A DNA stretch of 64,000 bases. Source: Halolamina sp. CBA1230. GTDB taxonomy: Archaea; Halobacteriota; Halobacteria; Halobacteriales; Haloferacaceae. A program made the translations under genes and the position numbers. The notes beneath the pieces are model-generated. The model searched no databases. It was given only the letters and a program-made list of their open reading frames with translations, and was not told the origin of the DNA. Positions within the stretch are counted from its first letter, which is position 1. Every line of letters starts with the position of its first letter. Of this stretch, positions 1 to 64,000 are shown one piece after another. The stretch is taken from positions 620,001 to 684,000 of the forward strand of contig NZ_CP054587.1 of NCBI RefSeq assembly GCF_002025255.2, in the 5' to 3' direction.

Positions 1-1068
1 CCGGACGGCGACGGGGGCGACACCCCGGAGACGGCCGGGCAGGCCCGTGCCTGGTGGGACGACGTGGTCGGTCCCGAGCAGGCCATCGACACCACGGAGT
101 TCTTCGTCGTCTGTGTCAACGTTCCCGGCTCCTGTTACGGCTCGACGGGGCCGGCGAGCGCCCACCCCGACGGCGGCGTCTGGGGGAGTTCGTTCCCGGC
201 GGTCACCGTCGCGGACTGGACCCGCGCCCAGCGTCGCCTGCTCGACGAGATCGGCGTCGACCGCCTCCACGCCGTCGTCGGCGGCAGCGTCGGCGGGATG
301 AACGTCCTCGACTGGGTACGGCAGTTCCCCGCGGACCTCGACCGGGCGATCCCCGTGGCGGCCGCCCCCCAACTCGACGCACAACTGCTCGGGCTCAACG
401 CCGTCGCGCGGCGGGCGATCCGCGGCGACCCGGCGTGGCACGAGGGGGAGTACGCCGCCGAGGGGACCCACCCCGACCGGGGGCTCGCGCTGGCCCGCCA
501 GCTCGGCCACCTCAGCTACCTCTCGAAGGCGTCGATGGACCGCAAGTTCGACCGTGGCGAGAGCGAGCACGACGTCGAGTCGCCGTTTCCCGCGGATCCG
601 GCCGCGGAGTCGTTCCCCGAGCGCGAGGTGGAGACGTACCTCGACCACCAAGCGACGACGTTCGTCGATCGCTTCGACGCCAACAGCTACCTCTACCTGA
701 CCCGCGCGATGGACGAGTTCGACCTTTCGTCCGGATACGACTCCGACGCCGACGCGCTCTCGGGGTTCGACGGCGAGACGCTGGTGCTCTCCTTCACAGG
801 TGACTGGCATTTCCCCGCCGAGGCCGGCGGCACGCTCGCGGACGCGTTCGCGGCGACGGACACGCCCGTCACCCACCACGTCGTCGACTCCGACCACGGC
901 CACGACGCGTTCCTCGTCGAACCGGAGCGTGTCGGGCCGCCGATCCGAGATTTCCTCGCGGCGGGCGTCGACGGCGACGCCGTCGAACACACGGACTGTG
1001 CGGACGCGGACACCGCGAGCCAGCGCCCACCGACGCCCGGAACGCCCTGCTCGGGGTTCATGGGTTGA
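1..1068 (+). CDS. metX: Homoserine O-acetyltransferase, C-terminal part (5' end outside window)
   Basis: Acylates L-homoserine in methionine biosynthesis; a cytosolic alpha/beta-hydrolase. The frame is open from base 1, so the N-terminus is missing and 355 residues are visible. The nucleophile elbow GGSVGGM lies at 280-300 (Ser codon 286-288). The acid is probably the Asp of TGDWHF (802-804), and the His lies in DHGHDAFL (901-903). This order and the spacing of a long lid between Ser and Asp fit MetX. Acetyl- versus succinyl-donor use cannot be decided. The upstream partner gene is outside the window. The next gene (TetR) has its own promoter region, so the two are unlikely to be one operon. 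Confidence 0.9.
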
Positions 1069-1113
1069 CGAGGAGTTGCCCGAACCAGAGCGTTTTTGGC
1101 TGACCCGACAGTT

Positions 1114-1127
1114 TGACTAACTAGTCA
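1114..1127. promoter_or_regulatory. Palindromic operator at the TetR-MATE promoter
   Basis: TGACTA-AC-TAGTCA is a perfect 6-bp inverted repeat with a 2-bp spacer, ending 6 bp before the TetR ATG at 1134; a further TCAGTCA half follows. TetR-type repressors usually bind such dyads at their own promoter, so autoregulation of the TetR-MATE pair is inferred. If the transcript is leaderless, the operator covers the transcription start. Confidence 0.65.
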
Positions 1128-1133
1128 GTCAGT

Positions 1134-1730
1134 ATGAGTACGGAGGAGTCGACGAACGACATCACCAAGGGAACGTACCGCGCGCTCTGTAAGCACGGGT
1201 ACGCCGAGGTGACGATGGAGGATATCGCCGCGGAGACGGACAGGAGCAAGTCCGCGCTACATTACCACTACGACAGCAAGCACGATCTGCTGCTCTCTTT
1301 CTTCGACGATCTGCTCGAGAGCTTCACCGAGCGGCTCGACACCGTCGAGGGTGAGACGGCGTACGATCGCCTGCTGAACCTGATCGACACGGTGCTGTAC
1401 CCGCCGGACGACGACGCCCCCGACCGGGGGTTCCAGACGGCGGTGCTCGAGTTGAAGGCACAGGGCCCCTACGACGAGGCGTTCCGGCGACACCTCAAGC
1501 AGCACGACCGGACGCTGCGTGACCACGTCGAGGAACATCTCTCGGCCGGCGTCGAGAGCGGCGAGTTCCGGACGGACCTCGACGTCGAGGCGTCGGCGGA
1601 TTTCCTCGTGACCGTGTTCAACGGCGCCCAGACCCGGAGCGTCGCGGTCGGTCGGCCGATCGAGGAGACCCGGGAGACGCTGCGGACCCACATCGAGTCG
1701 ACCATCGTCGCCGACGGGGGTGGCGAGTGA
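1134..1730 (+). CDS. TetR/AcrR family transcriptional regulator
   Basis: A 198-residue repressor-type regulator. The N-terminal helix-turn-helix spans about residues 10-55 (VTMEDIAAETDRSKSALHYHYDSK, with the typical ALHYHY recognition helix). It is followed by an all-helical ligand-binding domain with a C-terminal segment ETRETLRTHIEST. The gene overlaps the following MATE pump by 4 bp (GTGA), so the two are translationally coupled. It probably represses the pump and itself through the dyad at 1114-1127. The ligand is unknown. Confidence 0.9.
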   Translation: MSTEESTNDITKGTYRALCKHGYAEVTMEDIAAETDRSKSALHYHYDSKHDLLLSFFDDLLESFTERLDTVEGETAYDRLLNLIDTVLYPPDDDAPDRGFQTAVLELKAQGPYDEAFRRHLKQHDRTLRDHVEEHLSAGVESGEFRTDLDVEASADFLVTVFNGAQTRSVAVGRPIEETRETLRTHIESTIVADGGGE

Positions 1731-3241
1731 GCCTCCGCGGGAAGCTCGCGGGGGCGCGCAAGCTCTTCCACCGCGCGTTCAACCAGGAGGAGCTGGATCT
1801 GACGGAGGGCGGCATCGGGAAGCCGCTGTTCGTGCTCGCGATCCCGATCGTGATCACGAACCTGTTCCAGACCGCCTACAACCTCGCGGACACGTTCTGG
1901 GTCGGCCGATACAGCACGGAGGCGCTGGCCGCGATCAGCTTCGCGTTCCCGATGGTGTTCCTGCTGATCTCGCTGGGGCTGGGCCTCTCCGTCGCGGGCA
2001 GCGTGCTGATCGCCCAGAACATCGGCGCCGGCGACGAGCGACAGGCCGACTACGCCGCCTCACAGACGGTCTCCTTCGCGGTCGTCGCCTCGATCATCCT
2101 CGGCGTGCTCGGCTACTTCGCGGTCGACACGCTCGTCGAGATCTACGGCGCCTCGCCCGACGTGAAGCCGCTGGCGGTCAACTACATGGAGGTGATCTCG
2201 CTGGGGCTGGTGTTCATGTTCGGCTTCATCATGTTCATCTCCCTGATGCGCGGGGCCGGCGACACGGTGACGCCGATGATCGTGATGGGGATCTCGGTGA
2301 TCGTCAACATCGTGCTGGACCCCTTCTTCATCTTCGGGTTCCAGGAGAACCCCCTGTTCGCGATGATCGGGATGCCCGGCCTGCAGGAGCAGCTGTTCGC
2401 GATGACGGGGTACACGGGCGACGGCCTGCGCGGCGCCGCCATCGCGACCATTTTCTCCCGGGCGCTGGCGTTCGTGATCGGCCTGGGGATCATGTTCCGC
2501 GGGAACCAGGGCGTCCAGATCCGGCTGGGCGATATGGCGCCGGATCTCGACTTCGCGAAGCGAATCCTCGAGATCGGCGTGCCCGCGTCCGTCGAGGGTG
2601 TGGGACGGGCGGTCTCGATCAACCTCCTGCTGATCGTCGTCGGGCTGTTCGCGACGCCTGTCGTCTCGGCGTACGGGATCGGCACCAGGGTGCTCTCGGT
2701 GGTGTTCATGCCCGCGATCGCGATGGCCCGCGGCGTGGAGACGATGAGCGGGCAGAACATCGGCGCGGACAAGCCCGACCGCGCGGCCGCGACCGCCGCG
2801 TTCGCGTCGAAAGCCTCGTTCCTGATCCTCTCGGCGGTGGGCGTGATCGCGTTCGTCTGGGCGGAGCCGATCGTCTCGATCTTCGTCGGCGCGGACCAGC
2901 CCGACGCCCCGCGCGTGATCGAGGTGGGCGCGCAGTTCATGCGCTTCGTCGCCCCCACGTTCGGCTTCATGGGGATCATGCGCGCCTACAACGGGAGCTT
3001 CCGCGGTGCCGGGAAGACGACGACCGCGGCGATCATCTCGGTCGGGACGCTGATGGTGTTCCGCCTGCCGGTCGCGTGGGTCGGGTCGCAGACGTTCGCG
3101 CTCGGCCCGGACGGGCTCTGGCTCTCCTTCGCCGTCTCGAACGTGTTCGGCGCGACGGTCGCGTACCTCTGGTACCAGCGCGGGACGTGGCGGGGCGTCG
3201 ATCTGGATCGGACGCCGGGACCGGCGCCCAGTGACGATTGA
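1727..3241 (+). CDS. MATE family efflux transporter
   Basis: Na+- or H+-coupled multidrug and toxin extrusion pump of the cytoplasmic membrane, 504 residues, about 12 membrane helices in two homologous halves. The first half begins GKPLFVLAIPIVITNLFQTAYNLADTFWVGR, a classical MATE start. The second half begins near ILEIGVPASVEGVGRAVSINLLL. It starts with GTG at 1727, overlapping the TGA of the TetR gene. An acidic pre-sequence of about 25 residues precedes helix 1. Substrate unknown. A T-tract at 3253-3257 may help terminate transcription. Confidence 0.92.
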   Translation: MSLRGKLAGARKLFHRAFNQEELDLTEGGIGKPLFVLAIPIVITNLFQTAYNLADTFWVGRYSTEALAAISFAFPMVFLLISLGLGLSVAGSVLIAQNIGAGDERQADYAASQTVSFAVVASIILGVLGYFAVDTLVEIYGASPDVKPLAVNYMEVISLGLVFMFGFIMFISLMRGAGDTVTPMIVMGISVIVNIVLDPFFIFGFQENPLFAMIGMPGLQEQLFAMTGYTGDGLRGAAIATIFSRALAFVIGLGIMFRGNQGVQIRLGDMAPDLDFAKRILEIGVPASVEGVGRAVSINLLLIVVGLFATPVVSAYGIGTRVLSVVFMPAIAMARGVETMSGQNIGADKPDRAAATAAFASKASFLILSAVGVIAFVWAEPIVSIFVGADQPDAPRVIEVGAQFMRFVAPTFGFMGIMRAYNGSFRGAGKTTTAAIISVGTLMVFRLPVAWVGSQTFALGPDGLWLSFAVSNVFGATVAYLWYQRGTWRGVDLDRTPGPAPSDD

Positions 3242-3882
3242 TTCGGACGTCGTTTTTCCATTGGTTTTCGGGAGGTGTCGAATCTTCAGTCGATGGGTTC
3301 TGCGGCGTTGACGGTAGTCGTGTCAGTGACTGCTTCGACGGCAACAGCATCTCGATCGTAGACCACTTGCGACCGCAACCGCCCCGCACAGCCCTCACAC
3401 CTCCCCAACCGATTCGCTCTCTCACTGCGTTCGTTCGCTCGTCCTCCGAGGGAGCGAAGCTCCCTCGTGCCCTCGCTCGTTTCACTCGCGAGGACCTCGC
3501 GCTGTCGTACGGGCGACCCACGCGTCGCCCGTACGGCCTGCGGGACCTCCGGTCCCGCTCTGGTCGCGCCCCGGAGGGCGCTTCCGTTTCGCGCCGACGG
3601 CCACGGCAGTGCGGTGGCGGTGGATGCGAGGGCTCGCCACCGGTCGGCGAGCCCGTGGGGAGGATGAGGGGAAGACTATCGCGGTGCTGGGCGGTCACAA
3701 GTGGTCATGCTTCGAGACGCTGTTGCGGTTCCAGCCGTCGACGGTCGAAACGCTGTCGCGATTGCTGTTCCAGTTGTCGACGCACGAAATTGGGTCACTG
3801 AACATGACTGAACAAAACTCAACGGTCTCTACGCGCAGCTACCAACCACACGATCCCACGTCCACTAACACAGAGAAACGAC
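3242..3882. other. Gene-free block of about 640 bp around the foldback element
   Basis: No convincing gene is seen between the MATE stop and the HTH gene; the open frames here are low-complexity, Arg/Ser-rich and have no recognisable domain. The block holds the foldback at 3341-3726. At 3713-3790 there is an imperfect direct repeat of the motif CGCTGT-CGC-TTCCAG-TGTCGAC. At 3795-3880 GC content drops visibly. A short ATG-led frame starts at 3804 (MTEQNSTVSTRSY) but runs antisense into the next gene, so it is more likely a relic than a gene. Confidence 0.6.
3341..3726. repeat. 386-bp foldback element: 36-bp terminal inverted repeats around six nested palindromes
   Basis: The ends 3341-3376 and 3691-3726 are inverted copies (29 of 36 positions pair, including GACCACTTG and GCAACAGC). 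The interior is a chain of short hairpins. 3448-3466 has an 8-bp stem and 3-nt loop. 3471-3493 has a 6-bp stem. 3506-3535 has a 12-bp stem and 6-nt loop. 3540-3558 has an 8-bp stem and 3-nt loop. 3566-3581 has a 6-bp stem and 4-nt loop. 3630-3654 has a 9-bp stem and 7-nt loop. This density cannot be coding constraint. It could be a non-autonomous mobile element, a structured RNA, or a protein-binding or recombination hotspot. No transposase or target-site duplication was found. Confidence 0.75.
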
Positions 3883-4128
3883 TTACCGAGCGATCCGGCA
3901 CTGATCGCCGGTACGCTCGACGTACCCGGCCGACTGGAGCGACCGCAGCGTCGGCAGCAGTTCGATCAGCTTCAGATCCAGCGCCTCGGCGATCCCGCCG
4001 ACGGTCGTCTCGACGACCGACGAGAGGTAGACGTACACGAGCTTCCCCGCCGTCGAGTCGACGTCCGCGGGCGGTTCTGTGCTGAGCTCTGTCGCTGCGT
4101 CAGTTCGACCGGGCTGCATCTGCGTCAT
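3883..4128 (-). CDS. Small winged-helix (TrmB/MarR-like) regulator
   Basis: An 81-residue protein consisting of a polar N-terminus of about 25 residues and one winged helix: AGKLVYVYLSSVVETTVGGIAEALDLKLIELLPTLRSLQSAGYVER is the usual helix-turn-helix plus wing pattern of haloarchaeal TrmB/MarR-like domains. It has no ligand-binding domain. A TATA-like TTTACG on the minus strand lies about 27 bp before the ATG, which suggests a leaderless transcript. It is divergent from the MIP18-like gene at 4259. Target unknown. Confidence 0.7.
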   Translation of the reverse strand: MTQMQPGRTDAATELSTEPPADVDSTAGKLVYVYLSSVVETTVGGIAEALDLKLIELLPTLRSLQSAGYVERTGDQCRIAR

Positions 4129-4207
4129 TACCTACGCCGATGAGTTCGACATCCGTAAAGGTTGGTTACAACGATCGTCGAAGAACGGGCGAACGCACAC
4201 GCCCCAT

Positions 4208-4221
4208 CCGCAGATGTTCGG
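4208..4221 (+). promoter_or_regulatory. Denitrification-type dyad box before the MIP18-like gene
   Basis: CCGCAGATGTTCGG matches the consensus CCGAAC-NN-GTTCGG seen repeatedly in this island at 10 of the 12 defined positions. Its last base is 38 bp before the A of the ATG at 4259, the same distance as in five other promoters here. It is weaker than the others on its left arm. Confidence 0.55.
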
Positions 4222-4258
4222 GACGACGCGTAGGGAGAGCGAGCGCGTACGGTCGCCC

Positions 4259-4801
4259 ATGGCCGGCCTCTCACCCTTCGGCGGCAGCGACGACGCGACG
4301 TTCGACGACGACGGCGAGTTCCTCCCCGAGCACCTCCCGGAGCCCGGCCCGTTCCTCGCGGATTACGACGTGCTCGCCGACGAGGAGCATGTCGCCGTCC
4401 ACGAGACGGCCGAGGACCTGTTCGAGGAGCGCGGCGTGTACGACATGACGTTCGGCTACAACCTCGCGCGCCTCAATTTCGACACGCGGCACCCCGACGC
4501 CGGGTTCCGCTACGCCGAGGAGCCCGACGACGCGGTCCTGCGCGCGGAGTTCACACCGACGACGGCGTTCTGCCCGCAAACCCAGACCCTCACTGTCGGC
4601 GCGTTCCGGGCGTGGAACGGCCTCACCGACCGTCACGAGTACGATCTCGTCCGCGTCCGTGCGGCGTCGATGCATCAGGAGAGCGCCGCCGTCAACGAAC
4701 AGCTACAGTCGCTGGAGGCGGAGTTCCGCGAGACCGGATCGGTCCCGGACGAGCGCGACGACGAGCCAGCCGCGACAGGGTCGCCTGACGCGCCGTTCTG
4801 A
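4259..4801 (+). CDS. MIP18/DUF59-like protein, probable Fe-S cluster assembly factor
   Basis: A 180-residue cytosolic acidic protein. Residues about 95-150 (FTPTTAFCPQTQTLTVGAF, then YDLVRVRAASMHQESAAVNEQL) follow the MIP18/CIAO2 pattern FTPTxPHCSMATL...VNKQL, including the single conserved Cys. Known members deliver or handle Fe-S clusters (MIP18, SufT), so an Fe-S maturation role is inferred. I chose the ATG at 4259 because the upstream frame is poor and because the dyad box sits exactly 38 bp before it. The C-terminal 25 residues are acidic and low complexity. Regulon membership suggests it serves anaerobic metabolism. It could also be an uncharacterised haloarchaeal family only distantly related to DUF59. 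Confidence 0.65.
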   Translation: MAGLSPFGGSDDATFDDDGEFLPEHLPEPGPFLADYDVLADEEHVAVHETAEDLFEERGVYDMTFGYNLARLNFDTRHPDAGFRYAEEPDDAVLRAEFTPTTAFCPQTQTLTVGAFRAWNGLTDRHEYDLVRVRAASMHQESAAVNEQLQSLEAEFRETGSVPDERDDEPAATGSPDAPF

Positions 4802-4822
4802 GCGCCCGCGCGGCGACTCCGA

Positions 4823-5122
4823 CTACTCCGCCGGCGCGAACACCACCAGCGCCGTGCTCGCCTCGACCGCCTGCGGCGAGATCTCGCGCTCGCCGCTGAA
4901 CCGAGCCACGTCGCCGGGGGCCAGTTCGTACGTCTCGCCGTCGAGCGAGAGGTCCAGTCGGCCGTCGAGGAGGTGGAGAACGACGTTCGCCCCGGGGTGA
5001 GTGTGCGGCGGCACCTCGTCGCCGGCGTCGAGTTCGAGCCGCACGGCTCGGGGCTCACGCTGCGTGAACACCTCGGCGTGGGGTGTCTCCGTCAGGTCGT
5101 CGATCGCAGTGATCTCTGGCAT
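4823..5122 (-). CDS. Small single-domain cupin protein
   Basis: A 99-residue cupin. Motif 1 is PPHTHPGANVVLHLLDGRLDLSLDGE (metal ligands from the HxH pair and a downstream residue); motif 2 is weakly conserved around LAPGDVARFSGEREISPQAVE. The catalytic activity is unknown; such proteins bind Fe, Mn or Cu or act as sensors. The start at 5122 is preceded by a dyad box 38 bp upstream, giving the gene its own promoter although it lies 64 bp downstream of the NnrS-like gene on the same strand. Its place in the regulon suggests a role in nitrogen-oxide metabolism or its sensing. Confidence 0.8.
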   Translation of the reverse strand: MPEITAIDDLTETPHAEVFTQREPRAVRLELDAGDEVPPHTHPGANVVLHLLDGRLDLSLDGETYELAPGDVARFSGEREISPQAVEASTALVVFAPAE

Positions 5123-5159
5123 CGACGGAACTCCGTCCGGACCGGGCCTGAGCGTTCGG

Positions 5160-5173
5160 CCGAAGACGTTCGC
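5160..5173 (-). promoter_or_regulatory. Dyad box before the cupin gene
   Basis: CCGAAGACGTTCGC, a near match to CCGAAC-NN-GTTCGG, lies 38 bp from the cupin ATG (5122). It sits in the short gap after the stop of the upstream membrane-protein gene, so the cupin has its own regulated promoter. Confidence 0.6.
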
Positions 5174-5186
5174 CCGGTCGCCGCGA

Positions 5187-6548
5187 TCAGTCGTTCTCGA
5201 CCGACGCCGATGCGCCCTCGGACTCGACGACCGCCCACCGACCGAACAGCACCGCGAGCAGCGACTGCGGTGCGTGCTTGCGGACGACGCCGACGATATT
5301 CGCGACGAACAGGAGCGTCCCGGTAAGAACGGCGACGCCGCCGACCGCCGAGACCGTCGACGGGAGATCGAGCAGGTCGCCGGCGACGAACAGCCCGCTC
5401 CCGAGCAGGAGACACCAGAAGTCCGCGACGGCGAGTCGATCGTCGTACAGGTCGTCGACCATCGGCACCGGTTCGTACCCCAGTCGGTCGCTGTAGCGGT
5501 GGACCCAGACGACGAATGGGACGACGTGGTAGACGGTTCCGAAAACGACGAACCCAACCACGCCCAGCAGGAGCAGGTGACCCGTCTCGGGCGCGCCCAG
5601 CAGCGCGGGCCGCGCGAGCGGACTCGTGACCCACGCGGGCAGCGCGAGGCCAGCCCACAGCGCCGTCGCCGCGGCGACGACGGCGTACCGCGAGAGCATC
5701 GGCGTCCGGTCGACCTGAGTCTCCCAGAGCCGGCGCGCGAGCACGACCGAAAACGCAAGCAGCGCGAGCGCGACCAGCACGCCGCCGAGTCGCGCGGCGA
5801 GGGGCGACCCGGCGAGTCGACTGCCGGCGAGCAGGACCACCCCGGTCGGGTAGCCCACTTCCTCGAACCGTCCGAGCGGGCGGTCGATCCCGTGGAGCTC
5901 GGTCTGGGTGAACATCGTCGCCAACTGGTAGAGCGCGCCCAACACGGTCGTGAGCACGGCGCCGAACACCGCCAGCGTCGCGTGGGCGCCGACGACAGCG
6001 GGCCGCGTCACGGGAGAGGTAGCGAGCAGCGAGTGGGTGAAGTCGACCGCCAGCACCAACCCCAGCAGCGTCGCGACGGCGAAAAAGGCGAGCGCCAGCG
6101 CGAAGTGGCGCTCGGTGGTGTCGAACGGCCGCGCCCGGGCCAGCGTCCGGCCGACGTTGTAGAGGAACACCCAGAACCCCAGCAGCAGCACGGCGCCGAA
6201 GACGGGCAGCAGTGCGAGCCGTGCGGCGAGCAGGCTTGCGGCGAAGCCGAGGAGTCCGCCCGCGAGCAGGGGGAGTTGGAGGCTCGCGAGCCGCGTGGAG
6301 TGGAGGTCGACACCCGACCAGACGGGGACGAACTGGGTCATCGCGCCGGCGATGGTGAGGCAGACCCACCCCACGAGCAGCAGGTGGGCGTGGGCGAGCG
6401 AGAGCAGCCCCAGCCGAACGTCGACGACGGCGCCGAGCCCCGCGACCGCGCCGAGCGGGAGGAACGCGCTCGCGACGAGGAAGTGTCGCAGCGGCACCGT
6501 CATCGGCGGCTGGCGGTCTGGGTCGACGTCGCCCGGGATCGCGCTCAT
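5187..6548 (-). CDS. NnrS/NorB-like polytopic membrane protein (heme-copper-type fold suspected)
   Basis: A 453-residue integral membrane protein with about 12 helices. His-rich helix motifs HAHLLLVGWV (about residue 60), GAHATLAVFGAV (about 215) and TVYHVVPFVVWVHRY (about 365) resemble the helix pattern of NnrS and of subunit I of NorB/cbb3-type oxidases. The full ligand set of a catalytic oxidase is not evident. NnrS proteins are known to protect against nitric oxide, and the promoter box and neighbours support a denitrification role. I start at the ATG at 6548 (MSAIPGDVDP), because the box at 6586-6599 then has the standard 38-bp distance. A catalytic NO reductase cannot be excluded. Confidence 0.7.
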   Translation of the reverse strand: MSAIPGDVDPDRQPPMTVPLRHFLVASAFLPLGAVAGLGAVVDVRLGLLSLAHAHLLLVGWVCLTIAGAMTQFVPVWSGVDLHSTRLASLQLPLLAGGLLGFAASLLAARLALLPVFGAVLLLGFWVFLYNVGRTLARARPFDTTERHFALALAFFAVATLLGLVLAVDFTHSLLATSPVTRPAVVGAHATLAVFGAVLTTVLGALYQLATMFTQTELHGIDRPLGRFEEVGYPTGVVLLAGSRLAGSPLAARLGGVLVALALLAFSVVLARRLWETQVDRTPMLSRYAVVAAATALWAGLALPAWVTSPLARPALLGAPETGHLLLLGVVGFVVFGTVYHVVPFVVWVHRYSDRLGYEPVPMVDDLYDDRLAVADFWCLLLGSGLFVAGDLLDLPSTVSAVGGVAVLTGTLLFVANIVGVVRKHAPQSLLAVLFGRWAVVESEGASASVEND

Positions 6549-6585
6549 GGGTGAGAGAAGGGAGCCCAGCCGCCTCCCGGTGGCT

Positions 6586-6599
6586 CCGAACACGTTCGG
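6586..6599 (-). promoter_or_regulatory. Dyad box before the NnrS-like gene
   Basis: CCGAACACGTTCGG has perfect 6-bp arms and lies 38 bp from the ATG at 6548. The 37 bp between show no strong TATA element, as expected of an activator-dependent promoter. Confidence 0.75.
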
Positions 6600-6626
6600 G
6601 GCCGACCGCGCGGCGGCGACAGCGGT

Positions 6627-6860
6627 CTACTGCTTCGGGAACCGCGCCACGTACTCCTCGGGGCCGCGCTGTTCGACCGCGTAGTTGTCGGCGTCGAACG
6701 CCTCGACCTCGGCCTGCATCTCGTAGAACAGCGGTTTGGGCTCGTGGTCGTTGACGATCACCAGTTCGTCGCCGCCCTCCAGCGCGTCGAAGGCGTCGTG
6801 GATCTTCGGGTGGCGGTCAGACGGCGGGATCTCGCGGACGTCGAGTCTGGTTTCGGCCAT
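6627..6860 (-). CDS. DUF2249 (TusA-like) protein, copy 1
   Basis: A 77-residue cytosolic protein covering exactly one DUF2249 domain: LDVREIPPSDRHPKIHDAFDALEGGDELVIVNDHEPKPLFYEM carries the family's REIPPxxRHP and NDHEPKPL motifs. DUF2249 has a TusA-like fold and is often linked to denitrification genes and hemerythrins; its biochemical role is unsettled. This is the most canonical of three copies in the island (others at 15948 and 16165). A dyad box is 39 bp from its ATG. Confidence 0.9.
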   Translation of the reverse strand: MAETRLDVREIPPSDRHPKIHDAFDALEGGDELVIVNDHEPKPLFYEMQAEVEAFDADNYAVEQRGPEEYVARFPKQ

Positions 6861-6898
6861 CGACTCCCCGTTGGAGGACCGACCACCAGAAGGCTCTC

Positions 6899-6912
6899 CC
6901 GAACGTGTTCGG
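6899..6912 (-). promoter_or_regulatory. Dyad box before DUF2249 copy 1
   Basis: CCGAACGTGTTCGG has perfect arms and lies 39 bp from the ATG at 6860. A second identical box lies 37 bp further upstream (6936-6949). Confidence 0.75.
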
Positions 6913-6935
6913 CTCCCGACGGCGGATCGGATCGG

Positions 6936-6949
6936 CCGAACGTGTTCGG
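6936..6949. promoter_or_regulatory. Second dyad box in the intergenic region 6861-7186
   Basis: A second exact copy of CCGAACGTGTTCGG. It may strengthen the minus-strand promoter, or drive plus-strand transcription starting near 6987 towards the winged-helix gene. Two small ATG-led frames, at 6991 (37 aa) and 6996 (48 aa, ending in an overlap with the in-frame ATG at 7139), begin just there. Both are Arg-rich and unlike haloarchaeal proteins, so I do not call them genes. Confidence 0.65.
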
Positions 6950-7186
6950 CAGCAGCGACTGGTGGGAGAGGCCAGTACGGTCACGTATCGATGCCATGTC
7001 GCAGCGACACGTCCACCGCGAACGATCCGGGATCAGTCGTCGACGCTCGCGGCCGATCGACAGCGGGGTCGGTCGGGAACCGTCGGACGGCGGTCCCGAA
7101 GTGACCGCCGATGGTGGGGGAATCGGGGGGTCGGGGCGATGACCGGACACCTGCACGAGACGAGCGATCTCGTCGATCGGAGGACG

Positions 7187-7561
7187 ATGAACTCTGAACC
7201 GATCGCCGTCGAGGCGCCGGGGCTCCAGGACGTGCTCGACGCGCTGGACGACCCGGACTGTCGGGCGATCCTCGAACGGCTGGACAGCCCGATGGCCGCG
7301 AAGGAGCTCTCGGAGGCATGTGACATCCCGCAGTCGACGACCTACCGGAAGCTGGACCTGCTCAGCGAGGCGTCGCTGATCGAGGAGCGCACGGAGATCC
7401 GCGAGGACGGCCGCCACACGGCGCGGTACGTCGCGGATTTCGACGAGATCGAGATCTCCCGTGCCGACGACGGCGCGCTCGACCTCTCGATCAGCCGCGA
7501 GGAGTCCTCGCCCGACGAGCGTCTCTCGGCGCTCTGGTCGGAGGTGCGCACGGAGACATGA
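7187..7561 (+). CDS. Winged-helix (ArsR-type) regulator paired with DUF7521 protein, module 1
   Basis: 124 residues. The winged helix spans about residues 12-85: LDALDDPDCRAILERLDSPMAAKELSEACDIPQSTTYRKLDLLSEASLIEER. A small beta-rich C-terminal part follows. I start at ATG 7187 because GGAGG lies just before it; an in-frame ATG at 7139 would add 16 residues. It overlaps the next gene by 4 bp (ATGA). The same pair recurs at 63186-63831, so this is a two-gene module whose membrane partner may modulate the regulator. Target genes unknown. Confidence 0.85.
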   Translation: MNSEPIAVEAPGLQDVLDALDDPDCRAILERLDSPMAAKELSEACDIPQSTTYRKLDLLSEASLIEERTEIREDGRHTARYVADFDEIEISRADDGALDLSISREESSPDERLSALWSEVRTET

Positions 7562-7824
7562 ACGCCGCCGTCGTCGCGCTCAAAACGCTCACGCTGCTGC
7601 TCGGCGGCTCGATCACGCTGTACGCCGTCCGCGCCTCCCGTCGCAACGGATCGGCCGCGCTGCGGGCGCTCGCGGTCGGGTTCGGCGCGATCACGGCCGG
7701 CGCGCTGCTGGCGGGGATCGTCGACCAGCTCCTGCCGGTGAACCACGACCTCGCGCTCGTCGTCGAGAGCGCGTTCACGACGCTGGGGTTCGGGGTGATC
7801 CTCTACTCGCTGTACGTGGAGTAG
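7558..7824 (+). CDS. Small three-helix membrane protein of the DUF7521 type, module 1
   Basis: 88 residues with three membrane helices (about 5-22, 35-58, 66-86) and a positively charged loop RASRRNGSAALR. It starts inside the stop of the winged-helix gene (ATGA), so expression is coupled. A homologue with the same neighbour lies at 63529. No catalytic motif is visible; a sensory or anchoring role is inferred only from the conserved pairing. Confidence 0.75.
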   Translation: MNAAVVALKTLTLLLGGSITLYAVRASRRNGSAALRALAVGFGAITAGALLAGIVDQLLPVNHDLALVVESAFTTLGFGVILYSLYVE

Positions 7825-7832
7825 CAGGTCGC

Positions 7833-8018
7833 TTAGCCGTCGTCCGTGGCGACGTACGTTTTCACGATCCAGTAGACGACGGCGATGGAAGCGCCGAGGA
7901 ACAGCGGCGACTCGACTGGAAGGGCTTGCGCCAGGAGCACGACGCTCAGCAGTATCGCCGCCCAGAGCCCGAGCGTCGAGAGGAGTGTGCTCGCGGCGGG
8001 GAGGGCATCCGACACCAT
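7833..8018 (-). CDS. Small two-helix membrane protein
   Basis: 61 residues with helices at about 10-31 and 37-55 and an acidic C-terminus. A TATATA box at 8040-8045 (minus strand) lies 22-27 bp before the ATG, as expected for a leaderless transcript, which supports both the gene and its start. Function unknown. Confidence 0.6.
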   Translation of the reverse strand: MVSDALPAASTLLSTLGLWAAILLSVVLLAQALPVESPLFLGASIAVVYWIVKTYVATDDG

Positions 8019-8039
8019 ACGTTCCCTTCGGGAGCCGCC

Positions 8040-8045
8040 TATATA
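8040..8045 (-). promoter_or_regulatory. TATA box of the small membrane-protein gene
   Basis: TATATA stands out in GC-rich surroundings, 22-27 bp before the ATG at 8018. Confidence 0.6.
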
Positions 8046-8128
8046 CTGGTTCTGGCGCCGATCGTGCCGTCGAGGCCGCTCGGCCGGTCTCGCGCGAGAC
8101 GACTGACTGCTGACTCGTGCTGCCCGAC

Positions 8129-8542
8129 CTATCGAGGGAGGAGCGTCGAGACGCGCGCGTTCTCCTTGAGGTACAGCCCTGCGCCGCCGACGGTCAGCGG
8201 AACGCGGGGGAGCTCCGAGACGCGAAGCGTCGGGTGTGATCCGCCGCGCTCGAGGATCTCGGTCCGGGGCTGGAGAACCGCCTCGCCGGAGAGCGACTCG
8301 TTGTACTCGAGCAGGTACGTCCCCGGATCGAGCTGCCACCACTGGTAGTCGTCCTCCTCGTTCCGCCAGACTCGCTCGTGGGGCTCGGTCTCGGCGGGTT
8401 CGAGTTCGCCACCCCCGAAGTCGACTCGGCCGGGCTCGCTGATCTCGTGGACCTCCGCGACGGTGAGATCGAGCCCACCGTCGTCACGTACCTGGGTCGG
8501 TTCGTGAACGATCCCCTCGACCGCGTCGACGAGGTCGCTCAT
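8129..8542 (-). CDS. dCTP deaminase/dUTPase-like protein
   Basis: 137 residues of the trimeric dUTPase/dCTP-deaminase fold. LDPGTYLLEYNESL, VLQPRTEILERGG and LTVGGAGLYLKENARVSTLLP follow the strand pattern of the family, with the characteristic G-LYLKE-ARVS C-terminal motif. Expected role: dUTP hydrolysis or dCTP deamination to keep uracil out of DNA. The start at ATG 8542 (MSDLVDAV) is preferred over the longer frame. Length is short for a complete dCTP deaminase, so the activity needs testing. Confidence 0.7.
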   Translation of the reverse strand: MSDLVDAVEGIVHEPTQVRDDGGLDLTVAEVHEISEPGRVDFGGGELEPAETEPHERVWRNEEDDYQWWQLDPGTYLLEYNESLSGEAVLQPRTEILERGGSHPTLRVSELPRVPLTVGGAGLYLKENARVSTLLPR

Positions 8543-8623
8543 GTGTCGAGGTAGTGGCTCCGACCTCAAAAACGTCGACGTCGGGAGGTGACGCTAGTGG
8601 GGGCGAACGCCGACGATGGAGCC

Positions 8624-9565
8624 TCACACGCTCCGCCGTCGAACGAGCCGACCCGCCAGCCACGCCGGCCCGACACTCCAGACCACCAGCGAACCGACCA
8701 GCACCGGCGTCGTCACGCCGGAGCCGACCAGCACGTCCGCCATCCCGCCAGTCACCGTCGGCACCGACTGGAGCGCGAGCACGCGGAACGCGGTGGCGGG
8801 GTTGGCGAGCACGAAGGCGGCCAGCCAGTCCGGGCCGACCACGTCGGCGGCGATCAGGCCGACCGAGACGAGGTCGTGGACCAGCGCGACCCAGACCCAC
8901 AGCAGCAACGCGCCGCCGAGCGCGTGGGTCTTCTCCGCGGCGAGCGTCGACAGCAGGGTCGACAGCGCGAGAAAGGCCGCGCCGCCCAGCACGGCCGCGC
9001 CCACGAGTCCGAGATACGCGGGCGTGAGCCCGCCCGCGTTCGCGAGCCAGAGCCCGCCGACGCCGAACCCCGCCACGACCGCGCCGACGAACACCGCCAG
9101 CCGGCCGAGGTAGGTGCCGAGGACGACGCGGCTCCGCGGCACCGGGAGCGCGAACAGCACGCCCAGCCAGCCCGACTCGTCGCTGCCGACGACGGCGTCG
9201 TAGCCGAACAGCAGCGCGACCAGGGGGAGCAGCAACGCCGAGAGTTCGACGAGGCTGACGACCACTGCGTCCGAACGGACCACCCCGCCCTGGCCGCCGA
9301 GCGTGACCACCAGTATCGAGAGGGAAGCGAACAGCGCCGCGAGCGCGAACGCCCAGCGGTTCCGGATCGCGAGCGCGAACTCCAGTCGGGCGACGGTGGC
9401 GACCTGATCGAGCGCCGAGCCCTCCGCGCTCCCCGTCGGCAGGCGGAGGCCGGTTTCCTCAACGACCCCGCCGTCGGTCTTGCCGGACGGCGGCGACTGT
9501 CGGCCGTCGTCGGTCTTGCCGGACGGCGGCGACTGCCGGCCGTCGTCGGGTCCCGCGTCGCTCAT
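8624..9565 (-). CDS. nosY: ABC transporter permease of the nitrous-oxide reductase maturation system
   Basis: 313 residues with six or more membrane helices from about residue 58 (LEFALAIRNRWAFALAALF). It forms the membrane part of the NosF-NosY transporter that supports copper-site assembly of N2O reductase. Position last in the nos operon and 4-bp overlap (ATGA) with nosF support the call. Its N-terminal 30 residues contain a tandem repeat of 12 residues (DDGRQSPPSGKT twice), absent from a typical NosY. The 3' end is convergent with no gene until 8542. Confidence 0.88.
   Translation of the reverse strand: MSDAGPDDGRQSPPSGKTDDGRQSPPSGKTDGGVVEETGLRLPTGSAEGSALDQVATVARLEFALAIRNRWAFALAALFASLSILVVTLGGQGGVVRSDAVVVSLVELSALLLPLVALLFGYDAVVGSDESGWLGVLFALPVPRSRVVLGTYLGRLAVFVGAVVAGFGVGGLWLANAGGLTPAYLGLVGAAVLGGAAFLALSTLLSTLAAEKTHALGGALLLWVWVALVHDLVSVGLIAADVVGPDWLAAFVLANPATAFRVLALQSVPTVTGGMADVLVGSGVTTPVLVGSLVVWSVGPAWLAGRLVRRRSV
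9483..9557 (-). repeat. 36-bp tandem repeat inside the nosY 5' end
   Basis: Two near-identical 36-bp units encode DDGRQSPPSGKT twice, followed by a partial third start (DGG). It lies in the soluble N-terminal tail, so copy number can vary without breaking the frame. Confidence 0.8.
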
Positions 9566-10326
9566 CGCTCCACCTCAACGGTCTCCCCGCGACTGCCACC
9601 CGCCTCCGCGACCAGCGTTCCGAACCCGGCTTCGAGGTCGTCGCCGTCGCCCAGCTCCCGCAGTTCCTCGACGTCGCCGTCGAACAGCAGTTCGCCGTCG
9701 TGGAGCACCGCGGCGTCGTCACACAGCGTCTCCACCTCGGCGAGCACGTGGGTCGTGATGACGACGGTCAGGTCCGACTCCTCGCGCAGGCGGTCGAGGA
9801 TGCGGTGGAACTCCGCGACGCCCAGCGGGTCGAGGCCGGCGGTCGGCTCGTCGAGCAAGAGCAGCCTGGGTCGATCCAGCAGCGCCGAGGCCAGCGCGAG
9901 CCGGCGGTTCATCCCGTTGGAGTAGCCGCCGACGCGGCGGTCCGCGGCATCGCCGAGCCCGACGGTGCCGAGCGCGGCCGCGACGCGGTCGGGGCGTTCG
10001 GCTTTCGCCACGCCGCGGAGGCGGGCGTGGTAGCCCAGCACCTCCCGACCCGTGAGCGCGTCCGGGAAGCCGGCGTGTTCGGGGACGTACCCCACCACCT
10101 CGCGGAGTTCGTGGCCGGCGTCGGTCACGTCCCGGCCGCCGACGGCCACTTGCCCCGCGTCGGGGGTGAGGTGGCCGACGAGCAGTTTGAACAGCGTGGA
10201 CTTGCCGGCGCCGTTGGTGCCCAGCAGGCCGTACGTCGTGCCCGGCTCGATCGACAGGCTCACGCCGTCGAGGGCGACCACGTCGCCGTAGCGTTTCGTC
10301 AGATCAGTCGTCGTTATCGCGTGCAT
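9562..10326 (-). CDS. nosF: ABC transporter ATP-binding protein for NosZ maturation
   Basis: 254 residues: Walker A GTNGAGKST (about residue 38), signature GYSNGMNRR with the NosF-like substitution of the usual LSGGQ, Walker B LLLLDEPTAGLD, and switch His in ITTHVLAE. It powers NosY. It overlaps nosD by 23 bp and nosY by 4 bp. The last codons (VEVER-stop) also encode the Shine-Dalgarno-like GAGGTGG for nosY. Confidence 0.9.
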   Translation of the reverse strand: MHAITTTDLTKRYGDVVALDGVSLSIEPGTTYGLLGTNGAGKSTLFKLLVGHLTPDAGQVAVGGRDVTDAGHELREVVGYVPEHAGFPDALTGREVLGYHARLRGVAKAERPDRVAAALGTVGLGDAADRRVGGYSNGMNRRLALASALLDRPRLLLLDEPTAGLDPLGVAEFHRILDRLREESDLTVVITTHVLAEVETLCDDAAVLHDGELLFDGDVEELRELGDGDDLEAGFGTLVAEAGGSRGETVEVER

Positions 10327-11686
10327 GGTGGTCCCTCCAGTCGTGCGGCGAGCGTTCGAGCGGGTGGTAGTCGACGACGCCCGGCGCGTCGAGGACGGGG
10401 AGCGTGCGCTCGGCCCGACGGAGCGCCTCGAACGCCGGACTGTTCGTGAACACGGCAGCGGCCGGCTGCTCCCGGACCAGCTTCTCGACCAGCCCCGCGG
10501 GCCGGTAGCGGAGTTCGCTCACGCCGTCGTCGTCCAGATCCGCGGCGTCGGCGCCGCTCCAGTAGTTGCCGCGTTCGGAGCCGTTCCAGACGTGGGTGTC
10601 GCTGGTGACCGCCTGTACGGGCCGGCGGTTGCCGACGAAGCTGTTGTTGACGACCTCCTCGCCGTGGGTGCCGGCGGTCAGGTGGAACCCGATCTCGTTG
10701 CCGAGCACGAGGTTCCCCCTGAGCTCGTTGTCCGCGGAGTTCAGCGAGTAGATCCCGCGCTGATTGTCGACGAACTCGTTGCCGCGGATCGTCGAGTAGT
10801 CGATGCGTTTGAGCAGGATCCCGTGGCCGCTCGTGCCGGTGTTGTTCGCGGCGGTGTTGTTCACCACCGTCAGCCGCTCGGAGAGCATCAGCGCGTACCC
10901 CACGTCGTTGTCGACGGCGGTGTTGTTCGCCAGCCGGTTGCCGTGGGAGTACATGTAGTGGACGCCGTAGCGCAGGTCCCAGAGCTCGTTCCCGCGGGCG
11001 GTCACGTTCGACGCCCACGAGTAGTAGATCCCGTCGCGGGCGTCGGTGATGCGGTTGTCCGCGACCAGCGTCCCGGTGGTTTTCCAGAGCTGGATCCCGT
11101 TCCCTCGGTAGGATCGGGGGGTCACGTTCTCCCGGCCGACGACGGTGTTGTTGCGCAGGGTCGCGTCGTCGACGCCGTCGACCCAGACGCCGAACGTGAT
11201 CTCGGTCACGCGGCTGTCGACGACGGTCGCGTTGGGCGCGTCGATCCAGACGCCGGCGTCGTTGGTCGAAGTGTCCATCCCGGAGTTCCGGACCCAGACG
11301 TCCCGGACCGTCACGTTCGCGGCCCGGATCGTCAGCACGTCACCCTCCCGCCCGCCATTGATTGCCGCGCGGGCGTCCGCTGCCGTCGTGATCGTTACCC
11401 CCGTGGTGTTCACGACGACGCGCTCGTCGAAACGGCCGCTGATCCGGACGGTCTCGCCCGGTTCGGCGGCGTCGACAGCACGCTGGAGGGAGTCGAACGA
11501 CTCGTCGCCGACGGTCGCGACGCCGGCCTCGGTCACGGGGTCGAACGCGTCGTAGTCCGGTCGTTCGGCGGTCGCCTCGGGCGTCGGCGCTGCGGCCGAC
11601 GTGGGCGCGACCGTCACGCCAGCGAGCGCGGCCGCCACGACGACCACGAGCGCGACGAACCCGCGTTCGAGGCCGGCGTCGTCCAT
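10304..11686 (-). CDS. nosD: NosD, periplasmic-side copper-site maturation protein
   Basis: 460 residues: a secretory signal (about residues 9-32), then a right-handed beta-helix made of repeated NN-N/G ladders (NNTVVGRENV, GNELWDLRYGVHYMYSHGNRL, VVNNTAANNTGTSGHGI). NosD is required with NosF and NosY for assembly of the Cu sites of N2O reductase. An HYMYS motif sits mid-helix, as is common in NosD. It starts in a 1-nt overlap (TGATG) with the upstream membrane-protein gene. Confidence 0.92.
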   Translation of the reverse strand: MDDAGLERGFVALVVVVAAALAGVTVAPTSAAAPTPEATAERPDYDAFDPVTEAGVATVGDESFDSLQRAVDAAEPGETVRISGRFDERVVVNTTGVTITTAADARAAINGGREGDVLTIRAANVTVRDVWVRNSGMDTSTNDAGVWIDAPNATVVDSRVTEITFGVWVDGVDDATLRNNTVVGRENVTPRSYRGNGIQLWKTTGTLVADNRITDARDGIYYSWASNVTARGNELWDLRYGVHYMYSHGNRLANNTAVDNDVGYALMLSERLTVVNNTAANNTGTSGHGILLKRIDYSTIRGNEFVDNQRGIYSLNSADNELRGNLVLGNEIGFHLTAGTHGEEVVNNSFVGNRRPVQAVTSDTHVWNGSERGNYWSGADAADLDDDGVSELRYRPAGLVEKLVREQPAAAVFTNSPAFEALRRAERTLPVLDAPGVVDYHPLERSPHDWRDHHARDNDD

Positions 11687-12405
11687 CAGCGTTCCACCTC
11701 GGTTCCGGGGACGCGTGCTTTCACGTGATCCGGCAGGCCCCGGAGGAGCCGGGGCACGTCACGCACCGTCGCGGTCGAGTCCCGGACCAGCCACGCGGCC
11801 ACCAGCAGGCCGATGGCGGCCATCGTCAGGTAGGCGCCGACGCCGAACCGGGAGTAGCTGGTGATGTTCGCGACCGCGTACTTCCCCCACAGCGGCGGCA
11901 TGAACGGATCGACGCCCATCACCGGCGCGTCGGGGTCGAGCGTGTGGCCCGCCTGGTACAGCCGGTACTGGATGTCCGCGAGCAGGACCGCGAACACGGT
12001 GACCGAGCCGATCAGCTGTGCCGTGAGCCCGCGACGGAGCTTCGTCGCGGTGGGCGCGACCGCGACGAACAAACTGGTCGCCGCCACGCCGACGAACGCC
12101 AGCGGTCCGAGCGACCACTCCGGCACGTCGATGGCGTCGGGGTGGGGCTCGTAGTTCGGTGGCCAGAACACCGGGTCCGGGTAGTAGAACCCGATGTAGC
12201 TGTTCAGGCGGGCGATCTCGACGTAGTCGCCGCTGATCCGCGGGTAGGCGTACAGCCCGAGCGACAGCGTCTCGCTGGGGTACTGGACGGCGTCCATCCG
12301 GATATGCCACATCGGGAAGGCGAGCGCCGCCACGAGCAGCGCCGCCGCTACGAGCGGCAGCAGCCGCCTGAGCTCGCCGAACTGGCTCCATCTCGGGCGT
12401 TGCAT
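11686..12405 (-). CDS. Conserved nos-operon membrane protein, function unknown
   Basis: 239 residues with about four helices (14-31, 105-122, 133-152, 190-208). After helix 1 comes a large outward loop rich in aromatic residues (FPMWHIRMDAVQYPSE, LYAYPRISGDYVEIARLNSYIGF). It lies between nosZ and nosD and overlaps nosD by 1 bp, so it should serve N2O reductase maturation or electron supply. No heme CxxCH or clear copper motif is seen. I do not recognise a named family. Its C-terminal TEVER encodes a Shine-Dalgarno-like sequence for nosD. Confidence 0.75.
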   Translation of the reverse strand: MQRPRWSQFGELRRLLPLVAAALLVAALAFPMWHIRMDAVQYPSETLSLGLYAYPRISGDYVEIARLNSYIGFYYPDPVFWPPNYEPHPDAIDVPEWSLGPLAFVGVAATSLFVAVAPTATKLRRGLTAQLIGSVTVFAVLLADIQYRLYQAGHTLDPDAPVMGVDPFMPPLWGKYAVANITSYSRFGVGAYLTMAAIGLLVAAWLVRDSTATVRDVPRLLRGLPDHVKARVPGTEVER

Positions 12406-12409
12406 GGTC

Positions 12410-14428
12410 CTAGTCGGCCGGCTCCACGATCAGTCGTGAGCGCATCTCCAGGTGGAGTGCGCTGCAGAAGTACGTACAGTACACCCAGTACACCCCGGGC
12501 TCGTCGGCGGTGAACGTCACCTGCCGCGTGTCCTGGGGCGCGAGCGCGAGGTTGACGTCGTACTCGGGGATCGCCATCCCGTGGACCAGGTCCTGGCTCC
12601 CCTCGATGTTGGTGACGGTCATCCGCACCTCGTCGCCCTCCTGCACCGTGATCTCGCGCAGGCCGTACTCGCTGCGCTTGACCGAGGCGTACACCTCAAC
12701 GGTCGAGTCGTCGACGCGCTCGATCCGAGAGCTCTCGGTGGTGACGAACTCCGCGTCGTAGTCGTCGGGGTTCCAGGTCCGCGCCGGCTCGATCTTCTCC
12801 TTGTGGGCGAAGATGGCGTCGTGGGGCTCGGGGTAGACGGGGTGGTCCGCGACCAGCTCCATCCCGCCGGTCTCGTCGTCCGCGTCGTTCCCGATATAGA
12901 TCAGCTGGTCGTTGTCGGGGAACACCGGCCCGACCGGGAGGAAGCGGTCCTTCGAGAGCTTGTTGAGCGAGACCAGCCAGTTGCCGGCCGGCTCGGTCGA
13001 CATCGCCTGGACCGCCTGGATGTGGCCGGGGTTGTAGTGGACGTCGATCTTGCCGAGGATCGGCTCCTCGGACCCTTTCTCGGCGTTCACCGCGGCCTCG
13101 ATATCCCACTTCACGACCTGCGAGTCGATGAACAGCGACGTGTACGCGTGTCCGCGGTCGTCGTAGGTGGTGTGCAGCGGCCCGAGCCCGACCTTGGGCT
13201 GGCCGACGATCGTGTCCGCGGGGTCGTCGGCGGTCGCCAGCTTCTCGATGTCGATGATCGACACCGTCGGCGAGAGCTTCCCGGCGACCATCCCGTAGTT
13301 GCCGTCGGGCGTCACCTCGACGCAGTGGGGCGACTTCGGCGTCGGGATGTAGCGCACGATCGGGTCGTCGCCCGCGTTGTGCGGGCTCTCCTTCCGGCCG
13401 TCGACGACGGGGACGCCGTTGACCTCCTCGTACTCGCCGGCGTCGACGAGCTCCTGGATCGCGGGCACGTCGAACGCCTTCACGTCGTCCCGGTCGTCCC
13501 GGGTCATCTCCTCGATCTCGACGCCCTCCTCGTCGTTGTACGCCGAGGCGAGCACCCAGCGGCCGTCCTTGTCGGAGTCGACGATGTCGAGCTGGCCGTC
13601 GACCTCGACCTGCCACAGCACGTCCATGCTGTCGGGGTCGATAGCGGTGAACACCGAGACGTACTCCTCGGGGCTGTTCACGTCCCGGCCGTCGTTGGGG
13701 ATCGGCGTCCGGAACTCGCTGTTGGCGAACACGTACCCCGTGTCCGGGCTCTGGATGCAGCAGCCGTGGACCGACTGGACGTTCGGCACGTCGACGATCG
13801 CGTCGGTCTCGAAGTACGTGAGGTTCACCCGCGCGACCCGGCCGTTAGCCTTGTCGTTGACGAAGATGTACTCGCCGTCGTACTTCCCGTCGGTCTCCGA
13901 GAGGTTCGGGTGGTGGGAGTCACCCCACGTGTAGCCGCCGGCCTCCTCCAGCATCTCACTGGTGCGGTCGTCGAACCCGTACCCCTTCGCACCCTCGCGG
14001 TTGAACACCGGGATCCGGGTGAGCTGGCGCATCGACGGGATGCCGTACACCCGGATGTCGCCCGCGTGGCCGCCCGACCAGAACCCGTAGTACTCGTCTT
14101 TCTCGCCCGGCGGCACCTTGTGGTCGGGCACCTCGCCGTCGCCGCTCTGGGTGTCCGTGTTCGAGTTGTTCCCGAACGCGCCCGTCCCCGCACAGCCCGC
14201 GAGGCCGCCGACGGCGCCGACGGCCGCGCCCGCCTTCATCACGTCGCGGCGGCTGACGTCGCCGCCCAGCGAGGGGAGCGTCGGCTCCGGATCGGGCGCC
14301 TCTGTCCCCTCGACCTCGGCGAGCAGTTCGTCCAGCTGCCGTTCGTGCTCCGCGAACAGCTCCGCCTCGCTCTTCCGTTCGGTCTCGCCCCCTTCGACCG
14401 TCTCCTCGGCGGTGTCGTCTGTGCTCAT
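12410..14428 (-). CDS. nosZ: Nitrous-oxide reductase (Tat-exported)
   Basis: 672 residues; reduces N2O to N2 outside the membrane. A twin-arginine motif SRRDVMKAG sits unusually late (about residue 59), followed by a hydrophobic stretch and a lipobox-like LAGCAG. The seven-bladed propeller carries CuZ ligands, such as the GDSHHP histidines near residue 170. The C-terminal cupredoxin domain has the CuA motif CTYFCSALHLEM (C651, C655, H659, M662). The pre-Tat segment of about 58 residues is acidic. It follows the halocyanin gene with a 1-nt gap. Confidence 0.96.
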   Translation of the reverse strand: MSTDDTAEETVEGGETERKSEAELFAEHERQLDELLAEVEGTEAPDPEPTLPSLGGDVSRRDVMKAGAAVGAVGGLAGCAGTGAFGNNSNTDTQSGDGEVPDHKVPPGEKDEYYGFWSGGHAGDIRVYGIPSMRQLTRIPVFNREGAKGYGFDDRTSEMLEEAGGYTWGDSHHPNLSETDGKYDGEYIFVNDKANGRVARVNLTYFETDAIVDVPNVQSVHGCCIQSPDTGYVFANSEFRTPIPNDGRDVNSPEEYVSVFTAIDPDSMDVLWQVEVDGQLDIVDSDKDGRWVLASAYNDEEGVEIEEMTRDDRDDVKAFDVPAIQELVDAGEYEEVNGVPVVDGRKESPHNAGDDPIVRYIPTPKSPHCVEVTPDGNYGMVAGKLSPTVSIIDIEKLATADDPADTIVGQPKVGLGPLHTTYDDRGHAYTSLFIDSQVVKWDIEAAVNAEKGSEEPILGKIDVHYNPGHIQAVQAMSTEPAGNWLVSLNKLSKDRFLPVGPVFPDNDQLIYIGNDADDETGGMELVADHPVYPEPHDAIFAHKEKIEPARTWNPDDYDAEFVTTESSRIERVDDSTVEVYASVKRSEYGLREITVQEGDEVRMTVTNIEGSQDLVHGMAIPEYDVNLALAPQDTRQVTFTADEPGVYWVYCTYFCSALHLEMRSRLIVEPAD

Positions 14429-14429
14429 A

Positions 14430-14921
14430 TCAAACCACCCGGACGTAGCCGACCATCCCGTTCATCTCGTGGGGGATGCAGTAGTACTCGTACTCCCCTG
14501 TCGTCTCGAACGTGTGTTCGTACGTCCCGCCCTCGGTGACGTTCCCCTCGTCGGGGTAGCCGTCCGCTGCCGCCTGCTGGCTGTCGAACCCGCCCGACGC
14601 GAAGTACTCAGCGCCGTCGGGGATGTTCTCCTCGTAGGCGGTGATCGAGTGTCCGATCGTGCCGACGTTCTCCCAGGTGACCGTCGTGCCGGCCTCCACC
14701 TCGATCCGCTTGGGCGCGAACGTCAGGTCGTCGGTCATCTCCACGGTGCTCGTCCCTTCCCACGATTCGCCACTGCCGCCGTCGGAGCCGCCGGATTCGG
14801 TCGGGGACTCCGTGGGGGAGTCGGTGCTGGCCCCGCCGGAGCCACAGCCGGCGAGCCCGAGCCCGACTCCCGTCGACGCCAGTGCGACCAGGTATCGTCG
14901 GCGCGTCGTGTCCTGACTCAT
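14430..14921 (-). CDS. Halocyanin-type blue copper protein, probable electron donor to NosZ
   Basis: 163 residues: Tat-type signal (TRRRYLVALA) with lipobox LAGC, a Ser/Thr/Gly/Glu-rich linker, and one cupredoxin domain. Copper ligands visible are the His of GHSI (about 93), C148 and H151 of CIPHEM, and M156. Halocyanins are membrane-anchored electron carriers. As the first gene of the nos operon this one probably feeds NosZ CuA. Predicted transcript start at about 14954 leaves a 33-nt leader. Confidence 0.92.
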   Translation of the reverse strand: MSQDTTRRRYLVALASTGVGLGLAGCGSGGASTDSPTESPTESGGSDGGSGESWEGTSTVEMTDDLTFAPKRIEVEAGTTVTWENVGTIGHSITAYEENIPDGAEYFASGGFDSQQAAADGYPDEGNVTEGGTYEHTFETTGEYEYYCIPHEMNGMVGYVRVV

Positions 14922-14991
14922 GGTCCTACAGGTCGGCGTTCGGGGTCACACCATTAGAACCGTCAAGCGCGTTCCCACCGGATCGGAACTT

Positions 14992-15005
14992 CCGAACACG
15001 TTCGC
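14992..15005 (-). promoter_or_regulatory. Dyad box of the nos operon
   Basis: CCGAACACGTTCGC lies 71 bp from the halocyanin ATG, but exactly 38 bp from the ATG of a two-codon frame (ATG GTG TGA, 14954-14946). Applying the distance seen at leaderless genes in this island places the transcript start at about 14954. Confidence 0.7.
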
Positions 15006-15053
15006 GTCGGGGTTTATCCGTGTCTTCGGGGCGAACGCGGGGCGCCTTCAGTT

Positions 15054-15066
15054 CCGACACGTTCGG
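15054..15066. promoter_or_regulatory. Degenerate second dyad box upstream of the nos operon
   Basis: CCGACACGTTCGG lacks one A of the consensus. It lies about 60 bp upstream of the main box; a secondary or decayed site. Confidence 0.4.
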
Positions 15067-15144
15067 CAGAAACGAACTCACGACCCCGAGAGTCGCCACA
15101 GATCACCGCTCGCGCGCGGTCGACGGTGCCCCGCGCGGGCGCTC

Positions 15145-15804
15145 CTACCCCTCGATGACCGGCCGGGGCTCCGCCTCCAGCCCGGCGGCGAACTGCTTCA
15201 TCACGCGCTCCTCGGCGCGGTGGAGCGTCTCGCTGACCGTCGACTTCGCCAGTCCCACGGCGTCGGCAAGCTGGGTCAGCGAGCACTCGCGGGGCGTGTC
15301 GTAGTACCCCCGGTCGATCGCCTCGCGAACGATCGTCCGCTGGCGGTCGGTCAGCAGCGCCTCGGAGCCGCCGACCTCCTGCTGGAGGTAGTCGACGGTG
15401 AAGGAGACCCCCAGCGCCGAGAGCTGGTCGCCAAGCTCCGAGATGGCGTCCTGTGAGGCGGTCAGCGTCCACGTCGCCTCGCCGTCGCTGATCTCGAACG
15501 GCATCTCCAGCGGGAGCCCCGAGTCACGGGCCGCCAGCAACAGCAGCGGGAGGTGGGTCCGGAACTGCACCAGACACTCCCGGTCGCCGCGCTGGAGCAC
15601 CTCGACGTCGTCGACGGAGTCGTGGGCGCGCACGTCGGCGACGACCGACTCGGGGTCGCGGGCGCCGATCTCCGCCAGCCCCACCCCGCCGTCGGCCTCG
15701 GTCATCGCCGCCAGGATCCTGATCGTCGCGTCGTCGTGGGCACGGGTGATCTCTCCGGGCCAGGTCCGCTCCGGGATCGTGAGCGTGAGTTTCGCTTCGG
15801 GCAT
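15145..15804 (-). CDS. HTH-10 (Bat/DmsR/NarO-like) transcriptional regulator
   Basis: 219 residues. Residues about 1-150 form a variable sensor part; residues about 158-212 are the HTH-10 domain (LTDRQRTIVREAIDRGYYDTPRECSLTQLADAVGLAKSTVSETLHRAEE). Related haloarchaeal regulators control anaerobic respiration. This protein lacks the Cys-rich N-terminus I recall for NarO and is more DmsR-like. The start at ATG 15804 is chosen over a longer frame running through the promoter box. A perfect dyad box lies 44 bp away, so it may be controlled by the same regulator or by itself. It is the best candidate in the window for binding the boxes. Confidence 0.85.
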   Translation of the reverse strand: MPEAKLTLTIPERTWPGEITRAHDDATIRILAAMTEADGGVGLAEIGARDPESVVADVRAHDSVDDVEVLQRGDRECLVQFRTHLPLLLLAARDSGLPLEMPFEISDGEATWTLTASQDAISELGDQLSALGVSFTVDYLQQEVGGSEALLTDRQRTIVREAIDRGYYDTPRECSLTQLADAVGLAKSTVSETLHRAEERVMKQFAAGLEAEPRPVIEG

Positions 15805-15847
15805 GGCTCTACCTGTGCGTTGCCCGGGGATAACCCAGTCGATACTC

Positions 15848-15861
15848 CCGAACATGTTCGG
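15848..15861 (-). promoter_or_regulatory. Dyad box before the HTH-10 regulator
   Basis: CCGAACATGTTCGG, extended to an 8-bp-arm palindrome (15847-15862), is the most symmetric box in the window. It lies 44 bp from the regulator ATG at 15804, implying a short leader of about 6 nt. Confidence 0.75.
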
Positions 15862-15897
15862 GAATCTCGTTGCGGCCGGCGATCGGCGCCGCGACCG

Positions 15898-15911
15898 CCG
15901 ACCATGTTCGG
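15898..15911 (+). promoter_or_regulatory. Dyad box before DUF2249 copy 2
   Basis: CCGACCATGTTCGG has one mismatch to the consensus and lies 37 bp from the ATG at 15948. Confidence 0.65.
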
Positions 15912-15947
15912 CACAACTGCCACCTCGACACGGCGGGATGTCGGGGT

Positions 15948-16163
15948 ATGGCCGACAGACGACTCGACGCTCGCGAGATCGACGGCGAACCGTTCGGCCG
16001 GATCGTCGGCGAACTGGAGACGCTCGGGGAGACCGAACGGCTCGTGCTGGTCAACAGCTTCGAGCCCGAACCGCTGTACGGCGTCCTCGATCGGCGCGGG
16101 TTCGAGCACGAGACCGAACAGGTCGCGGAAAACGAGTGGCGCGTCGTGATCGAACACGCCTGA
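15948..16163 (+). CDS. DUF2249 (TusA-like) protein, copy 2
   Basis: 71 residues: LDAREIDGEPFGRIVGELETLGETERLVLVNSFEPEPLYGVLDRRGFEHETEQ is a full DUF2249 domain with NSFEPEPLY in place of NDHEPKPLF. The basic RHP stretch of copy 1 is absent, so function may differ. Its stop is one nucleotide from that of the convergent copy 3. It has its own dyad box. Confidence 0.85.
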   Translation: MADRRLDAREIDGEPFGRIVGELETLGETERLVLVNSFEPEPLYGVLDRRGFEHETEQVAENEWRVVIEHA

Positions 16164-16164
16164 G

Positions 16165-16437
16165 CTACGCCGGCCAGATCGCGGTGATCGCGGCGTCGCC
16201 GTCCGCGACGGTCTCGTACTCGTACCCCCGGTCCTCGAGCCGCGGGTAGAGATGCTGCGGCCGGCGGTCGTTCGTCTGGACCAACACGGTCTCCTCGTCG
16301 AGTTCGGCCAGCCGTTCGAGTGTCTCTCGGAGGGGTTTCGGCGGCGGGAGGTCGCGGGCGTCGAGGTGGACCTGTTCGTGGCCGACGGGCGCGTCGTCGA
16401 AGCGGTCGTCGAGATCGGGTCGTTCGTCGGCGGCCAT
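16165..16437 (-). CDS. DUF2249 (TusA-like) protein, copy 3
   Basis: 90 residues: an acidic N-terminus of about 22 residues, then LDARDLPPPKPLRETLERLAELDEETVLVQTNDRRPQHLYPRLEDRGYEYET. The PP and TNDRRPQHLY motifs mark DUF2249. The box at 16475-16488 is exactly 38 bp from its ATG. Convergent with copy 2. Confidence 0.85.
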   Translation of the reverse strand: MAADERPDLDDRFDDAPVGHEQVHLDARDLPPPKPLRETLERLAELDEETVLVQTNDRRPQHLYPRLEDRGYEYETVADGDAAITAIWPA

Positions 16438-16474
16438 AGTTGTCGGGAGGAAGCCGCTCCTCGGGAGCGTTCTG

Positions 16475-16488
16475 CCGAACCTGTTCGG
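16475..16488 (-). promoter_or_regulatory. Dyad box before DUF2249 copy 3
   Basis: CCGAACCTGTTCGG has perfect arms and lies 38 bp from the ATG at 16437. It is the right-most box found; the polymerase gene ends 50 bp further on. Confidence 0.75.
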
Positions 16489-16537
16489 GGTCGCCGACGG
16501 CGGGTCGAGACGGCCACCCGTGTCGGACGATACGCGC

Positions 16538-18634
16538 TCAGAACGCCGACAACGACCCGTTCACGCGTTCGGACAACTGCTCCTCGATCTCCTCTCGACG
16601 GAACCCCGCAGGTGCCAGCACCGACTCGGCAGCGCGGCACAGTCGGTCGCGGTAGAACGCGATGTCGTAGCGGTCGGGGTTCTCGTGGAGGAGCGCGACG
16701 CGTGCCCGCCCCGATTTCTCGTCGTCGACGACGACGTACTCGACGGTTTGCCCGGGGTGTTTCTCTAGACCGAGGTCGGCCGCCCGCTCCAGCGCAGCGA
16801 CGTTTTTCGTCGTCTGGGTGTACTCCTCGACGCGCTTCGAGACGCGGTTGGTGATCGCCAGTCGGGCCGGGTCGACGTCGCCCGATCGTAGATCGCGAAC
16901 GAACTCCCGCAGGCTTTCACAGACCGCCTCCGGCGAGCGCGTGCGGCCGAACTCCCGGATCAGTTCGAGTTGGGCGTCCTCGACGAACGGCGGCGTCGAT
17001 CGCTGCCGGGCCTCGATCCCGCGGCGTTTGTAGCTCGATTCGTCGTCGACAGGGTCGCCCGCTCGTTTCCCGAAGTAGCGCGTGAGCGCGCCGGCGCCGT
17101 CGTCGCGCCGGGGACAGAACGCGAGCCAGTCGTAGGCGGCCTCGTACTCCAGCCTGATCCCCGCGTCGTCGGTGATCTCCCGGGCGACGGTTTCGAGGTC
17201 GGTCCCCTCGCGGTCGGGCATCGGTGTCACCCACAGCGAGTCGACGATGCCGTGGACGACGCGCCAGCCGTGGTGCTCGAGCGTCGCCTTGGCGTCGAGC
17301 AGGATCTCCCGCGCGAACGCGTTGATGGCCTCGTGGCACTCGATCCGGCCGAACTTCGCGTTCGAGAACCCCTGGTAGCCGAAACAGGAGACGAGGATCC
17401 ACTTGATCGCCGCCGCGGCGCCCTCGCGGCCGTCGTCGCCTCGACCGAGTCGACGCTTGAACTCGTCGCGGTCGTCGATCAACGGCTGGAGCACGTCCGG
17501 GAGGTAGCCGTCGTCGGGGCAGATGCCGTACCCCAGCTCCGGCACGTCCTCGCGTTCGGGGTGGCAGTCACAGCAGACGGTCTCGGGCGAGATGTTCCTC
17601 GTACACATGATGTTGGGGTAGAGGCTCGAGAAGTCGAGTTCGTGGACGTTCTCGTGGACGCCGACGTCCGGCGATAACGTGAAGCCGCCGCGGTCGGCCG
17701 TCTCGAGCGTGCTGGCGGGCTTGAACCGCTCGGCCCGCCACGAGCGCCAGGGGACGAGCACGTCGCGGGACAGCGCCTCGCGGATCTGGATCGCGGTGAG
17801 CACGTTGCCGATGCTCGCCCACGCCGCTTCCTGCAGGGGTTTGTGCGAGCGCTCCACGAGATAGCGGACCCCGTCGAGGTCGGTCTCCCGCAGGAAGAAG
17901 GAGTTCGAGGCGTCGACGATCGGCCGCCCCGGAACCGCGTACCGCGCCGGCGAGTGGCCGACCGTCCCGTAGCTCTCGTACGTGCTCGCGGCTGCGAGCT
18001 GAGTGTATCCGGGTTCGCGACCGAGTCGGAGATCCTCCTCGACCGCGTCGAACAGTTCGGGGAGTAGCTCCGCCGTCGAGACGCGCAACACGTCCGGCTC
18101 CGTCCTCCGGATCAGCGACTCCACGTCGCGGGCGATATCGGCCGGCGCGTCCGCGAAGGCGTGTGTCTCACCGCTCGGCGTCGTCGCGGTCACGGACTCC
18201 AGTCCCGAACCGGCGATCGGCGGCGCCGCGAGTTCCAGCACGGTCGGATCGCGCGTCGGCGTCGGCTCGGTCCCCGTCTCGACGCAGTAGCGGAACTGCC
18301 GGGAGAGGTCGACGTTGAAGCAGCGATAGGTGCCGGGCCGGCCGACCTTCGTGATCGTCGACGCCAGCCGGGAGACGGCGTCGGGTGTCGTCATCTCGAC
18401 GGCGAGCATCTCCGTCGCGTCGTGGCGCCAGCCGGGGCGGTGGTGCTCGCGCTCGACCGCCGCCACCTCGGGATGCGGGCGAACGGCGTCGGCGACCTCC
18501 GCGAGCGAGCCGTCCGCGGTCGCGCGGACGTAGAACCGCGGGCGGTAGGGCCGCTCCTCGCGTTCGACGCCCGCGTCGGTCAGCGACCACTCCACGGCCG
18601 TCTCGGGTTCGGGGAAGTCGATGCAGTAGGTCAT
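16538..18634 (-). CDS. polB2: B-family DNA polymerase, PolB2 type with altered catalytic motif
   Basis: 698 residues. Motif A is intact (LDFSSLYPNI, Asp at residue 334) and motif B keeps its Lys (AIKWILVSCFGY). Motif C, usually YGDTDS, reads HGIVDS (residues 461-466), so the first catalytic Asp is Ile. The exonuclease DxE motif is not recognisable (LAVEMTT at its expected place). PolB2 proteins are a known archaeal group with eroded active sites. A structural or translesion role is more likely than replicative synthesis. It starts at ATG 18634, overlapping the small upstream gene by 4 bp. Confidence 0.9.
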   Translation of the reverse strand: MTYCIDFPEPETAVEWSLTDAGVEREERPYRPRFYVRATADGSLAEVADAVRPHPEVAAVEREHHRPGWRHDATEMLAVEMTTPDAVSRLASTITKVGRPGTYRCFNVDLSRQFRYCVETGTEPTPTRDPTVLELAAPPIAGSGLESVTATTPSGETHAFADAPADIARDVESLIRRTEPDVLRVSTAELLPELFDAVEEDLRLGREPGYTQLAAASTYESYGTVGHSPARYAVPGRPIVDASNSFFLRETDLDGVRYLVERSHKPLQEAAWASIGNVLTAIQIREALSRDVLVPWRSWRAERFKPASTLETADRGGFTLSPDVGVHENVHELDFSSLYPNIMCTRNISPETVCCDCHPEREDVPELGYGICPDDGYLPDVLQPLIDDRDEFKRRLGRGDDGREGAAAAIKWILVSCFGYQGFSNAKFGRIECHEAINAFAREILLDAKATLEHHGWRVVHGIVDSLWVTPMPDREGTDLETVAREITDDAGIRLEYEAAYDWLAFCPRRDDGAGALTRYFGKRAGDPVDDESSYKRRGIEARQRSTPPFVEDAQLELIREFGRTRSPEAVCESLREFVRDLRSGDVDPARLAITNRVSKRVEEYTQTTKNVAALERAADLGLEKHPGQTVEYVVVDDEKSGRARVALLHENPDRYDIAFYRDRLCRAAESVLAPAGFRREEIEEQLSERVNGSLSAF

Positions 18635-18876
18635 TCTCCCAACTCGGCTTCGAGCGCGGCGATCCGGCGCTCCTGGGCGAGCAGGACCGAGACGAGCACG
18701 AGATCCAGCGTGCGCTCCCGGTTCTGGTACCCTGCCGCGTCGGCGTAGTCGGCGGCGTGCTCCCAGAGCCGGTCGAAGTGCTCCTGGTCGCGGCGGCGCA
18801 GCGCCCGGCGGTAATCGCCCCACTGCGACTCCAGATGGCGCAGGCTGTCGCGGTGCGTGGGGTTAGACCGCCCCAC
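18631..18876 (-). CDS. Small helical protein linked to PolB2
   Basis: 81 residues, highly charged and mostly helical: SLRHLESQWGDYRRALRRRDQEHFDRLWEHAADYADAAGYQNRERTLDLVLVSVLLAQERRIAALEAELGE, ending in a coiled-coil-like segment. It overlaps the RecA-like gene by 14 bp and polB2 by 4 bp, so the three are one translational unit. No known motif; it may bridge the RecA-like protein and the polymerase. Confidence 0.8.
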   Translation of the reverse strand: MGRSNPTHRDSLRHLESQWGDYRRALRRRDQEHFDRLWEHAADYADAAGYQNRERTLDLVLVSVLLAQERRIAALEAELGE

Positions 18877-19555
18877 TGGCGAACACCTCCCCGGGGAGGG
18901 TGGCCGTGTCGTGGAGCGGCTGGCGCGCCTCGAGCACCTGCTGCCAGAACGCGAGGGTGGTCTGCACCCAGCCGTCCTCGCGTTCGTACACCAGCGTCTC
19001 GAACCCGTCGCCCTCGAATCGCGGCCCCATCTCGGTGTCCCGGACGGTCAGCGTCGACGATGCCGCGGCCGCGACGGGGTCGCTGAACGCGTCCGCCCGC
19101 GAGCGAGTACAGAGGACTGGAAGCTCGTACTCGCGGGCAACGGCGGCGACCTGCGCCAGCGCCCGAACGAGCAGCTCCCGGCCGTCGGTGCCCTGCACGT
19201 CGTCGCCGCGGTACTGCGCGTCGATATCGGGCAGGACGATCACCGCGGTGTCGCCGTCGACGTGGGCCGCGAGGTCGTCGAGCAGCGCGGTGTGCTGGTA
19301 CGGCGTGAACCCGCGGGCGACGTCGACGCGGTCCAGTACGCGCCGGTCGGGCGCGATCTCGGCCAGCGTCTCGGTGGTGCAGTAGCGCCCGGTGCCGACC
19401 CAGACGCCACGCCCGCACTCCAGCAGCACGCGGTCGACCAGCAGCGTCTGCAGCGGGAGTCGCGGGTCGCCGTCGGTCTCGAGCAGCGTGATCCCGCTGT
19501 CGAGCGTGGGCAGGTCGGGAATGGTGAGTGTTTGGCTGTCAGTTTGGGTGGGCAT
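18863..19555 (-). CDS. RecA/RadA-superfamily protein without a P-loop, PolB2 cluster
   Basis: 230 residues. Order of elements resembles a RecA/KaiC core. A Walker A position reads GDPRLPLQTLL instead of GxxxxGKT. A strand-aspartate segment AVIVLPDIDAQYRGDD sits at the Walker B position. RELLVRALAQVAAVAREYELPVLCTRSRA matches the sensor-like helix-strand of RadA paralogues. ATP hydrolysis is therefore doubtful. Together with the eroded polymerase this looks like an archaeal counterpart of the ImuA-type partner of bacterial mutagenic polymerases (inference). Starts at ATG 19555. Confidence 0.7.
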   Translation of the reverse strand: MPTQTDSQTLTIPDLPTLDSGITLLETDGDPRLPLQTLLVDRVLLECGRGVWVGTGRYCTTETLAEIAPDRRVLDRVDVARGFTPYQHTALLDDLAAHVDGDTAVIVLPDIDAQYRGDDVQGTDGRELLVRALAQVAAVAREYELPVLCTRSRADAFSDPVAAAASSTLTVRDTEMGPRFEGDGFETLVYEREDGWVQTTLAFWQQVLEARQPLHDTATLPGEVFASGAV

Positions 19556-19721
19556 GCTTCTCCGTTCTCGGACTGGCGGCATGAGTGTCGGCCGAGGGGT
19601 TCCGGAGGGTTCCGGGTGTGGAGGAATCAGGGGAGGGGAGTGGAGTTGGGAGTTTCCGGTGGGTGTTCCGGGGAGTGTGCGGCGGCGGGCGACGAGCGAG
19701 CACGCGTCACCACTTTTCGTT

Positions 19722-20678
19722 TCACTCGACGGAGACTTGGGGGTCGAGATAGCCGTACAGCACGTCTTGGAGGAAGCTCCCGGCGATCCCGAGGAACACG
19801 ATCACGAGCGTCGACCAGGTGACCAGCGACATGTCGCCCTGATCGACCGCCACCAGGCTCGCGCGTGCCAGCCCGTCGATCGGGAGGATCTCCTCGATCA
19901 CGTAGATGTTCAACACCAGCACCGCCAGCAGCTCCGTCAGCGACAGCGAGACGATCGGCAGCGCCGCGTTCCGGAGCACGTGCCGCACGAGCGTAAGCCG
20001 GGAGATCCCCTTCGCCCGCAGCATCTTCACGAACTCCCGGCCCGTCTGATCCAGCACGGCCGAGCGACTGAACCGGAGCTGGCCAGCCAGCAGGCTCACC
20101 GCGACCGTGAAGGCAGCGATCACCTGCGGGTGGACGGACAGCCCGCCAGCAGCGGACTGACCGCCACGAGCCGGAGAGACGACGGCGAGAACGTACGTGA
20201 TCACCATGAACACCGGAACACCGAGCAGCGCGTACGTGCTCAGTCGTGCACTCCAGTCGACGGCCCCGTCCTTCTCGAACGCCGCCAGCACGCCCAGCGG
20301 CACTCCCAGGGCGATGGCGATGACCACGCCCGGGAGGACGTACTCGAGCGTCGTCACCACCCGCCCGTCGAGCACGGCCGCGACCGGTTCGCCGTACGCG
20401 ACCGATTGCCCCCACTCCAGCGTGGTGAGGTCGACGAGATAGTGGAGGTAGCGCTCGTAGAGAGGCTCGTCCAGCCCGCGCTGGGCGACGAACGACTGCC
20501 GGAAGCGTTCGACCTCCTGTTCGGTCGCCTTCGCCCACGGCGACCGCAGGAACGCGAGCTGTTGCCGGAAGATGAACCGTATCTGCAGAACGATGAACGC
20601 GAACATCGCCGTCGCGGCCGCGTACACCGAGAGGACGGCGAACGCGAACCGCCGGAGGAGGTAGCTGACGTAGCTCAT
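19722..20678 (-). CDS. Orphan DppB-type ABC transporter permease
   Basis: 318 residues with six helices and the binding-protein-dependent transport signature near GREFVKMLRAKGISRLTLVRHVLRNAALP. It resembles the first permease of peptide/nickel ABC importers, but no substrate-binding protein, second permease or ATPase adjoins it. It may borrow partners from another locus or be a relic still open. The loop after helix 1 contains a long basic-acidic stretch (FRQQLAFLRSPWAKATEQEVERF). Confidence 0.85.
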   Translation of the reverse strand: MSYVSYLLRRFAFAVLSVYAAATAMFAFIVLQIRFIFRQQLAFLRSPWAKATEQEVERFRQSFVAQRGLDEPLYERYLHYLVDLTTLEWGQSVAYGEPVAAVLDGRVVTTLEYVLPGVVIAIALGVPLGVLAAFEKDGAVDWSARLSTYALLGVPVFMVITYVLAVVSPARGGQSAAGGLSVHPQVIAAFTVAVSLLAGQLRFSRSAVLDQTGREFVKMLRAKGISRLTLVRHVLRNAALPIVSLSLTELLAVLVLNIYVIEEILPIDGLARASLVAVDQGDMSLVTWSTLVIVFLGIAGSFLQDVLYGYLDPQVSVE

Positions 20679-20984
20679 GGAGGGTTATCCGACCACTGGT
20701 CGATCGACCGGGACGACATCGTCTTCATCACCATCAGAAAGTCTTATAAATTTTCCTGATAGTTACAGCGTAGTGGTCAGAACCTCGGTTTCCGTGCATC
20801 AACTGGGGTTCTGCGCGAGATGAAGGCTGTCGACGCAGCCAACGCTCGACAGGTGAGCGCCGGCAAGAAAGTGGGAACGGAGGGATTGTGAACCACGAGA
20901 ACTCGCTGACGCTCGTTCTCTGGGTTCAAATCCTCCGATCGATCACTGAGCAGCCGCTCGCGACCGTTGCTCGCGGCAGAGAAG
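20679..20984. other. Intergenic region with tRNA-derived repeats
   Basis: No gene is supported. The AT-rich TTATAAATTTT at 20744-20754 can serve as a TATA element for the permease (leader about 45 nt) or, read the other way, for a plus-strand transcript. The hairpin CTGTCGA...TCGACAG lies at 20827-20852, followed by the tRNA-like duplication and hairpin described at 20869-20937. Confidence 0.5.
20869..20937. repeat. Partial copy of the tRNA-Trp 3' end forming a foldback
   Basis: 20869-20887 is identical over 19 bp to the 3' end of the tRNA-Trp gene (20982-21000) in the same orientation. From 20878 to 20937 the sequence folds back: CGGAGGGATTGTGAACC pairs with GGGTTCAAATCCTCCG, and GAGAAC (20897-20902) with GTTCTC (20915-20920). 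Such 3' tRNA copies usually mark integration sites of mobile elements; here only about 115 bp separates the copies. Confidence 0.65.
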
Positions 20985-21160
20985 TGGGAACGGAGGGATT
21001 TGAACCCCCGATCGACTGATATCTCCGGTGCGCCTCGGTCCTCCAGAGGGTCGTCGTCGCCAGCGATGATCAGTCGCCGACTCGGTATATCAGTCTGGAG
21101 TTCGTCACCGGGCGCGTGGCCTCTGGAGTCAGTCGCCATCCCGGGCTTGGCCACGTTCCC
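20985..21160 (-). tRNA. tRNA-Trp (anticodon CCA) with an intron of about 102 nt
   Basis: Acceptor strands GGGAACG (21160-21154) and CGTTCCC (20992-20986) pair over 7 bp, with A73 at 20985. The D-arm is GCCAAGCCCGGGATGGC, the anticodon stem ACTGA/TCAGT, the loop CTCCAGA with CCA, and the T-loop TTCAAAT. Exon 1 is about 21160-21123 and exon 2 about 21020-20985, placing the intron at canonical position 37/38. Flanking helices suit a bulge-helix-bulge splice site. Haloarchaeal Trp introns are known to contain a C/D-box methylation guide; GTGACGA and CTGA elements are visible here. Confidence 0.93.
21021..21122 (-). ncRNA. tRNA-Trp intron, probable C/D-box guide RNA
   Basis: The 102-nt intron contains GTGACGA (box C-like) followed by ACTCCAGACTGA, in which CTGA is box-D'-like and the preceding bases repeat the anticodon-loop region. 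Known haloarchaeal pre-tRNA-Trp introns direct 2'-O-methylation of residues 34 and 39. The assignment here is by analogy. Confidence 0.6.
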
Positions 21161-21173
21161 TTGCACACTTCGC

Positions 21174-21190
21174 TACACCGCTTCGGTGTA
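21174..21190 (-). promoter_or_regulatory. Inverted repeat in the tRNA-Trp promoter
   Basis: TACACCG-CTT-CGGTGTA is a perfect 7-bp inverted repeat 14-30 bp upstream of the tRNA 5' end. It overlaps the TATA-like TTTACA on the minus strand. Confidence 0.45.
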
Positions 21191-21208
21191 AAGGGATTTC
21201 GATCCGAT

Positions 21209-21433
21209 TCAGTCCCGGTCGACCTCGGCCCAGTCACACTCCTGGCATTTGTATGCGGTCACGAACTCCGTGACGCTGGGCATGTAGCCGACGCTGATCA
21301 CGTCGCCGCCACACTCCGGGCAGTCCCGGTCGGCGTCCTCGATGGGCTCGGCCTCCAGCACGTCGTCGCCCTCTACCTGTTCGGCCAGCGACTCGGGCGT
21401 CACCATCCGCCCCTGCACGACGCGGTTGCTCAT
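21209..21433 (-). CDS. Small zinc-ribbon protein (DUF5795 type)
   Basis: 74 residues: an acidic N-terminal part and a C-terminal zinc ribbon CPECGG...CQECDW (residues about 38-67) with four Cys in two CxxC pairs. The start MSNRVVQGRMVTPESLAEQVEG is typical of a conserved haloarchaeal family I recall as DUF5795. Function unknown; zinc micro-proteins of this kind are common in haloarchaea. Confidence 0.85.
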   Translation of the reverse strand: MSNRVVQGRMVTPESLAEQVEGDDVLEAEPIEDADRDCPECGGDVISVGYMPSVTEFVTAYKCQECDWAEVDRD

Positions 21434-21549
21434 GTGCCATGCCTGGGACCCCGGGCCCGTAAGCCCTGTCGGTCCGCCACGGGCGACAACCACCCTCACA
21501 GTCCCGACAGGTCCACAGGGTTTTTGCGCTCCACCCCCTCGGGCCAGGT

Positions 21550-21735
21550 ATGGGGTTTGGATCGTACGACGAATCCGAGCAGGAGAACAAGAACCAGGAC
21601 ACCGACGAGCAGGCCGAGGGCGTCGACGTGGACGGGGGCGAGGAGGGCGACCTCTCCTTCGAGTCCACCGAGTCGACCGACGAACTGGTCGGCAAGCTCG
21701 ACGAGATGCGCGACGACGAAGACGACGACGAGTAA
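21550..21735 (+). CDS. Small acidic protein (DUF5786 type)
   Basis: 61 residues, extremely acidic. Its N-terminal motif MGFGSYDESEQ is characteristic of a conserved haloarchaeal family I recall as DUF5786. The C-terminal helix (STDELVGKLDEMRDD) is the only predicted structure. Function unknown. Confidence 0.88.
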   Translation: MGFGSYDESEQENKNQDTDEQAEGVDVDGGEEGDLSFESTESTDELVGKLDEMRDDEDDDE

Positions 21736-21799
21736 GGCCCGTGACCCCCACGTCGCGAGCCCCCCTTCGTTCTTGAACGAACGAGCCAACAGCCGCGGC

Positions 21800-22993
21800 T
21801 CAGAGACGCTTCAGTAGCTCGCCGAACTCCCCAGTGTCGTCCATCTCCTTCCGGAGCACGCCCAGCGCGTGCCGGAGCGAGCCGTGTTCCGCGAGGTAGG
21901 TGATCCCCACCGCCGACTTGAGCGCGTTGGCAGTGCTGCCCGTCAACACCGTCGGCCCGATCTGTGCGACCGCGTCGTCGCCGACCGAGATCAGCCAGCC
22001 CGGGCTCTCCCAGTGCCACTGCGCGAGGTCGACGAACCCGCCGTCGGCGGTCGCCGCGGCGACGACGTTCCGCGCGGCGGTCTCGGCGGCCCGCACCGCC
22101 GCGGACGCGCTCGCGGGCACCGGCTCGCCGTCGGCGTCGACGATCCGCACCGCGTCACCCAGCGCGAACGTCCGCTCGTCGAGGCGGAGATCCCCCCGCA
22201 CCTGCGGGCGCTCGCCGCCCATCGCCCCGTTGCCGCGGATCCCGCCGGTCCAGACGAACTGGTCGTAGTCGATAGCCGCGCCGTCCGCGACCGTTATCGT
22301 CGCCTCGTCGGCCGCAGTCACGGTCGCCCCGGTCCGCACGTCCACGTTCTGGGCGTCGAGGCGCTCCCGGGTCGCCGTCTGGAACTGCTCCGGGAAGCCG
22401 GGCGCGACGGTCTCCTCCTGTTCGAGCAGCACGATCTCCACGCTCTCGGCCACCTCGCGCTCGCGGGCCATGACCGCCAGTTCGCCGGCGACCTGCACGC
22501 CCGAGAGCCCCGCGCCGCCGACGACCACCGTTCCCGTTCGCTCGGTGTTCGCGACGGGGTCCTCGTGGCCGAACTCGTCGACCACCGCCTCGAACTCCCG
22601 GCGGATCTCGGCGGCGTGTTCCAGCCGCTTCAGCGGCGTCGCGTGTGCCTCGACGCCCGGGACGTCGTAGAACGCCGTCTCAGCACCCAACGCGACCACG
22701 CAGTAGTCGTAGTCGAGCGTGTCGCCGTCGGCCAGCGAGACGGTCCGAGACTCGCGATCGACCCCGGTCACTTCACCCTCCCGCAGCGCCGCGCGGTCGA
22801 GGATCTCCGCCAGCGGGACCGATATCTCGTCGACGTAGTCGGGGTCCCGGACCGCCCGGTGGAGTTCATGCTGGACCAGGTGGCTCCCCGTGTCATCGAC
22901 CAGCGTGAGCGTCGCCGACGCCGGGAGCCGCCGCTCCAGTTTGCGTGTCACCGTGAGGCCGGCGTAGCCGCCACCGAGCACCAGAACGTCCAT
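21800..22993 (-). CDS. FAD-dependent NADH dehydrogenase-like oxidoreductase (NDH-2 family)
   Basis: 397 residues. The FAD-binding GGGYAGLT is at residues 7-14 (MDVLVLGGGYAGLT). A second dinucleotide fold VVVGGAGLSGVQVAGELA is near residue 155. A flavin-contact motif ERTFALGDAVRI lies near residue 285. The layout fits type II NADH:quinone or similar pyridine-nucleotide-disulphide oxidoreductases, acting at the membrane face. No CxxC. A short amphipathic C-terminus (GVLRKEMDDTGEFGELLKRL) may touch the membrane. Substrate not certain. Confidence 0.85.
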   Translation of the reverse strand: MDVLVLGGGYAGLTVTRKLERRLPASATLTLVDDTGSHLVQHELHRAVRDPDYVDEISVPLAEILDRAALREGEVTGVDRESRTVSLADGDTLDYDYCVVALGAETAFYDVPGVEAHATPLKRLEHAAEIRREFEAVVDEFGHEDPVANTERTGTVVVGGAGLSGVQVAGELAVMAREREVAESVEIVLLEQEETVAPGFPEQFQTATRERLDAQNVDVRTGATVTAADEATITVADGAAIDYDQFVWTGGIRGNGAMGGERPQVRGDLRLDERTFALGDAVRIVDADGEPVPASASAAVRAAETAARNVVAAATADGGFVDLAQWHWESPGWLISVGDDAVAQIGPTVLTGSTANALKSAVGITYLAEHGSLRHALGVLRKEMDDTGEFGELLKRL

Positions 22994-23058
22994 AGCCGCT
23001 GTTGGGTCCACGACGACAAAACGGTGTCCGCCCCGGAACTGCGACGCCCGAGTCGCCG

Positions 23059-24399
23059 CTACGAGACGTCCTCGCTCGCGGAGAACGCCTCGTGAGCCCC
23101 CTCGTCGATCACGGCCCGGAGCTGTTCGGCCACGTCGTACACGTCCGCGAAGCCGACGTACAGCGGCGCCGGACAGATCCGGATCACGTTCGGCGGCCGG
23201 TAGTCGACGACCACCCCGCGCTCCCGGAGCGCCTGACTCACGCGGTCGGCGTCGGGATGTTCGACCGCGACGTGGCCGCCGCGACGCTCGCCCGCCGCGG
23301 GCGTGCCGACCGAGTACTCGTACTCCGCCTCGGAGAGGTCCGCGACCAGCGTCGCGAGCAGCTCGGTGAGTTCGAGCGACTTCGCCCGCACGCGGTCGAT
23401 CCCGGCCTCGTCGAGCAGGTCGAGCGACCCTTCCAGCGGCGCGGCCGAGAGCATCGGCACGGTGCCGATCTGCCACGCGCCCGCCGACTGCTCGGGCGTG
23501 TACGTGAGTTCGAGGTCGAACTGCGTGGCCTTCTCGTTCCCCCACCAGCCCGGCAGCGCGGGCGTCAGCCCGTGGTAGCGCTCGTTCACGTACAGCCCCG
23601 CGATCGCCCCCGGGCCGGCGTTGAGGTACTTGTAGGAACACCAGACCGCGAAGTCCACGCCGGCCGCCGAGAACTCGTGTGGCACCGCGCCGACGGAGTG
23701 GGCGGCGTCGAACCCCGCGAGCGCGCCGTACTCGTGCGCTAACTCGGTCAGCGCCGCAACGTCGAACAGCTGTCCCGAGCGGTACAGCACGGTCGGCATG
23801 AACAGGATCCCCACGTCGTCGTCCATCGCGGCCCGGACGTCCTCGCGCTCGATCGTCCGGCCGTCCCGACTCTCGACCAGTCGGAGGTGCTCGTCGGGGT
23901 CCAGCCCGCGCTGGCGGAACTGCGCGCGGATCGCGTAGTGGTCGGTCGGGAAGTCGAGTTCGTTCGCGACGACGACGTTGCCCGACGCTGCGACCGGCGA
24001 GTCAGCCACTGTGTCGGGCGCGTCGACCTCCCGGGCCGGCACGTCGGCGACGTGGTCGAGGAACGTCCCGATCAGGCTGTGGATGTTGACGGTCGTGGAG
24101 TTGGCGATCACCACCTCCTCGGGGTCGGCGCCGACGTACGGCGCGAGGCGGTCGCCGAGGTACTCCGCGTACTCCCACCACGGCTGCTCGCCATCGGTCC
24201 AGCCCTCGATCCCGCGCTCGCGCCACTCGTCGACCACGCGATCCAGCGTGCGCTCGGCGTCGTCGCTGATCGGCCCCAGCGAGTTCCCGTCCATGTAGAG
24301 CTCGCTCGGCACGTCGAACCGGTCGCGGAACGACGCAAGCGGATCGTCGGCGTCGCGTGCGGCGGCGTCCGCCCGCGTGACCGAGAAGGGACTGCTCAT
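23059..24399 (-). CDS. kynU: Kynureninase
   Basis: 446 residues, PLP-dependent; cleaves kynurenine to anthranilate and alanine in tryptophan degradation. LYMDGNSLGP near residue 36, FDAAHSVGAVPHEF and the PLP-lysine motif CSYKYLNAGPGA are hallmark kynureninase sequences. GWWGN and IRICPAPLY follow as expected. The start MSSPFSVTRADAA at 24399 is chosen. It lies 68 bp downstream of the AIR-synthase-like gene. No other kynurenine-pathway gene is present. Confidence 0.93.
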   Translation of the reverse strand: MSSPFSVTRADAAARDADDPLASFRDRFDVPSELYMDGNSLGPISDDAERTLDRVVDEWRERGIEGWTDGEQPWWEYAEYLGDRLAPYVGADPEEVVIANSTTVNIHSLIGTFLDHVADVPAREVDAPDTVADSPVAASGNVVVANELDFPTDHYAIRAQFRQRGLDPDEHLRLVESRDGRTIEREDVRAAMDDDVGILFMPTVLYRSGQLFDVAALTELAHEYGALAGFDAAHSVGAVPHEFSAAGVDFAVWCSYKYLNAGPGAIAGLYVNERYHGLTPALPGWWGNEKATQFDLELTYTPEQSAGAWQIGTVPMLSAAPLEGSLDLLDEAGIDRVRAKSLELTELLATLVADLSEAEYEYSVGTPAAGERRGGHVAVEHPDADRVSQALRERGVVVDYRPPNVIRICPAPLYVGFADVYDVAEQLRAVIDEGAHEAFSASEDVS

Positions 24400-24467
24400 G
24401 CACGGGTCTCCGGCGCTGCCGACAAAGGCGTTGCCACACCGTCTGTCGTCACCACGCCGCCCGCTGC

Positions 24468-25487
24468 TCACTCCTCGCCGGCCAACTCGGCGTAGGCGTC
24501 CCACGACGGGTCCCGCGGCGGCTCGGTCCACTCCTCGCCGCGGAACCGCATCCCCGAACCCTCGACGACCGTCCCGACCTCGGCGACGGGCGTTCCGCGA
24601 TCCGCGATCGCCCGCCGGACTGCGTCGACGTCCGCGGGCGGCACGGCGAGTACGAGCGTCCCCGAACTGGTGGACTTCCAGGGGTCGATCCCCAGCGCGT
24701 CACAGACCGCCTCGACCCCCGAGCGCATCGGCGCCGCCTCGGTGTCGACTTCGAACCGCACGCCCGCACTCCCGGCCATCTCGCAGAACGCGCCCAGCAG
24801 GCCGCCCTCGGTCGCGTCGTGCATCGCGGCTACCTCTCCAGCCTCCGCGGCGGCGACGGCGTCCCGGACCAGCCTGGCCTCGTCGAGCCCCGCGGCCGCG
24901 TCGGCGACCGTTTCGGGCGAGAGCCCGCGGTCGCCCAACTCCTCGGGGTACAGCGACGCGAACAGGCCTGCGGTCTCGACGGCCGGCCCGCGCGTCACGA
25001 GCAGGCGGTCGCCCGGGCGCGCGCCGTCCGGGCGCACGACCGCCTCAGGGTCGCAGACGCCCATCGCGGTCGCGGCGCCGACCCACGGGAACTCGGCGGC
25101 GGGGTAGCGCGCGGTGTGGCCCGTGACGACGCTCGTCCCCAGCTCCGCACACTCCGCGTGGATGCCGGTCCAGAGCGCGTCGAACTGCTCGTCGGAAATC
25201 GCGGTCGGCAGCGAGAAGGAGATCGCGAGGTGGCTCGGGAGCACGCCGGCGACGGCCACGTCCGAGAGCGCGACGTGGAGTGCGAACCGCCCCGCGCGTT
25301 CGAACCCCAGCGCCGGGAGCACGGAGATCGGGTCGGTCGCGACCACGAGCCCCGTCCCGTCGAGGTCGAGAAGGCCGAAATCGACGCCGGCGGTCGGCCC
25401 CAGCGCCACGTCGTCGCGCTCGGCGCCGAGCCGGGGGGCGATCCGCTCGGCGAAGAAGGCGCGGTCGATCTTGCCGCGGTCGGTCAT
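24468..25487 (-). CDS. AIR synthase-related protein (PurM/HypE/ThiL superfamily)
   Basis: 339 residues in two halves. The N-terminal AIRS domain has DPISVLPALGFERAGRFALHVALSDVAVAGVLP (metal/ATP-binding Asp motif). The C-terminal domain has AMHDATEGGLLGAFCEMA and the closing STSSGTLVLAVPP. The family includes hydrogenase-maturation HypE and thiamin-phosphate kinase. This archaeal subgroup is usually of unknown substrate. No hydrogenase or thiamin genes adjoin, so I do not assign an activity. Confidence 0.85.
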   Translation of the reverse strand: MTDRGKIDRAFFAERIAPRLGAERDDVALGPTAGVDFGLLDLDGTGLVVATDPISVLPALGFERAGRFALHVALSDVAVAGVLPSHLAISFSLPTAISDEQFDALWTGIHAECAELGTSVVTGHTARYPAAEFPWVGAATAMGVCDPEAVVRPDGARPGDRLLVTRGPAVETAGLFASLYPEELGDRGLSPETVADAAAGLDEARLVRDAVAAAEAGEVAAMHDATEGGLLGAFCEMAGSAGVRFEVDTEAAPMRSGVEAVCDALGIDPWKSTSSGTLVLAVPPADVDAVRRAIADRGTPVAEVGTVVEGSGMRFRGEEWTEPPRDPSWDAYAELAGEE

Positions 25488-25569
25488 GCACGGGGCTGGG
25501 GCTGGCGGCAACGTATGCCTGCCGACCGACGACGAGGGGCTGGCGCGCATCCCGCTCAACGAACGGTGG

Positions 25570-26037
25570 TCAGTCGGTCGTTTTCTCCGCCCGCAGCGGG
25601 CGTTCGCTCGCCAGTCGACAGTCGAACTGCGGGTGCTCCGCGAAGTGGCGCACGATCATGTGCCGCCGCGAGCCGGTGACCCCTGCCCCACCCACGTCCT
25701 CCGCGCCGAACGACGCCGGCAACGACTCGAACAGCTCCCGGAACGCTTCGACGGAGTCGAACACCTGCTCGTTCCCGGGCGTGTCCGCTGCCCGCCGCGC
25801 GACGGCGTAGCTCCCGTCCCGGCGGTACTGGCCGACGGTTCGGAACAGTTCCAGCCGCCGCTCCAGCGCGTCGCCGACGGACTCCCGCAGCGCCAGCGCC
25901 GCCTCGCGGGGGAGGCGGTACCTCTCGCCGTCGACGGTCAGCCGGACCGCGCCGTCCTCACGCTCGACGGCGACGGCAGTCTCGTCGGCCGCGAAGAACC
26001 CGATCAGGAGCGTGTTGACTCCGCATGGTTGACACAA
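25570..26037 (-). CDS. Conserved haloarchaeal protein (DUF7528-like), TTG start suspected
   Basis: 155 residues. The conserved part runs LLIGFFAADETAVAVEREDGAVRLTVDGERYRLPREAALALRESVGDALE, then RRHMIVRHFAEHPQFDCRL at the C-terminus; no catalytic motif. The frame contains no ATG or GTG before the conserved region, so TTG at 26037 (protein starting MCQPCGVNTLL) is the best start. This would place a CxxC at the N-terminus. It is separated from the LEA-like gene by 44 bp. Function unknown. Confidence 0.6.
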   Translation of the reverse strand: MCQPCGVNTLLIGFFAADETAVAVEREDGAVRLTVDGERYRLPREAALALRESVGDALERRLELFRTVGQYRRDGSYAVARRAADTPGNEQVFDSVEAFRELFESLPASFGAEDVGGAGVTGSRRHMIVRHFAEHPQFDCRLASERPLRAEKTTD

Positions 26038-26081
26038 CGGCCGGCACTGCGAAGAACGTGTCGGCGCCCAGTGACGTGTTC

Positions 26082-27221
26082 TCACGCCACGGGGCCGCCG
26101 ACCGCGAGGATGCCGTCGTCGGTGGGTGTGGGCGTCCCGTCGTCGGGTGTGACGGTTCCGTCGTCGGGCGTCGCCGTGCCGTCCTCGGGTGTCGCGGTGC
26201 CGTCGCCGTCGGTTGGCGTCGCCGTCCCCTCGCCGTCCGGCGTCGGCGTTCCCTCCGGCTCGTTCCCGTCGCCCTCGCCGAAGATATCGGTCTCGATCGT
26301 GCGCTCGATGGAGTCGAGTTGGATGCGAACGGTGTCGCCGCCGAACGCGGAGAGATCGATCCGGGCGTAGAACGTCACCTCCAGTTGGGTCGTCTGCTCG
26401 TTCTGGAGGTGGCTCACCCACCACTCGTCGAGGTTCTCGTTCCGGAGCGCGGTGGTCGCGCGGACGGTCTCCGTCTGGCCGGGTGCGATCGCGACCCCCT
26501 TCTCGGTCGTGCCCTCGCCCATCGTGACGTTGTTCATCTCGATCTCGTAGCCGATCTCCGAGATCGCGACGGGTGTCGGGTTGGGGTTGTACAGGTCGAA
26601 CGCGGTGTCGATCTCGGTGGTCTCGTTGTCCACCGCACCCCACTCGCCGCTGGTGCTGTTGAGCCAGAGCACGGGCTCGGGCGCGGCGGGGCGGTCGACG
26701 TCGATGGGGCGGTCCTCGTCGCTGTTGAACCCGCCGATGACGTTGGTGTTCACCGGCCGCTCGATCTGGGGGTTGAACTCCTTGCCCAACAGATCCGAGT
26801 GGATCGAGGCGTCGACGGTCAGCGTGGTGTTCTCGTCGTTCTCGACGTGGCTGACCCACCACGTCGGGATGCGGTCGTTGTTCATCATCGTCGTGAGCGG
26901 GATGGAGGTGTTGCCGCTGGCGTTGACTCCCACCCCCTCGCGCCCGCCGGTCGCCATCCGCACGTCGTTCATCTCGACCGCGTAGTCGACGGTGAGCCCG
27001 CCCAACCGGACGCCGAACGGGTTGGGGTTGTTGACCACGAGCTCGGACTCGATCGTCGTCGTCGACTCGTTGACCGGACCGAACGCGTTGTTCACTCCGA
27101 CCACGGACGGCGCGCCGATGATTCCGACGGCCCACGCCCCGCCGATCGAGAGCGACAGCACTCCGAGCACGGCAGCGGCCACCTTCAGCGTCGACGCGGC
27201 TGCGAGCTTCCCACCCAGCAT
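26082..27221 (-). CDS. LEA14-like (WHy domain) membrane-anchored surface protein
   Basis: 379 residues: one N-terminal helix (about 12-35) as signal anchor, then two WHy/LEA2 domains (about 45-150 and 190-310). Each opens with the NPNPFGV / NPNPTPV motif and carries the repeated WWVSH(V/L)(E/Q)N segment. A Thr/Pro/Asp/Gly-rich tail of about 50 residues ends the protein. LEA2 domains are associated with desiccation and salt stress. The tail (TATPEDGT, TATPDDGT, TVTPDDGT) is a degenerate 8-residue repeat. Several N-x-T/S sites suggest glycosylation. Confidence 0.82.
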   Translation of the reverse strand: MLGGKLAAASTLKVAAAVLGVLSLSIGGAWAVGIIGAPSVVGVNNAFGPVNESTTTIESELVVNNPNPFGVRLGGLTVDYAVEMNDVRMATGGREGVGVNASGNTSIPLTTMMNNDRIPTWWVSHVENDENTTLTVDASIHSDLLGKEFNPQIERPVNTNVIGGFNSDEDRPIDVDRPAAPEPVLWLNSTSGEWGAVDNETTEIDTAFDLYNPNPTPVAISEIGYEIEMNNVTMGEGTTEKGVAIAPGQTETVRATTALRNENLDEWWVSHLQNEQTTQLEVTFYARIDLSAFGGDTVRIQLDSIERTIETDIFGEGDGNEPEGTPTPDGEGTATPTDGDGTATPEDGTATPDDGTVTPDDGTPTPTDDGILAVGGPVA

Positions 27222-27313
27222 ACTCGGCCATGAAGGTTGCACCCCCTTAGACGCATCGGGCAGGCGCCGACCGGAAGCGTGTGGCTGATGCTCGCTCGGC
27301 GGTAGGTGTCGGT

Positions 27314-27496
27314 ATGGACGAACGCACGCGGACGGCGCTCGGGCTGGGTAGCGCATCGATACTCGTCGTCGCGGGCACGCTCGCGACGGGGTATCTCCCG
27401 AGCACGCCCCGCTCGCAGCTGCTCGCAGGAGGGCTGATCGTCGCCGGGTTCGCGCTCGGCTTCCTCGTCCTCGGGGAGTTCGAGCTCCCCGACTAG
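27314..27496 (+). CDS. Small two-helix membrane protein
   Basis: 60 residues, helices at about 9-28 and 36-54, charged ends. It is convergent with the P-type ATPase gene, whose stop is 2 bp away. Function unknown. Confidence 0.6.
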   Translation: MDERTRTALGLGSASILVVAGTLATGYLPSTPRSQLLAGGLIVAGFALGFLVLGEFELPD

Positions 27497-27498
27497 CC

Positions 27499-29823
27499 TC
27501 ACCGGAACGAGTTACCGGCGATCAGCCCACAGCACAGCACCGCCGCCCCCATCGTCAGTAGGGGGTTGAGCAGCCCGGCGACCGCCAGCGGGATCGCGAC
27601 GACGTTGTACAGCAGCGCGGTCCGGTCGTTCCAGCGACGCCGACCGTAGCTCTCCGCCGAGCAGTCGAACGCCGCGGCGACGCCGTCGAGCCGGTCGTCG
27701 AGCACCGCGAGATCCGACGCTTCGGCCGCGAGTGCGGTGCCGCTGCCCAGCGAGATACCCAGATCCGCCGCGGCCAGCGCCGGCGCGTCGTTGGTGCCGT
27801 CGCCGACCATCGCGACCGGCCCCGCCGCCCGCAGGCGCCCCACGGCCGCGGACTTCCCGGCCGGGGGGACGCCCGCGAACACGTGGGTGACGTGCGGGCT
27901 GGCGGCAAACTCGGCGGCGGCGGACTCGTCGTCACCCGTGAGCACGACCACGTCGAGCCCCCGGTCGGCGAGGCGTTCGAGCGTCGCCTCCCAGTCCGTG
28001 CGGGCCTCGTCGCCGACGATCACGATCCCCGTCGCCTCCCCGTCCTCGCCGACGAGCACCGGCAGTCGGCCGGACTCGCGGGCCTCGATCGCGCGACCTT
28101 GAACCGCGTCGGGGACGGACCAGCCACGCTCCGCGAACAGGTCGGGGTTGCCGACGAGCACGCGCCGGCCGTCGACGACCCCCTCCACGCCCGTCGGGTG
28201 GCTGGTGAACGACTCGATCGCCGGCGCGTCGTCGCTCCCGAACGCGTCGACGATCGCCGCGGCCGCGGGGTGGGAGGCGCGTCGCTCCAGTTCGGCCGCG
28301 GCAGCGAGCAGGTCCGCGGGCGCGTCCTGGTCGAGCACCTCCATCTTCCCGGTGGTGAGCGTCCCGGTCTTGTCGAACACGACCGTCTCGACGCCGCGCA
28401 GGCGTTCGAACGTCGTCTCGTCGAACACCGCGACCCCGCGGTCGAGCGCGCGGGCGACGCTCGACCCCGCCGACAGCGGCGTCGCGAACCCCAGCGCCCA
28501 CGGCGAGGCGGCGATGAACGTCGTGAGCAGGCCGACGATACCCACCGCGACCCGGCCACCGCTCAGGGCGAACGCGCCGACGCCGACGAGGACGGCGACC
28601 GCGATCAGCGGCGGTGCCACGCGCTCGGCGATCCGGTTGGCCCGGCGCTGGCCGCCGTGGGCCGCGCTCTGGAACCCCCAGACCGACGCGGCGAGTCGGT
28701 CGACGCTGCTCCGTACGTCGTCGCCGACGGTCATCGTCGCCGCACCCGTGGTGACGACCGAGCCGCCGATCAGGTCGTCGCCCGCCTGCTTGCGGACGGG
28801 CGTCGACTCGCCGGTGACGACCGCCTCGTCGACGGTACACTCGCCCTCGGCGAGCGTGCCGTCCACGGGCACGCGTTCGCCCTCGGGCACGAGCACGCGG
28901 TCGTCCGGTTCGAGATGCTCGACCGGGACGGTCTCGGTGCCGGCGGCGGTCTCGCGGGTCGCTTCCTCGACGCGAGAGACCGTGAGGTCGGTCAGCGCGC
29001 TGGCGGCGTTGCGCTTGGCGAGGGACTCGTAGAACGTCGCCCCGGTGACGCCCGCGACCGCGACCACCGCGAGGTCGTAGTAGGCGCCGAAGATGCCCGC
29101 GAAGTAGCCCGCGAGCCCGAACAGGTACGCCGCGATCGCGGTCAGGGTGACGAGCAGCCCCGTGTTGGGTTTCCGGAGCACGATGGCGATGTAGGCGTCC
29201 CGGAGCACGGGCGCGCCGGTGACGACGATGACGACGAACGTCAACACGAGGAACACGGGGACGACCGTCGTGACGCTCGCGTCGCCGCCCAGCGGGTCGG
29301 CGAAGCCCAGCAGCGCCGCGAGATGGGAGGGGTAGAACACGACGGCGTAGGGGATCAGCAGGAACGTGGCGAACACCACGCCGGCGGCGTAGCGGTAGCC
29401 CAGCGCGCCGTTGACGACGCCGCCGTCGGTGTCGACCGCGCTCCCTGGGTCGCGCTCCTCGCGGAGCGTGGCGTCGTAGCCGAGACCGGAGAGCGCCTCG
29501 GTCAGGCGCTCGATCGGCGGCTCGCCGTCACAGTCGACGCGGACGGACTCGGTGACGTAGCTCGCGTCGGCGTCGACGACGCCGTCGATCCCGCACGCGA
29601 CGGCTTCGAGATACGCCTCACACGTCGCGGAGTGCATCCCGTCGACGGCGAAGAAAGTCGAGGTGGTCCCATCGGGCGCGTCGTCGGCCGGCCGGGGCTC
29701 GGCGTCGGCGGTGGGTTCCGGGAGCGTCTCGGCGACCGACCGACAGCCCGCCGAGCAGAACGGCCCCTCGCGGTGCGCCGGGACGGGGTTGTCACAGAGG
29801 TCGCAGGCGGACGAACCGGACAC
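27499..29823 (-). CDS. Heavy-metal-type P-type ATPase with SPW in place of CPC
   Basis: 774 residues. An N-terminal Cys-rich zinc-finger-like unit (CDLCDNPVP...FCSAGC, residues 7-27) precedes an HMA-like domain whose GMTCxxC is GMHSATC. Eight membrane helices follow, with TGES, the phosphorylation site FDKTGTLT and the hinge GDGTNDAPAL, so the pump should be active. The ion-binding motif in helix 6 reads ASPWALG (S440, P441, W442) rather than CPC. Copper/silver specificity is therefore doubtful. The overall layout resembles CcoI-type pumps serving oxidase assembly. Confidence 0.9.
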   Translation of the reverse strand: MSGSSACDLCDNPVPAHREGPFCSAGCRSVAETLPEPTADAEPRPADDAPDGTTSTFFAVDGMHSATCEAYLEAVACGIDGVVDADASYVTESVRVDCDGEPPIERLTEALSGLGYDATLREERDPGSAVDTDGGVVNGALGYRYAAGVVFATFLLIPYAVVFYPSHLAALLGFADPLGGDASVTTVVPVFLVLTFVVIVVTGAPVLRDAYIAIVLRKPNTGLLVTLTAIAAYLFGLAGYFAGIFGAYYDLAVVAVAGVTGATFYESLAKRNAASALTDLTVSRVEEATRETAAGTETVPVEHLEPDDRVLVPEGERVPVDGTLAEGECTVDEAVVTGESTPVRKQAGDDLIGGSVVTTGAATMTVGDDVRSSVDRLAASVWGFQSAAHGGQRRANRIAERVAPPLIAVAVLVGVGAFALSGGRVAVGIVGLLTTFIAASPWALGFATPLSAGSSVARALDRGVAVFDETTFERLRGVETVVFDKTGTLTTGKMEVLDQDAPADLLAAAAELERRASHPAAAAIVDAFGSDDAPAIESFTSHPTGVEGVVDGRRVLVGNPDLFAERGWSVPDAVQGRAIEARESGRLPVLVGEDGEATGIVIVGDEARTDWEATLERLADRGLDVVVLTGDDESAAAEFAASPHVTHVFAGVPPAGKSAAVGRLRAAGPVAMVGDGTNDAPALAAADLGISLGSGTALAAEASDLAVLDDRLDGVAAAFDCSAESYGRRRWNDRTALLYNVVAIPLAVAGLLNPLLTMGAAVLCCGLIAGNSFR

Positions 29824-29874
29824 GGACGAAGGTACGTGCCCGTGGCGTAAGCCCTGTCGGTTCGAGCGTGCGGC

Positions 29875-31383
29875 TCAGCTCCGGTAGCGCTGGTCGATCA
29901 CCGGGCCCGGGTCCTCGTACTCCTCGCGGTGGCGGAGACACCGGCTCTGGCGTCCCTCGCCCACGTCGTTGGCGTCGGGATGCTCCTCGCTGCAGACGCT
30001 GCCGAACGCCTCGTCCAGTCGCGTCGCCGCGCCGTCCTCGTCGCCGGCGCGAGCCATCTCCGCGGCCTCGTACACGACCGACGCCGCGTCGTCGGGCATG
30101 TTCAGCGAGACGTCGCCGTCGTCGGCCCGCTCGGCGTCGAACAGTTCGAGCAGCAGTTCGTCGACCGTCGACACCTCCTGGATCCCCAGCCGTTCCTTGA
30201 CCACGTCGACGATGCTCTTCTCGGCGTTGGCGCGGGCCCGGAACACCGAGTGGAGCTGGTCGAGCGCCTCCCAGTGTTCGCCGGAGACGCTGTACTCGTC
30301 GGGGCGGATCTTCGCCGGGCAGCGCGTCGAGAACCGACAGCCGCTGGGCGGGTCGCGGGGGCTCGGCGGTTGGCCACGCAGCGTGATGCGCTCGCCCGTC
30401 TCGACCATCGAGCCGGGGATCGCCGACAGCAGCGACTCGGTGTAAGGGTGGGCGGGGTCGGTGAACAACTGCTCGGTCGGCCCGAGCTCCATCACCTCGC
30501 CCAGATACATCACCGCCACGCGGTCGGCGATGTGGCGGACGACGCTCAGGTCGTGGGCGATGAACAGGAACGTCAGTCCCAGCTCCTCCTGGAGGTCCTC
30601 GAGGAGGTTGATGATCCGGGCCTGCACCGAGACGTCGAGCGCCGAGACGGGCTCGTCGAGCACGAGGAACCGCGGTTCGAGCGCGAGCGATCGGGCGATC
30701 CCGACGCGCTGGCTCTGCCCACCGGAGAACTGGTGGGGGTAGCGGTAGAAGTGCTCCTCCCGCAGCCCGACCTGTTCGAGCAGGTACCGCACGCGATCCT
30801 CGCGCATCTCCGAGGCGTGTTTGGAGAGCTCGACGTGGATCTCGAACTCGTCGGCGTCGACCGTCACGTCGTCGTCGGACAGCGGCGCGTCCTCGCGGAT
30901 GCTGACGCTGTCGTCGACGCCGACGGTGATGTCGGGGCGTTCGCCGTCCTCGGCGCGGTGGACGCGCTTGCCCGACACCTCGCGGTCGTCGCTAACCGAC
31001 ACCGCGAGATCCGGCCAGTCGTGGGCGTCGAGCGGCTCGCGGATGATCTCGCCGACGGTCATCCGCTCGTTCAGGCTGGCCTCGGGGTCCTGGAACACCA
31101 TCTGGGCCTCGCTCTGCCACTCCCGGAGCTCCCGCCCCGAGATGCTGGTCACGTCGGTGTCGTCGGCGACCACCTCGCCCTCGGTCGCGGTCTCGAGGTT
31201 GAGGATGGTCCGGCCCAGCGTCGTCTTCCCGCAGCCGGACTCGCCGACGAGCCCCAGCGTCTCACCCTCGCGGATGTCGAAGCTGACGCCGTCGACGGCT
31301 TTGACGGGGTCGCCGCCGAGCAGCCCGCCGTCGTCGTAGTACTTCTTCAGGTTCCGGACCTCGAGGAACGGTTCGGCGCTCAC
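29875..31383 (-). CDS. Peptide-type ABC importer, second ATPase (DppF-like)
   Basis: 502 residues: Walker A GESGCGKTT, Q-loop QMVFQDPEASLN, signature FSGGQSQRVGIA, Walker B FLVLDEPVSALD, and the oligopeptide-type Fe-S-like Cys region GCRFSTRCP. Compared with usual DppF (about 330 aa) it has an acidic insertion of about 75 residues between Q-loop and signature (residues about 125-195), and a C-terminal extension of about 130 residues with Cys-containing ends (SVCSEEH, SRCLRH). Last gene of the five-gene operon; 4-bp overlap with the first ATPase gene. Confidence 0.92.
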   Translation of the reverse strand: MSAEPFLEVRNLKKYYDDGGLLGGDPVKAVDGVSFDIREGETLGLVGESGCGKTTLGRTILNLETATEGEVVADDTDVTSISGRELREWQSEAQMVFQDPEASLNERMTVGEIIREPLDAHDWPDLAVSVSDDREVSGKRVHRAEDGERPDITVGVDDSVSIREDAPLSDDDVTVDADEFEIHVELSKHASEMREDRVRYLLEQVGLREEHFYRYPHQFSGGQSQRVGIARSLALEPRFLVLDEPVSALDVSVQARIINLLEDLQEELGLTFLFIAHDLSVVRHIADRVAVMYLGEVMELGPTEQLFTDPAHPYTESLLSAIPGSMVETGERITLRGQPPSPRDPPSGCRFSTRCPAKIRPDEYSVSGEHWEALDQLHSVFRARANAEKSIVDVVKERLGIQEVSTVDELLLELFDAERADDGDVSLNMPDDAASVVYEAAEMARAGDEDGAATRLDEAFGSVCSEEHPDANDVGEGRQSRCLRHREEYEDPGPVIDQRYRS

Positions 31384-32402
31384 GCGCGCTCACCCCCGTC
31401 CTCCGCGAACTTTTCCTCGGGCGGCGACTTCTCGAACCGCTCGTCGTACAGCAGACAGGCGGCCTCGTGGTCGACGTCGCCGTCGCCCACGTCGATCCGT
31501 TCGGGGTGGACCTCCTCGCAGGCGTCGAACGCGTACGGACACCGCGGCGCGAACCGGCAGTCCTCGGGCTCGCTCGTCGAGGTCGGCACCTCGCCCTCGA
31601 TGGTCGGCAGCCGTTCGTCGCCGGCGGTCCGGCCGGGGATGCTCGCCAGCAGCCCCCGGGTGTACGGGTGGCGGGGGTTGTCGAACAGCTCCTCGACCGG
31701 CGCGCTCTCGACGAACTCGCCGGCGTACATCACGTTCACGCGGTCGGTCGTCTCCTCGATCACGCCCATGTCGTGGGTGATGAACAGCACGCCCAGGTTC
31801 TCCTCGCGCTGGAGCTCGTCCAGCAGTTCGAGGATCTGGGCCTGGATCGTCACGTCGAGCGCCGTCGTCGGCTCGTCACACACCAGCAGGTCGGGGTCAC
31901 ACGCCAGCGCGATCGCGATCACTGCGCGCTGGCGCATCCCGCCGGAGAACTGGTGGGGGTACTCGGAGACACGGCGGGCGGCGTCGGGGATCCCCACGTC
32001 CTCCAGCAGGTCGATCGCGGCGTCGGTCGCTTCCTGGCCGCGGAGCCCCTGGTGGATGCGCAGCGCCTCCTTGATCTGGTTCCCGACGGTGTAGACGGGG
32101 TTGAGCGAGTTCATCGGGTCCTGGAACACGATCGCGATGTCGCCGCGGTGTTCGTCCCAGCTGCCGCCGACGAGCTCGTCGCCGCGGAACTCGATCGACC
32201 CCTCCTCGATCACGCCGGGCTCCTCGATCAGCCCGAGCACCGAGCGGGCGGTGACGGACTTGCCCGACCCGGACTCGCCGACGAGGCCGACGGTCTCGCC
32301 GCGCTCGACGTCGAAGCTGACGCCGTCGACCGCGCGGATCGTCTCCTTGTCGGTGTGGAACACCGTACGGAGGTTCTCGACGGAGAGTAGCGTGTCGCTC
32401 AC
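31380..32402 (-). CDS. Peptide-type ABC importer, first ATPase (DppD-like)
   Basis: 340 residues: Walker A GESGSGKS, Q-loop FQDPMNSLNPVYTVG, signature FSGGMRQRAVIA, Walker B LLVCDEPTTALDV, oligopeptide C-terminal region CRFAPRCPYAFDAC. Standard length for DppD/OppD. Overlaps both neighbours by 4 bp, so the ATPases are made in coupled amounts. Confidence 0.94.
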   Translation of the reverse strand: MSDTLLSVENLRTVFHTDKETIRAVDGVSFDVERGETVGLVGESGSGKSVTARSVLGLIEEPGVIEEGSIEFRGDELVGGSWDEHRGDIAIVFQDPMNSLNPVYTVGNQIKEALRIHQGLRGQEATDAAIDLLEDVGIPDAARRVSEYPHQFSGGMRQRAVIAIALACDPDLLVCDEPTTALDVTIQAQILELLDELQREENLGVLFITHDMGVIEETTDRVNVMYAGEFVESAPVEELFDNPRHPYTRGLLASIPGRTAGDERLPTIEGEVPTSTSEPEDCRFAPRCPYAFDACEEVHPERIDVGDGDVDHEAACLLYDERFEKSPPEEKFAEDGGERA

Positions 32403-33823
32403 GCGCCACCCCCGGCCCCGGCTGTCTCGCCGCCGGCGCTGTCGGACTGCGGGTCGATCGCGTCGCGGATCCCGTCACCCAGCGCGTTGAACCCGGTCAC
32501 GACCAGCGTGATCAGGATGCCGGGGATCAGCGAGATATGCCACGAGCCGGTACGGACGTAGTCCTGTCCGAGGTTGATCGCCCGCCCCCACTCGGGGGTC
32601 GGCGGCTGCACCCCTAACCCGAGGTAGGAGAGCCCCGCGATGGAGATGATCGCGCCACCCAGCGTCATCGAGCCGTAGATCAGCAGGTAGCCGGTGACGT
32701 AGGGGAGCATGTGTTTGCGCATGATCGTGATCGGTGTCTGCCCGAAGCTCCGGGCCGCGTCGATCCACTCGCGCTCGGCGATCTGCAGCGCCGGCCCACG
32801 GATGGACCGCCACATGTACGTCCAGCCGGTGAAGGCGAAGATGAGCGCGAGCAGGAAGCCGCCGCTGTACACGTCGCTGATCCACGTCTCCCTGAGCACG
32901 GTGGTCAGCATGATCAGCAACAGCAACTGCGGCATCGCCATCACGGCGTCGGAGACCAGCACCATCCCCAGGTCGATCCGGCCCTTGTAGTACGCCGAGG
33001 TGAGCGCGAGCGAGGCGGCGATCGACGCGCTCAGCGCGACCGAGAGCACGCCGATCACCAGGGAGATGCGTGAGCCGACCGCCAAGAAGGTGAACAGGTC
33101 CCTGCCGTTCTGCATCGTCCCGAACGGGTGGAACCGGCCGTAGTCGTCGTACGTCCACGGCCCGATGTTCTGGTTGTTCCCCACCGAGAGGGAGTTGACG
33201 TTCGCCTGGCCGACGACGATCTCCTCGACCGACCCGCTCTCGCTGTCCCAGTAGCTGATCTCGTGGCCGTAGGAGTTGCGCATGTTCTGGTCGACCGTCG
33301 TCGGCCCCAGCGCCGGCGCGAACACCGCCATCGTCACGAACATGAACACGATCAGCAGCCCGAAGATCCCCCACTTGTGGCCGCGGAAGCGGTCGAACAT
33401 GTCGTCGCGGGGGGTCCAGTCGGCGGCGCGGTGCTCCTGGCGGTAGATCCGCAGTCCCCAGACGACCCAGCCGAGGGTGACGAACGCGTAGAGGTAGACG
33501 AGGGCCACACGCAGCGCCCACGCCATCGCGGGTGCGAGCCCGAGGAACGTCCCCTCGTAGCCGCTCCCGTTGTAGTACCCCTCGTTGGGGATCGTTTCGC
33601 GGGAGAGCAGCGTGGGGATCGACCGGACCGCGTTCTCGACGGCGGTCAGGAAGCCGACGCTGTCGACGCCGGGAAGCGCGAGCAGGGCGTCGGCGAGGAT
33701 GCTGACGACGAAGTTCGCGAGCGCGCCGACCTGAAGCACGAAGAGGAGGGCGCCGACGGCGGCCCACACTGCGGTCCGGCCGTCAGTGAGCGTCTCGACG
33801 ACGTTTTCGGTTCGTACCGACAT
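32399..33823 (-). CDS. Peptide-type ABC importer, second permease (DppC-like)
   Basis: 474 residues, longer than usual DppC (about 300). Extra N-terminal helices (residues about 15-140) and a long extracytoplasmic loop after the helix FGLLIVFMFVTMAVFAPALG (NMRNSYGHEISYWDSESGSVEE and beyond) account for the excess. The inner-membrane signature is in EWIDAARSFGQTPITIMRKHMLP. Six core helices follow. The stop overlaps the DppD-like start. Confidence 0.93.
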   Translation of the reverse strand: MSVRTENVVETLTDGRTAVWAAVGALLFVLQVGALANFVVSILADALLALPGVDSVGFLTAVENAVRSIPTLLSRETIPNEGYYNGSGYEGTFLGLAPAMAWALRVALVYLYAFVTLGWVVWGLRIYRQEHRAADWTPRDDMFDRFRGHKWGIFGLLIVFMFVTMAVFAPALGPTTVDQNMRNSYGHEISYWDSESGSVEEIVVGQANVNSLSVGNNQNIGPWTYDDYGRFHPFGTMQNGRDLFTFLAVGSRISLVIGVLSVALSASIAASLALTSAYYKGRIDLGMVLVSDAVMAMPQLLLLIMLTTVLRETWISDVYSGGFLLALIFAFTGWTYMWRSIRGPALQIAEREWIDAARSFGQTPITIMRKHMLPYVTGYLLIYGSMTLGGAIISIAGLSYLGLGVQPPTPEWGRAINLGQDYVRTGSWHISLIPGILITLVVTGFNALGDGIRDAIDPQSDSAGGETAGAGGGA

Positions 33824-33824
33824 C

Positions 33825-34871
33825 TCACTCGCCCTCCAGCCCGACGCGGGGGTCGATCAGCGTGTACAGCACGTCCTGAATGAGGTTGATTCCGACGATC
33901 ATAAGGATGAATACGTACATCAGCGTCCCGACCAGCGGGAGGTCGCCCTGGATGGCCGCCTGGAAGAACAGGTAGCCGATCCCGTTGATCCCGAACACGG
34001 ACTCGACGAGCACGCTACCGCCGATCAGCAGGAACGCCTCGCTGGTGATGATCGGGACCAATGGCACCAGCGCGTTCCGGAGGATGTGTTTGTACACGAG
34101 CGAGCGGTCGGAGACGCCCTTGACCTTCGCGAGCTCGACGTAATCTTGGTTCTTCACTTCCAGCACGGCCGTCCGGCCGATACGCATCTCGTTGCCCATC
34201 GACGCCGACCCGAGGACGATCGCTGCGGGGGCCACCTTCTTGATCGCCTGGAAGGTCGCGGTGGGGTTCGTGAAGAAGGCGAGCGGGTTCCCCGAGAGGT
34301 AGCTGAGATCGGGGTTGCCCGAGATGCCGGTCGTGAGGTTCGGACCGAGCGTCTCCCAGTTGATTCCGAAGATCGCCTCCGAACTCCCCAGCACCGCGAG
34401 CAGCATGATACCGAGCCAGAAGTTGGGCATCGCCCGCCAGACGATCCCCCCCATCGAGGCGACGTAGTCGGCGGCGGTGTTCGACCGCATCCCCGCGTAG
34501 AACCCCAGCGGGACGCCGATGAAGATCGCGATCAGCACCGACCAGAACCCCAGCCAGAGCGTCCGGGGGAGGAAGTCGATGATCAGCGCGTTCACGTTCG
34601 ACCCCTGGTAGAGCAGCCACGTCCGGCCGAGATCGAACACGAGCAGGCTCGAGAGCCAGTCGACGTAGTGCTGGAGGGGGGGTTGGTTCAGTCCCAACTG
34701 TGTCTGGGCGGCCTCGTACGCGGCTGGGTTGCGAACCTGCCCTTCGCTCAGCAGGCGCGCGGCCGGGTCGATCGGCCCCATGAAGATGATGAACCACGTC
34801 ATCGACGTTCCGAGCCACACGACTGGGATCGCCATGAGCAGGCGCTTTGCGAGGTACTTGGCTCTGCTCAC
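33825..34871 (-). CDS. Peptide-type ABC importer, first permease (DppB-like)
   Basis: 348 residues, six helices, starting SRAKYLAKRLLMAIPVVWLGTSMTWFIIFMGP. The permease signature appears as DYVELAKVKGVSDRSLVYKHILRNALVPLVP. Gap of 1 bp to the second permease gene; 127 bp separate it from the binding-protein gene upstream. Confidence 0.94.
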   Translation of the reverse strand: MSRAKYLAKRLLMAIPVVWLGTSMTWFIIFMGPIDPAARLLSEGQVRNPAAYEAAQTQLGLNQPPLQHYVDWLSSLLVFDLGRTWLLYQGSNVNALIIDFLPRTLWLGFWSVLIAIFIGVPLGFYAGMRSNTAADYVASMGGIVWRAMPNFWLGIMLLAVLGSSEAIFGINWETLGPNLTTGISGNPDLSYLSGNPLAFFTNPTATFQAIKKVAPAAIVLGSASMGNEMRIGRTAVLEVKNQDYVELAKVKGVSDRSLVYKHILRNALVPLVPIITSEAFLLIGGSVLVESVFGINGIGYLFFQAAIQGDLPLVGTLMYVFILMIVGINLIQDVLYTLIDPRVGLEGE

Positions 34872-34998
34872 GTCTGGCCTCCGTCGGTCGGCTGTTCGAT
34901 GCGCGCGTTCCGGAGGTCGAGGCCGCGTGTTTCGTGCATTCGTGTGCGTTCGAGCAAGGGGTAGGAAGGGGGTGTTGAAAAGACGGCCGGTTACCGAG

Positions 34999-36900
34999 CT
35001 ACCGCTCGAGCGTCAGGTCGGTGAACGTCTGGTTCTCCATGACGCCGTACATCTCCACGTCGACGTCCTGGTGCCAGAAGCGCTGGCTGGCGGGGTTGAC
35101 GATCGGCAGCTCCTGCATCGAGAGCCAGTTCCCCTCCTCGACGGTCTGGAACGCCTCGGCCTCGGACTCCGCCGTGGAGTCCTCGGCGGCGTAGTTCTCC
35201 TGCCACGCCTCCATCGTGGTCTGTCGCAGCTCCTCGTCGAAGTAGCTCCCCTCGGCGCCCCACCGCGTGAACTGGTTCGACGGGTTCTCACCGAAGAGGA
35301 ACCGCAGGAAGTTCTCCGGGCCGGGGTACTCCATCCCGTCGCCCAGCGCGAACACTTCCATGCTGCCGCCGATGGCCTGACTGATAATGGTCCCGAACTG
35401 CGCCTCGGTGATCTCCATCTCGATGTGAGCCTGCCGAAGCTTGGGCTGCAGTCGGGTGAACACGCGCTGGTACCCGCTGTTGCCGGAGATGGTGGTCGCC
35501 GTGATCTCGAACGGGTCGTCGGAGCTGTAGCCGGCGTCCTCCATCACCTGCCGCGCGGACTCGATGTCCGTCTCGGCGTAGCCGTACGGGTAGCCGTCGG
35601 CGGCCCCCTCGAGGTTGGACTGGTACCCCTCCTCCGCGTGACGAATGTACGTGTCGTTCGCGTCGACGCCCTCCTCGAAGGTGGGGTAGGCCGCCGGCGG
35701 CGTGATGTGGTACGCCGGCGTGGCGGTCCCCTTGTACACGTTCTCCGCGACGGAGTGCTGGTTCAGCGCGTAGGCGAACGCCTGCCGGACCGGCAGCGGG
35801 ACCTCGAGCGTGTTGAACACCAGATACTCCGTCGTCAGTGCCGGGATCTGGCCGTAGTTGACCGTCTGGCCGCCGAGGTCGTACGTCCCGAGGGACTTGT
35901 TACCCTCCTCCTCCTCGATGCTGACGTTGCCCGGCGTGAACGAGGCCGTCGGCATCCCTTCGAGGATGTCGGCGTTACCGTTCTCGAAGCGATTGAGTCG
36001 AGTGTTGCCGTCGGGGACGACGGTGTAGACGATCTCGTCGATCTGGGGCTGGGTGCCGTAGTAGTCGTCGAACGCCGACAGCGTGATCGCGTCACCCTTG
36101 CTCCAGGTGTCGACCTCGAAGGCGCCGGCGCCGGCGAAGGTGGGGCCGTCGCCCGCGGTGCTGAAGAACTCGTTGTAGGAGTACTCGCCGTCGTGCCCCT
36201 CGATGTCGCCCACCGAGTTCGCGGGGAGGATCGCGAACGTGCCGCCCGCGATCTGGAACAGCGTCCACTGGAACTCGCTCCGGAGGGTCATCTCGAACGT
36301 GTAGTCGTCGACGGCCTCGACCTGCAGCGAGTTCGGGACCACGTCGGCGAGCGTCGTCTCGTCCTCCGGGGGCGCGAGGCTCGCGTCCTTCTCGTGGGCG
36401 ATGGTCATCGTCTCGCCGACGATGTCGTCGCGGTTCCGGGACCTCTCCGACTCCGCGAGCCGGCGGTAGGAGTAGACCACGTCCTGTGCGGTCACGTCCT
36501 CGCCGTTGTGGAACGTCGCGTCCTCACGCAGCGAGAACGTGTAGGTGAGGCCGTCCTCGGAGAGCTCGTAATCCTCCGCGAGGGCCGGCTCCGGCGGGTA
36601 CTCCCCGTCCGGGAACTGGAACAGTTGCTGGTTGTACTGGTTGTAGCCGGCGCCGGACCCCTTCGCGTTGATCGGGTCCAGCGTCTGGATGGAGCCGGTC
36701 GCCATCATCTGGAGGGTGCCGCCCGACTGTGGCGTCCCCTCCGCCTCGGTGTCGGTGTCGTCGGAGCCGCCCGCCGGTTCGTCGGTGGGCGATTCCGTCG
36801 CTGTTTGATCGGGTGCATTACCGCCACAGCCGGCGAGCGCCGCCGCAACGCCGGTGCCTGCCGCCGCCAAGAACGACCGCCGAGTACTCTGCTCGGGCAT
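34999..36900 (-). CDS. Peptide-type ABC importer, substrate-binding lipoprotein
   Basis: 633 residues, SBP family 5. Tat-type signal STRRSFLAAAGTGVAAALAGCGG with lipobox (Cys about 26), then an acidic Thr/Asp/Glu linker. The family-5 core starts about GGTLQMMATGSIQTLDPINAKG and includes LREDATFHNGEDVTAQDVVYSYRRL. Captures a peptide or other small solute on the outer face; ligand unknown. I start at ATG 36900; a longer frame would prepend 16 residues that spoil the signal. TATA-like CTATTTCTATG about 27-35 bp upstream supports a leaderless message. Confidence 0.93.
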   Translation of the reverse strand: MPEQSTRRSFLAAAGTGVAAALAGCGGNAPDQTATESPTDEPAGGSDDTDTEAEGTPQSGGTLQMMATGSIQTLDPINAKGSGAGYNQYNQQLFQFPDGEYPPEPALAEDYELSEDGLTYTFSLREDATFHNGEDVTAQDVVYSYRRLAESERSRNRDDIVGETMTIAHEKDASLAPPEDETTLADVVPNSLQVEAVDDYTFEMTLRSEFQWTLFQIAGGTFAILPANSVGDIEGHDGEYSYNEFFSTAGDGPTFAGAGAFEVDTWSKGDAITLSAFDDYYGTQPQIDEIVYTVVPDGNTRLNRFENGNADILEGMPTASFTPGNVSIEEEEGNKSLGTYDLGGQTVNYGQIPALTTEYLVFNTLEVPLPVRQAFAYALNQHSVAENVYKGTATPAYHITPPAAYPTFEEGVDANDTYIRHAEEGYQSNLEGAADGYPYGYAETDIESARQVMEDAGYSSDDPFEITATTISGNSGYQRVFTRLQPKLRQAHIEMEITEAQFGTIISQAIGGSMEVFALGDGMEYPGPENFLRFLFGENPSNQFTRWGAEGSYFDEELRQTTMEAWQENYAAEDSTAESEAEAFQTVEEGNWLSMQELPIVNPASQRFWHQDVDVEMYGVMENQTFTDLTLER

Positions 36901-36923
36901 CGTCTCAACACGATGACCGACCA

Positions 36924-36937
36924 TAGAAATAGTTTGC
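36924..36937 (-). promoter_or_regulatory. TATA region of the importer operon
   Basis: AT-rich CTATTTCTATGG (minus strand), 24-37 bp upstream of the binding-protein ATG, is the only such stretch there. A second AT-rich palindromic patch TATATATCGCTATATA (about 36996-37011) lies between the divergent operon and phosphoesterase gene. Confidence 0.45.
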
Positions 36938-37073
36938 CCTCTGGACATCTGTTTGGGACTGTATTTCCCGAAATCGTGGGTGTGAGACGATATGCCTATA
37001 TATCGCTATATACCCACCGCCGTCGGTCGACACCCCTCCGTGGGCTTATCAGTGGGGTCGCCACATACCGAGT

Positions 37074-38039
37074 ATGGCCGTCGATCCAGTCGACCACAGC
37101 GGCAGCACACCGGGGAACGTGATGGCGCGGCTCCGCCGTCCGCATAGCGACGACCGGACCCGTATCGCCGTCGTCGCGGACCCACACGTCTCGACGCGCG
37201 AGGAGGGCACCTCGAAGCTGTTCGAGCACACCGAGGCCCACCTCGAGCGCGCGGTCGCCGACATCAACGACCGCGGCGTCGACTACACGCTCTGTGTTGG
37301 CGATATCACCAAGGACGGCGAGCGCTGGAACTTCGACGCCGCCGACGAGATCCTCGCCGACCTCGAGAGCCCGTTCCGGTCGATCCCGGGGAACCACGAC
37401 GTCGAGAAGGACGGGTACGACCACGAGAACCTCCCGCTCGCGGAGTTCGAGGAGCGTTACACGCCCGGCGGGCTGCCGTTCCACGAGCGCGTCGGCGGCG
37501 TCGACGTGGTCGGCCTCAACAGCGCCGGCGGCGACGACTGGCTGACCGACTCCCACGACGGGCTCGTTACCGACGATCAGGTCGAGTGGCTCGACGGGAC
37601 GCTGCCCGAACTCGACACGCCCCTGGTCGCGGTCCACCACAACCTCCCGACGATGGCCGACCAGCTGGTCCAGCACCGCGACACCAACGAGCCCGAGATG
37701 GCGATCCCGCCGACGATGCGGGACCCCGAGCCGTTGCTCGACACGCTCGCGGCCCACGACGCGCCGCTGGTCGTGACGGGCCACCTCCACCTGCCCTCCA
37801 CGACGACGGAGCGGGGCGTCCGCGAGATCATGTCGCCGACGACCTGCTCGTTCCCGCAGTCGTACCTCCTGTTCGACGTGGGACCGGACGGGACCGAGAT
37901 CCGCCTGATCCCCGTCGCGGACCACGAGGGGATGATGCTCGGCCACTTCGAGCGCCACCAGGACTCCTACACGGGGAAGGGACTGACCGATATGGCCGCG
38001 ATCCGGCTGGCGCAGTTCCCGCTGGTCGACGAGTCCTGA
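37074..38039 (+). CDS. Metallophosphoesterase (calcineurin-like)
   Basis: 321 residues. The five metal-binding motifs are in order: DPHV (about 36), GDITKDG (about 77), GNHD (about 105), VHHN (about 185) and GHLHLP (about 240). This is the layout of cyclic-nucleotide or nucleotidase-type phosphodiesterases. The ATG at 37074 is used; ATG 37122 would remove a polar N-terminus of 16 residues. Substrate unknown. It is divergent from the peptide importer. Confidence 0.88.
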   Translation: MAVDPVDHSGSTPGNVMARLRRPHSDDRTRIAVVADPHVSTREEGTSKLFEHTEAHLERAVADINDRGVDYTLCVGDITKDGERWNFDAADEILADLESPFRSIPGNHDVEKDGYDHENLPLAEFEERYTPGGLPFHERVGGVDVVGLNSAGGDDWLTDSHDGLVTDDQVEWLDGTLPELDTPLVAVHHNLPTMADQLVQHRDTNEPEMAIPPTMRDPEPLLDTLAAHDAPLVVTGHLHLPSTTTERGVREIMSPTTCSFPQSYLLFDVGPDGTEIRLIPVADHEGMMLGHFERHQDSYTGKGLTDMAAIRLAQFPLVDES

Positions 38040-38079
38040 TCGTCGCCGGGTTTACGCGTTCCTCCGTCCAACCACGTCC

Positions 38080-38370
38080 ATGGTCCACCCCCATCTCCTC
38101 GCGCTCGCCGGCGGCCTCGCCCTCGTCCCGATCGCCGCGGAAGCCTGGTCCCGCTACTGGGGTGCCGAGCCCGAGAACTGGCCCGAGCGGGCGCTGATCC
38201 GGACCGGGAGCGCCCTGCTGATCCTGGCGCTCGTCGGCTTCGACGGCGTGTTCGGGCTGATCCCCGATCCCGGCGTTCCGCCGGACGTGGCGACGGCCGC
38301 AGAGCTCCTGCTCGTCGGGGCCGCGTTGGCCGCCTACGCCGGCTTCTGGTGGCGCCGGCGGGGTGACTAA
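38080..38370 (+). CDS. Small membrane protein, two to three helices
   Basis: 96 residues, helices at about 4-22, 43-62 and 71-89, with a WWRRRG end. 40 bp after the phosphoesterase gene, probably co-transcribed; its stop is 2 bp from the convergent DUF6498 gene. No recognised family. Confidence 0.65.
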   Translation: MVHPHLLALAGGLALVPIAAEAWSRYWGAEPENWPERALIRTGSALLILALVGFDGVFGLIPDPGVPPDVATAAELLLVGAALAAYAGFWWRRRGD

Positions 38371-38372
38371 CC

Positions 38373-39662
38373 TCACTGCTCCCGCTCCAGGATCCACCGG
38401 ACGCCCATCGCGTCGACGATCGCTCCCGGCTCCCTGACGTGCGGGAGCGTCCGGGGTCGATCCGTGTTCACGTCGACATCCGGGTCCTCGTCGGGGTCGG
38501 GCAGCCCGAAGTCGGGCGTCTCGTCCGGTTCCTCGGCGTCGAGGTCGAGCGTTTCGGTGTCGAACGCCCGGTCGACGAGGTCGCGGTCGATTTCGACGCC
38601 GTCGACGGCCTGTCTGCGGAGTCGTTGCTGCCCGGCGTCGAGCAGCGTGCTGTGGACGACGAGCAGCCCGTCGTAACAGCGGTACTCGACGGCGCCGTAG
38701 GTCAGGTAGCGCGCGAGCGCCCGGGCCGCCGCGAACGGGAGGAGCAGCGCCGCCGCGACCGCGAGGGCCAGGCTGGGGCCGCCGATCAGCCCCGCGACGA
38801 CGGCGGCCGCCAGCGCGAACAGCGATATCCCGTTGGTCGCGAGGTAGACGATCACTCGGAAGCCCGCGTCGGCGACCGCCGCGGCCCGTGGCGGGCGAAC
38901 GCGCAGCTCCGGCTCGCCGTCGGGCTCGTCGATCGGTTCCGGATCGAGTTCGACGTCCTTCCCGCCGAACATCCGTGCCAGGATCCCGTACCGATCGTCG
39001 TCGGCCTCGATCTGGAGTCCGCGCACGTCGAGCGCGATCTTGCCGACCACGAGCAGTGCGAGCACCTCCCCGCTCCGGCTGGCGTCGACGACGCCCGTGG
39101 CGTCGATGGCGATCGCCGCCGCGAACAGGAAGCCGACGCCGAACAGCGTCGTCAACGGCTCGTAGAACGCCGACCGCGCGGAGTGGTCGCGGTACCCCCG
39201 GCGCCGGAAGTACTCGATGTACGTCTCGCCGCCCCGGAGCACGAACACGGAGAGCGCGCCGAGGCCGAGCGCACCGGCTTCCTGCTCGGTCACTCCGCCC
39301 GACGCGACGTAGCCGAACAGGGCGAGCGTGAGCACCACCCCGACCGCGCCGAACACCACACCCCCGATGATCACCATGAGGTTCCGCGGGTACACCGGCG
39401 GGATCGGCCCCGGGAGGCTGATCGAGCCCCGGACCCGGTGGAGCAGGCCGGCGATCCGCGAGCGCTCGACGTAGCTCCGCGGTCGCTTCGCCGCGAACGG
39501 CATCTTCACCAGCGACCACGCCGAAAGCGCCGCGAACTCCACCGCGAACACGCCGAGTAACACCGTCGCGGACCAGCCCAGCGCGACGACGCCGACCGGC
39601 GCCACGAGGTTCGAGGCGACGGCGGCGGCGACCGCGCCGAGATCGGGCGCGTCGTCGGCCAT
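38373..39662 (-). CDS. DUF6498 family membrane protein
   Basis: 429 residues. The N-terminal part (SNLVAPVGVVALGWSATVLLGVFAVEFAALSAWSLVKMPFA) matches the DUF6498 pattern. About 8 helices are followed by an acidic C-terminal domain of about 130 residues with DLDAEEPDETPDFGLPDPDEDPDVDV. Third gene of an operon with the ABC-2 exporter; overlaps the permease stop by 1 bp. Function unknown. Confidence 0.7.
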   Translation of the reverse strand: MADDAPDLGAVAAAVASNLVAPVGVVALGWSATVLLGVFAVEFAALSAWSLVKMPFAAKRPRSYVERSRIAGLLHRVRGSISLPGPIPPVYPRNLMVIIGGVVFGAVGVVLTLALFGYVASGGVTEQEAGALGLGALSVFVLRGGETYIEYFRRRGYRDHSARSAFYEPLTTLFGVGFLFAAAIAIDATGVVDASRSGEVLALLVVGKIALDVRGLQIEADDDRYGILARMFGGKDVELDPEPIDEPDGEPELRVRPPRAAAVADAGFRVIVYLATNGISLFALAAAVVAGLIGGPSLALAVAAALLLPFAAARALARYLTYGAVEYRCYDGLLVVHSTLLDAGQQRLRRQAVDGVEIDRDLVDRAFDTETLDLDAEEPDETPDFGLPDPDEDPDVDVNTDRPRTLPHVREPGAIVDAMGVRWILEREQ

Positions 39663-41408
39663 CAGTACGGCTCGTGCCCGTCGAACCGTCGGATCGCTTC
39701 ACGGTACGCGGCCCACGCGGCGAGCACGCCGCCGCCGACCAACAGGCCGCCAGCACCCACCTGGACCACGGCGAGCGGCAGCGATCGGATACCCGCCCCG
39801 ACCGCGTCGAACGACGACGCGGCCCCGGCGAGCACTCCCGACTCCCCAGCCAGGAGACCGAGCAGGGCGCCGGGCACGGCGCCGACGCCCGAGAGCACCA
39901 GCCGAACGATCCCCGGCGCGACGACGACGCCCACCAGCGCCAGTCCGGGGACGAACACGAGCGCGCCGTGGAGCGTCCCCGCGACCAGCCGCGGGGGCCG
40001 CACGTCGTCGCTGTTACCGATCCGGATCGCGCTGTACCGCGGGAACCACATCCCCACCGCCGGCGCCAGCGCGGCGCCGACGGCGGCGAGCAGCGCGCCC
40101 ACGAACGCGAGCGCCAGCGCGGGGACGGCGCCGTACCCCCCGCCGACCGCCGCCACCAGCGTGAAGACGGCGACGATCGGGGTGGAGAGCAGCACCGGCG
40201 CGATCAGCCCCCGGACGTACGCCCGCCCGGAGACGGCCGTCAGCGTCACCGGCAGCACCGGCCCCTCGTCGCCGAGGGGGTTGAGCGCGAACGCGGCGCC
40301 GCCGATCCAGCCCGCGATCAGCGCGACGACGGGGCCGAGCGCCGACAGCGAGATCGTCCCCTGCAGGAACATGCTGAGCATCCCCGATAGGCCGGCGAAC
40401 ACCGGCACCAGCAGGAAGTTCAGTCGCTGGGGCTCCCGCCGGGCACGGAGCAGCGTCCACCGGGCCACCTGCCGGGTCCGGCCCGTGACCAGCGGCACCC
40501 GGAGCGGGCTGATCGCCCGTTCGAGCGCGCTGGCCGGCGAGCGTTCGCCCGCGGTAGTCGCCACCCCGCCATCGCTATCGCTCGGATCGATCTCGTCGCC
40601 GAACCAGAGCGAGGCCGCGACCCGCTCGGCCGCCCAGCCGCCGCCGATCAGCACCGCGGCGACGGTCAGTAGCCCTCCAGCGGCGTGCCCGATCGAGGGA
40701 GCGATCGGCGTCCCGACCGCCAGCACGTCGACGATCCAGCCCACCGGGACGGCGCCGAGCAGCGCGGGGTCGAGCGAGTAGGGGATCGTCGGGAGCTGGA
40801 ACAGCATGTAGCCGCCGAAGAAGGCCAGCGCGACGACGCCGCTCAGCGCGGTCCGGTGTCGGGCGACGAACGGCACCCGTGCCACCAGCCACGCCGCGAT
40901 ATAGCCAGCCAGCCGGCCGGCGACGACCGCGCTGGCGACGAACAGGCAGCCGACCAGCGGCACCGTGAGCAGCGGCACCGGCGACGCGAACGCGTACGCC
41001 CCCACGACGGTGACGAGCGTCGCGGTCGGCAGCGTATACGTCAGCACGCGCAGCGACTCCGCGACAACGCCGCCGACCACGGCGGTCCGTGGCGAGACCG
41101 TCGTCAGCACGAACGGCACGGCGACTGGTTCGCTGTGGACGGACGCCGCCCGCTGGGCCAGCAGGAACACGCCGAACAGCCAGAACAGCGCCACACCGCC
41201 CCGCAGCGCCGGCGGCACCGCGTGCCCGGTCGGGACGTTCTCGCGGAGGATCGGCGCGAACAGCGCCGCCATCCCGCCGAGCAGCAGCGTCGGGAGCAGG
41301 ACGCTCCCGGCCAGCAACACCAGCCGTCCGGTGTCCTCGCGGATCGCGCGGGCCGAGCGCCGGTACTCGAAGACGCCGGCCCGGAGCGCGTGCCGGGGCC
41401 AGTTCGGC

Positions 41409-41416
<8 letters not shown>
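39662..41416 (-). CDS. ABC-2 type exporter, large permease
   Basis: 584 residues with about 12-14 helices in two halves joined near residue 290 (DEIDPSDSDGG, cytosolic). The first half starts LRAGVFEYRRSARAIREDTGRLVLLAGSVLLP, as in permeases of ABC-2 exporters. Overlaps the ATPase gene by 8 bp and the DUF6498 gene by 1 bp. Substrate unknown. Confidence 0.78.
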
Positions 41417-42188
<772 letters not shown>

Positions 42189-42244
42189 GGGAGGCGCGGG
42201 TACGTCGGCGTCTGGCGGCGCTGCCCCCAAAGGCGTATCGACAG

Positions 42245-42613
42245 TCAGACGTACTTCACCGCAGCGCGGATCGCGGTGTCGGTCCAGACGGCGACCACGA
42301 TCGCCAGCGCCACGAACGGCGGCAGCCTCTCGGGGAAGAGGATGTACAGCGGGATCCCGACCGCGATCAGCACCGCCAGCGGCGGCAGGTCGTCGAGGCG
42401 CGTCGAGCGCGTCCCACGGTAGTAGAACAGCACCCCCGCCGGGAGGCCGACGGCGACCGCCAGCGCCGCGGCGGTGCGAGTGATTGCGGGGACTGACCCG
42501 CCCCAGAGCCCGAAGTAGACGAGCACGGTGGCGGCCGCCGAGATCAGCAGCGAGATCGTCACCGACTCCGAGACGTCGGGTTCGTCAGGGCTCGGTTCCT
42601 CGTCCCGTCGCAT
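42245..42613 (-). CDS. Small membrane protein with four helices
   Basis: 122 residues: acidic N-terminus (EEPSPDEPDVSES), helices at about 19-38, 45-64, 77-93 and 98-116. It lies upstream of the ABC operon on the same strand, 56 bp away. Function unknown. Confidence 0.7.
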   Translation of the reverse strand: MRRDEEPSPDEPDVSESVTISLLISAAATVLVYFGLWGGSVPAITRTAAALAVAVGLPAGVLFYYRGTRSTRLDDLPPLAVLIAVGIPLYILFPERLPPFVALAIVVAVWTDTAIRAAVKYV

Positions 42614-42718
42614 GGTGAGCTCCTGGCCCGGGCAAAAGCGTGCCCCTCGGTCACGCGCGGTGCCGGCGAGCGACGCTGGAGGGGAAGGGTTATCCCCCGT
42701 GTCGTGCTGTATATTGAC

Positions 42719-43129
42719 ATGGACGATATCGAGGACCTGTTCGTGGGACGGCTGATGAGCAGCGACGTGAAAACCGTCACGCCCGACACGCTGGTCGAGG
42801 AGGCCGCCGACGTGATGCTCGACAACGCGATCGGTTCGGTGGTCGTCATCGACGAGGACGGCGAACTCGAGGGGATCCTCACCCGGACGGACTTCGTCTC
42901 CATCGTCGCCGGCCAGAAGCCCAAGGACCAGACGCCCGTGAAGGAGTACATGACCCGGGACGTCCAGACGGCCAAGGCCGGCGACTCGATCCGGGAGGTC
43001 GCCGACCGGATGATCGAAGCCAGCTTCCACCACATGCCGGTCGTCGACGACGAGGAGGGGCTGATCGGGATGATCACCACCTCCGACCTCACCGCGTACC
43101 TCTCGTCGGTCCAGACGCCGAGCCCCTAG
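42719..43129 (+). CDS. Two-CBS-domain protein
   Basis: 136 residues made of two CBS motifs (residues about 10-62 and 75-130: VGRLMSSDVKTVTPDTLVEEAADVMLDNAIGSVVVID and VKEYMTRDVQTAKAGDSIREVADRM). Such stand-alone pairs bind adenine nucleotides and act as energy sensors or regulators. ATG 42719 follows a TATA-like GTATATTG closely, so the exact start is a little uncertain (an upstream in-frame codon at 42704 exists). Confidence 0.9.
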   Translation: MDDIEDLFVGRLMSSDVKTVTPDTLVEEAADVMLDNAIGSVVVIDEDGELEGILTRTDFVSIVAGQKPKDQTPVKEYMTRDVQTAKAGDSIREVADRMIEASFHHMPVVDDEEGLIGMITTSDLTAYLSSVQTPSP

Positions 43130-43144
43130 CGCCGCGCCGACGAC

Positions 43145-43321
43145 GTGTTCTTCGCCGGTTGCCCGATCCGTCACCGTGGAGTAGCGACGCAGGTGCGGGC
43201 GGAGGTCGAGATCGCGGTGGTGAAAGCGTCCACCGAGCGACACCGCGACGCAGTGCATATTCCGGCGGTGGTCGACCGAACGAAGCCGGAGAACCACGCA
43301 GAGTCAGTCTATCGCCCGTGA
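43145..43321 (+). other. Possible small ORF or gene remnant between the CBS and DUF1508 genes
   Basis: A GTG-led frame of 58 codons (VFFAGCPIRHRGVATQVRAEV..., ending AESVYRP) fills the 238-bp gap. Third-position GC is moderately high but lower than in real neighbours. No family is recognised and no promoter is clear, so it may be a remnant. Confidence 0.2.
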
Positions 43322-43330
43322 TCTAGGGGG

Positions 43331-43341
43331 AAGTATAAACC
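43331..43341 (+). promoter_or_regulatory. TATA box of the DUF1508-repeat gene
   Basis: AAGTATAAACC, 27-37 bp upstream of the ATG at 43368, is a strong archaeal TATA match in a GC-rich background. Confidence 0.7.
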
Positions 43342-43367
43342 CTCAGAGGAGAAACAGGTTCGTGGCC

Positions 43368-45005
43368 ATGTCAACTGAACCAGACGACGGCACGCTACGG
43401 GCGCTGTACCGAACGCGGATCGGAGAGCCGACGACCGACGACGAGGTCCGCGGGTACTGGCTGTTCGTGGCCGGGCTCGTCCTGGCGGTCGCTGGCGTCC
43501 TGCTCTTCCTCGCGAGCGATCCACAGGGCGGCATCAGACAGCTCTCGATGGTCGGGGTCGGCATCGGGCTGATCCTGCTGCTCGTAGGGCCGGTGATCCG
43601 GCTCCCGCTCGAACCGACGGCGACGACGCTGGTCGCCGTCGGCGCGACGGTCGCGGCGATCGGCGTCGCCTACTTCGTCGCCGTGTTCCCGGGCGGCTGG
43701 TCGCTCCGGAGCGGGAACGCGGTCGTGATCGGGCTGTACGGGCTCGGGCTGCTGCTCGTCGGCGCCGGCGGCGTGCTGATTCCGCTGCTCTCCGGCGCCG
43801 GCCGAGCCGCGGAGGCGGACGACCTCGAGCGCGAACTCGCCGAGCTCGACGACGTGCTCGAAGACAGCGCGGCCGACGAGGCCGACCTCGCCGCTCGGGT
43901 CGCCGACCTCCGGCGCGAACTGGCGTCCTCGAACGACGCCGCGGCGTGGCTGGGGTCGGCCGTCACGGCGCTCTCGCAGGATCTCGCGGATTCGGAGACC
44001 GACGAGGCCGACCTCGCCGCGCGGCTCTGGTCGCTCCGACAGAGCCAGTCCCGGTTCGAGCTGTACGAGGACAAGGGTGGGGAGTTCCGCTGGCGGCTCC
44101 GCCACCGCAACGGGCAGGTCGTCGCCACGAGCGGCGAGGGGTACAGCCGGCGCCACAACGCCCAGAAGGGGATCGAGCGCGTCCGGCGGGACGCGCTGGG
44201 CGCGACGCTGCTGCGTGTCGAGTCCGAGGCGGAACTCGCCGACGCGGGCGAGGCGTTCGAGCCACCAGAGACCGTCGAGAGCCGGACTACGTTCGAACTG
44301 TACGAGGATAAACGGGGTGAGTTCCGCTGGCGGCTCCGCCACGACAACGGCAACGTCGTCGGCGACGGCGGTGAGGGGTACAGCCGTCGAGGGGCTGCCC
44401 GAGAGGCGATCGAGCGCGTTCAGGAGTACGCCGGCCCGGCCGAGTACCTGCGACTCGACCCGACCGGGTTCGAACTCTACCGCGACGACGCCGGCGAGTG
44501 GCGCTGGCGGCTGGTCCACCGCAACGGGAACGTGCTCGCCGACGGCGGCGAGGGGTACACGCGGCGCCGCGACGCCCGGCGCGCGGTCGACCGCATCCGC
44601 GAGGGGCTGGACGAGCTGATGTTCGAGACGTACGAGGACAGCGCGGGCGAACACCGCTGGCGGCTGCAGTCGCCCAACGGGCAGATCGTCGCCGACAGCG
44701 GCGAGGGGTACAGCCGGAAGTCGGGCGTCGAGGACGCCGTCGAGCGCGTTCGGGAGTACGCGCCCGAAGCGCACGTCCTGGACATCGGCCGCGCGGCGTT
44801 CGAGGTGTACGAGGACGCGAGCGGGGAGTTCCGCTGGCGGCTCCGCCACCGCAACGGGCAGATCATCGTCGATAGCGGTGAGGGGTACGCGGGGAAGTCC
44901 AAGGCCGAAGACGCCGTCGATCGGTTCAAACTGAACGCTCCCGGGTCGGAGATCGAGGACCTCGACGCCGTCGACGAGGAATCGGAAACTGGTGGCGGAG
45001 AGTAA
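43368..45005 (+). CDS. Membrane protein with five DUF1508 (YegP-like) repeats
   Basis: 545 residues. Four helices (about 28-48, 58-76, 84-105, 116-138) are followed by a coiled-coil acidic stretch (about 145-215). Five repeats of about 50 residues then begin at 44059, 44292, 44469, 44622 and 44799. Each reads F-E/Y-Y-E-D-x-x-G-E-F/H/W-R-W-R-L, then GNGx(V/I)...SGEGYSRK...A(I/V)ERV. Soluble HVO_2922-type DUF1508 proteins usually have one or two repeats; fusion to a membrane domain is unusual. Function unknown. TATA at 43331 supports the ATG at 43368. Confidence 0.85.
   Translation: MSTEPDDGTLRALYRTRIGEPTTDDEVRGYWLFVAGLVLAVAGVLLFLASDPQGGIRQLSMVGVGIGLILLLVGPVIRLPLEPTATTLVAVGATVAAIGVAYFVAVFPGGWSLRSGNAVVIGLYGLGLLLVGAGGVLIPLLSGAGRAAEADDLERELAELDDVLEDSAADEADLAARVADLRRELASSNDAAAWLGSAVTALSQDLADSETDEADLAARLWSLRQSQSRFELYEDKGGEFRWRLRHRNGQVVATSGEGYSRRHNAQKGIERVRRDALGATLLRVESEAELADAGEAFEPPETVESRTTFELYEDKRGEFRWRLRHDNGNVVGDGGEGYSRRGAAREAIERVQEYAGPAEYLRLDPTGFELYRDDAGEWRWRLVHRNGNVLADGGEGYTRRRDARRAVDRIREGLDELMFETYEDSAGEHRWRLQSPNGQIVADSGEGYSRKSGVEDAVERVREYAPEAHVLDIGRAAFEVYEDASGEFRWRLRHRNGQIIVDSGEGYAGKSKAEDAVDRFKLNAPGSEIEDLDAVDEESETGGGE
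44059..44940 (+). repeat. Five tandem DUF1508 units
   Basis: Units spaced 150-235 bp share long nucleotide stretches such as TTCCGCTGGCGGCTCCGCCA and GGCGAGGGGTACA. This points to internal duplication kept homogeneous by selection or recombination. Confidence 0.8.
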
Positions 45006-45011
45006 CGCCCC

Positions 45012-46616
45012 TCAGCGCCGCCAGTACTCCGGCGTCAGACAGACCAGCAGCGGGAGGATCTCCAGCCGGCCCGCCCACATCAGCACCACCATGAACAGCT
45101 TGGAGCTGTCCGGGAACCGAAGGTAGCCGCCCATCGGGCCGAGGCGGTAGAACGCCGGGCCGACGTTGCCCAGCGTCGACGCCGTCCCCGAGATCACTTC
45201 GAGCACGGTGAAGTCGACGCCGGCGCGTGCGGCGTCGAGGAACAGGACGAACGCCCCGATGAAGAACATCGAGAGGTACAGCAGCGTGAACGACATGATC
45301 CCACGGGTCGCACGGTCGTCGAGCGCGTTCCCGCCCAGCCGGACGGGGCGGACCGCCTCGGGGTGGGCCGTGGTGAACAGTTCGCGACGGAGCACCTTCG
45401 CGACGACGATCCAGCGGATGACCTTCACGCTCCCGCCGGTCGACCCGGCCGAGCCGCCGACGAACATCGCGAACAGGAGGGCGTACTTCGCCGGCGCCCC
45501 CCACACGTCGAAGTCCATACTGGCGTACCCAGTCGTCGTCACGATGGAGACCGCCTGGAACAGCGCGTGGCGTAGCGCCGGTTCGAGGTTGCCGGTGATC
45601 GCGGCGGCAGTCTCGGACAGGTAGGCCGCGTCGAACGTCGCGCCCTCGGGCACGCCCGACGCGAACCCGCCGGTGAACAGCAGCCCCGTCAGGATCGCGG
45701 TCAGCACGGCCATAGCGCCCAGATAGCCGCGGAACTCGGTGTCTTCGAGAAGTTCGCGAGGGGAGCCGGCGACGGCCTGCCAGATCAGCGCGAAGTTGGT
45801 GCCCGCGATCACCATGAAGGGGATGATAACCCACTGGACCGCGGCGGAGAACGCCTCGATCGAGCGCGCCTGCGGCGAGAACCCGCCGGTGGGCATCGTC
45901 GTCAGCCCGTGGGCGACGGCGTTGTACGCGTTCATGTTCGGCCCGGCCATCCCCGCGAGGTCGAGCCCGTACAGCAGCAGGATCTCGACCACGGTGATCG
46001 CGAGGTAGGCTCCCCAGAGCACGCGGGCGGTCTCGGCGATCTTCGGCGTCAGCTTCTCGATCCCCGGCCCCGGCGCCTCGGCGTCCATCAGCTGTGCGCC
46101 GCCGACGGAGAGTTCGGGGAGGATCGCGACCGCGAGCACGACGATCCCCATCCCGCCGAGCCACTGGGTGAGCTGTCGCCAGAGCATCACGCCGCGGGTG
46201 TGGTCGACAACGTTGATGCTGCCCAGCACAGTCGCGCCCGTGGTGGAGAACCCAGACATCGACTCGAACAGCGCGTTCGTAGGGTTGGCAAGCGTCGAGT
46301 CGGGATGGATCGGCTCGACCAGCAGCGGGATGCCGTGGGCCTCGATCAGGTACGGGATCGTGCCCACGAGCGCGACCGCGAGCCACGTCGCCGCCACCAT
46401 CAGGAACCCCTCGCGGGCGGCGATATCCGGCTCGGGGGCGAGCCGTTCGAGCCCCCAGCCGACGAGGAGCGTGACGGCGATGGTGGGCAGGAACGGGGCG
46501 AGCGTCTCGCCGTAGTACAGCGCGACGACGACCGGGAGCAGCAGCGGCACCGAGAGGTACTTCAGCACCGTCCCGACGAGGCTCAAGCTGGCGCGGTAAT
46601 CGACGCGTATCGACAC
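45012..46616 (-). CDS. trkH: TrkH family potassium uptake protein
   Basis: 534 residues, four M1-P-M2 units with selectivity-filter segments: SGFSTTGATVLG, TTMPTGGFSPQ, VTTTGYASMDFD, TASTLGNVGPAFY. It imports K+, the main compatible solute of haloarchaea. The gating loop region with GGSAGSTGGSVKVIRW is typical of TrkH/KtrB. It lies on the same strand downstream of trkA (68-bp gap) and is convergent with the DUF1508 gene. Confidence 0.95.
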   Translation of the reverse strand: MSIRVDYRASLSLVGTVLKYLSVPLLLPVVVALYYGETLAPFLPTIAVTLLVGWGLERLAPEPDIAAREGFLMVAATWLAVALVGTIPYLIEAHGIPLLVEPIHPDSTLANPTNALFESMSGFSTTGATVLGSINVVDHTRGVMLWRQLTQWLGGMGIVVLAVAILPELSVGGAQLMDAEAPGPGIEKLTPKIAETARVLWGAYLAITVVEILLLYGLDLAGMAGPNMNAYNAVAHGLTTMPTGGFSPQARSIEAFSAAVQWVIIPFMVIAGTNFALIWQAVAGSPRELLEDTEFRGYLGAMAVLTAILTGLLFTGGFASGVPEGATFDAAYLSETAAAITGNLEPALRHALFQAVSIVTTTGYASMDFDVWGAPAKYALLFAMFVGGSAGSTGGSVKVIRWIVVAKVLRRELFTTAHPEAVRPVRLGGNALDDRATRGIMSFTLLYLSMFFIGAFVLFLDAARAGVDFTVLEVISGTASTLGNVGPAFYRLGPMGGYLRFPDSSKLFMVVLMWAGRLEILPLLVCLTPEYWRR

Positions 46617-46684
46617 GGTTGTCCGAGCGAAAACGCGTTCGGCGCTTCAAGCTACTGTTTCGGTCTCGACGGGCAAAGCCGGCG

Positions 46685-48019
46685 CTACAGCGCCGCAGAC
46701 ACCTTGTCGGCGTCCTCGGTTTCGACGAACAGCACGACGTGGTCGCCGGGTTCGATCTCGGTCTCCCCGCGCGGGACGACGTACTCGCCGTCGCGGCTGA
46801 TGGCGCCGATGACCACGTCAGCGGGCAGCGAGTGGATCGACTCCCGGATCGGTTCGCCCACCAGCGGGCTGTCGTCGTCGACCTCGACCTCCAGCACCTC
46901 CGCCAGCCCGTTCTCGACCAGCGCGACGTTCTCGGCGCCGCCAGCGCGGGTGAATCGGGTAATCTCCTCGGCGACGACCTCGCGGGGGTTGACGCCCACG
47001 TCGATCCCGACCGCCTCGAACAGTTCGACGTACTCCGACTGGTCGATCACGGCGATACTGCGTTCGGTGCCGACGCGTTCGGCCAGCAGCGACGCGAGGA
47101 GGTTCTTCTCGTCGGAGTCGAGCGCGGAGACGATCACCTCGGCGTCGCCGATATGCTCGCGCTCGAGGAACTCGATGTCGGTCGCGTCGGTCTCCAACAC
47201 CATCGTGTCGGGGAGTTCCTCGGCCAGCCAGCGGGCTCGGTCGGGGTCCTGCTCGATCAGGCGCGCCGTGACACCCCGCTCCGAGAGCAGTCTGGCGACG
47301 TGGTAGCCGATCTCGCTGCCGCCGACGATCACCACCTCGCCGGAGAGCGCCGACTCGTGGGGGGCGACGTCGCCAGCGAACGCGCGCACGCTGCGGGGCG
47401 TGCCGATCACCACGAGGCGGTCGCCCGCGTGGATCTCGGTGGTCCCCGTCGGGATCAACAGCTCCTCGTCGCGGACGATCGCGGCGAACGTCAGCGAGTC
47501 GTACGTGTCCGCCTCCGCGACCGACTGCCCCGAGATCGGCGACTCTTCGCCCACGTCGAACTCCGCCATCTCGACGCGCCCGTCGGCGAACATGTCCGCG
47601 TCGCGGGCGGCGGGCAGGCCGACGACCCGGACGATCGACTCCGCGGCGAGCAGGTACGTACAGACCATGAAGTCGACGCCGAACGCTGCCCGCGACCGCT
47701 GCCACGTCCGGAGGTACTGGGTGTTTTTCACCCGGGCGATGGTGAACGCGTCCGACACCGCCTTCACCGTCGAGGAGACGACGATGTTGGTCTCGTCGTC
47801 GTCGGTCGAGGCGATCACCATGTCCGCCTCGGTCACGTCGGCCTCCTCCAGGGCACTGAGGCTGGTGCCGTCGCCCTCGACGGCGAGCACGTCGAGCCCG
47901 TAGTTGAGCTCCTCGACGCGATCGGGGTCCTGCTCCACTATCACGACGTCGTGGGCCTCGCTCAGGTCGGCAGCGATGCTCTCCCCGACCTGGCCGGCGC
48001 CGACGATGATCACACGCAC
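46685..48019 (-). CDS. trkA: TrkA, NAD-binding gating subunit of K+ uptake
   Basis: 444 residues: two RCK units. The first has MRVIIVGAGQVGESIAADLSEAHDVVIVEQDPDRV (TrkA-N) and a TrkA-C domain to about residue 215. The second starts VVIVGGSEIGYHVARLLSERGVTARLIEQDPDRARWL and its TrkA-C domain is at about 355-440. Dinucleotide-binding GxGxxG is intact in the first half, GGSEIG in the second. Controls TrkH; same strand and order. Confidence 0.95.
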   Translation of the reverse strand: MRVIIVGAGQVGESIAADLSEAHDVVIVEQDPDRVEELNYGLDVLAVEGDGTSLSALEEADVTEADMVIASTDDDETNIVVSSTVKAVSDAFTIARVKNTQYLRTWQRSRAAFGVDFMVCTYLLAAESIVRVVGLPAARDADMFADGRVEMAEFDVGEESPISGQSVAEADTYDSLTFAAIVRDEELLIPTGTTEIHAGDRLVVIGTPRSVRAFAGDVAPHESALSGEVVIVGGSEIGYHVARLLSERGVTARLIEQDPDRARWLAEELPDTMVLETDATDIEFLEREHIGDAEVIVSALDSDEKNLLASLLAERVGTERSIAVIDQSEYVELFEAVGIDVGVNPREVVAEEITRFTRAGGAENVALVENGLAEVLEVEVDDDSPLVGEPIRESIHSLPADVVIGAISRDGEYVVPRGETEIEPGDHVVLFVETEDADKVSAAL

Positions 48020-48058
48020 GAGTTGGTCACTTGGCGGAAGCCACTGCCCCCCAGCGTA

Positions 48059-48628
48059 TCACGCTTTCTCTTCGGCCGGGAACTCCGACTGCTCCGTCTC
48101 CGCTCCCGTTTCGACGGTGAGGTCGACCGACCGCGACCGGCCTTCGAGGTCCGCCGCGGCGCGCTCGACGACGGTTCGCGCCTCGGACTCGATCAGCGGT
48201 TTCACCTTCTCGACCACCCAGTCCAGCGACACCAGCGTCGGGAGGTCGACGAGCCCGCTGTGTACCGTCTCGGGGGCGTACGCCACCTCGAACCGGACTG
48301 CGGTCGCCGTCTCCGCCCACTCCGGGGCGTCCGCGGGGAGCGAGCGCTCCGCGACCAGCCAGCGACCGCTGGCGTCGAAATCGCCCAGTAGCTCCCACTC
48401 GATGCGCTCGTTCTCGACGGTCTCGGTCACTGCCGAGCGTGCGGTGTACTCGAGTTTCCACCACGAGAACTGCAGCGCGTACCGCGCACACTCGTCCGTG
48501 TCCGGGTCGAGTTCGTCGACGCGGTCGAGGTACTCGGAGTAGTTCGCGTACCCCGGGAAGTCGGCGAGGAACTCGTACACCTCCTCGGGGGGTCGGTAGA
48601 CGACGGTCTCGACGGCGAGGCGCTCCAT
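48059..48628 (-). CDS. SRPBCC (START-like) family protein
   Basis: 189 residues: VETVVYRPPEEVYEFLADFPGYANYSEYLDRVDELD is the Coq10/polyketide-cyclase-type opening of the helix-grip fold. Carries hydrophobic ligands in related proteins. Start at ATG 48628 avoids a Pro/Arg-rich extension. It is upstream of trkA by 39 bp and may share its transcript. Ligand unknown. Confidence 0.85.
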   Translation of the reverse strand: MERLAVETVVYRPPEEVYEFLADFPGYANYSEYLDRVDELDPDTDECARYALQFSWWKLEYTARSAVTETVENERIEWELLGDFDASGRWLVAERSLPADAPEWAETATAVRFEVAYAPETVHSGLVDLPTLVSLDWVVEKVKPLIESEARTVVERAAADLEGRSRSVDLTVETGAETEQSEFPAEEKA

Positions 48629-48804
48629 ACCCGAGCCACGCGGCGGGAGCGGTTTAGCTTCGGGGATCGCGGTTCCCGTGCCGTCGCGACCGAAACGGAT
48701 CGACGCCGCCACCCCGCCGTCACTGTCGATACAGGCGGTCCCCCTGCCGGTGGGGCCGGCCGGCTTCGATGGGTTCTTCCGGTGGCGCGAGGTTTCGGTT
48801 CGTA

Positions 48805-50760
48805 ATGAGTGCGGAGGAGGGGAGCGTGTTCGACGTCTACCGGGAGCGCGTCGAACGACCGCTCTACCGTCTTTTCACGGAGTACAGCGCGGGGCGGGTG
48901 CGGTGGCTGATCGTGGGGATGGTGGGGAACATCATCGCCCGGTCGGCCAGCCTGCTGCCGCCGGTGATCCTCGGGGCAGCGCTCGACAGCGTGTTTCAGG
49001 ACACCGGAGCGTACACCATCCCGTTCTTCCCGGCCGCGTGGATCCCCGAGACTGACACCGCGCAGTTCTGGTTCTCCGTGGAGCTGATCCTGGGGTCGTT
49101 CGTCGTGACCGCGGTGTTCACGACGCTGTACGGCATTGCCGCCAACAACTACGCCCACCGCGTGATGCACGCGGTCCGGACGGACAGCTTCGAGACGATG
49201 CAGCGGCTGGACATGACGTTCTTCGACGACAAGCAGACGGGAGAGGTCATGTCCGTGCTGAACAACGACGCCAACAACCTCGAGAACTTCCTCGACAACG
49301 GGCTCCAGAACTCGATCCGGCTGTCGGTGATGATCCTCGGGATCGCGCTGATCCTGTTCTCATTGAATCGACAGCTCGCGCTCGTGACGCTGGTGGTCGT
49401 CCCCGCCATCGTCGCGCTGACGGCGTGGTTCATGCGCGCGGTCGAACCGCGGTACGTCGACCGACGGGCGAGCGTCGGCAACCTCAACACGCGACTGGAG
49501 AACGCGCTGGCCGGCGTCGAACTGGTGAAGACCAGCGGCACCGAGTCCTACGAGAGCGAGCGCGTCGAGAGCGCGTCGTGGCGCTACTTCCGGGACACGA
49601 TGGCCGTGCTGCGACTGAGCTACATCTACCGGCCGGGGATGGAGCTGCTGGCGGGGCTCTCCTTCGCCGTGACGTTCATCGTCGGCGGGCTCTGGGTGTT
49701 CCAGGGAGCGCCCTGGTTCTTCAGTGGGGACCTCAGCGGCGGGGATCTGGTGGTGTTCGTGCTGATGACCCAGCGCATCGTCACGCCGCTGGCACAGGTG
49801 TCGAACATCATCGACCAGTACGAGAACGCCAAGGCGTCCTCCGAGCGTATCTTCGGGCTCATGGACATCCCCTCCCAGATCACCGAGACCGACGACCCGG
49901 TCGAACTCGACGACGTCGAGGGGCGCGTCGAGTACGACGACGTGAGCTTCGGCTACGCCGACGTCGAGCAGGACGAACCCGAGGAGCTGGTGCTCGAGAA
50001 CATCGAGTTCGAGGCCGACCCCGGTGAGGACGTGGCGCTGGTCGGTCCCACGGGTGCCGGGAAATCGACGCTGCTGAAGCTGCTGCTGCGGCTGTACGAC
50101 CCCGTCGACGGCGCAGTACGAATCGACGGCCACGACCTGCGGGAGCTCTCGCTCGAGACGCTGCGGAGCCACGTCGGCTACGTCTCCCAGTCGACGTTCC
50201 TGTTCGACGGGACGGTCGCCGAGAACATCCGCTACGGCCGGTTCGACGCTGACCGTGAGGCGGTCGTCGAAGCCGCCGAAGCGGCGGAGGCACACGCGTT
50301 CATCGAGTCGCTTCCGGACGGGTACGACACCAGAATCGGCGAACGCGGCGTGAAGCTCTCGGGCGGGCAGCAGCAGCGGCTCTCGATCGCCCGGACGATG
50401 CTGCAGGACCCGGACATCCTCGTGCTCGACGAGGCCACTAGCGCGGTCGACACGGAGACCGAGATGCTGATCCAGCGCAGCCTCGACAGCCTGAGCGAGG
50501 ACTGCACCACGTTCGAGATCGCCCATCGACTCTCGACGGTACGGGACGCCGACACGATCCTCGTGCTGGAGGACGGTCAGATCGTCGAGCGCGGCGATCA
50601 CGAGGAACTGCTCGAAGCCGACGGTCTCTACGCCAAACTCTGGGGGGTACAGGCCGGCGAGATCGACGACCTGCCGGAGGAGTTCGTCCAGCGCGCTCGC
50701 GAACGCGCTGCCGAGCGAACGGACATGCTCGAAACGGACGACGATGACGACGACGACTGA
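48805..50760 (+). CDS. ABC exporter, fused membrane and ATPase domains
   Basis: 651 residues. Six helices in the first about 340 residues, with the pattern DMTFFDDKQTGEVMSVLNNDANNLENFLDNGL. The nucleotide-binding domain follows: Walker A GPTGAGKST, signature LSGGQQQRLSIA, Walker B ILVLDEATSAVD, His switch in IAHRLSTV. Half-transporter type (MsbA/lipid or drug exporters); works as a dimer. ATG 48805 preferred over a longer frame. An acidic tail DDDDDDD ends it. Confidence 0.94.
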   Translation: MSAEEGSVFDVYRERVERPLYRLFTEYSAGRVRWLIVGMVGNIIARSASLLPPVILGAALDSVFQDTGAYTIPFFPAAWIPETDTAQFWFSVELILGSFVVTAVFTTLYGIAANNYAHRVMHAVRTDSFETMQRLDMTFFDDKQTGEVMSVLNNDANNLENFLDNGLQNSIRLSVMILGIALILFSLNRQLALVTLVVVPAIVALTAWFMRAVEPRYVDRRASVGNLNTRLENALAGVELVKTSGTESYESERVESASWRYFRDTMAVLRLSYIYRPGMELLAGLSFAVTFIVGGLWVFQGAPWFFSGDLSGGDLVVFVLMTQRIVTPLAQVSNIIDQYENAKASSERIFGLMDIPSQITETDDPVELDDVEGRVEYDDVSFGYADVEQDEPEELVLENIEFEADPGEDVALVGPTGAGKSTLLKLLLRLYDPVDGAVRIDGHDLRELSLETLRSHVGYVSQSTFLFDGTVAENIRYGRFDADREAVVEAAEAAEAHAFIESLPDGYDTRIGERGVKLSGGQQQRLSIARTMLQDPDILVLDEATSAVDTETEMLIQRSLDSLSEDCTTFEIAHRLSTVRDADTILVLEDGQIVERGDHEELLEADGLYAKLWGVQAGEIDDLPEEFVQRARERAAERTDMLETDDDDDDD

Positions 50761-50762
50761 TC

Positions 50763-50786
50763 AGCCCGGCAACGGTCGGCCGGGCT
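50763..50786 (+). terminator. Stem-loop after the ABC exporter gene
   Basis: AGCCCGGC / GCCGGGCT is a perfect 8-bp inverted repeat with 8-nt loop, 2 bp after the stop codon. Not followed by a T-tract, so only a possible terminator or mRNA-stabilising structure. Confidence 0.4.
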
Positions 50787-50858
50787 GGGCGACTGATCTC
50801 GCCGTTCCCGTTCTTCAAGTACGATCGGGCGAGCACCCGCCCCGTGATCTGACTGAAG

Positions 50859-50899
50859 CCCCGGAGCGGGGAGCGGGTGTGTGGTGTGTCGCTCCGGGG
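50859..50899. repeat. 10-bp perfect inverted repeat upstream of 50974
   Basis: CCCCGGAGCG and CGCTCCGGGG with a 21-nt loop lie 75-115 bp before the next gene. Role unknown. Confidence 0.45.
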
Positions 50900-50973
50900 A
50901 GGGAAGCACCGCCTGTTCGCCACCGCGGAGGAGAGTAGGAACCCTTTCCTCCGCGACCGAGAAACGTCGGGTA

Positions 50974-51264
50974 GTGGAAACGACGACCAAGTGGCTGGTA
51001 GCCGCCGTCGCGGTGGGGGTGTTCCTGTCGAGCGTGTTCGTCCTCGGGAACGCGCTGTTGGGCGGTGTCGCGGCGGCGACGGTGGTGTGGGCGGCCATCA
51101 CCCACGACCGCGACGGCAACCTCTCCGCGTTCCCGGTGCTGGTGGCGGGGGCAGTGGTCTGTATGGGCATCCTGAGCGATGGCTACCTCATCTACGCGCT
51201 GGTCGGCGCGAACGTCGTGCTCTGGATCGGGCGCAACGGGCTCCCCGAACTCCGAAGTTCCTAA
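50974..51264 (+). CDS. Small membrane protein, three to four helices
   Basis: 96 residues, starting VETTTKWLVAAVAVGVFL with GTG, helices at about 7-20, 25-40, 50-66 and 70-85. The longer frame beginning at 50881 encodes an Arg/Ser-rich sequence and is rejected. It precedes the flavoprotein gene by 25 bp and may be co-expressed. Function unknown. Confidence 0.6.
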   Translation: METTTKWLVAAVAVGVFLSSVFVLGNALLGGVAAATVVWAAITHDRDGNLSAFPVLVAGAVVCMGILSDGYLIYALVGANVVLWIGRNGLPELRSS

Positions 51265-51289
51265 CCCCCCGTGGGGTGTCCGGGGAAGC

Positions 51290-52081
51290 ATGTCCGAATC
51301 CACCGACACGATGAGCGACGAGGAGCCACAGCACCGCGACGTCCTGATCGTCGGCGGCGGGATCGCCGGCCTGACCGCCGCGCTGTTCACCGCCCGAGCA
51401 GGCCTCGATACGCTGGTGTACGACGGCGGCGAGTCGATCCTCCGTCGGAACGCCCACCTGGAGAACTTCCCGGGGTTCCCCGCGGGCGTCAACCCCCGAC
51501 TGTTCGCGGATATGCTCCACGCACAGGCGACCAGAAACGGCGCCGATCTGGTGGCCGGCCGGATCACGGAGCTCCGGCACGCAGAGGACGGCAGGTTCGT
51601 TGCGACCGCCGAGGACGGCGACGAGATCAGCGCCGACAGGGTGATCGCCGCCTCGTGGTCGAACACCGACTACCTCGATCCGGTCGAGCCCGAGATCCGC
51701 TCGGCGGGCAGCAAGCAGTTCCTCGACGACGACCCGGACGGCCACACGAGCGTCGACGGACTGTACGCCGCGGGTCGACTCGCAGAACGCTACCACCAGG
51801 CGGTCGTCGCGGCGGGCGACGGCGCCCGAACGGCGATCACGCTGATCCACGACTCCGAGACGCCGTTCTACCACGACTGGGTCGCGCCGGAGGGGTACTT
51901 CACCGACCGTGACCGGGAGGTGCCGCCGGGCTGTGAGGAGATCGACGAGACCGAGCGCGCGGCCCGACGGGCGGAGTCCCGCGCGGCGATGCGGGAGTAC
52001 TTCGACGGCGAGCACGAGCAGCGCCAGCGCACTCACCCCAGCCTCGTCGACGACGGGAAGGGTCGGCTCGAGGGGAAATAA
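51290..52081 (+). CDS. FAD-only thioredoxin-reductase-like flavoprotein, copy 1
   Basis: 263 residues: FAD motif VLIVGGGIAGLTAALFTAR (about residue 18), ENFPGFPAGV, and the C-terminal FAD motif TSVDGLYAAGRLAERYHQAVVAAGDGARTA. The central NADPH-binding domain and redox CxxC of thioredoxin reductase are missing. About 75 extra C-terminal residues follow, rich in Glu/Arg. It is related in layout to the gene at 60940. Electron donor and acceptor unknown; may be a flavin-dependent sensor or partner of a separate reductase. Confidence 0.8.
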   Translation: MSESTDTMSDEEPQHRDVLIVGGGIAGLTAALFTARAGLDTLVYDGGESILRRNAHLENFPGFPAGVNPRLFADMLHAQATRNGADLVAGRITELRHAEDGRFVATAEDGDEISADRVIAASWSNTDYLDPVEPEIRSAGSKQFLDDDPDGHTSVDGLYAAGRLAERYHQAVVAAGDGARTAITLIHDSETPFYHDWVAPEGYFTDRDREVPPGCEEIDETERAARRAESRAAMREYFDGEHEQRQRTHPSLVDDGKGRLEGK

Positions 52082-52194
52082 CCGGATTACGGTAAGCGAT
52101 CCGGCGCTGGCTCTCCCTGGCGAGTCCCGTGCAACCCACCCCCACCCCCGGCGCAGACCGCCACGTTTTACCCGCCACCTGCGGAACGGGCGAC

Positions 52195-52758
52195 ATGGAT
52201 CAACTCCGCCGGTCGCTTCTGGAAGCGCCGATCATCGAGAAAGGCGAGTACCAGTACTTCGTCCATCCCGTCAGCGACGGGGTTCCGACGCTGGAGCCGG
52301 GGCTGCTCCGCGAGATCGTCATCAAGATCTGCCGGAAGGTCGAGCTCGAGGACGTCGACAAGATCGTCACCCCCGCCGCGATGGGGATCCACATCTCTAC
52401 CGCGCTCTCGCTGATGACCGACGTGCCGATCGTGGTGATCCGCAAGCGTCAGTACGGGCTGGAGGGCGAGGTGTCGCTCTCCCAGCAGACCGGCTACTCG
52501 GAGTCCGAGATGTACATCAACGACGTGCAGGCCGGCGACTCGGTGCTGGTGATCGACGACGTGCTCTCGACCGGCGGCACGCTCTCGGCCATCTGCGAGG
52601 CGCTCGACGGAATCGGCGCCGACGTGACGGACGTGATGGCGGTGATCAAGAAGGCCGGGGAGAACGAACTCGACGGCCGGGTCGACTACAAGACGCTGAT
52701 CAACGTCCGCGTCGAGGACGGCGAGGTCGTGATCGTCGACGAGAACGGCGACGGGTAA
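52195..52758 (+). CDS. hpt: Purine phosphoribosyltransferase, hypoxanthine/guanine type
   Basis: 187 residues. PRPP-binding motif [21 protein letters not shown] (about residue 118) and the flexible-loop region [21 protein letters not shown] follow the archaeal APRT-like Hpt family, which salvages hypoxanthine and guanine. N-terminal [25 protein letters not shown] is characteristic of haloarchaeal Hpt. Cytosolic. ATG 52195 chosen; a longer frame adds a Pro/Thr-rich stretch. Confidence 0.92.
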
Positions 52759-52801
52759 GCCGATAAACACGTTTTAGGGAGTGCTCGCCCAGCCGTCGAG
52801 T

Positions 52802-53254
52802 GTGTCCAGGGCCCCGTGGCTCCCGGGCTGGTTTGATCGCTGGCTGACCGTCGAACAGCCGGTGACGTACTGGTCGTTCTGGGCGGCGCTCCTGCGGCTG
52901 GTACCGCTGCTCGCGGTTCTCTTCGTCGCCGTCTCCGCCGTCACGAGCAGCGAGTTCGCGCTTCGCTCGTTCGCGCCGCTGCCGTTCGTGTTCGTGACCG
53001 CGACGCTCGGCTACGCCGTGCGGGCGTTCGACGGCGTGGGTGCCCTGGTCTCCGTGCTCTCGGCCGTGGTGTACGGCTTCCTCCTCTGGCTCGATGGGGT
53101 CGGGACGACGCTGCTGCGACAGCCGACGACGATGCTCTCCGTGCTCGCAGTGCTGGCGTTCGTCGCGCTGCTCGCAGGGTTCGGCTCGCCGACACTCCAC
53201 GGCCAGCATAGCGACGACGAGCTCTCGGCGGCCCGCCGGCGACGGAACGAGTGA
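52802..53254 (+). CDS. Membrane protein with four helices, unknown function
   Basis: 150 residues, GTG start at 52802 (VSRAPWLPGWFDRWLTVEQPVTYWSF). Helices at about 27-48, 56-72, 80-97 and 110-130. TATA-like GTTTTAGG lies about 27 bp before the GTG, which favours it over GTG 52781. Basic tail RRRRNE. Convergent with the S9 peptidase gene. Confidence 0.65.
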   Translation: MSRAPWLPGWFDRWLTVEQPVTYWSFWAALLRLVPLLAVLFVAVSAVTSSEFALRSFAPLPFVFVTATLGYAVRAFDGVGALVSVLSAVVYGFLLWLDGVGTTLLRQPTTMLSVLAVLAFVALLAGFGSPTLHGQHSDDELSAARRRRNE

Positions 53255-53278
53255 GTCACACCTGCTCGGGGTGTGGCG

Positions 53279-55432
53279 CTACTCCTCGTCCGCATCGCGG
53301 CCGTGGGGGTCGTCAGCGTTCGGATCGCTCGTTTCGGGGTCGTGCCGGCGGTACCACGCGGTGACCTCCTCCAGCCGGTGGATCGCGCGGTCCGGGTCGC
53401 CGATGTTGTGGTGTTCGTCCTCGTAGACGACCAGCCGACAGTCCGCGCCGGCCTGCTGGGCGGCGACGTACAGCTGTTCGGACTGTGAGGGCGGGCAGCG
53501 CCAGTCCTGCCCGCCGGCGGCCACGAGCAGCGGCGTCTCCACGTTCCCGACGTCGGTGATCGCCGAGGAGGCGTCGATATCCTCGGGGTTCTCCCACGGG
53601 AACCCGTACTCGTTCTCCATCCAGACGTGCGAGTCGTCGGTGCCGTACGCCGAGCGCAGGTCGTAGATGCCGTGTTCGGGCGCCGCGGCGGTGAACAGGT
53701 CGGGGTACTGCGTGACCAGGAACCCCTGGGCGATCCCGCCGTAGGAGAAGCCGTAGCCGAACACCCGATCGGGGTCGGTCCAGCCGCGGTCGACCAGGTT
53801 GTCGATCCCGGCGGCGATGTCGCTGGCCTCGACGGTCCCCCACTGACCGTGGAGCGTCTCGCAGAACTGCCGGCCGAACGAGGAGCCGCCGCGGTAGTTC
53901 GGGCGGAAGACGAGGTAGCCACGCGAGGTGAGCACCGCGTGGGCGAAGCTGAACACGGGCTCGTCGTAGGACACCGGCCCGCCGTGGATCGCACACACCG
54001 TCGGCGCCGGGTCGGACTCGCCGGGCTCGTACTCCGGCGGGTGGTAGAGAACTCCAGAAATCTCCCAGCCGTCGTTTTCGAACGTCACGCGCCGAACCTC
54101 GGGCATCTCGTACTCGGCGGTGAGGTCGGCGTTCACCGCGGCCAGCCGGGTGAGGGAGTCGGGCTCCTCGTCGGCACCGAGATCGTCGACGGGCACCGCG
54201 TAGGGGTCGTGCCCCTCGCTGGGGTGGGAGAGCCCCAGCGCCGCCGTGTCGCCGCCGATCGAGAGGCCGGCGACGGCGCGGTCGTCGCCCTGGGCCTCGA
54301 ACGTGCGCTCCCAGTCGGCCCCAGTCGCATCGCACCGCAGGACCCGGGTCCTCGCCTCGTCGCCGACGAGCGTGTAGAACGTCCCGTCGTCGACCCACTC
54401 GAAACTCGAACCGCGCGCGAGCGTGCGGTCGAGGTCGCCCGTGACCGAGACGTGTTTCTCGCCGTCCCACACGCGCGCTTCGGTCGGGATACACCAGTTC
54501 TCGGCGTCACCCGCCGCGAACGCGATGCGGTCACCACTGGGAGACCACGTCGGGGCGTTGCAGTTCAGGTCGCCGTCGGTGATCCGTTTCGCGTCGCCGC
54601 CGTCGGGCGACACGGTGAACACGTCCGTGGCGAGGGTGCTGTCGGGGTCGTCGCCGCGGTAGGAGACGAACGCGATCTCGCCGGACTCCCCCCAGTCGGG
54701 CTGGAGCCCGCTCAGCCCCTCGAACGCGCCGCGGCCGTAGGCGTCCTCGAGCTTCCGGGCCGAATCGGCGTCCGCGGCGTCGTCGCCCAGCACCGCGTCC
54801 TCGCCGACGACGAACAGGTAGCTGGTGACCGTATCGAGGTAGCCCACGCCGTCGAGTTTGTGCTGGACGCGCTCGGTCTCGACTGGCCCGCCGTCACGCC
54901 GCTCGTCGAGGTACGCCGACTCGGCGTCGGTCGGGTCGCGGGCAGTGACGCCGATCCGTTCGCCGTCGGGCGCCCAGTCGAACTCGCGGACGCCCTCCGC
55001 GAAGTCGGTGATCTGCCGGGCGTCGCCGCCCAGTGCGAGGTCGAACGCCCAGACCTGTGACTTCGGCTCCTCGTCGCCGTTGCCGCCGCCGGGACCGTTC
55101 GACTCCGCATCTTCCTCATCGTCCTCCTCTTCTTCCTCGTTCTCTTCTTCCTCGCGACCGACCCGGAGGTCGCTGTCCTCGTCGCGGGCCGCGAGGAACG
55201 CCAGTCGGCCGCCGTCGGGCGACCACGTCGGAGAACTGGCGCCGGAGACACGGGTCAGACGGTGGGGATCACGGCTGCCGTCGGTGGGGACGACGAACAG
55301 CGACGACACCGACTCGTCGGCGTCGGGGTCGCTCTCGGCAGTGGTGAACGCGGCTCGGGTACCGTCGGGGGAGACGGCGATCTCGCCGACCTGCGTGAGG
55401 TCGTAGTACGCCTCGAGTGGGAGTTCGCTCAT
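53279..55432 (-). CDS. S9 family (prolyl oligopeptidase-type) peptidase
   Basis: 717 residues: N-terminal seven-bladed propeller (repeats such as SPDGTRAAF, SPDGGRLAFLA, SPSGDRIAF) and C-terminal alpha/beta-hydrolase with nucleophile GFSYGG, Asp in the following strand and His in EDEHHNIG. Cleaves short peptides or acyl-peptides in the cytosol. Residues about 85-115 form an insertion of nearly pure Glu/Asp (EEEENEEEEEDDEED), an extreme halophile adaptation. No signal peptide. Confidence 0.92.
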   Translation of the reverse strand: MSELPLEAYYDLTQVGEIAVSPDGTRAAFTTAESDPDADESVSSLFVVPTDGSRDPHRLTRVSGASSPTWSPDGGRLAFLAARDEDSDLRVGREEEENEEEEEDDEEDAESNGPGGGNGDEEPKSQVWAFDLALGGDARQITDFAEGVREFDWAPDGERIGVTARDPTDAESAYLDERRDGGPVETERVQHKLDGVGYLDTVTSYLFVVGEDAVLGDDAADADSARKLEDAYGRGAFEGLSGLQPDWGESGEIAFVSYRGDDPDSTLATDVFTVSPDGGDAKRITDGDLNCNAPTWSPSGDRIAFAAGDAENWCIPTEARVWDGEKHVSVTGDLDRTLARGSSFEWVDDGTFYTLVGDEARTRVLRCDATGADWERTFEAQGDDRAVAGLSIGGDTAALGLSHPSEGHDPYAVPVDDLGADEEPDSLTRLAAVNADLTAEYEMPEVRRVTFENDGWEISGVLYHPPEYEPGESDPAPTVCAIHGGPVSYDEPVFSFAHAVLTSRGYLVFRPNYRGGSSFGRQFCETLHGQWGTVEASDIAAGIDNLVDRGWTDPDRVFGYGFSYGGIAQGFLVTQYPDLFTAAAPEHGIYDLRSAYGTDDSHVWMENEYGFPWENPEDIDASSAITDVGNVETPLLVAAGGQDWRCPPSQSEQLYVAAQQAGADCRLVVYEDEHHNIGDPDRAIHRLEEVTAWYRRHDPETSDPNADDPHGRDADEE

Positions 55433-55489
55433 AGCGCGCGACGATTCCCGGCAGCGCGAAAAGCGTTCGGCAAGCGGAAGCGCCGGCGC

Positions 55490-56440
55490 CTACTCTTCGC
55501 TATCGTTCGGTGGCTCGTCGCCGCCTTCCGCGCCCTCACCGGCCAGTGGCTCCCCACCACCGCCGCGTATCGAGCCACGACCGACGACGTAGCGCTTGAA
55601 CACCAGTCCGAGCCCGAACAGCGGGACGCCGAACGCGATCAGGTACGGCAGCGCGTACGCGATCCCGACCACCGCGGCCCGGAGCGCGACGAGCGCGCCG
55701 TCGACCGACTCCAGGAACGCGGCGATCACGCCGGTGTCGTACCAGTTCTCGGTGTCGACCGGGTCGTCGGGACGCTCCTCCCGGAGTTCGACGGTCACCG
55801 TCGCGTAGGCGACGCGGTTCTCCAGCGTCTCAAGGCGTGCCTCGGTCGACTCGATCTCGCCCTGCACGTCGGAGAGTTCGCGCTGGACCGCCAGCACGTC
55901 CTCGGTGTCGTTGGCCTGTTCGTACAGTTCGCGCAGGCGATCACGCTCCGCGCGGAGGTTCGCCAGCCGCGCCTCGAGGTCGGCGTGCTGGCCCGTCACG
56001 TCCTGGACGTTCTCCTCCTCGCGGAGCACCGTCCCCTCCTCGCGGACGTCTTCGAGGAACGCCGAGTAGTTCTCCGCGGGGACCCGGTAGGTGAACCGCC
56101 CGTCGCGGTAGGTCGCGTCGTCCCACTCGCTGGTCGATACCTGTGAGTTCCCGACGTAGCCGCCGTGGGCCTCGACTGCGGCCGAGAGGTTCGACCGGCT
56201 CGGGGCGAACTCGTCGACGCGGACCGCCAGTTCGGCGGTGTAGATCCGCATCCGGTCACTCGCGCCCGATCCGCCGTCGTCGGCCTCCGCGGGCGTCCCG
56301 GTCGCCTGTTCGTACTCGGCTCCGTCGCCGCCCAGTGCCGCCTGTGTCGCGCCGTTCCCGGCGTTCCCACCGCCCGTACAGCCGGCGAGTACGAGCAGGA
56401 GGGCGACGCCGACGGCGACGAGCGGTCGGTTACCTCGCAT
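55490..56440 (-). CDS. DUF4349 lipoprotein with coiled coil
   Basis: 316 residues: signal and lipobox VLLLVLAGCTGG, low-complexity linker, DUF4349 domain starting MRIYTAELAVRVDEFAPSRSNLSAAVEAHGGYVGNSQVS, and an antiparallel coiled coil (LEARLANLRAERDRLRELYEQA to IESTEARLETLENRVAYATVTVELRE). One C-terminal helix (about 255-285) gives a second membrane anchor. Outer-face protein of unknown role; divergent from the 56607 gene. Confidence 0.88.
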   Translation of the reverse strand: MRGNRPLVAVGVALLLVLAGCTGGGNAGNGATQAALGGDGAEYEQATGTPAEADDGGSGASDRMRIYTAELAVRVDEFAPSRSNLSAAVEAHGGYVGNSQVSTSEWDDATYRDGRFTYRVPAENYSAFLEDVREEGTVLREEENVQDVTGQHADLEARLANLRAERDRLRELYEQANDTEDVLAVQRELSDVQGEIESTEARLETLENRVAYATVTVELREERPDDPVDTENWYDTGVIAAFLESVDGALVALRAAVVGIAYALPYLIAFGVPLFGLGLVFKRYVVGRGSIRGGGGEPLAGEGAEGGDEPPNDSEE

Positions 56441-56606
56441 ATCTACCGCTGTGCACGGCGTTCGCTAAAGTATTGGCTAATCACAAAGAGCCGTTTGACC
56501 CATGTCAATCGGTGGGTTCGTGGCTGGATCCCGGTATCGGCCCCGGCGCGACAGGCCGGCGAAAGGCCCAGTTCCATTACCCCTCCGGTCGAACAGCTGT
56601 CCACCG

Positions 56607-57038
56607 ATGGTCCCAGACCCCGTTCTCTCAGCCGGGTTCCTCGTCTGCGGTGCGTTCACCGTCGTTCTGGGGATCGTTCACTTCGCCATGCCGTGGTTGC
56701 TGGACTTCGACGGCGCGATACCGACCGATGGGGAGCTGTTACGTCCGCTCGATCTGTTCGTCGTCACGTACCAGACGAAGCGGTCGGATATCCGTGGTAT
56801 CGCGCAGATCATGAACCACGCCGTCAGCTACACCCTCGTCTCGATCGGGATCGTCGATCTACTCGCGTCGCGCTGGCTCTCGGCGTGGTTCGCGCCGTTC
56901 CTGCTCGCGTGGATCGCCGGGTGGTGGTTCCTCCGCGCGGCGACACAGCGCCACATGGGGTCGCGGCCGGGCGATCGGCTGGTCGCGGCGGGGTTCACGC
57001 TCGTCGGCCTGTTCCACCTCGCTGTCGCCGTGAGTTAG
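56607..57038 (+). CDS. Membrane protein with four helices
   Basis: 143 residues (MVPDPVLSAGFLVCGAFTVVLGIVHFAMPWLLDFDG...). Helices at about 7-28, 67-84, 92-110 and 120-140; the loop between the first two carries TYQTKRSDIRGI. Start MVPDPVL is preferred over an Arg-rich upstream extension. Resembles small DoxX-like proteins in layout only. Function unknown. Confidence 0.65.
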   Translation: MVPDPVLSAGFLVCGAFTVVLGIVHFAMPWLLDFDGAIPTDGELLRPLDLFVVTYQTKRSDIRGIAQIMNHAVSYTLVSIGIVDLLASRWLSAWFAPFLLAWIAGWWFLRAATQRHMGSRPGDRLVAAGFTLVGLFHLAVAVS

Positions 57039-57122
57039 TGAAACCGCTCGCCGGCGTTCCCGTCGGGGATCGGATACTGATCTCCGCCGGAACCAGTCGT
57101 CGCGGTTGTCGGCGACTGCCTC

Positions 57123-57836
57123 TCAGCGGTCGTCCTGCGTCCCCTCCCGCAGGCGTCTGCTCCGGGACGCGACGACGTCCAGCCCCGGGCTGTAGTAGTA
57201 CACCGGCTCGGCGTCCGGGCGGGCGAAACCGTCGGCCCGCAACAGCGTGTCGGTGGTCACGGTCGCATCAGCCGGGTACAGCGTCCACGGGTCGTGATCG
57301 ACGTCAGTGTAGCGGACGGAGCCGTCGGGCGCTTCGGTGTAGAAGCGATAGCGCTCGACGAGGAACGCCGCCAGGGGGTCAGTCGACGCGTCGAACGGTT
57401 CGCCGGTCGGCCAGTAGGTGGCCTCGTAGCGGCCGGGGCGGGCACCGGGATGGCGGCGCCGGCTCTCGAACTGAACGCGGCCGTCGCGCATCTCGATCGA
57501 GATCCGGGCGTAGTAGTACGGCAGGTGGTGGAACAGACGGGCGCCGGTGACGCTGGCGAGCCCCTGGGCGTCCAAACTGAAGAAGTAGACGCTCGGAACG
57601 CCGTCACGAGTGACGTACGTCCGGACGTTGATCTCCGGGAGCCCCACGCCGAGCGGTCGTGGGACCCCTTTCGGCCGGACGGCGACGTTCGTGAACGGGA
57701 TCACCGAGAGCCACGCGCTCCCGTCGTGACAGTCCGGACTGAGCGACTCGGGGAGATGGGCGTCCATCAGCTCCGGATCGACCGGCCAGCTCTCGAACAG
57801 CAGGTGACGCCAGCCCATCTCCAGCGGAACGACCAT
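57123..57836 (-). CDS. DUF2071 (YqjF-like) protein
   Basis: 237 residues: MGWRHLLFESWPVDPELMDAHLPESL, SVIPFTNVAVRPKGVPRPLGVGLPEINVRTYV and a C-terminal HDPWTLYPADATV follow DUF2071, a family with an acetoacetate-decarboxylase-like fold. The catalytic role is unknown. Cytosolic, no signal. Confidence 0.9.
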   Translation of the reverse strand: MVVPLEMGWRHLLFESWPVDPELMDAHLPESLSPDCHDGSAWLSVIPFTNVAVRPKGVPRPLGVGLPEINVRTYVTRDGVPSVYFFSLDAQGLASVTGARLFHHLPYYYARISIEMRDGRVQFESRRRHPGARPGRYEATYWPTGEPFDASTDPLAAFLVERYRFYTEAPDGSVRYTDVDHDPWTLYPADATVTTDTLLRADGFARPDAEPVYYYSPGLDVVASRSRRLREGTQDDR

Positions 57837-57972
57837 GCGGTGGCGTTTGGCTCACCGACAAAAGGTCCCTCCGGTACGCTCGGCAAGCCCACCGGAAGTC
57901 ACTCGTCGGGCGAGCGGGAGCGCTCGCGCCGGGCGTGGCCGGGACCGCCGACGCATCCGGAGAGTCGACCGA

Positions 57973-58335
57973 TCAGCGGAACGTCTGGAACTCCGCGGTC
58001 CGGCCGTCGGGGTCGCTCGCGAAGAACTGGTAGATGTCGTACTGCTCGTTCTCGTGGGGCTCCTCGTCGGCGGCGTCGCCAACGCGCTCGTGCATCGCGT
58101 CGACGGCCGCGGCGTCGTCGTACACGAACGTCAGGATCCCCTCCGTCTCGGTCTCCTCGCCGTCACAGAAGCCGAAGCGGAACCCATCGAACGCGAGGAT
58201 CGTACAGCCCGGCTGTTCGAGCCACGTCTCGGCGCCGACGGTGTCGCGGTACCAATCGACGACCGTCTCGCGGTTCTCGGTCCGGAAGAAGACGATGCCG
58301 CCGGTCCCGTCGGGTCGGTCGTCGGCGTCGACCAT
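57973..58335 (-). CDS. VOC (glyoxalase/bleomycin-resistance) superfamily protein
   Basis: 120 residues, one betaalphabetabetabeta pair: GGIVFFRTENRETVVDWYRDTVGAETWLEQPGC... FASDPDGRTAEFQTF, the closing DPDGRxxEF being the VOC signature with the metal-binding Glu. Likely homodimer. Activity unknown. ATG 58335 used. Confidence 0.85.
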   Translation of the reverse strand: MVDADDRPDGTGGIVFFRTENRETVVDWYRDTVGAETWLEQPGCTILAFDGFRFGFCDGEETETEGILTFVYDDAAAVDAMHERVGDAADEEPHENEQYDIYQFFASDPDGRTAEFQTFR

Positions 58336-58394
58336 ACCTCGGCTGCTCGCCGGCAAGGGATAAACCCGTGCGGAGTCGCCCGACCTATTCCGCC

Positions 58395-58500
58395 CGTCCC
58401 TCGGCGACGACGGTCAGTCGGCGCGCGGGTTTCGGCGTCGGCGACGACGGTCAGTCGGCGCGGGGATTACGGCGTGGCGACGACAGTCAGTCGCCACGCG
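58395..58500. repeat. Tandem duplication of the ABC-2 permease gene tail
   Basis: Units of about 40 bp at 58397, 58437 and 58473 share GGCGACGACGGTCAGTCGGC (with changes in the third). The third unit carries the real stop codon of the permease gene (58487-58489). The other two repeat the stop-containing tail downstream. Confidence 0.7.
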
Positions 58501-59278
58501 GCACCGCGTACGCGCCGGCGAGGAAGAACACCGTCGCCAGCACGGTGAGAACGCCCAGGTTCGCCAGCGCGAGCGTCGTCGGATCCGTCGCGCCGACGAC
58601 GGGGATCGAGACGCGCTCGTACGTCAGGTAGCGCACGCCGCGGGCGAAGTACGTCAGCGGCGAGAGGTTCGTGATCGGCCGGAACCACGCCGGTAGCAGG
58701 TCCGGGGTGACGAACGTCTCCGAGAGGAAGAGGAGTGGGAGCGCAACGGAGTTGCTGGCGGCGACGACGCCGTCCTGGGAGTCCGCGAGTCGCCCGAGGA
58801 CCGCCCCCAGGCCACAGAACAGCGCCACGCCCAGCGCGACGAACGGGATCAGCAGCAGCAGGTGCGGGCCGACGGCGATATCGGCGCCGACCAGCGCGAC
58901 CACGAGCCCGAAGATCAGCAGCGACGCCGCGCCGATCACGAGCACGTTCACCAGCGTGTGCGCGAGCAGCCACTCCCAGCGTCGTAGTGGCGTGGTCGCG
59001 AGCTTCTCGAAGCGGCTCCCCTCGCGGTGGCGCGCGAACTCGCTGCCGACCCGCGAGAGCGGCGTGAACAGCACGACGACCGCGAGGTAGCCGGGCAGGT
59101 AGTACCCCGGCGGCTCCGCGAACAGTCCGCCGCCGGTGGGCTGAGTGCCCACGAGCACGCCGAAGATGAGCACGATGATCACCGGGAAGAAGAACGTGAA
59201 GAACACTGCCGTCCGCCGGCGCAGGAACGCCTTCGCCCCCGCACGGACCTCGCTCCCGATACGGCCACGGCGGCTCAT
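58487..59278 (-). CDS. ABC-2 type exporter permease
   Basis: 263 residues, six helices, N-terminal RIGSEVRAGAKAFLRRRTAVFFTFFFPVIIVLIFGVLVG and the C-terminal LSPLTYFARGVRYLTYE motif of daunorubicin-type ABC-2 permeases. Overlaps the ATPase gene by 4 bp (ATGA). Exports an unknown compound or lipid. Confidence 0.9.
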   Translation of the reverse strand: MSRRGRIGSEVRAGAKAFLRRRTAVFFTFFFPVIIVLIFGVLVGTQPTGGGLFAEPPGYYLPGYLAVVVLFTPLSRVGSEFARHREGSRFEKLATTPLRRWEWLLAHTLVNVLVIGAASLLIFGLVVALVGADIAVGPHLLLLIPFVALGVALFCGLGAVLGRLADSQDGVVAASNSVALPLLFLSETFVTPDLLPAWFRPITNLSPLTYFARGVRYLTYERVSIPVVGATDPTTLALANLGVLTVLATVFFLAGAYAVPRGD

Positions 59279-60189
59279 CGCTCCACCTCCGTCGCGTCGG
59301 CGCCGCGGAACCGACGGCCCGTGAGTTCCAGGTACACGTCCTCCAAAGTGGGCTGGGTCCAGGTGAACGACTCGTAGTCGATCCCCGCGGCCGCGAGCGC
59401 GTCGACGGCAGCGTCGATGTCGGCGGCGTCGACGTCGTGGAGGGTGAGCCGGCCGGCCGAGGCCTCGACCCGGAACCCGCTGTCAGCGAGCAGAGCGGCG
59501 CTGGCCTCGGTCCGGACGACCAGCCGCGACTCGCCGCCGTGCTCCGCGACCAGCGCGGCGGGTGTCCCCTCGGCCACCACGTCGCCGTCGGCCAGCATCG
59601 CCACCTCGTCGGCGAGCCGTTCGACCTCGTCCATCGAGTGGCTGGTGAGCACGACCGTCGTTCCCGCGGCTGCGAGCTCCTCGATCAGCGTCCAGAGGTC
59701 CCGACGACCGGCGGGGTCGATCCCCGTGGTCGGCTCGTCGAGGAACAGCACGTCCGGGTCGTTGACGAGCGTGATGCCCACGCAGGCGCGGCGCTGCTGG
59801 CCGCCGGAGAGCTCCTCGTACCACGTCTCCGCGGAGCTCTCGAGGCCGACCTCCGCGATCACCGAGTCGACGTCGCGGGCCTCGTCGTAGAGGTCGGCGT
59901 AGTAGCCCAGCAGCTCCCGGACGGTCAGGCGCTCGGGCGGCGAGAACGACTGCGGGAGCAGGCCGATCCGTGATCGGTCGACGGCTTCCGGCGAGCCGCC
60001 GAGCAGCGTGACGTCGCCGTCGTACCCGGTCGTCCCGGTGAGACAGCGCACGAGCGAGGTCTTCCCCGCGCCGTTGGGGCCGATGAGCCCGAACACCGTC
60101 CCGGTGGGCACCGACAGCGAGACGCCGTCGACGGCGACGAGGTCGCCGTACCGCTTGGTAACGTCGTCAGCGACGACTGCCGCGTCCAT
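59275..60189 (-). CDS. ABC-2 type exporter, ATP-binding protein
   Basis: 304 residues: Walker A GPNGAGKTS, signature ELSGGQQRRACVG, Walker B VLFLDEPTTGID, His switch LTSHSMDE, and a C-terminal regulatory domain (about 215-295) as in drug-export ATPases. Its TEVER end encodes a Shine-Dalgarno-like GGAGGTGGA for the permease gene. Confidence 0.93.
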   Translation of the reverse strand: MDAAVVADDVTKRYGDLVAVDGVSLSVPTGTVFGLIGPNGAGKTSLVRCLTGTTGYDGDVTLLGGSPEAVDRSRIGLLPQSFSPPERLTVRELLGYYADLYDEARDVDSVIAEVGLESSAETWYEELSGGQQRRACVGITLVNDPDVLFLDEPTTGIDPAGRRDLWTLIEELAAAGTTVVLTSHSMDEVERLADEVAMLADGDVVAEGTPAALVAEHGGESRLVVRTEASAALLADSGFRVEASAGRLTLHDVDAADIDAAVDALAAAGIDYESFTWTQPTLEDVYLELTGRRFRGADATEVER

Positions 60190-60237
60190 GGTCGAACTGG
60201 ACGGCGGCAGCGGGTAAAGCGTTCGTTCCGTCCCCGT

Positions 60238-60483
60238 TCAGTCGACGAGTGCGAGCACCGCGTACCCGAGGATCAGGGCGCCCACACAGAAGGCGACCGT
60301 GAGGAGGCTGTCGAACGGGAGTCCGAAACCGTGGTGTGCCAGCACGGTTTGGACGGCGATACTCGCCACGCCGCCGCCGAGGACGAAGACGGGGGTCAGC
60401 AGTTTGGCCCGACGGGGGTGGTTCCAGTCCTCCCAGTTCGAACTCAGCAGTCGGTCCCGTAGCTTCCGTACTAGGCCGGTCAT
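60238..60483 (-). CDS. Small two-helix membrane protein
   Basis: 81 residues: basic N-terminus (TGLVRKLRDRLLSSNWEDWNHPRRAKLL), helices at about 29-50 and 58-79. 36 bp after the next small gene on the same strand, likely one transcript. Unknown function. Confidence 0.65.
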   Translation of the reverse strand: MTGLVRKLRDRLLSSNWEDWNHPRRAKLLTPVFVLGGGVASIAVQTVLAHHGFGLPFDSLLTVAFCVGALILGYAVLALVD

Positions 60484-60519
60484 GGTTCGATCACGTGGGA
60501 GGGTAGGGTAACGGCTCTC

Positions 60520-60807
60520 TCAGGGGGCAGGGATCCGGTCGGCCGCCGTCTCCAGCGTCTCGCGCAGCCACGACTCCCCGAGGACCAGCGTCTCGTTCCG
60601 CCAGCGCTGCAGCAGGATAGCTGCCGAGAGGCCGCCACGACCCCACGCGTAGGCGCCGACGACGACGGCCGCCGAAACGTTGCCGAACCCGATCGCCGAG
60701 AGTAGCTCTACCCCGCCGACCCATGCCGGCACGAGCGTGAAGACCGAGGCGACGAGCAGTAGTTCGCCGGTCGCACCCACCTGTAAGCGTCCCGCTCCAG
60801 CATTCAC
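60520..60807 (-). CDS. Small two-helix membrane protein
   Basis: 95 residues from GTG 60807 (VNAGAGRLQVGATGELLLVASVFTLVP). Helices at about 16-32 and 38-55, then an amphipathic QRWRNETLVLGESWLRETLETAA. The AT-rich AAATATTTAT at 60831-60840 fits a TATA box about 27 bp before this GTG. This favours it over TTG at 60831, which would lie inside the box. Confidence 0.6.
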   Translation of the reverse strand: MNAGAGRLQVGATGELLLVASVFTLVPAWVGGVELLSAIGFGNVSAAVVVGAYAWGRGGLSAAILLQRWRNETLVLGESWLRETLETAADRIPAP

Positions 60808-60830
60808 CGGGCCTGAGGGATCATTACCCA

Positions 60831-60840
60831 ATAAATATTT
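60831..60840 (-). promoter_or_regulatory. TATA box of the 60807 gene
   Basis: AAATATTTAT (minus strand), 24-33 bp upstream of GTG 60807; the only AT-rich stretch in the intergenic region. Confidence 0.55.
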
Positions 60841-60939
60841 GTTGTGACTATCACGCGTGACAACGTCGGTACAATCGTGCCGGGAGTGAATCTGCCACCG
60901 AGGAAAGAGTTACGAGTCGAGCGACCGAAAGTGGGAGCC

Positions 60940-61527
60940 GTGACCGACGTAATCGTTATCGGCGGTGGTCCCGCCGGCCTGAGCGCCGCACTGTTCGCCG
61001 AGAAGAACGGCCTCGAAACCACGGTGTTCGACACCGACGAGACGTGGCTACACAAGGCCCACCTGTTCAACTACCCCGGGATCGGCTCGCAGGACGGTAC
61101 GGTGTTCCTCGAGACCCTGCGCCGACAGGTCGACACGTTCGGCGTCGAGCGCAAGCAGGGCGAGGAGGTGACCGACGTGGACGAGAGCGGCGACGGGTTC
61201 GCCGTCACCACCGAGGACGGCGAGTACGAGGCGCCCTACGTCGTGCTCGCGACCGGCGCGAACCGCGACCTCGCGGAGTCGCTGGGCTGTGAGCGCACCG
61301 ACGAGGGCGTCGTCGACGCCGACGTGACGATGGAGACCAGCGTCGAGGACGCCTACGCGACGGGTGCGATGATCCGCGCCGAGGAGTGGCAGGCGGTCAT
61401 CTCCGCGGGCGACGGCGCCGCCGCCGCGCTCAACATCCTCTCGAAGGAGAAAGGCGACCACTACCACGACTTCGACGTGCCCGCCGACGCAGACGAGGCG
61501 TTCGGCGAGATGGTCGACGAGGCGTAG
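60940..61527 (+). CDS. FAD-only thioredoxin-reductase-like flavoprotein, copy 2
   Basis: 195 residues from GTG 60940 (VTDVIVIGGGPAGLSAALFAEKNG). FAD motif at the N-terminus, HLFNYPGIGSQDG, and the C-terminal FAD motif TSVEDAYATGAMIRAEEWQAVISAGDGAAAALNIL. The NADPH domain and CxxC are absent, so only the split FAD domain remains (thioredoxin reductase is about 320 residues). Upstream in-frame codons to 60844 are read as leader. Related to the gene at 51290. Confidence 0.8.
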   Translation: MTDVIVIGGGPAGLSAALFAEKNGLETTVFDTDETWLHKAHLFNYPGIGSQDGTVFLETLRRQVDTFGVERKQGEEVTDVDESGDGFAVTTEDGEYEAPYVVLATGANRDLAESLGCERTDEGVVDADVTMETSVEDAYATGAMIRAEEWQAVISAGDGAAAALNILSKEKGDHYHDFDVPADADEAFGEMVDEA

Positions 61528-61544
61528 CGCCGACGCAGTCGTCC

Positions 61545-61670
61545 CCCGTCGCCAGCGGGATCGCGACACGGAACGCCGCCCCCTCGCCCGCGTCCGGTCG
61601 CTGTGGAGTACGGCGTTCGAGACGGGGTTCCGGAACACCGTCGAGAGCAGTGCGTTCGCCGCGACGGTCG
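61545..61670 (-). pseudogene. Histidine kinase remnant
   Basis: Read on the minus strand, 61653-61594 encodes ALLSTVFRNPVSNAVLHSDR, which matches the N-box of sensor kinases. In the next frame, 61594-61550 encodes DAGEGAAFRVAIPLA, the typical end of a HATPase domain. The D/G boxes that should separate them are missing, so an internal deletion with frameshift is inferred. Not expressed as a kinase. Confidence 0.55.
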
Positions 61671-61758
61671 ATGCCCTGTCGGGGGATCGAGTCCGACGGT
61701 CGCGTCGGGGGTGAGCTCCCGAGGCATACTTTTCCCGAACGAGCCCCACACGCCAGAT

Positions 61759-61866
61759 ATGGGTGACGACGCGTGCTACCGGGACTACTGCCCGGCGTGT
61801 GATCTGCAGGTGACGGTCGTCGACGAGGAGTGTCCGGAATGCGGGACGGCGCTCCCCGAGGAGTGA
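61759..61866 (+). CDS. Small CPxCG-type zinc finger protein
   Basis: 35 residues: MGDDACYRDYCPACDLQVTVVDEECPECGTALPEE, with CPAC and CPECG as a two-knuckle zinc site. Micro-proteins of this class are abundant in haloarchaea and several are known to be regulatory. Starts at ATG 61759. Confidence 0.7.
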   Translation: MGDDACYRDYCPACDLQVTVVDEECPECGTALPEE

Positions 61867-61875
61867 GAGCCGAAC

Positions 61876-62217
61876 TCAGAGGTTGATCGCGAGCAGCCAC
61901 GCCTGGCCGAGCGCGAACGCCACGAGCACGAGGTGGGCCAGCAGCTCGAACAGGCGTGGGTTCAGCCCGTTCCCCGCGTCGAGAACGAGCCGTGTGACTC
62001 GCAGCGCGACGTACGTGGCGACCGTGACCGCCGGGATGGCGTTCAGTCCGAGCAGGCGCGGCCCGCGCGTGAGCGAGACGCTGCCGTCGAGGCCGACGTG
62101 CCAGCCGACGATCATCCGCTCGGGGAGCGCGGGCGCGACGACGACGCCCGCGCCGAGGGTCGCGATCGCCAGCGCCAGCGAGGTGAGTTCCGGGACGGCG
62201 CGGCGGAGGGAGATCAC
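61876..62217 (-). CDS. DUF1648-like membrane protein
   Basis: 113 residues, four helices; the loop ALPERMIVGWHVGLDGSVSLTRGPRLLGLNAIP matches the DUF1648/SdpI-like motif (LP-x-H-W...G). Its start overlaps the stop of the CPBP gene by 4 bp, so it is the second gene of that operon. Function unknown. Confidence 0.75.
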   Translation of the reverse strand: MISLRRAVPELTSLALAIATLGAGVVVAPALPERMIVGWHVGLDGSVSLTRGPRLLGLNAIPAVTVATYVALRVTRLVLDAGNGLNPRLFELLAHLVLVAFALGQAWLLAINL

Positions 62218-63110
62218 GACTCGCTCACCCCCGGCGCGCCGACGGTGGAACGGCGTTCCGGTCCATCACCCGTCCACGACGGCGTCTGTGCTGCCGCCGC
62301 CGAGAGCGTCCCTGGCCCGTACCGGACCGTCAGTCCCAGCGCCAGCAGGCCGAACGCGCCGACCAGCAGCACGGTGAACGGCACCGGGAGCGCCGACGGG
62401 CCACCGACGACCTGCACCGGGACGCTCACGCTGGCGTTGACGGTCCCGTGCAGCAGGATCGCCGCGGGGACACAGCCTCGCGAGCCGTTGTACAGCCACG
62501 TGAACACGACCGAAGCGACGACGACGAACGCCGCGTAGCCCGCGGGCGCCATCTGATACACGCCGAAAGCGAACAGCGGCGCGTGCCAGAGCGCCCAGAC
62601 GGCCCCGACGACGACGCTGGCGGTCAGCGCGCTGTAACGGGTCTGCAGGTGCGGCAGCGCGAACCCACGCCAGCCGAACTCCTCCTGCCCACCGCCGAGC
62701 AGCGTGGCGAACACCACGTTGATCGCGAACGTCAGGAGTGCGGGGACGAGCGTGCCGTCTTCGAAGCCGACCATCACGACCGAAACGACGGCGAGCGCGA
62801 GGCCGACGCCGATGGGGATCGCCAGCGCGGCGACGTACCACCGCGCGGGGCGGCGCCAGTCGAGCGTCGACGCCAGCCACGCCCGCACGGACTCGCCTCG
62901 GAGGTGGGTGACGACCGCCGCTGCCGCCAGCGGGCCGAACGCGCCGGGGATAGCCGCGATCCGGGCCATCGGCCCGTCGACGCTGGACAGAACCGGTATC
63001 CAGACACTCCACGAGAGCGCCAGGGTCAGTACGAAGTACGCTGCGACCGGGTGTCGATCGACCACGTTCGAGGGGACCATCCGTACCGACGGTTGGGAGG
63101 GAACCACCAT
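62214..63110 (-). CDS. CPBP/CAAX-type intramembrane metalloprotease
   Basis: 298 residues, about eight helices. Motif 1 EEFGWRG (about residue 143), motif 2 WALWHAPLF (about 169) and motif 3 HGTVNA (about 225) supply the Glu and His ligands of this family. Such proteins process prenylated or peptide substrates, often for bacteriocin-type self-protection. Substrate unknown. Pairing with a DUF1648 membrane protein is noted. Confidence 0.92.
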   Translation of the reverse strand: MVVPSQPSVRMVPSNVVDRHPVAAYFVLTLALSWSVWIPVLSSVDGPMARIAAIPGAFGPLAAAAVVTHLRGESVRAWLASTLDWRRPARWYVAALAIPIGVGLALAVVSVVMVGFEDGTLVPALLTFAINVVFATLLGGGQEEFGWRGFALPHLQTRYSALTASVVVGAVWALWHAPLFAFGVYQMAPAGYAAFVVVASVVFTWLYNGSRGCVPAAILLHGTVNASVSVPVQVVGGPSALPVPFTVLLVGAFGLLALGLTVRYGPGTLSAAAAQTPSWTGDGPERRSTVGAPGVSES

Positions 63111-63185
63111 AGCGGGGGAGCCACGACTTCACGCGCTGAAGCGTCCGGTAGCTCTTTAGGTACTTTTGCCGACAAGCCCCCCACA

Positions 63186-63527
63186 GTGAGTGAGGACGAG
63201 ATCGAGGCCGTCGCGGGGCTGCTCGAGGACGAGACAGCCCGGCGTATCCTCACTCGGACGAGTCGAGAACCCATGTCTGCAAGCGAACTCGAACGGCGGT
63301 GTGACGCGTCGGGACCGACGATCTACCGGCGGCTCGAACGGCTCCGGGAGCACGACCTGATCGAGGAACGGACCCGCCCCGATCTCGACGGCGGCCACCA
63401 CACGCAGGTGTACGAACCGAACCTCCGGCGCGTGACCGTCGAACTCGTCGACGGCGAACTCCGGCTGGAGATCGACCGCCGGGAGGAGATGGCCGACCGG
63501 TTCACGCGGCTGATCGAGGGGATCTGA
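63186..63527 (+). CDS. Winged-helix (ArsR-type) regulator paired with DUF7521 protein, module 2
   Basis: 113 residues from GTG 63186 (VSEDEIEAVAGLLEDETARRILTRTSREPMSASELERRCDASGPTIYRRLERLREHDLIEERTRPD). Same architecture and gene order as 7187. TATA-like TTTAGG about 27 bp upstream supports a leaderless GTG start. The next gene begins 1 bp after its stop. Confidence 0.87.
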   Translation: MSEDEIEAVAGLLEDETARRILTRTSREPMSASELERRCDASGPTIYRRLERLREHDLIEERTRPDLDGGHHTQVYEPNLRRVTVELVDGELRLEIDRREEMADRFTRLIEGI

Positions 63528-63528
63528 G

Positions 63529-63831
63529 ATGCTCGAACCACTCCAGGTCGACGGGACGACCACCGCGCTGCTGCAGGGCTACGAGATGGTCGGCGCGGCG
63601 CTGGGACTGTTCATCGCCTACCTCGCCTACCGCGGCTACCGACGCAACGACAGCCGGCCGATGCTGTATCTGGCGATCGGGTTCGGGATCATCCTCGGGC
63701 TGCCGATCCCCGTGGTCGCGATCTCGCTGCTGTTCCCGTCGATCCCCGGCCCGGCCGTGCAGGCGATCATCCAGACCGTCGAGATCGGGGGGCTCTGCTG
63801 CATCATCTACGCGCTCCGGATGGAGCCGTGA
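63529..63831 (+). CDS. Small three-helix membrane protein of the DUF7521 type, module 2
   Basis: 100 residues, helices at about 20-36, 46-68 and 77-96, with the basic loop RGYRRNDSRPML matching RASRRNGSAAL of module 1. It follows the winged-helix gene with a 1-bp gap. No enzyme motif. Confidence 0.78.
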   Translation: MLEPLQVDGTTTALLQGYEMVGAALGLFIAYLAYRGYRRNDSRPMLYLAIGFGIILGLPIPVVAISLLFPSIPGPAVQAIIQTVEIGGLCCIIYALRMEP

Positions 63832-63974
63832 CACGCCACCGACAGTCGTCGCGCTCTCACTAACGGGGTCGATGGTCACGAAGGCCGCTGGTCCAGTCGC
63901 GACGATTCGGCACCGAGGTCGTTCCAGCTCTGTCGGCCCACAGCTCATTTGTCCCCCCTCCGTCACCAGTGACT

Positions 63975-64000
63975 ATGCACCGACGACGGCTCGCCGTCGG
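63975..64000 (+). CDS. Start of a possible gene, cut by the window end
   Basis: Only MHRRRLAV is visible. The RRR run right after the start suggests a Tat- or Sec-type signal peptide. Nothing more can be said. Confidence 0.25.

Follow-up and report, generated by a model that had tools for sequence, protein, structure and literature searches.

What kind of element is the 386-bp foldback at positions 3341-3726 of the window, the 64,000-nucleotide stretch of Halolamina sp. CBA1230 DNA analysed here, and is it kept as RNA, as a DNA structure or as a mobile repeat? It is the longest inverted repeat in this 64-kb window (spacing up to 500 bp) and lies between a MatE gene (1727-3241, plus strand) upstream and a small ORF (3883-4128, minus strand) downstream. 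We saw no coding role for it, and the ORFs that cross it are mechanical, in line with the absence of coding signal noted in a preliminary description. The foldback probably belongs to a dispersed, non-autonomous repeat of the chromosome; symmetrical terminal repeats would let its cassettes be exchanged or inverted, and template switching or conversion would keep its palindromes perfect.

The foldback with 36-nt terminal repeats is present as first described, and its arms match at 29 of 36 positions. As also described, the mismatches cluster: five of the seven fall in a single block (TCGTA versus AGCAT). This block is a variable spot, and we rejected it as a conserved feature because other copies show matching or swapped blocks. 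The outer arm can be stretched to 49 nt at 76% identity. Counting perfect arms of 6 bp or more between the terminal repeats, we found the six perfect hairpins first called nested; they are arranged in series, all inside the outer stem. The features are as follows.

3341-3376, plus strand: left terminal inverted repeat, 36 nt; the inner 16 nt, GACCACTTGCGACCGC, are the best-conserved portion by arm comparison and core count.
3400-3415, plus strand: core motif CCTCCCCAACCGATTC, the family anchor, common to other families of the order, from a genome-wide motif count against a reversed-pattern control.
3447-3467, plus strand: perfect hairpin CGAGGGAGC(GAA)GCTCCCTCG; identical arms carry different loops in other copies.
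3472-3501, plus strand: overlapping palindromes CTCGCTCGTTTCACTCGCGAG and CGCGAG(GAC)CTCGCG, of which 3487-3501 is the perfect hairpin.
3506-3535, plus strand: perfect hairpin with 12-bp arms, CGTACGGGCGAC(CCACGC)GTCGCCCGTACG, an optional module that most copies lack.
3540-3558, plus strand: perfect hairpin GCGGGACC(TCC)GGTCCCGC, an optional module.
3566-3581, plus strand: perfect hairpin GCGCCC(CGGA)GGGCGC.
3630-3654, plus strand: central hairpin GGGCTCGCC(ACCGGTC)GGCGAGCCC; type A copies have many differing yet complementary arms at the equivalent position.
3655-3689, plus strand: type B right-end segment (GTGGGGAGGATGAGGGGAAGACTATCGCGGTGCTG); a congener carries a type A end at the same site.
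3691-3726, minus strand: right terminal inverted repeat, 36 nt, 29/36 identical to the left arm.
About 3727-3775, minus strand: degenerate extra copy of the outer-arm unit beyond the right terminal repeat; a congener has a tandem 39-bp array of such units.

With this degenerate outer-arm copy on the right, the real unit is wider than 386 bp. Elsewhere in the window, a 176-bp Rfam tRNA match (20985-21160, minus strand), unreported by ARAGORN, is probably an intron-bearing tRNA gene.

We then compared the genome of the window (G000) with three congeners (G004, G005 and G002), a genome of the same family (G021) and one of another family (G057). The core motif CTCCCCARCCGAYTC, allowing up to one mismatch, has 97 matches in G000, 72 in G004, 40 in G021 and 26 in G057, with 0-1 matches per strand for the reversed-pattern control; for the 15-nt core form with up to 1 mismatch, the comparison in G000 is 97 versus 2 in the control. 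Judged by the core motif, G000 holds about 95 cassettes and G004 about 70. A 14-nt terminal-repeat core, also with up to 1 mismatch, gave 133 matches in G000 versus 7 in the control. A DNA search of G000 returned 154 matches, which group into about 40 copies, every one on the main chromosome, and the listed cassette copies are on the main chromosome without exception. All 66 forward-strand terminal-repeat matches are on the 2.9-Mb chromosome and none on the three other contigs; by length, the chance of such placement is about 1e-5. The BLASTN-type check proposed in the preliminary description, for which the lack of any other copy would have formed part of a refutation, thus found many dispersed relatives. 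Copies of the whole element do exist, but their ends are not sharp as anticipated.

A sample of 107 genera yielded related cores in 11, which all belong to one order and span at least five families, with a similarity across families of about 80-93% over short stretches. Cores from outside the genus often come with different outer ends, for example GCCCCTTTCAGTCCCACCC, and G000 itself has one copy with GCCCCTTTCAGTCCCACCC-like ends (L067). In seven loci from other haloarchaeal genera (L072, L078, L082, L084, L085, L086 and L171), GCCCCTTTCAGTCCCACCC / GGGTGGGACTGAAAGGGGC, or something very similar, recurs at the flanks of the cores and may represent a second outer-end type. The phage records and viral contigs searched contain no copy of the family, and a plasmid search gave three weak partial matches (70-74%) in Halorussus. 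In the literature searched we found no description of this cassette family, and a literature search with six short family sequences turned up just two papers, both unrelated.

Both ends could be delimited for 58 complete cassettes in two genomes. Common to them are the inner terminal repeat and the core, with optional hairpin modules between; complete copies are mosaic and mostly 230-520 bp long, reaching 643 bp. Degenerate outer-arm units lie beyond the terminal repeats. In the congener G004, a 39-bp tandem array (L143 2264-2599; 8.6 copies at 98%) consists of outer-arm units adjoining a cassette. Right ends are of two types, A and B, the window copy being B. Type B right ends occur in 12 of 34 copies examined in G000 versus 1 of 40 in G004. 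The type B copies in G000 have arms in common and stretches that are 84-93% identical. Six type B sites of G000 were typed A in G004 by automatic typing, and the window site likewise by eye.

At the window locus, G004 is thus occupied by a cassette of the other type, and G005 and G002 are empty, their counterparts of the two flanking genes being separated by just a short spacer. By flank comparison, about 22 of 40 compared sites are common to G000 and G004, and at many sites copies are absent in close relatives. At five shared sites (L033/L165, L040/L107, L050/L155, L064/L110 and L068/L108), the whole cassette is inverted between colinear flanks. Among 44 copies tested, the best match lies within the same genome for 30 and is the ortholog for two, both truncated. 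Inner identity at shared sites (0.75 and 0.65) is the same as that of unrelated pairs (0.76 and 0.65). Outer-flank identity between G000 and G004 is 0.60-0.65 on a baseline of 0.60: non-coding DNA between these two genomes is close to saturated. Since the flanking spacer is nearly saturated, cassettes that differ at shared sites have not necessarily been replaced, and the argument for replacement therefore rests on the inversions and the type B burst. The inversions, together with type B copies that are similar within one genome and lie at type A sites of G004, do indicate turnover inside lineages. Copies in one intergenic gap might be independent insertions where the near flanks no longer align.

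These data bear on the idea that the family is MITE-like and is moved in trans by a DDE transposase that recognises the terminal repeats and whose own element would have ends matching GACCACTTGYGACCGC. Terminal inverted repeats are present (29/36 in the window, and at the 58 two-ended cassettes of two genomes), the family is non-coding and of high copy number, and congeners have empty sites. However, the ends grade into unique spacer and degenerate repeats of the outer arm, and five comparisons of filled and empty sites revealed no clean target duplication; the junctions there are not sharp, and the boundaries are too diverged between species for a duplication to be delimited. Among the matches listed, terminal-repeat pairs are spaced by about 200-520 bp, with no pair at the spacing of an autonomous element, and no transposase partner for the cassettes was found. 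The confinement to the chromosome, the lack of phage or viral-contig copies and the three weak plasmid matches also speak against such a transposon, which we consider unlikely. The non-autonomous mobile element first suggested as an option gains support from the large number of dispersed copies and from the empty site of two congeners; sharp ends it lacks.

Other haloarchaeal repeats offer closer parallels. The SMR-A and SMR-B repeats of Haloquadratum walsbyi are non-coding and multi-copy, and their conspicuous terminal inverted repeats show no relation to known transposons; target duplication was not seen, and their mode of mobilisation is unknown (PMC3119063). Our cassettes resemble them in being non-coding and numerous, with terminal repeats that lack kin among known transposons and with no target duplication visible. 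SMR-A elements are homogeneous, about 110 bp long and inserted into PATEs or IS605 elements (PMC3119063), whereas the cassettes are about 230-640 bp, modular and heterogeneous, and sit in ordinary intergenic gaps, with none at the IS605-type loci examined; we therefore rejected membership in SMR-A. PATEs have no terminal inverted repeats, only near-terminal palindromes resembling IS605 ends (PMC3119063). The cassettes are likewise palindrome-rich, non-coding and multi-copy, but we do not assign them to PATEs, since they have terminal repeats of their own and none was found at the IS605-type loci examined: at 41 such loci no cassette with the family core turned up, although one locus, L211, has a partial terminal repeat nearby. 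An IS605/TnpA/TnpB origin was also rejected. The apparent core matches at IS605 loci have three mismatches; one has two, but the remainder of the core is missing there. In addition, three core-bearing genomes gave no Y1 transposase match. On our best reading, the cassette family is related in kind to the haloarchaeal SMR/MITE/PATE repeats, the transposase-free Haloquadratum repeats being nearest.

At this L211 locus, which lies on the main chromosome, part of a terminal repeat and an outer-arm unit (about 134-170) are found close to a gene for an IS200-type transposase. The four contigs of G000 (C1-C4) have 48 TnpB-type and 9 Y1 transposase matches, versus 1-7 TnpB matches in four relatives; over half of the G000 TnpB matches come from the three smaller contigs, and none of the cassettes listed is located there.

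Bacterial BOX elements and BIME/REPIN palindromes are mosaic intergenic repeats with optional stem-loop modules that occur in either orientation. Compared by description, the cassettes are similarly mosaic, modular and present in both orientations. Their hosts are unrelated, however; no RAYT-type partner is shown for the cassettes, and cassette stems change two-sidedly and their loops flip.

We then investigated the gene context. The cassettes sit in intergenic gaps between ordinary genes, and convergent gaps exceed divergent ones by about 26 to 6 (p = 0.0005), although these orientation counts rest on rough codon-model gene calls and the gene caller overlooked the small downstream ORF at the window locus, hence misplacing at least that convergent locus. 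The pattern is compatible both with insertion being tolerated where promoters are absent and with a role behind genes. If the latter, the repeats could be DNA-structure sites with a host role (a cruciform, a nucleoid or replication mark, or a buffer behind genes), bound by a putative conserved haloarchaeal protein, much as in the structure-specific protein site first suggested. Conservation of the core across families and restriction to the main chromosome among the matches listed agree with such a role, and the core is better conserved than a purely selfish, decaying repeat would need. But many sites are vacant in close relatives, promoter avoidance is expected of any tolerated repeat and no protein candidate emerged; we regard this explanation as distinctly unlikely. 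It is quite improbable, too, that the family is a slot-and-cassette system, in which ancestral intergenic slots are bounded by symmetrical repeats and a dedicated, order-wide haloarchaeal factor recognises the conserved core and exchanges and inverts hairpin cassettes between dispersed copies.

When stems show strong compensatory change, a functional RNA is usually taken as proven. The covariance analysis proposed at the outset, where a lack of such changes would have counted against the element, found them in abundance. A 12-copy alignment has 17 pairs with two-sided changes. In two widespread type A hairpins, 148 two-sided Watson-Crick changes stand against 4 G.T, 1 A.C and 3 other mismatches, and when arms are shuffled between copies, pairing drops from 0.98 to 0.84 in one hairpin and from 0.99 to 0.48 in the other. 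For a fold preserved as RNA from one strand, G-U pairs should be acceptable and A-C pairs should not. Of 229 hairpins, 209 are perfect, and their roughly 2,200 pairs include 5 G.T/T.G versus 6 A.C/C.A, although the absolute numbers of wobbles are low and hairpin detection is biased towards perfect stems. The three-nucleotide loops occur in both orientations (GAA 17 : TTC 17, GGA 7 : TCC 13, AAA 7 : TTT 4), and some opposite orientations sit on identical arm sequence. In rRNA genes, stable loop classes outnumber the reverse-complement classes by a factor of 8 to 66, and inverted loops have been interpreted as a sign of interstrand template switching (PMC8794818). Cassette orientation relative to tandem neighbour genes is 28 : 18, without significant bias (p = 0.18). 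The scarcity of wobble pairs, the two-way loops and the lack of significant orientation bias together favour a DNA-level process over an RNA function, and point to palindrome correction by template switching or ectopic conversion rather than an RNA-selected fold. A large structured non-coding RNA with many gene copies, one of the options first raised, is therefore very unlikely: it would account for the very strong fold (-239.6 kcal/mol in the window versus -185.1 +/- 6.2 for shuffled sequence, z = -8.8) and the covariation, but not for the lack of G-U excess, the loops in both orientations or the cassettes inverted at the same site, and the foldback has no Rfam match at the gathering score or up to E = 1.

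A precedent for such correction exists. Hairpins of rRNA and microRNA genes made by template switch have perfect stems, simultaneous compensatory changes and loop inversions (PMC8794818), and the cassettes share all three. In those genes, however, loop inversion is rare and selected against (PMC8794818), whereas in the cassettes, a dispersed repeat, the two orientations are nearly balanced.

We thus return to a dispersed repeat whose cassettes are exchanged through their ends. Because both ends carry the same repeat, we infer that ectopic conversion, or replication template switching between the terminal repeats, could overwrite the interior from another copy or turn it over, in either orientation. 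A template switch inside a hairpin would copy one arm onto the other, so that stems stay perfect, and may sometimes flip the loop. With exchange and stem correction of this kind, the family would persist and spread as DNA. If the cassettes also serve the host, for instance as structural marks downstream of genes, this would be a secondary role.

A dispersed repeat family is now recorded in many haloarchaeal genera. Its perfectly covarying stems, with almost no wobble and with loops in either orientation, are a caution for covariation-based RNA discovery in archaea, and the family is a natural test bed for template switching as a maker and keeper of palindromes.

Follow-up and report, generated by a model that had tools for sequence, protein, structure and literature searches.

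A Tandem CGGAA Promoter Element Shared by the Haloarchaeal PolB2 Mutasome Operon and an Orc1/Cdc6 Paralog That Probably Activates It

Introduction

The window analysed here, a stretch of 64,000 nucleotides from Halolamina sp. CBA1230 (contig NZ_CP054587.1, positions 620,001 to 684,000), contains three overlapping genes for a B-family DNA polymerase with an altered motif C, a RecA-like protein without a P-loop, and a small helical protein, which raises the question of what this trio forms and what turns it on. The first half of the question is answered by the literature: the trio is the haloarchaeal copy of an already published PolB2 damage-bypass complex, having been given as a predicted operon in Makarova et al. 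2014, haloarchaea included (PMC4104785), and named and modelled as the PolB2 mutasome (i.e., PolB2, iRadA, and a PPB2 trimer, 1:1:3) in Timinskas et al. 2025 (PMC11791011). The first-pass annotation of this DNA had proposed a possible archaeal mutasome; the three-part mutasome stands, whereas its novelty is not upheld, because operon and complex are both in print. The two papers also touch on the second half of the question, since an enrichment of orc1/cdc6 genes in the vicinity of polB2 is described for archaea (PMC11791011) and an orc neighbour accompanies the arCOG07300/arCOG07763/PolB2 operon (PMC4104785); the accessible text of the former mentions these neighbours but no promoter element, and that of the latter mentions no operator.

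The trio being already known, the new part is a putative regulatory link. Sequence comparison indicates that the mutasome operon and one Orc1/Cdc6 paralog have a tandem-CGGAA promoter in common, and this paralog probably binds the element and switches the mutasome on. To our knowledge, no regulator of the haloarchaeal DNA-damage response has been identified, and a search of the open-licence literature for one returned nothing beyond the unassigned UV-B motif.

The iRadA-PPB2-PolB2 Operon and Its Conservation

The operon occupies positions 16538-19555 on the minus strand and begins with iRadA (18863..19555, 230 aa), a RadA/Rad51-like protein without a P-loop. It continues with PPB2 (18631..18876, 81 aa), a small helical protein of the arCOG07300 type that has a GTG start and the arm (M)GRSNPTHR, and ends with PolB2 (16538..18634, 698 aa), a B-family polymerase with HGIVDS as motif C and an FKPA...ADRGG docking region. 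The promoter element extends the locus to 19614, or to 19670 if the upstream pair is counted. The open reading frames confirm the overlaps first reported, namely 14 bp between iRadA and PPB2 (18863-18876) and 4 bp between PPB2 and PolB2 (18631-18634); the translations likewise bear out the HGIVDS of PolB2 and the missing GKT of the RecA-like protein, neither GKT nor GKS being present in iRadA of the window. With the published mutasome the locus shares its gene set, the order iRadA-PPB2-PolB2, the loss of the P-loop, an MGRT-type arm, the D(K/R) motif, and a motif C without its first Asp (PMC11791011); it differs in the PPB2 arm, which reads GRS after a GTG start.

For gene order, 194 genomes were drawn from the class, among which 123 carry PolB2 at an E-value of 1e-60. 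The sample of loci comprised 141 rows, after nine were omitted (partial matches, internal stops, and one repeat copy), together with the broken PolB2 copy of the source genome itself (L152), giving 142 loci; the presence of partners is assessable at 138, because L087, L107, and L151 end at a contig end and L152 is broken. The order iRadA>PPB2>PolB2 on one strand is kept at 118 of the 142 loci. The partner pair is missing at 20 of the 138 assessable loci, which lie scattered in the tree among near-identical intact copies, and the tandem CGGAA element stands directly before polB2 at 11 of these 20. For instance, the partner-less type on pNRC200 of Halobacterium NRC-1 has, upstream, a remnant of PPB2 together with an IS200/IS605 transposase. 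The synteny check suggested with the first annotation thus finds separation of the genes to be uncommon and recent; the idea that PolB2 parted from its partners long ago was considered and rejected, given the scatter of the partner-less loci and the retained elements.

The RecA-like part gives only a weak Rad51 match in Pfam (0.0086, below the cut-off). A family profile built from 46 haloarchaeal sequences, the window copy included, retrieves RadA/Rad51 chains from the PDB at an E-value of 5.6e-14, and the predicted model (pLDDT 86.5) matches RadA/DMC1 folds; iRadA is a RadA/Rad51 homologue that lacks the ATPase residues and, at 230 aa, the N-terminal domain. Close relatives had been named as the place to look for an intact Walker A motif, and none of the 119 aligned iRadA rows has one at the P-loop place, the two GKT matches among them falling in C-terminal tails. 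The absence of the P-loop is therefore conserved, and decay of the RadA fold is ruled out by the conservation of the family. Neither Pfam nor NCBIfam gives a significant family for PPB2; the window copy begins (V/M)GRS and is predicted to be all helix, and a GR[ST] arm is present in 118 of 121 PPB2 rows. A Foldseek search of the PDB with PPB2 gave no significant match, and the published likeness to sigma factors (PMC11791011) was not reproduced.

A Tandem CGGAA Element Upstream of the Operon

Upstream of iRadA, on the minus strand, the putative operator consists of a distal CGGAA half (19610..19614) and a proximal half (19600..19604) separated by a 5-bp inner spacer. A TATA-like box, TCAT (19581..19584), follows 15 nt after the proximal half, and the ATG of iRadA lies 26 nt further on (19555). 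A second CGGAA pair with a 7-bp inner spacer is situated at 19654..19670 on the same strand. The TCAT of the window is a weak form of the box.

Across 70 non-redundant operons, CGGAA-N3-5-CGGAA occurs upstream of iRadA in 24 on the coding strand and in 2 on the opposite strand, against 12 of 4588 control windows. Allowing one mismatch per half and requiring a TATA-like box at 15 nt, the counts are 33/70, 3/70 on the opposite strand, and 39/3908 control windows. In both comparisons the background is overstated, because the control windows include the orc promoters of the same loci. Leaderless transcripts have the box near -27; among the 32 iRadA sites of the genome scan described below, 22 have a start codon that begins 26 bases after the box, counting from the first base behind it, which fits leaderless transcription. 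The resulting leaderless-type promoter, CGGAA-N3-5-CGGAA-N15-T(T/C)AT, appears, as a sequence pattern, to be undescribed before the mutasome, and no earlier report of a tandem CGGAA element was found in the open-licence literature.

A further set of operons carries the motif TTTCACTTTCA, which is the UV-B motif described in Halobacterium in 2008 for radA1, top6B, vng17, and vng280 (PMC2556686), a paper from which the term polB2 is absent. With at most one mismatch, this motif stands upstream of 16 of the 70 mutasome operons, 0/70 on the opposite strand, and 5 of 3908 control windows. The two signals never occur together (0/70), the window operon carrying the CGGAA element instead of the UV-B motif, and 21/70 operons, that of congener G190 included, have neither at the tolerance used.

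Sharing of the Element with an Orc1/Cdc6 Paralog Family

A strict form of the pattern, CGGAA-N3-4-CGGAA-N14-16-TTAT, was scanned against 391 haloarchaeal genomes and is present in 121 of them; the reversed pattern gave 7 matches among those listed. The surrounding loci were obtained as 30 and then 80 further stretches, which cover part of the sites among the matches listed and contain 121 distinct sites. Within these loci, 48 sites precede one Orc1/Cdc6 paralog family, 38 precede the mutasome (32 at iRadA, 5 at PolB2, and 1 at PPB2), and 35 stand before other genes or nothing clear. Although spacers of 14-16 were allowed, 82 of the 86 sites before Orc or the mutasome have TTAT at a distance of exactly 15, compared with 20 of the 35 others in the loci obtained. 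That the family is genuinely related to Orc1/Cdc6 is seen from its profile, which retrieves Sulfolobus Cdc6-1 from the PDB at 2.3e-42, and from the presence of the Cdc6 lid domain. The comparison of loci thus demonstrates the putative promoter element, its spacing, and its sharing with the Orc promoter.

The presence of PolB2 and that of Orc are also correlated. Among the 194 genomes, 88 have PolB2 with a strong Orc match (1e-120), 35 PolB2 alone, 16 Orc alone, and 55 neither (Fisher p 4e-11, kinship ignored). Against the regulatory link stand the 21/70 operons with neither signal and, at 1e-60, the 17 of the 123 PolB2 genomes in which the Orc match is missing and the 39 genomes that have Orc without PolB2. 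A strong Orc is found in the genomes of 30 of 33 operons with the tandem element, 4 of 16 with the UV-B motif, and 17 of 21 with neither, these genome counts not being independent because of shared ancestry. The last count shows that a strong Orc alone does not bring the element along, or that sites too degenerate for the tolerance used were missed.

It is possible, if rather unlikely, that the mutasome is correctly identified and the tandem CGGAA is bound by some other factor (e.g., a general stress regulator), the Orc gene being merely co-regulated. The evidence consists, after all, of shared sequence; a few integrase-like, RNase_H_2, and TFB-like genes likewise have the element in front of them, and the 39 genomes with Orc and no PolB2 would be consistent with this. 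However, the mutasome and one Orc family are the dominant target classes (86 of the 121 sites in the loci obtained), operon type tracks the presence of Orc (30/33 vs 4/16), and a precedent exists in Sulfolobus, where Orc1-2 binds its own promoter at a site also found in those of damage genes (PMC9738581). In that regulon, as here, the promoter of an Orc1/Cdc6 paralog itself carries the site that also stands before its targets, putative ones in the haloarchaeal case; the differences are that the Sulfolobus site, the DDRE, is ANTTTC, that another archaeal group is concerned, and that the haloarchaeal side is drawn from DNA sequence. Since the site shared by the Orc and mutasome promoters is a tandem CGGAA and not ANTTTC, a likeness of logic to the Orc1-2 regulon is claimed and not membership.

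Under the preferred reading, activation by the Orc paralog, the operon would be transcribed, probably leaderless, from the promoter in which the tandem CGGAA stands 15 nt upstream of the TATA-like box; the paralog, encoded on another replicon, would bind the tandem CGGAA and control its own gene as well. Upon DNA damage, it may turn on the mutasome, as Orc1-2 acts on Sulfolobus promoters. In the published models, iRadA would occupy on PolB2 the position that a neighbouring RadA has in a filament, and the PPB2 trimer would thread its MGR(S/T) arm between PolB2 and iRadA, near the DNA; the complex so formed would extend past lesions. A wider generalization, on which our judgement is evenly balanced, is a haloarchaeal Orc1/Cdc6 damage switch, in which an autoregulated non-initiator paralog would activate the mutasome in cis or in trans (here from another replicon), while Orc-less lineages would use the radA1 UV-B motif.

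If this holds true, a B-family bypass polymerase under Orc-type control would be common to Sulfolobus and the haloarchaea, which would have retained the protein family and exchanged the DNA site. It would also give a regulatory reason for the recurrence of orc genes beside polB2, hitherto read as a link to replication. A short operator with exact spacing, common to the mutasome and one Orc family, moreover provides a named protein and a named DNA site, and with them a simple test in genetically tractable haloarchaea.

Catalytic State of PolB2

The polymerase of the window matches NCBIfam NF004418 at 3.7e-285. In the alignment, the first Asp of motif C is replaced by I or L, and the second is kept, in all 142 haloarchaeal loci; the motif B Lys is likewise kept in 142/142, and the motif A Asp is present in all 133 rows printed. 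Decay of motif C is ruled out by this conservation. The D(K/R) motif and a segment resembling the RadA oligomerisation motif are present in the window as ADRGG and FKPA, respectively, and the columns around them are well conserved at the 118 partnered loci: aromatic 304 in 115, K305 in 105, A/M/V 307 in 107, L310 in 117, A313 in 117, and D314, R315, G316, and G317 in 118. The stretch is the region docked on iRadA and PPB2 in the model of PMC11791011.

The first-pass annotation took the inactivation of PolB2 as known and compared the trio with a bacterial one in which two partners are catalytically dead; such a count is not upheld here. The label 'inactivated' stems from Rogozin et al. 2008 (PMC2527604), and the polymerase is still read as inactive, with a repair or replication role, in the otherwise concordant description of the three families in PMC4104785. 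The original proposal, a haloarchaeal PolB2 that has no catalytic activity and serves as a structural or regulatory subunit, nevertheless seems unlikely: the replacement of the first motif C Asp in 142/142 loci is compatible with it, and no assay of a haloarchaeal PolB2 was found in the literature accessible to us, but the motif A Asp, the motif B Lys, and the second motif C Asp are conserved, and Sulfolobus Dpo2, which likewise lacks the first Asp, is a robust polymerase and extender, as active as the replicase (PMC8764526). Dpo2 is also the source of targeted mutagenesis in Sulfolobus (PMC7390963), and in H. volcanii a radA-like gene lies close to polB2, whose deletion is possible (PMC7776575). 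The notion of known inactivation is hence outdated, and iRadA is the only member that lacks its active site for certain; the haloarchaeal PolB2 most likely is active, lacks proofreading, and extends primers beyond lesions.

The Element in the Source Genome

A relaxed pattern (N3-7 inner spacer and TNAT box) finds three sites in the 3.47 Mb of the source genome. The first is the mutasome operon of the window; the second, C2:166683-166716, lies directly before an Orc paralog (C2:166745-167740) that scores 333 bits against the family model; and the third falls inside a reading frame, where no gene start was found. In the window and C2 Orc sites the inner spacer measures 5 bp, against 3-4 bp in the majority of other lineages. 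Among five congeners, this 5-bp form precedes the same Orc in four and iRadA in two, two more sites stand before a different or unclear reading frame, a 16-nt spacer is seen at one site, and G190 has no site of the 5-bp form.

The source genome has twelve Orc matches, three of which are fragments; the other nine loci were examined. Only two of the nine, both of the paralog family, have a CGGAA tandem upstream, and at one of the two the tandem is farther upstream and without the box spacing. These counts bear on the view that the tandem CGGAA are origin-recognition elements beside orc genes and not promoter operators, which is very unlikely. The string GGAAAC, which we take to resemble the core of archaeal origin boxes, was set aside as evidence. 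It is not printed in the accessible text of PMC4010727 or PMC3528665, two papers that document how orc genes often adjoin origins with repeated boxes and thereby lend this view its plausibility. The element, however, consists of direct repeats on the coding strand only, whose distance to a TATA-like box is fixed at 15 nt, with a start codon some 26 nt away; moreover, the window site stands before the mutasome with no adjacent Orc gene, and seven of the nine Orc loci of the genome are without it. C3 carries a second trio, accompanied by an Orc gene of its own.

Relation to Bacterial Mutasomes

Pol V (UmuD'2C-RecA) and ImuA-ImuB-DnaE2 have in common with the haloarchaeal complex a RecA-family protein bound to a bypass polymerase; they differ in using other polymerase families, and iRadA is a dedicated paralog without a P-loop. 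The ImuA-ImuB-DnaE2 analogy first drawn is displaced by Pol V (UmuC-UmuD'-RecA) as the closer parallel, in line with the discussion in PMC11791011, and homology to the former is rejected, the proteins being RadA-like, PPB2, and a B-family polymerase with no Y- or C-family part. It is highly improbable that the trio mirrors ImuA-ImuB-DnaE2 in the sense that two dead partners assist an active polymerase encoded elsewhere, since, for all that both have a RecA-like part and a bypass setting (PMC12926913), loss of the active site is certain for iRadA only, no separate active polymerase is encoded in the operon, and the modelled interaction logic in print resembles Pol V (PMC11791011). Lastly, some members of the PolB2 mutasome have a clamp-binding motif close to the C-terminus of PolB2 or iRadA; here, a clamp-type pattern, Q..[LIM]..[FYW], occurs in the last 35 aa of PolB2 at 5 of 142 loci and, as QTTLAFW-type sequences, within the final 45 aa of 67 among 118 iRadA proteins, where the stretch may belong to the fold.

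Mutasome genes in a Leptospira phage

The three genes of the haloarchaeal mutasome operon, encoding iRadA (a RadA/Rad51-like protein without a P-loop), the small helical protein PPB2 and the B-family polymerase PolB2, are also present, in the same order, in a Leptospira phage record (KF114879.1; locus L160, 3634-6890), with profile E-values of 2.5e-5, 7.1e-12 and 1.7e-123, respectively. The phage PolB2 carries HAITDS at motif C together with a DKGG motif, and the existing annotation describes the trio only as hypothetical proteins and a DNA polymerase family B. PolB2 matches occur in four Leptospira phage records, and the gene order is taken from this one of the four.

PolB2 copies and their promoters

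The tandem element (CGGAA-N3-5-CGGAA, followed 15 nt on by a TATA-like box) immediately precedes polB2 in 11 of the 20 copies that lack an adjoining iRadA-PPB2 pair, namely at loci L043, L049, L058, L064, L068, L069, L077, L085, L108, L142 and L148 of the compared genomes. Related genomes have the tandem CGGAA, again with the 15-nt spacing, in front of genes resembling tyrosine integrases (L254, L256, L257 and L269). It precedes a TFB-like gene in one case (L170) and the gene of an RNase_H_2-family protein in another (L218); the integrase-like and TFB-like labels were judged from reading the sequence.

The deletable polB2 reported for Halobacterium NRC-1 is the pNRC200 copy (PMC1906834). Because PPB2 is reduced to a remnant beside this copy and iRadA was not found within the stretch read (L161, 1571-6169), the knockout may not be informative about an intact operon. 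An IS200/IS605 transposase lies upstream of the same copy.

Plasmid-type iRadA copies (e.g., L038 and L039) bear a long C-terminal tail ending in a conserved DPLLDAW, which is possibly a relaxed clamp-binding motif.

In the window, the operon adjoins denitrification-type neighbours (12410-16437), comprising nitrous oxide reductase, a copper protein, an HTH_10 regulator and two DUF2249 genes, and CCGAAC-N2-GTTCGG-type inverted repeats occur near 15850 and 16475. Contig C3 of Halolamina sp. CBA1230 holds a third, broken polB2 copy (L152, 7148-8054).
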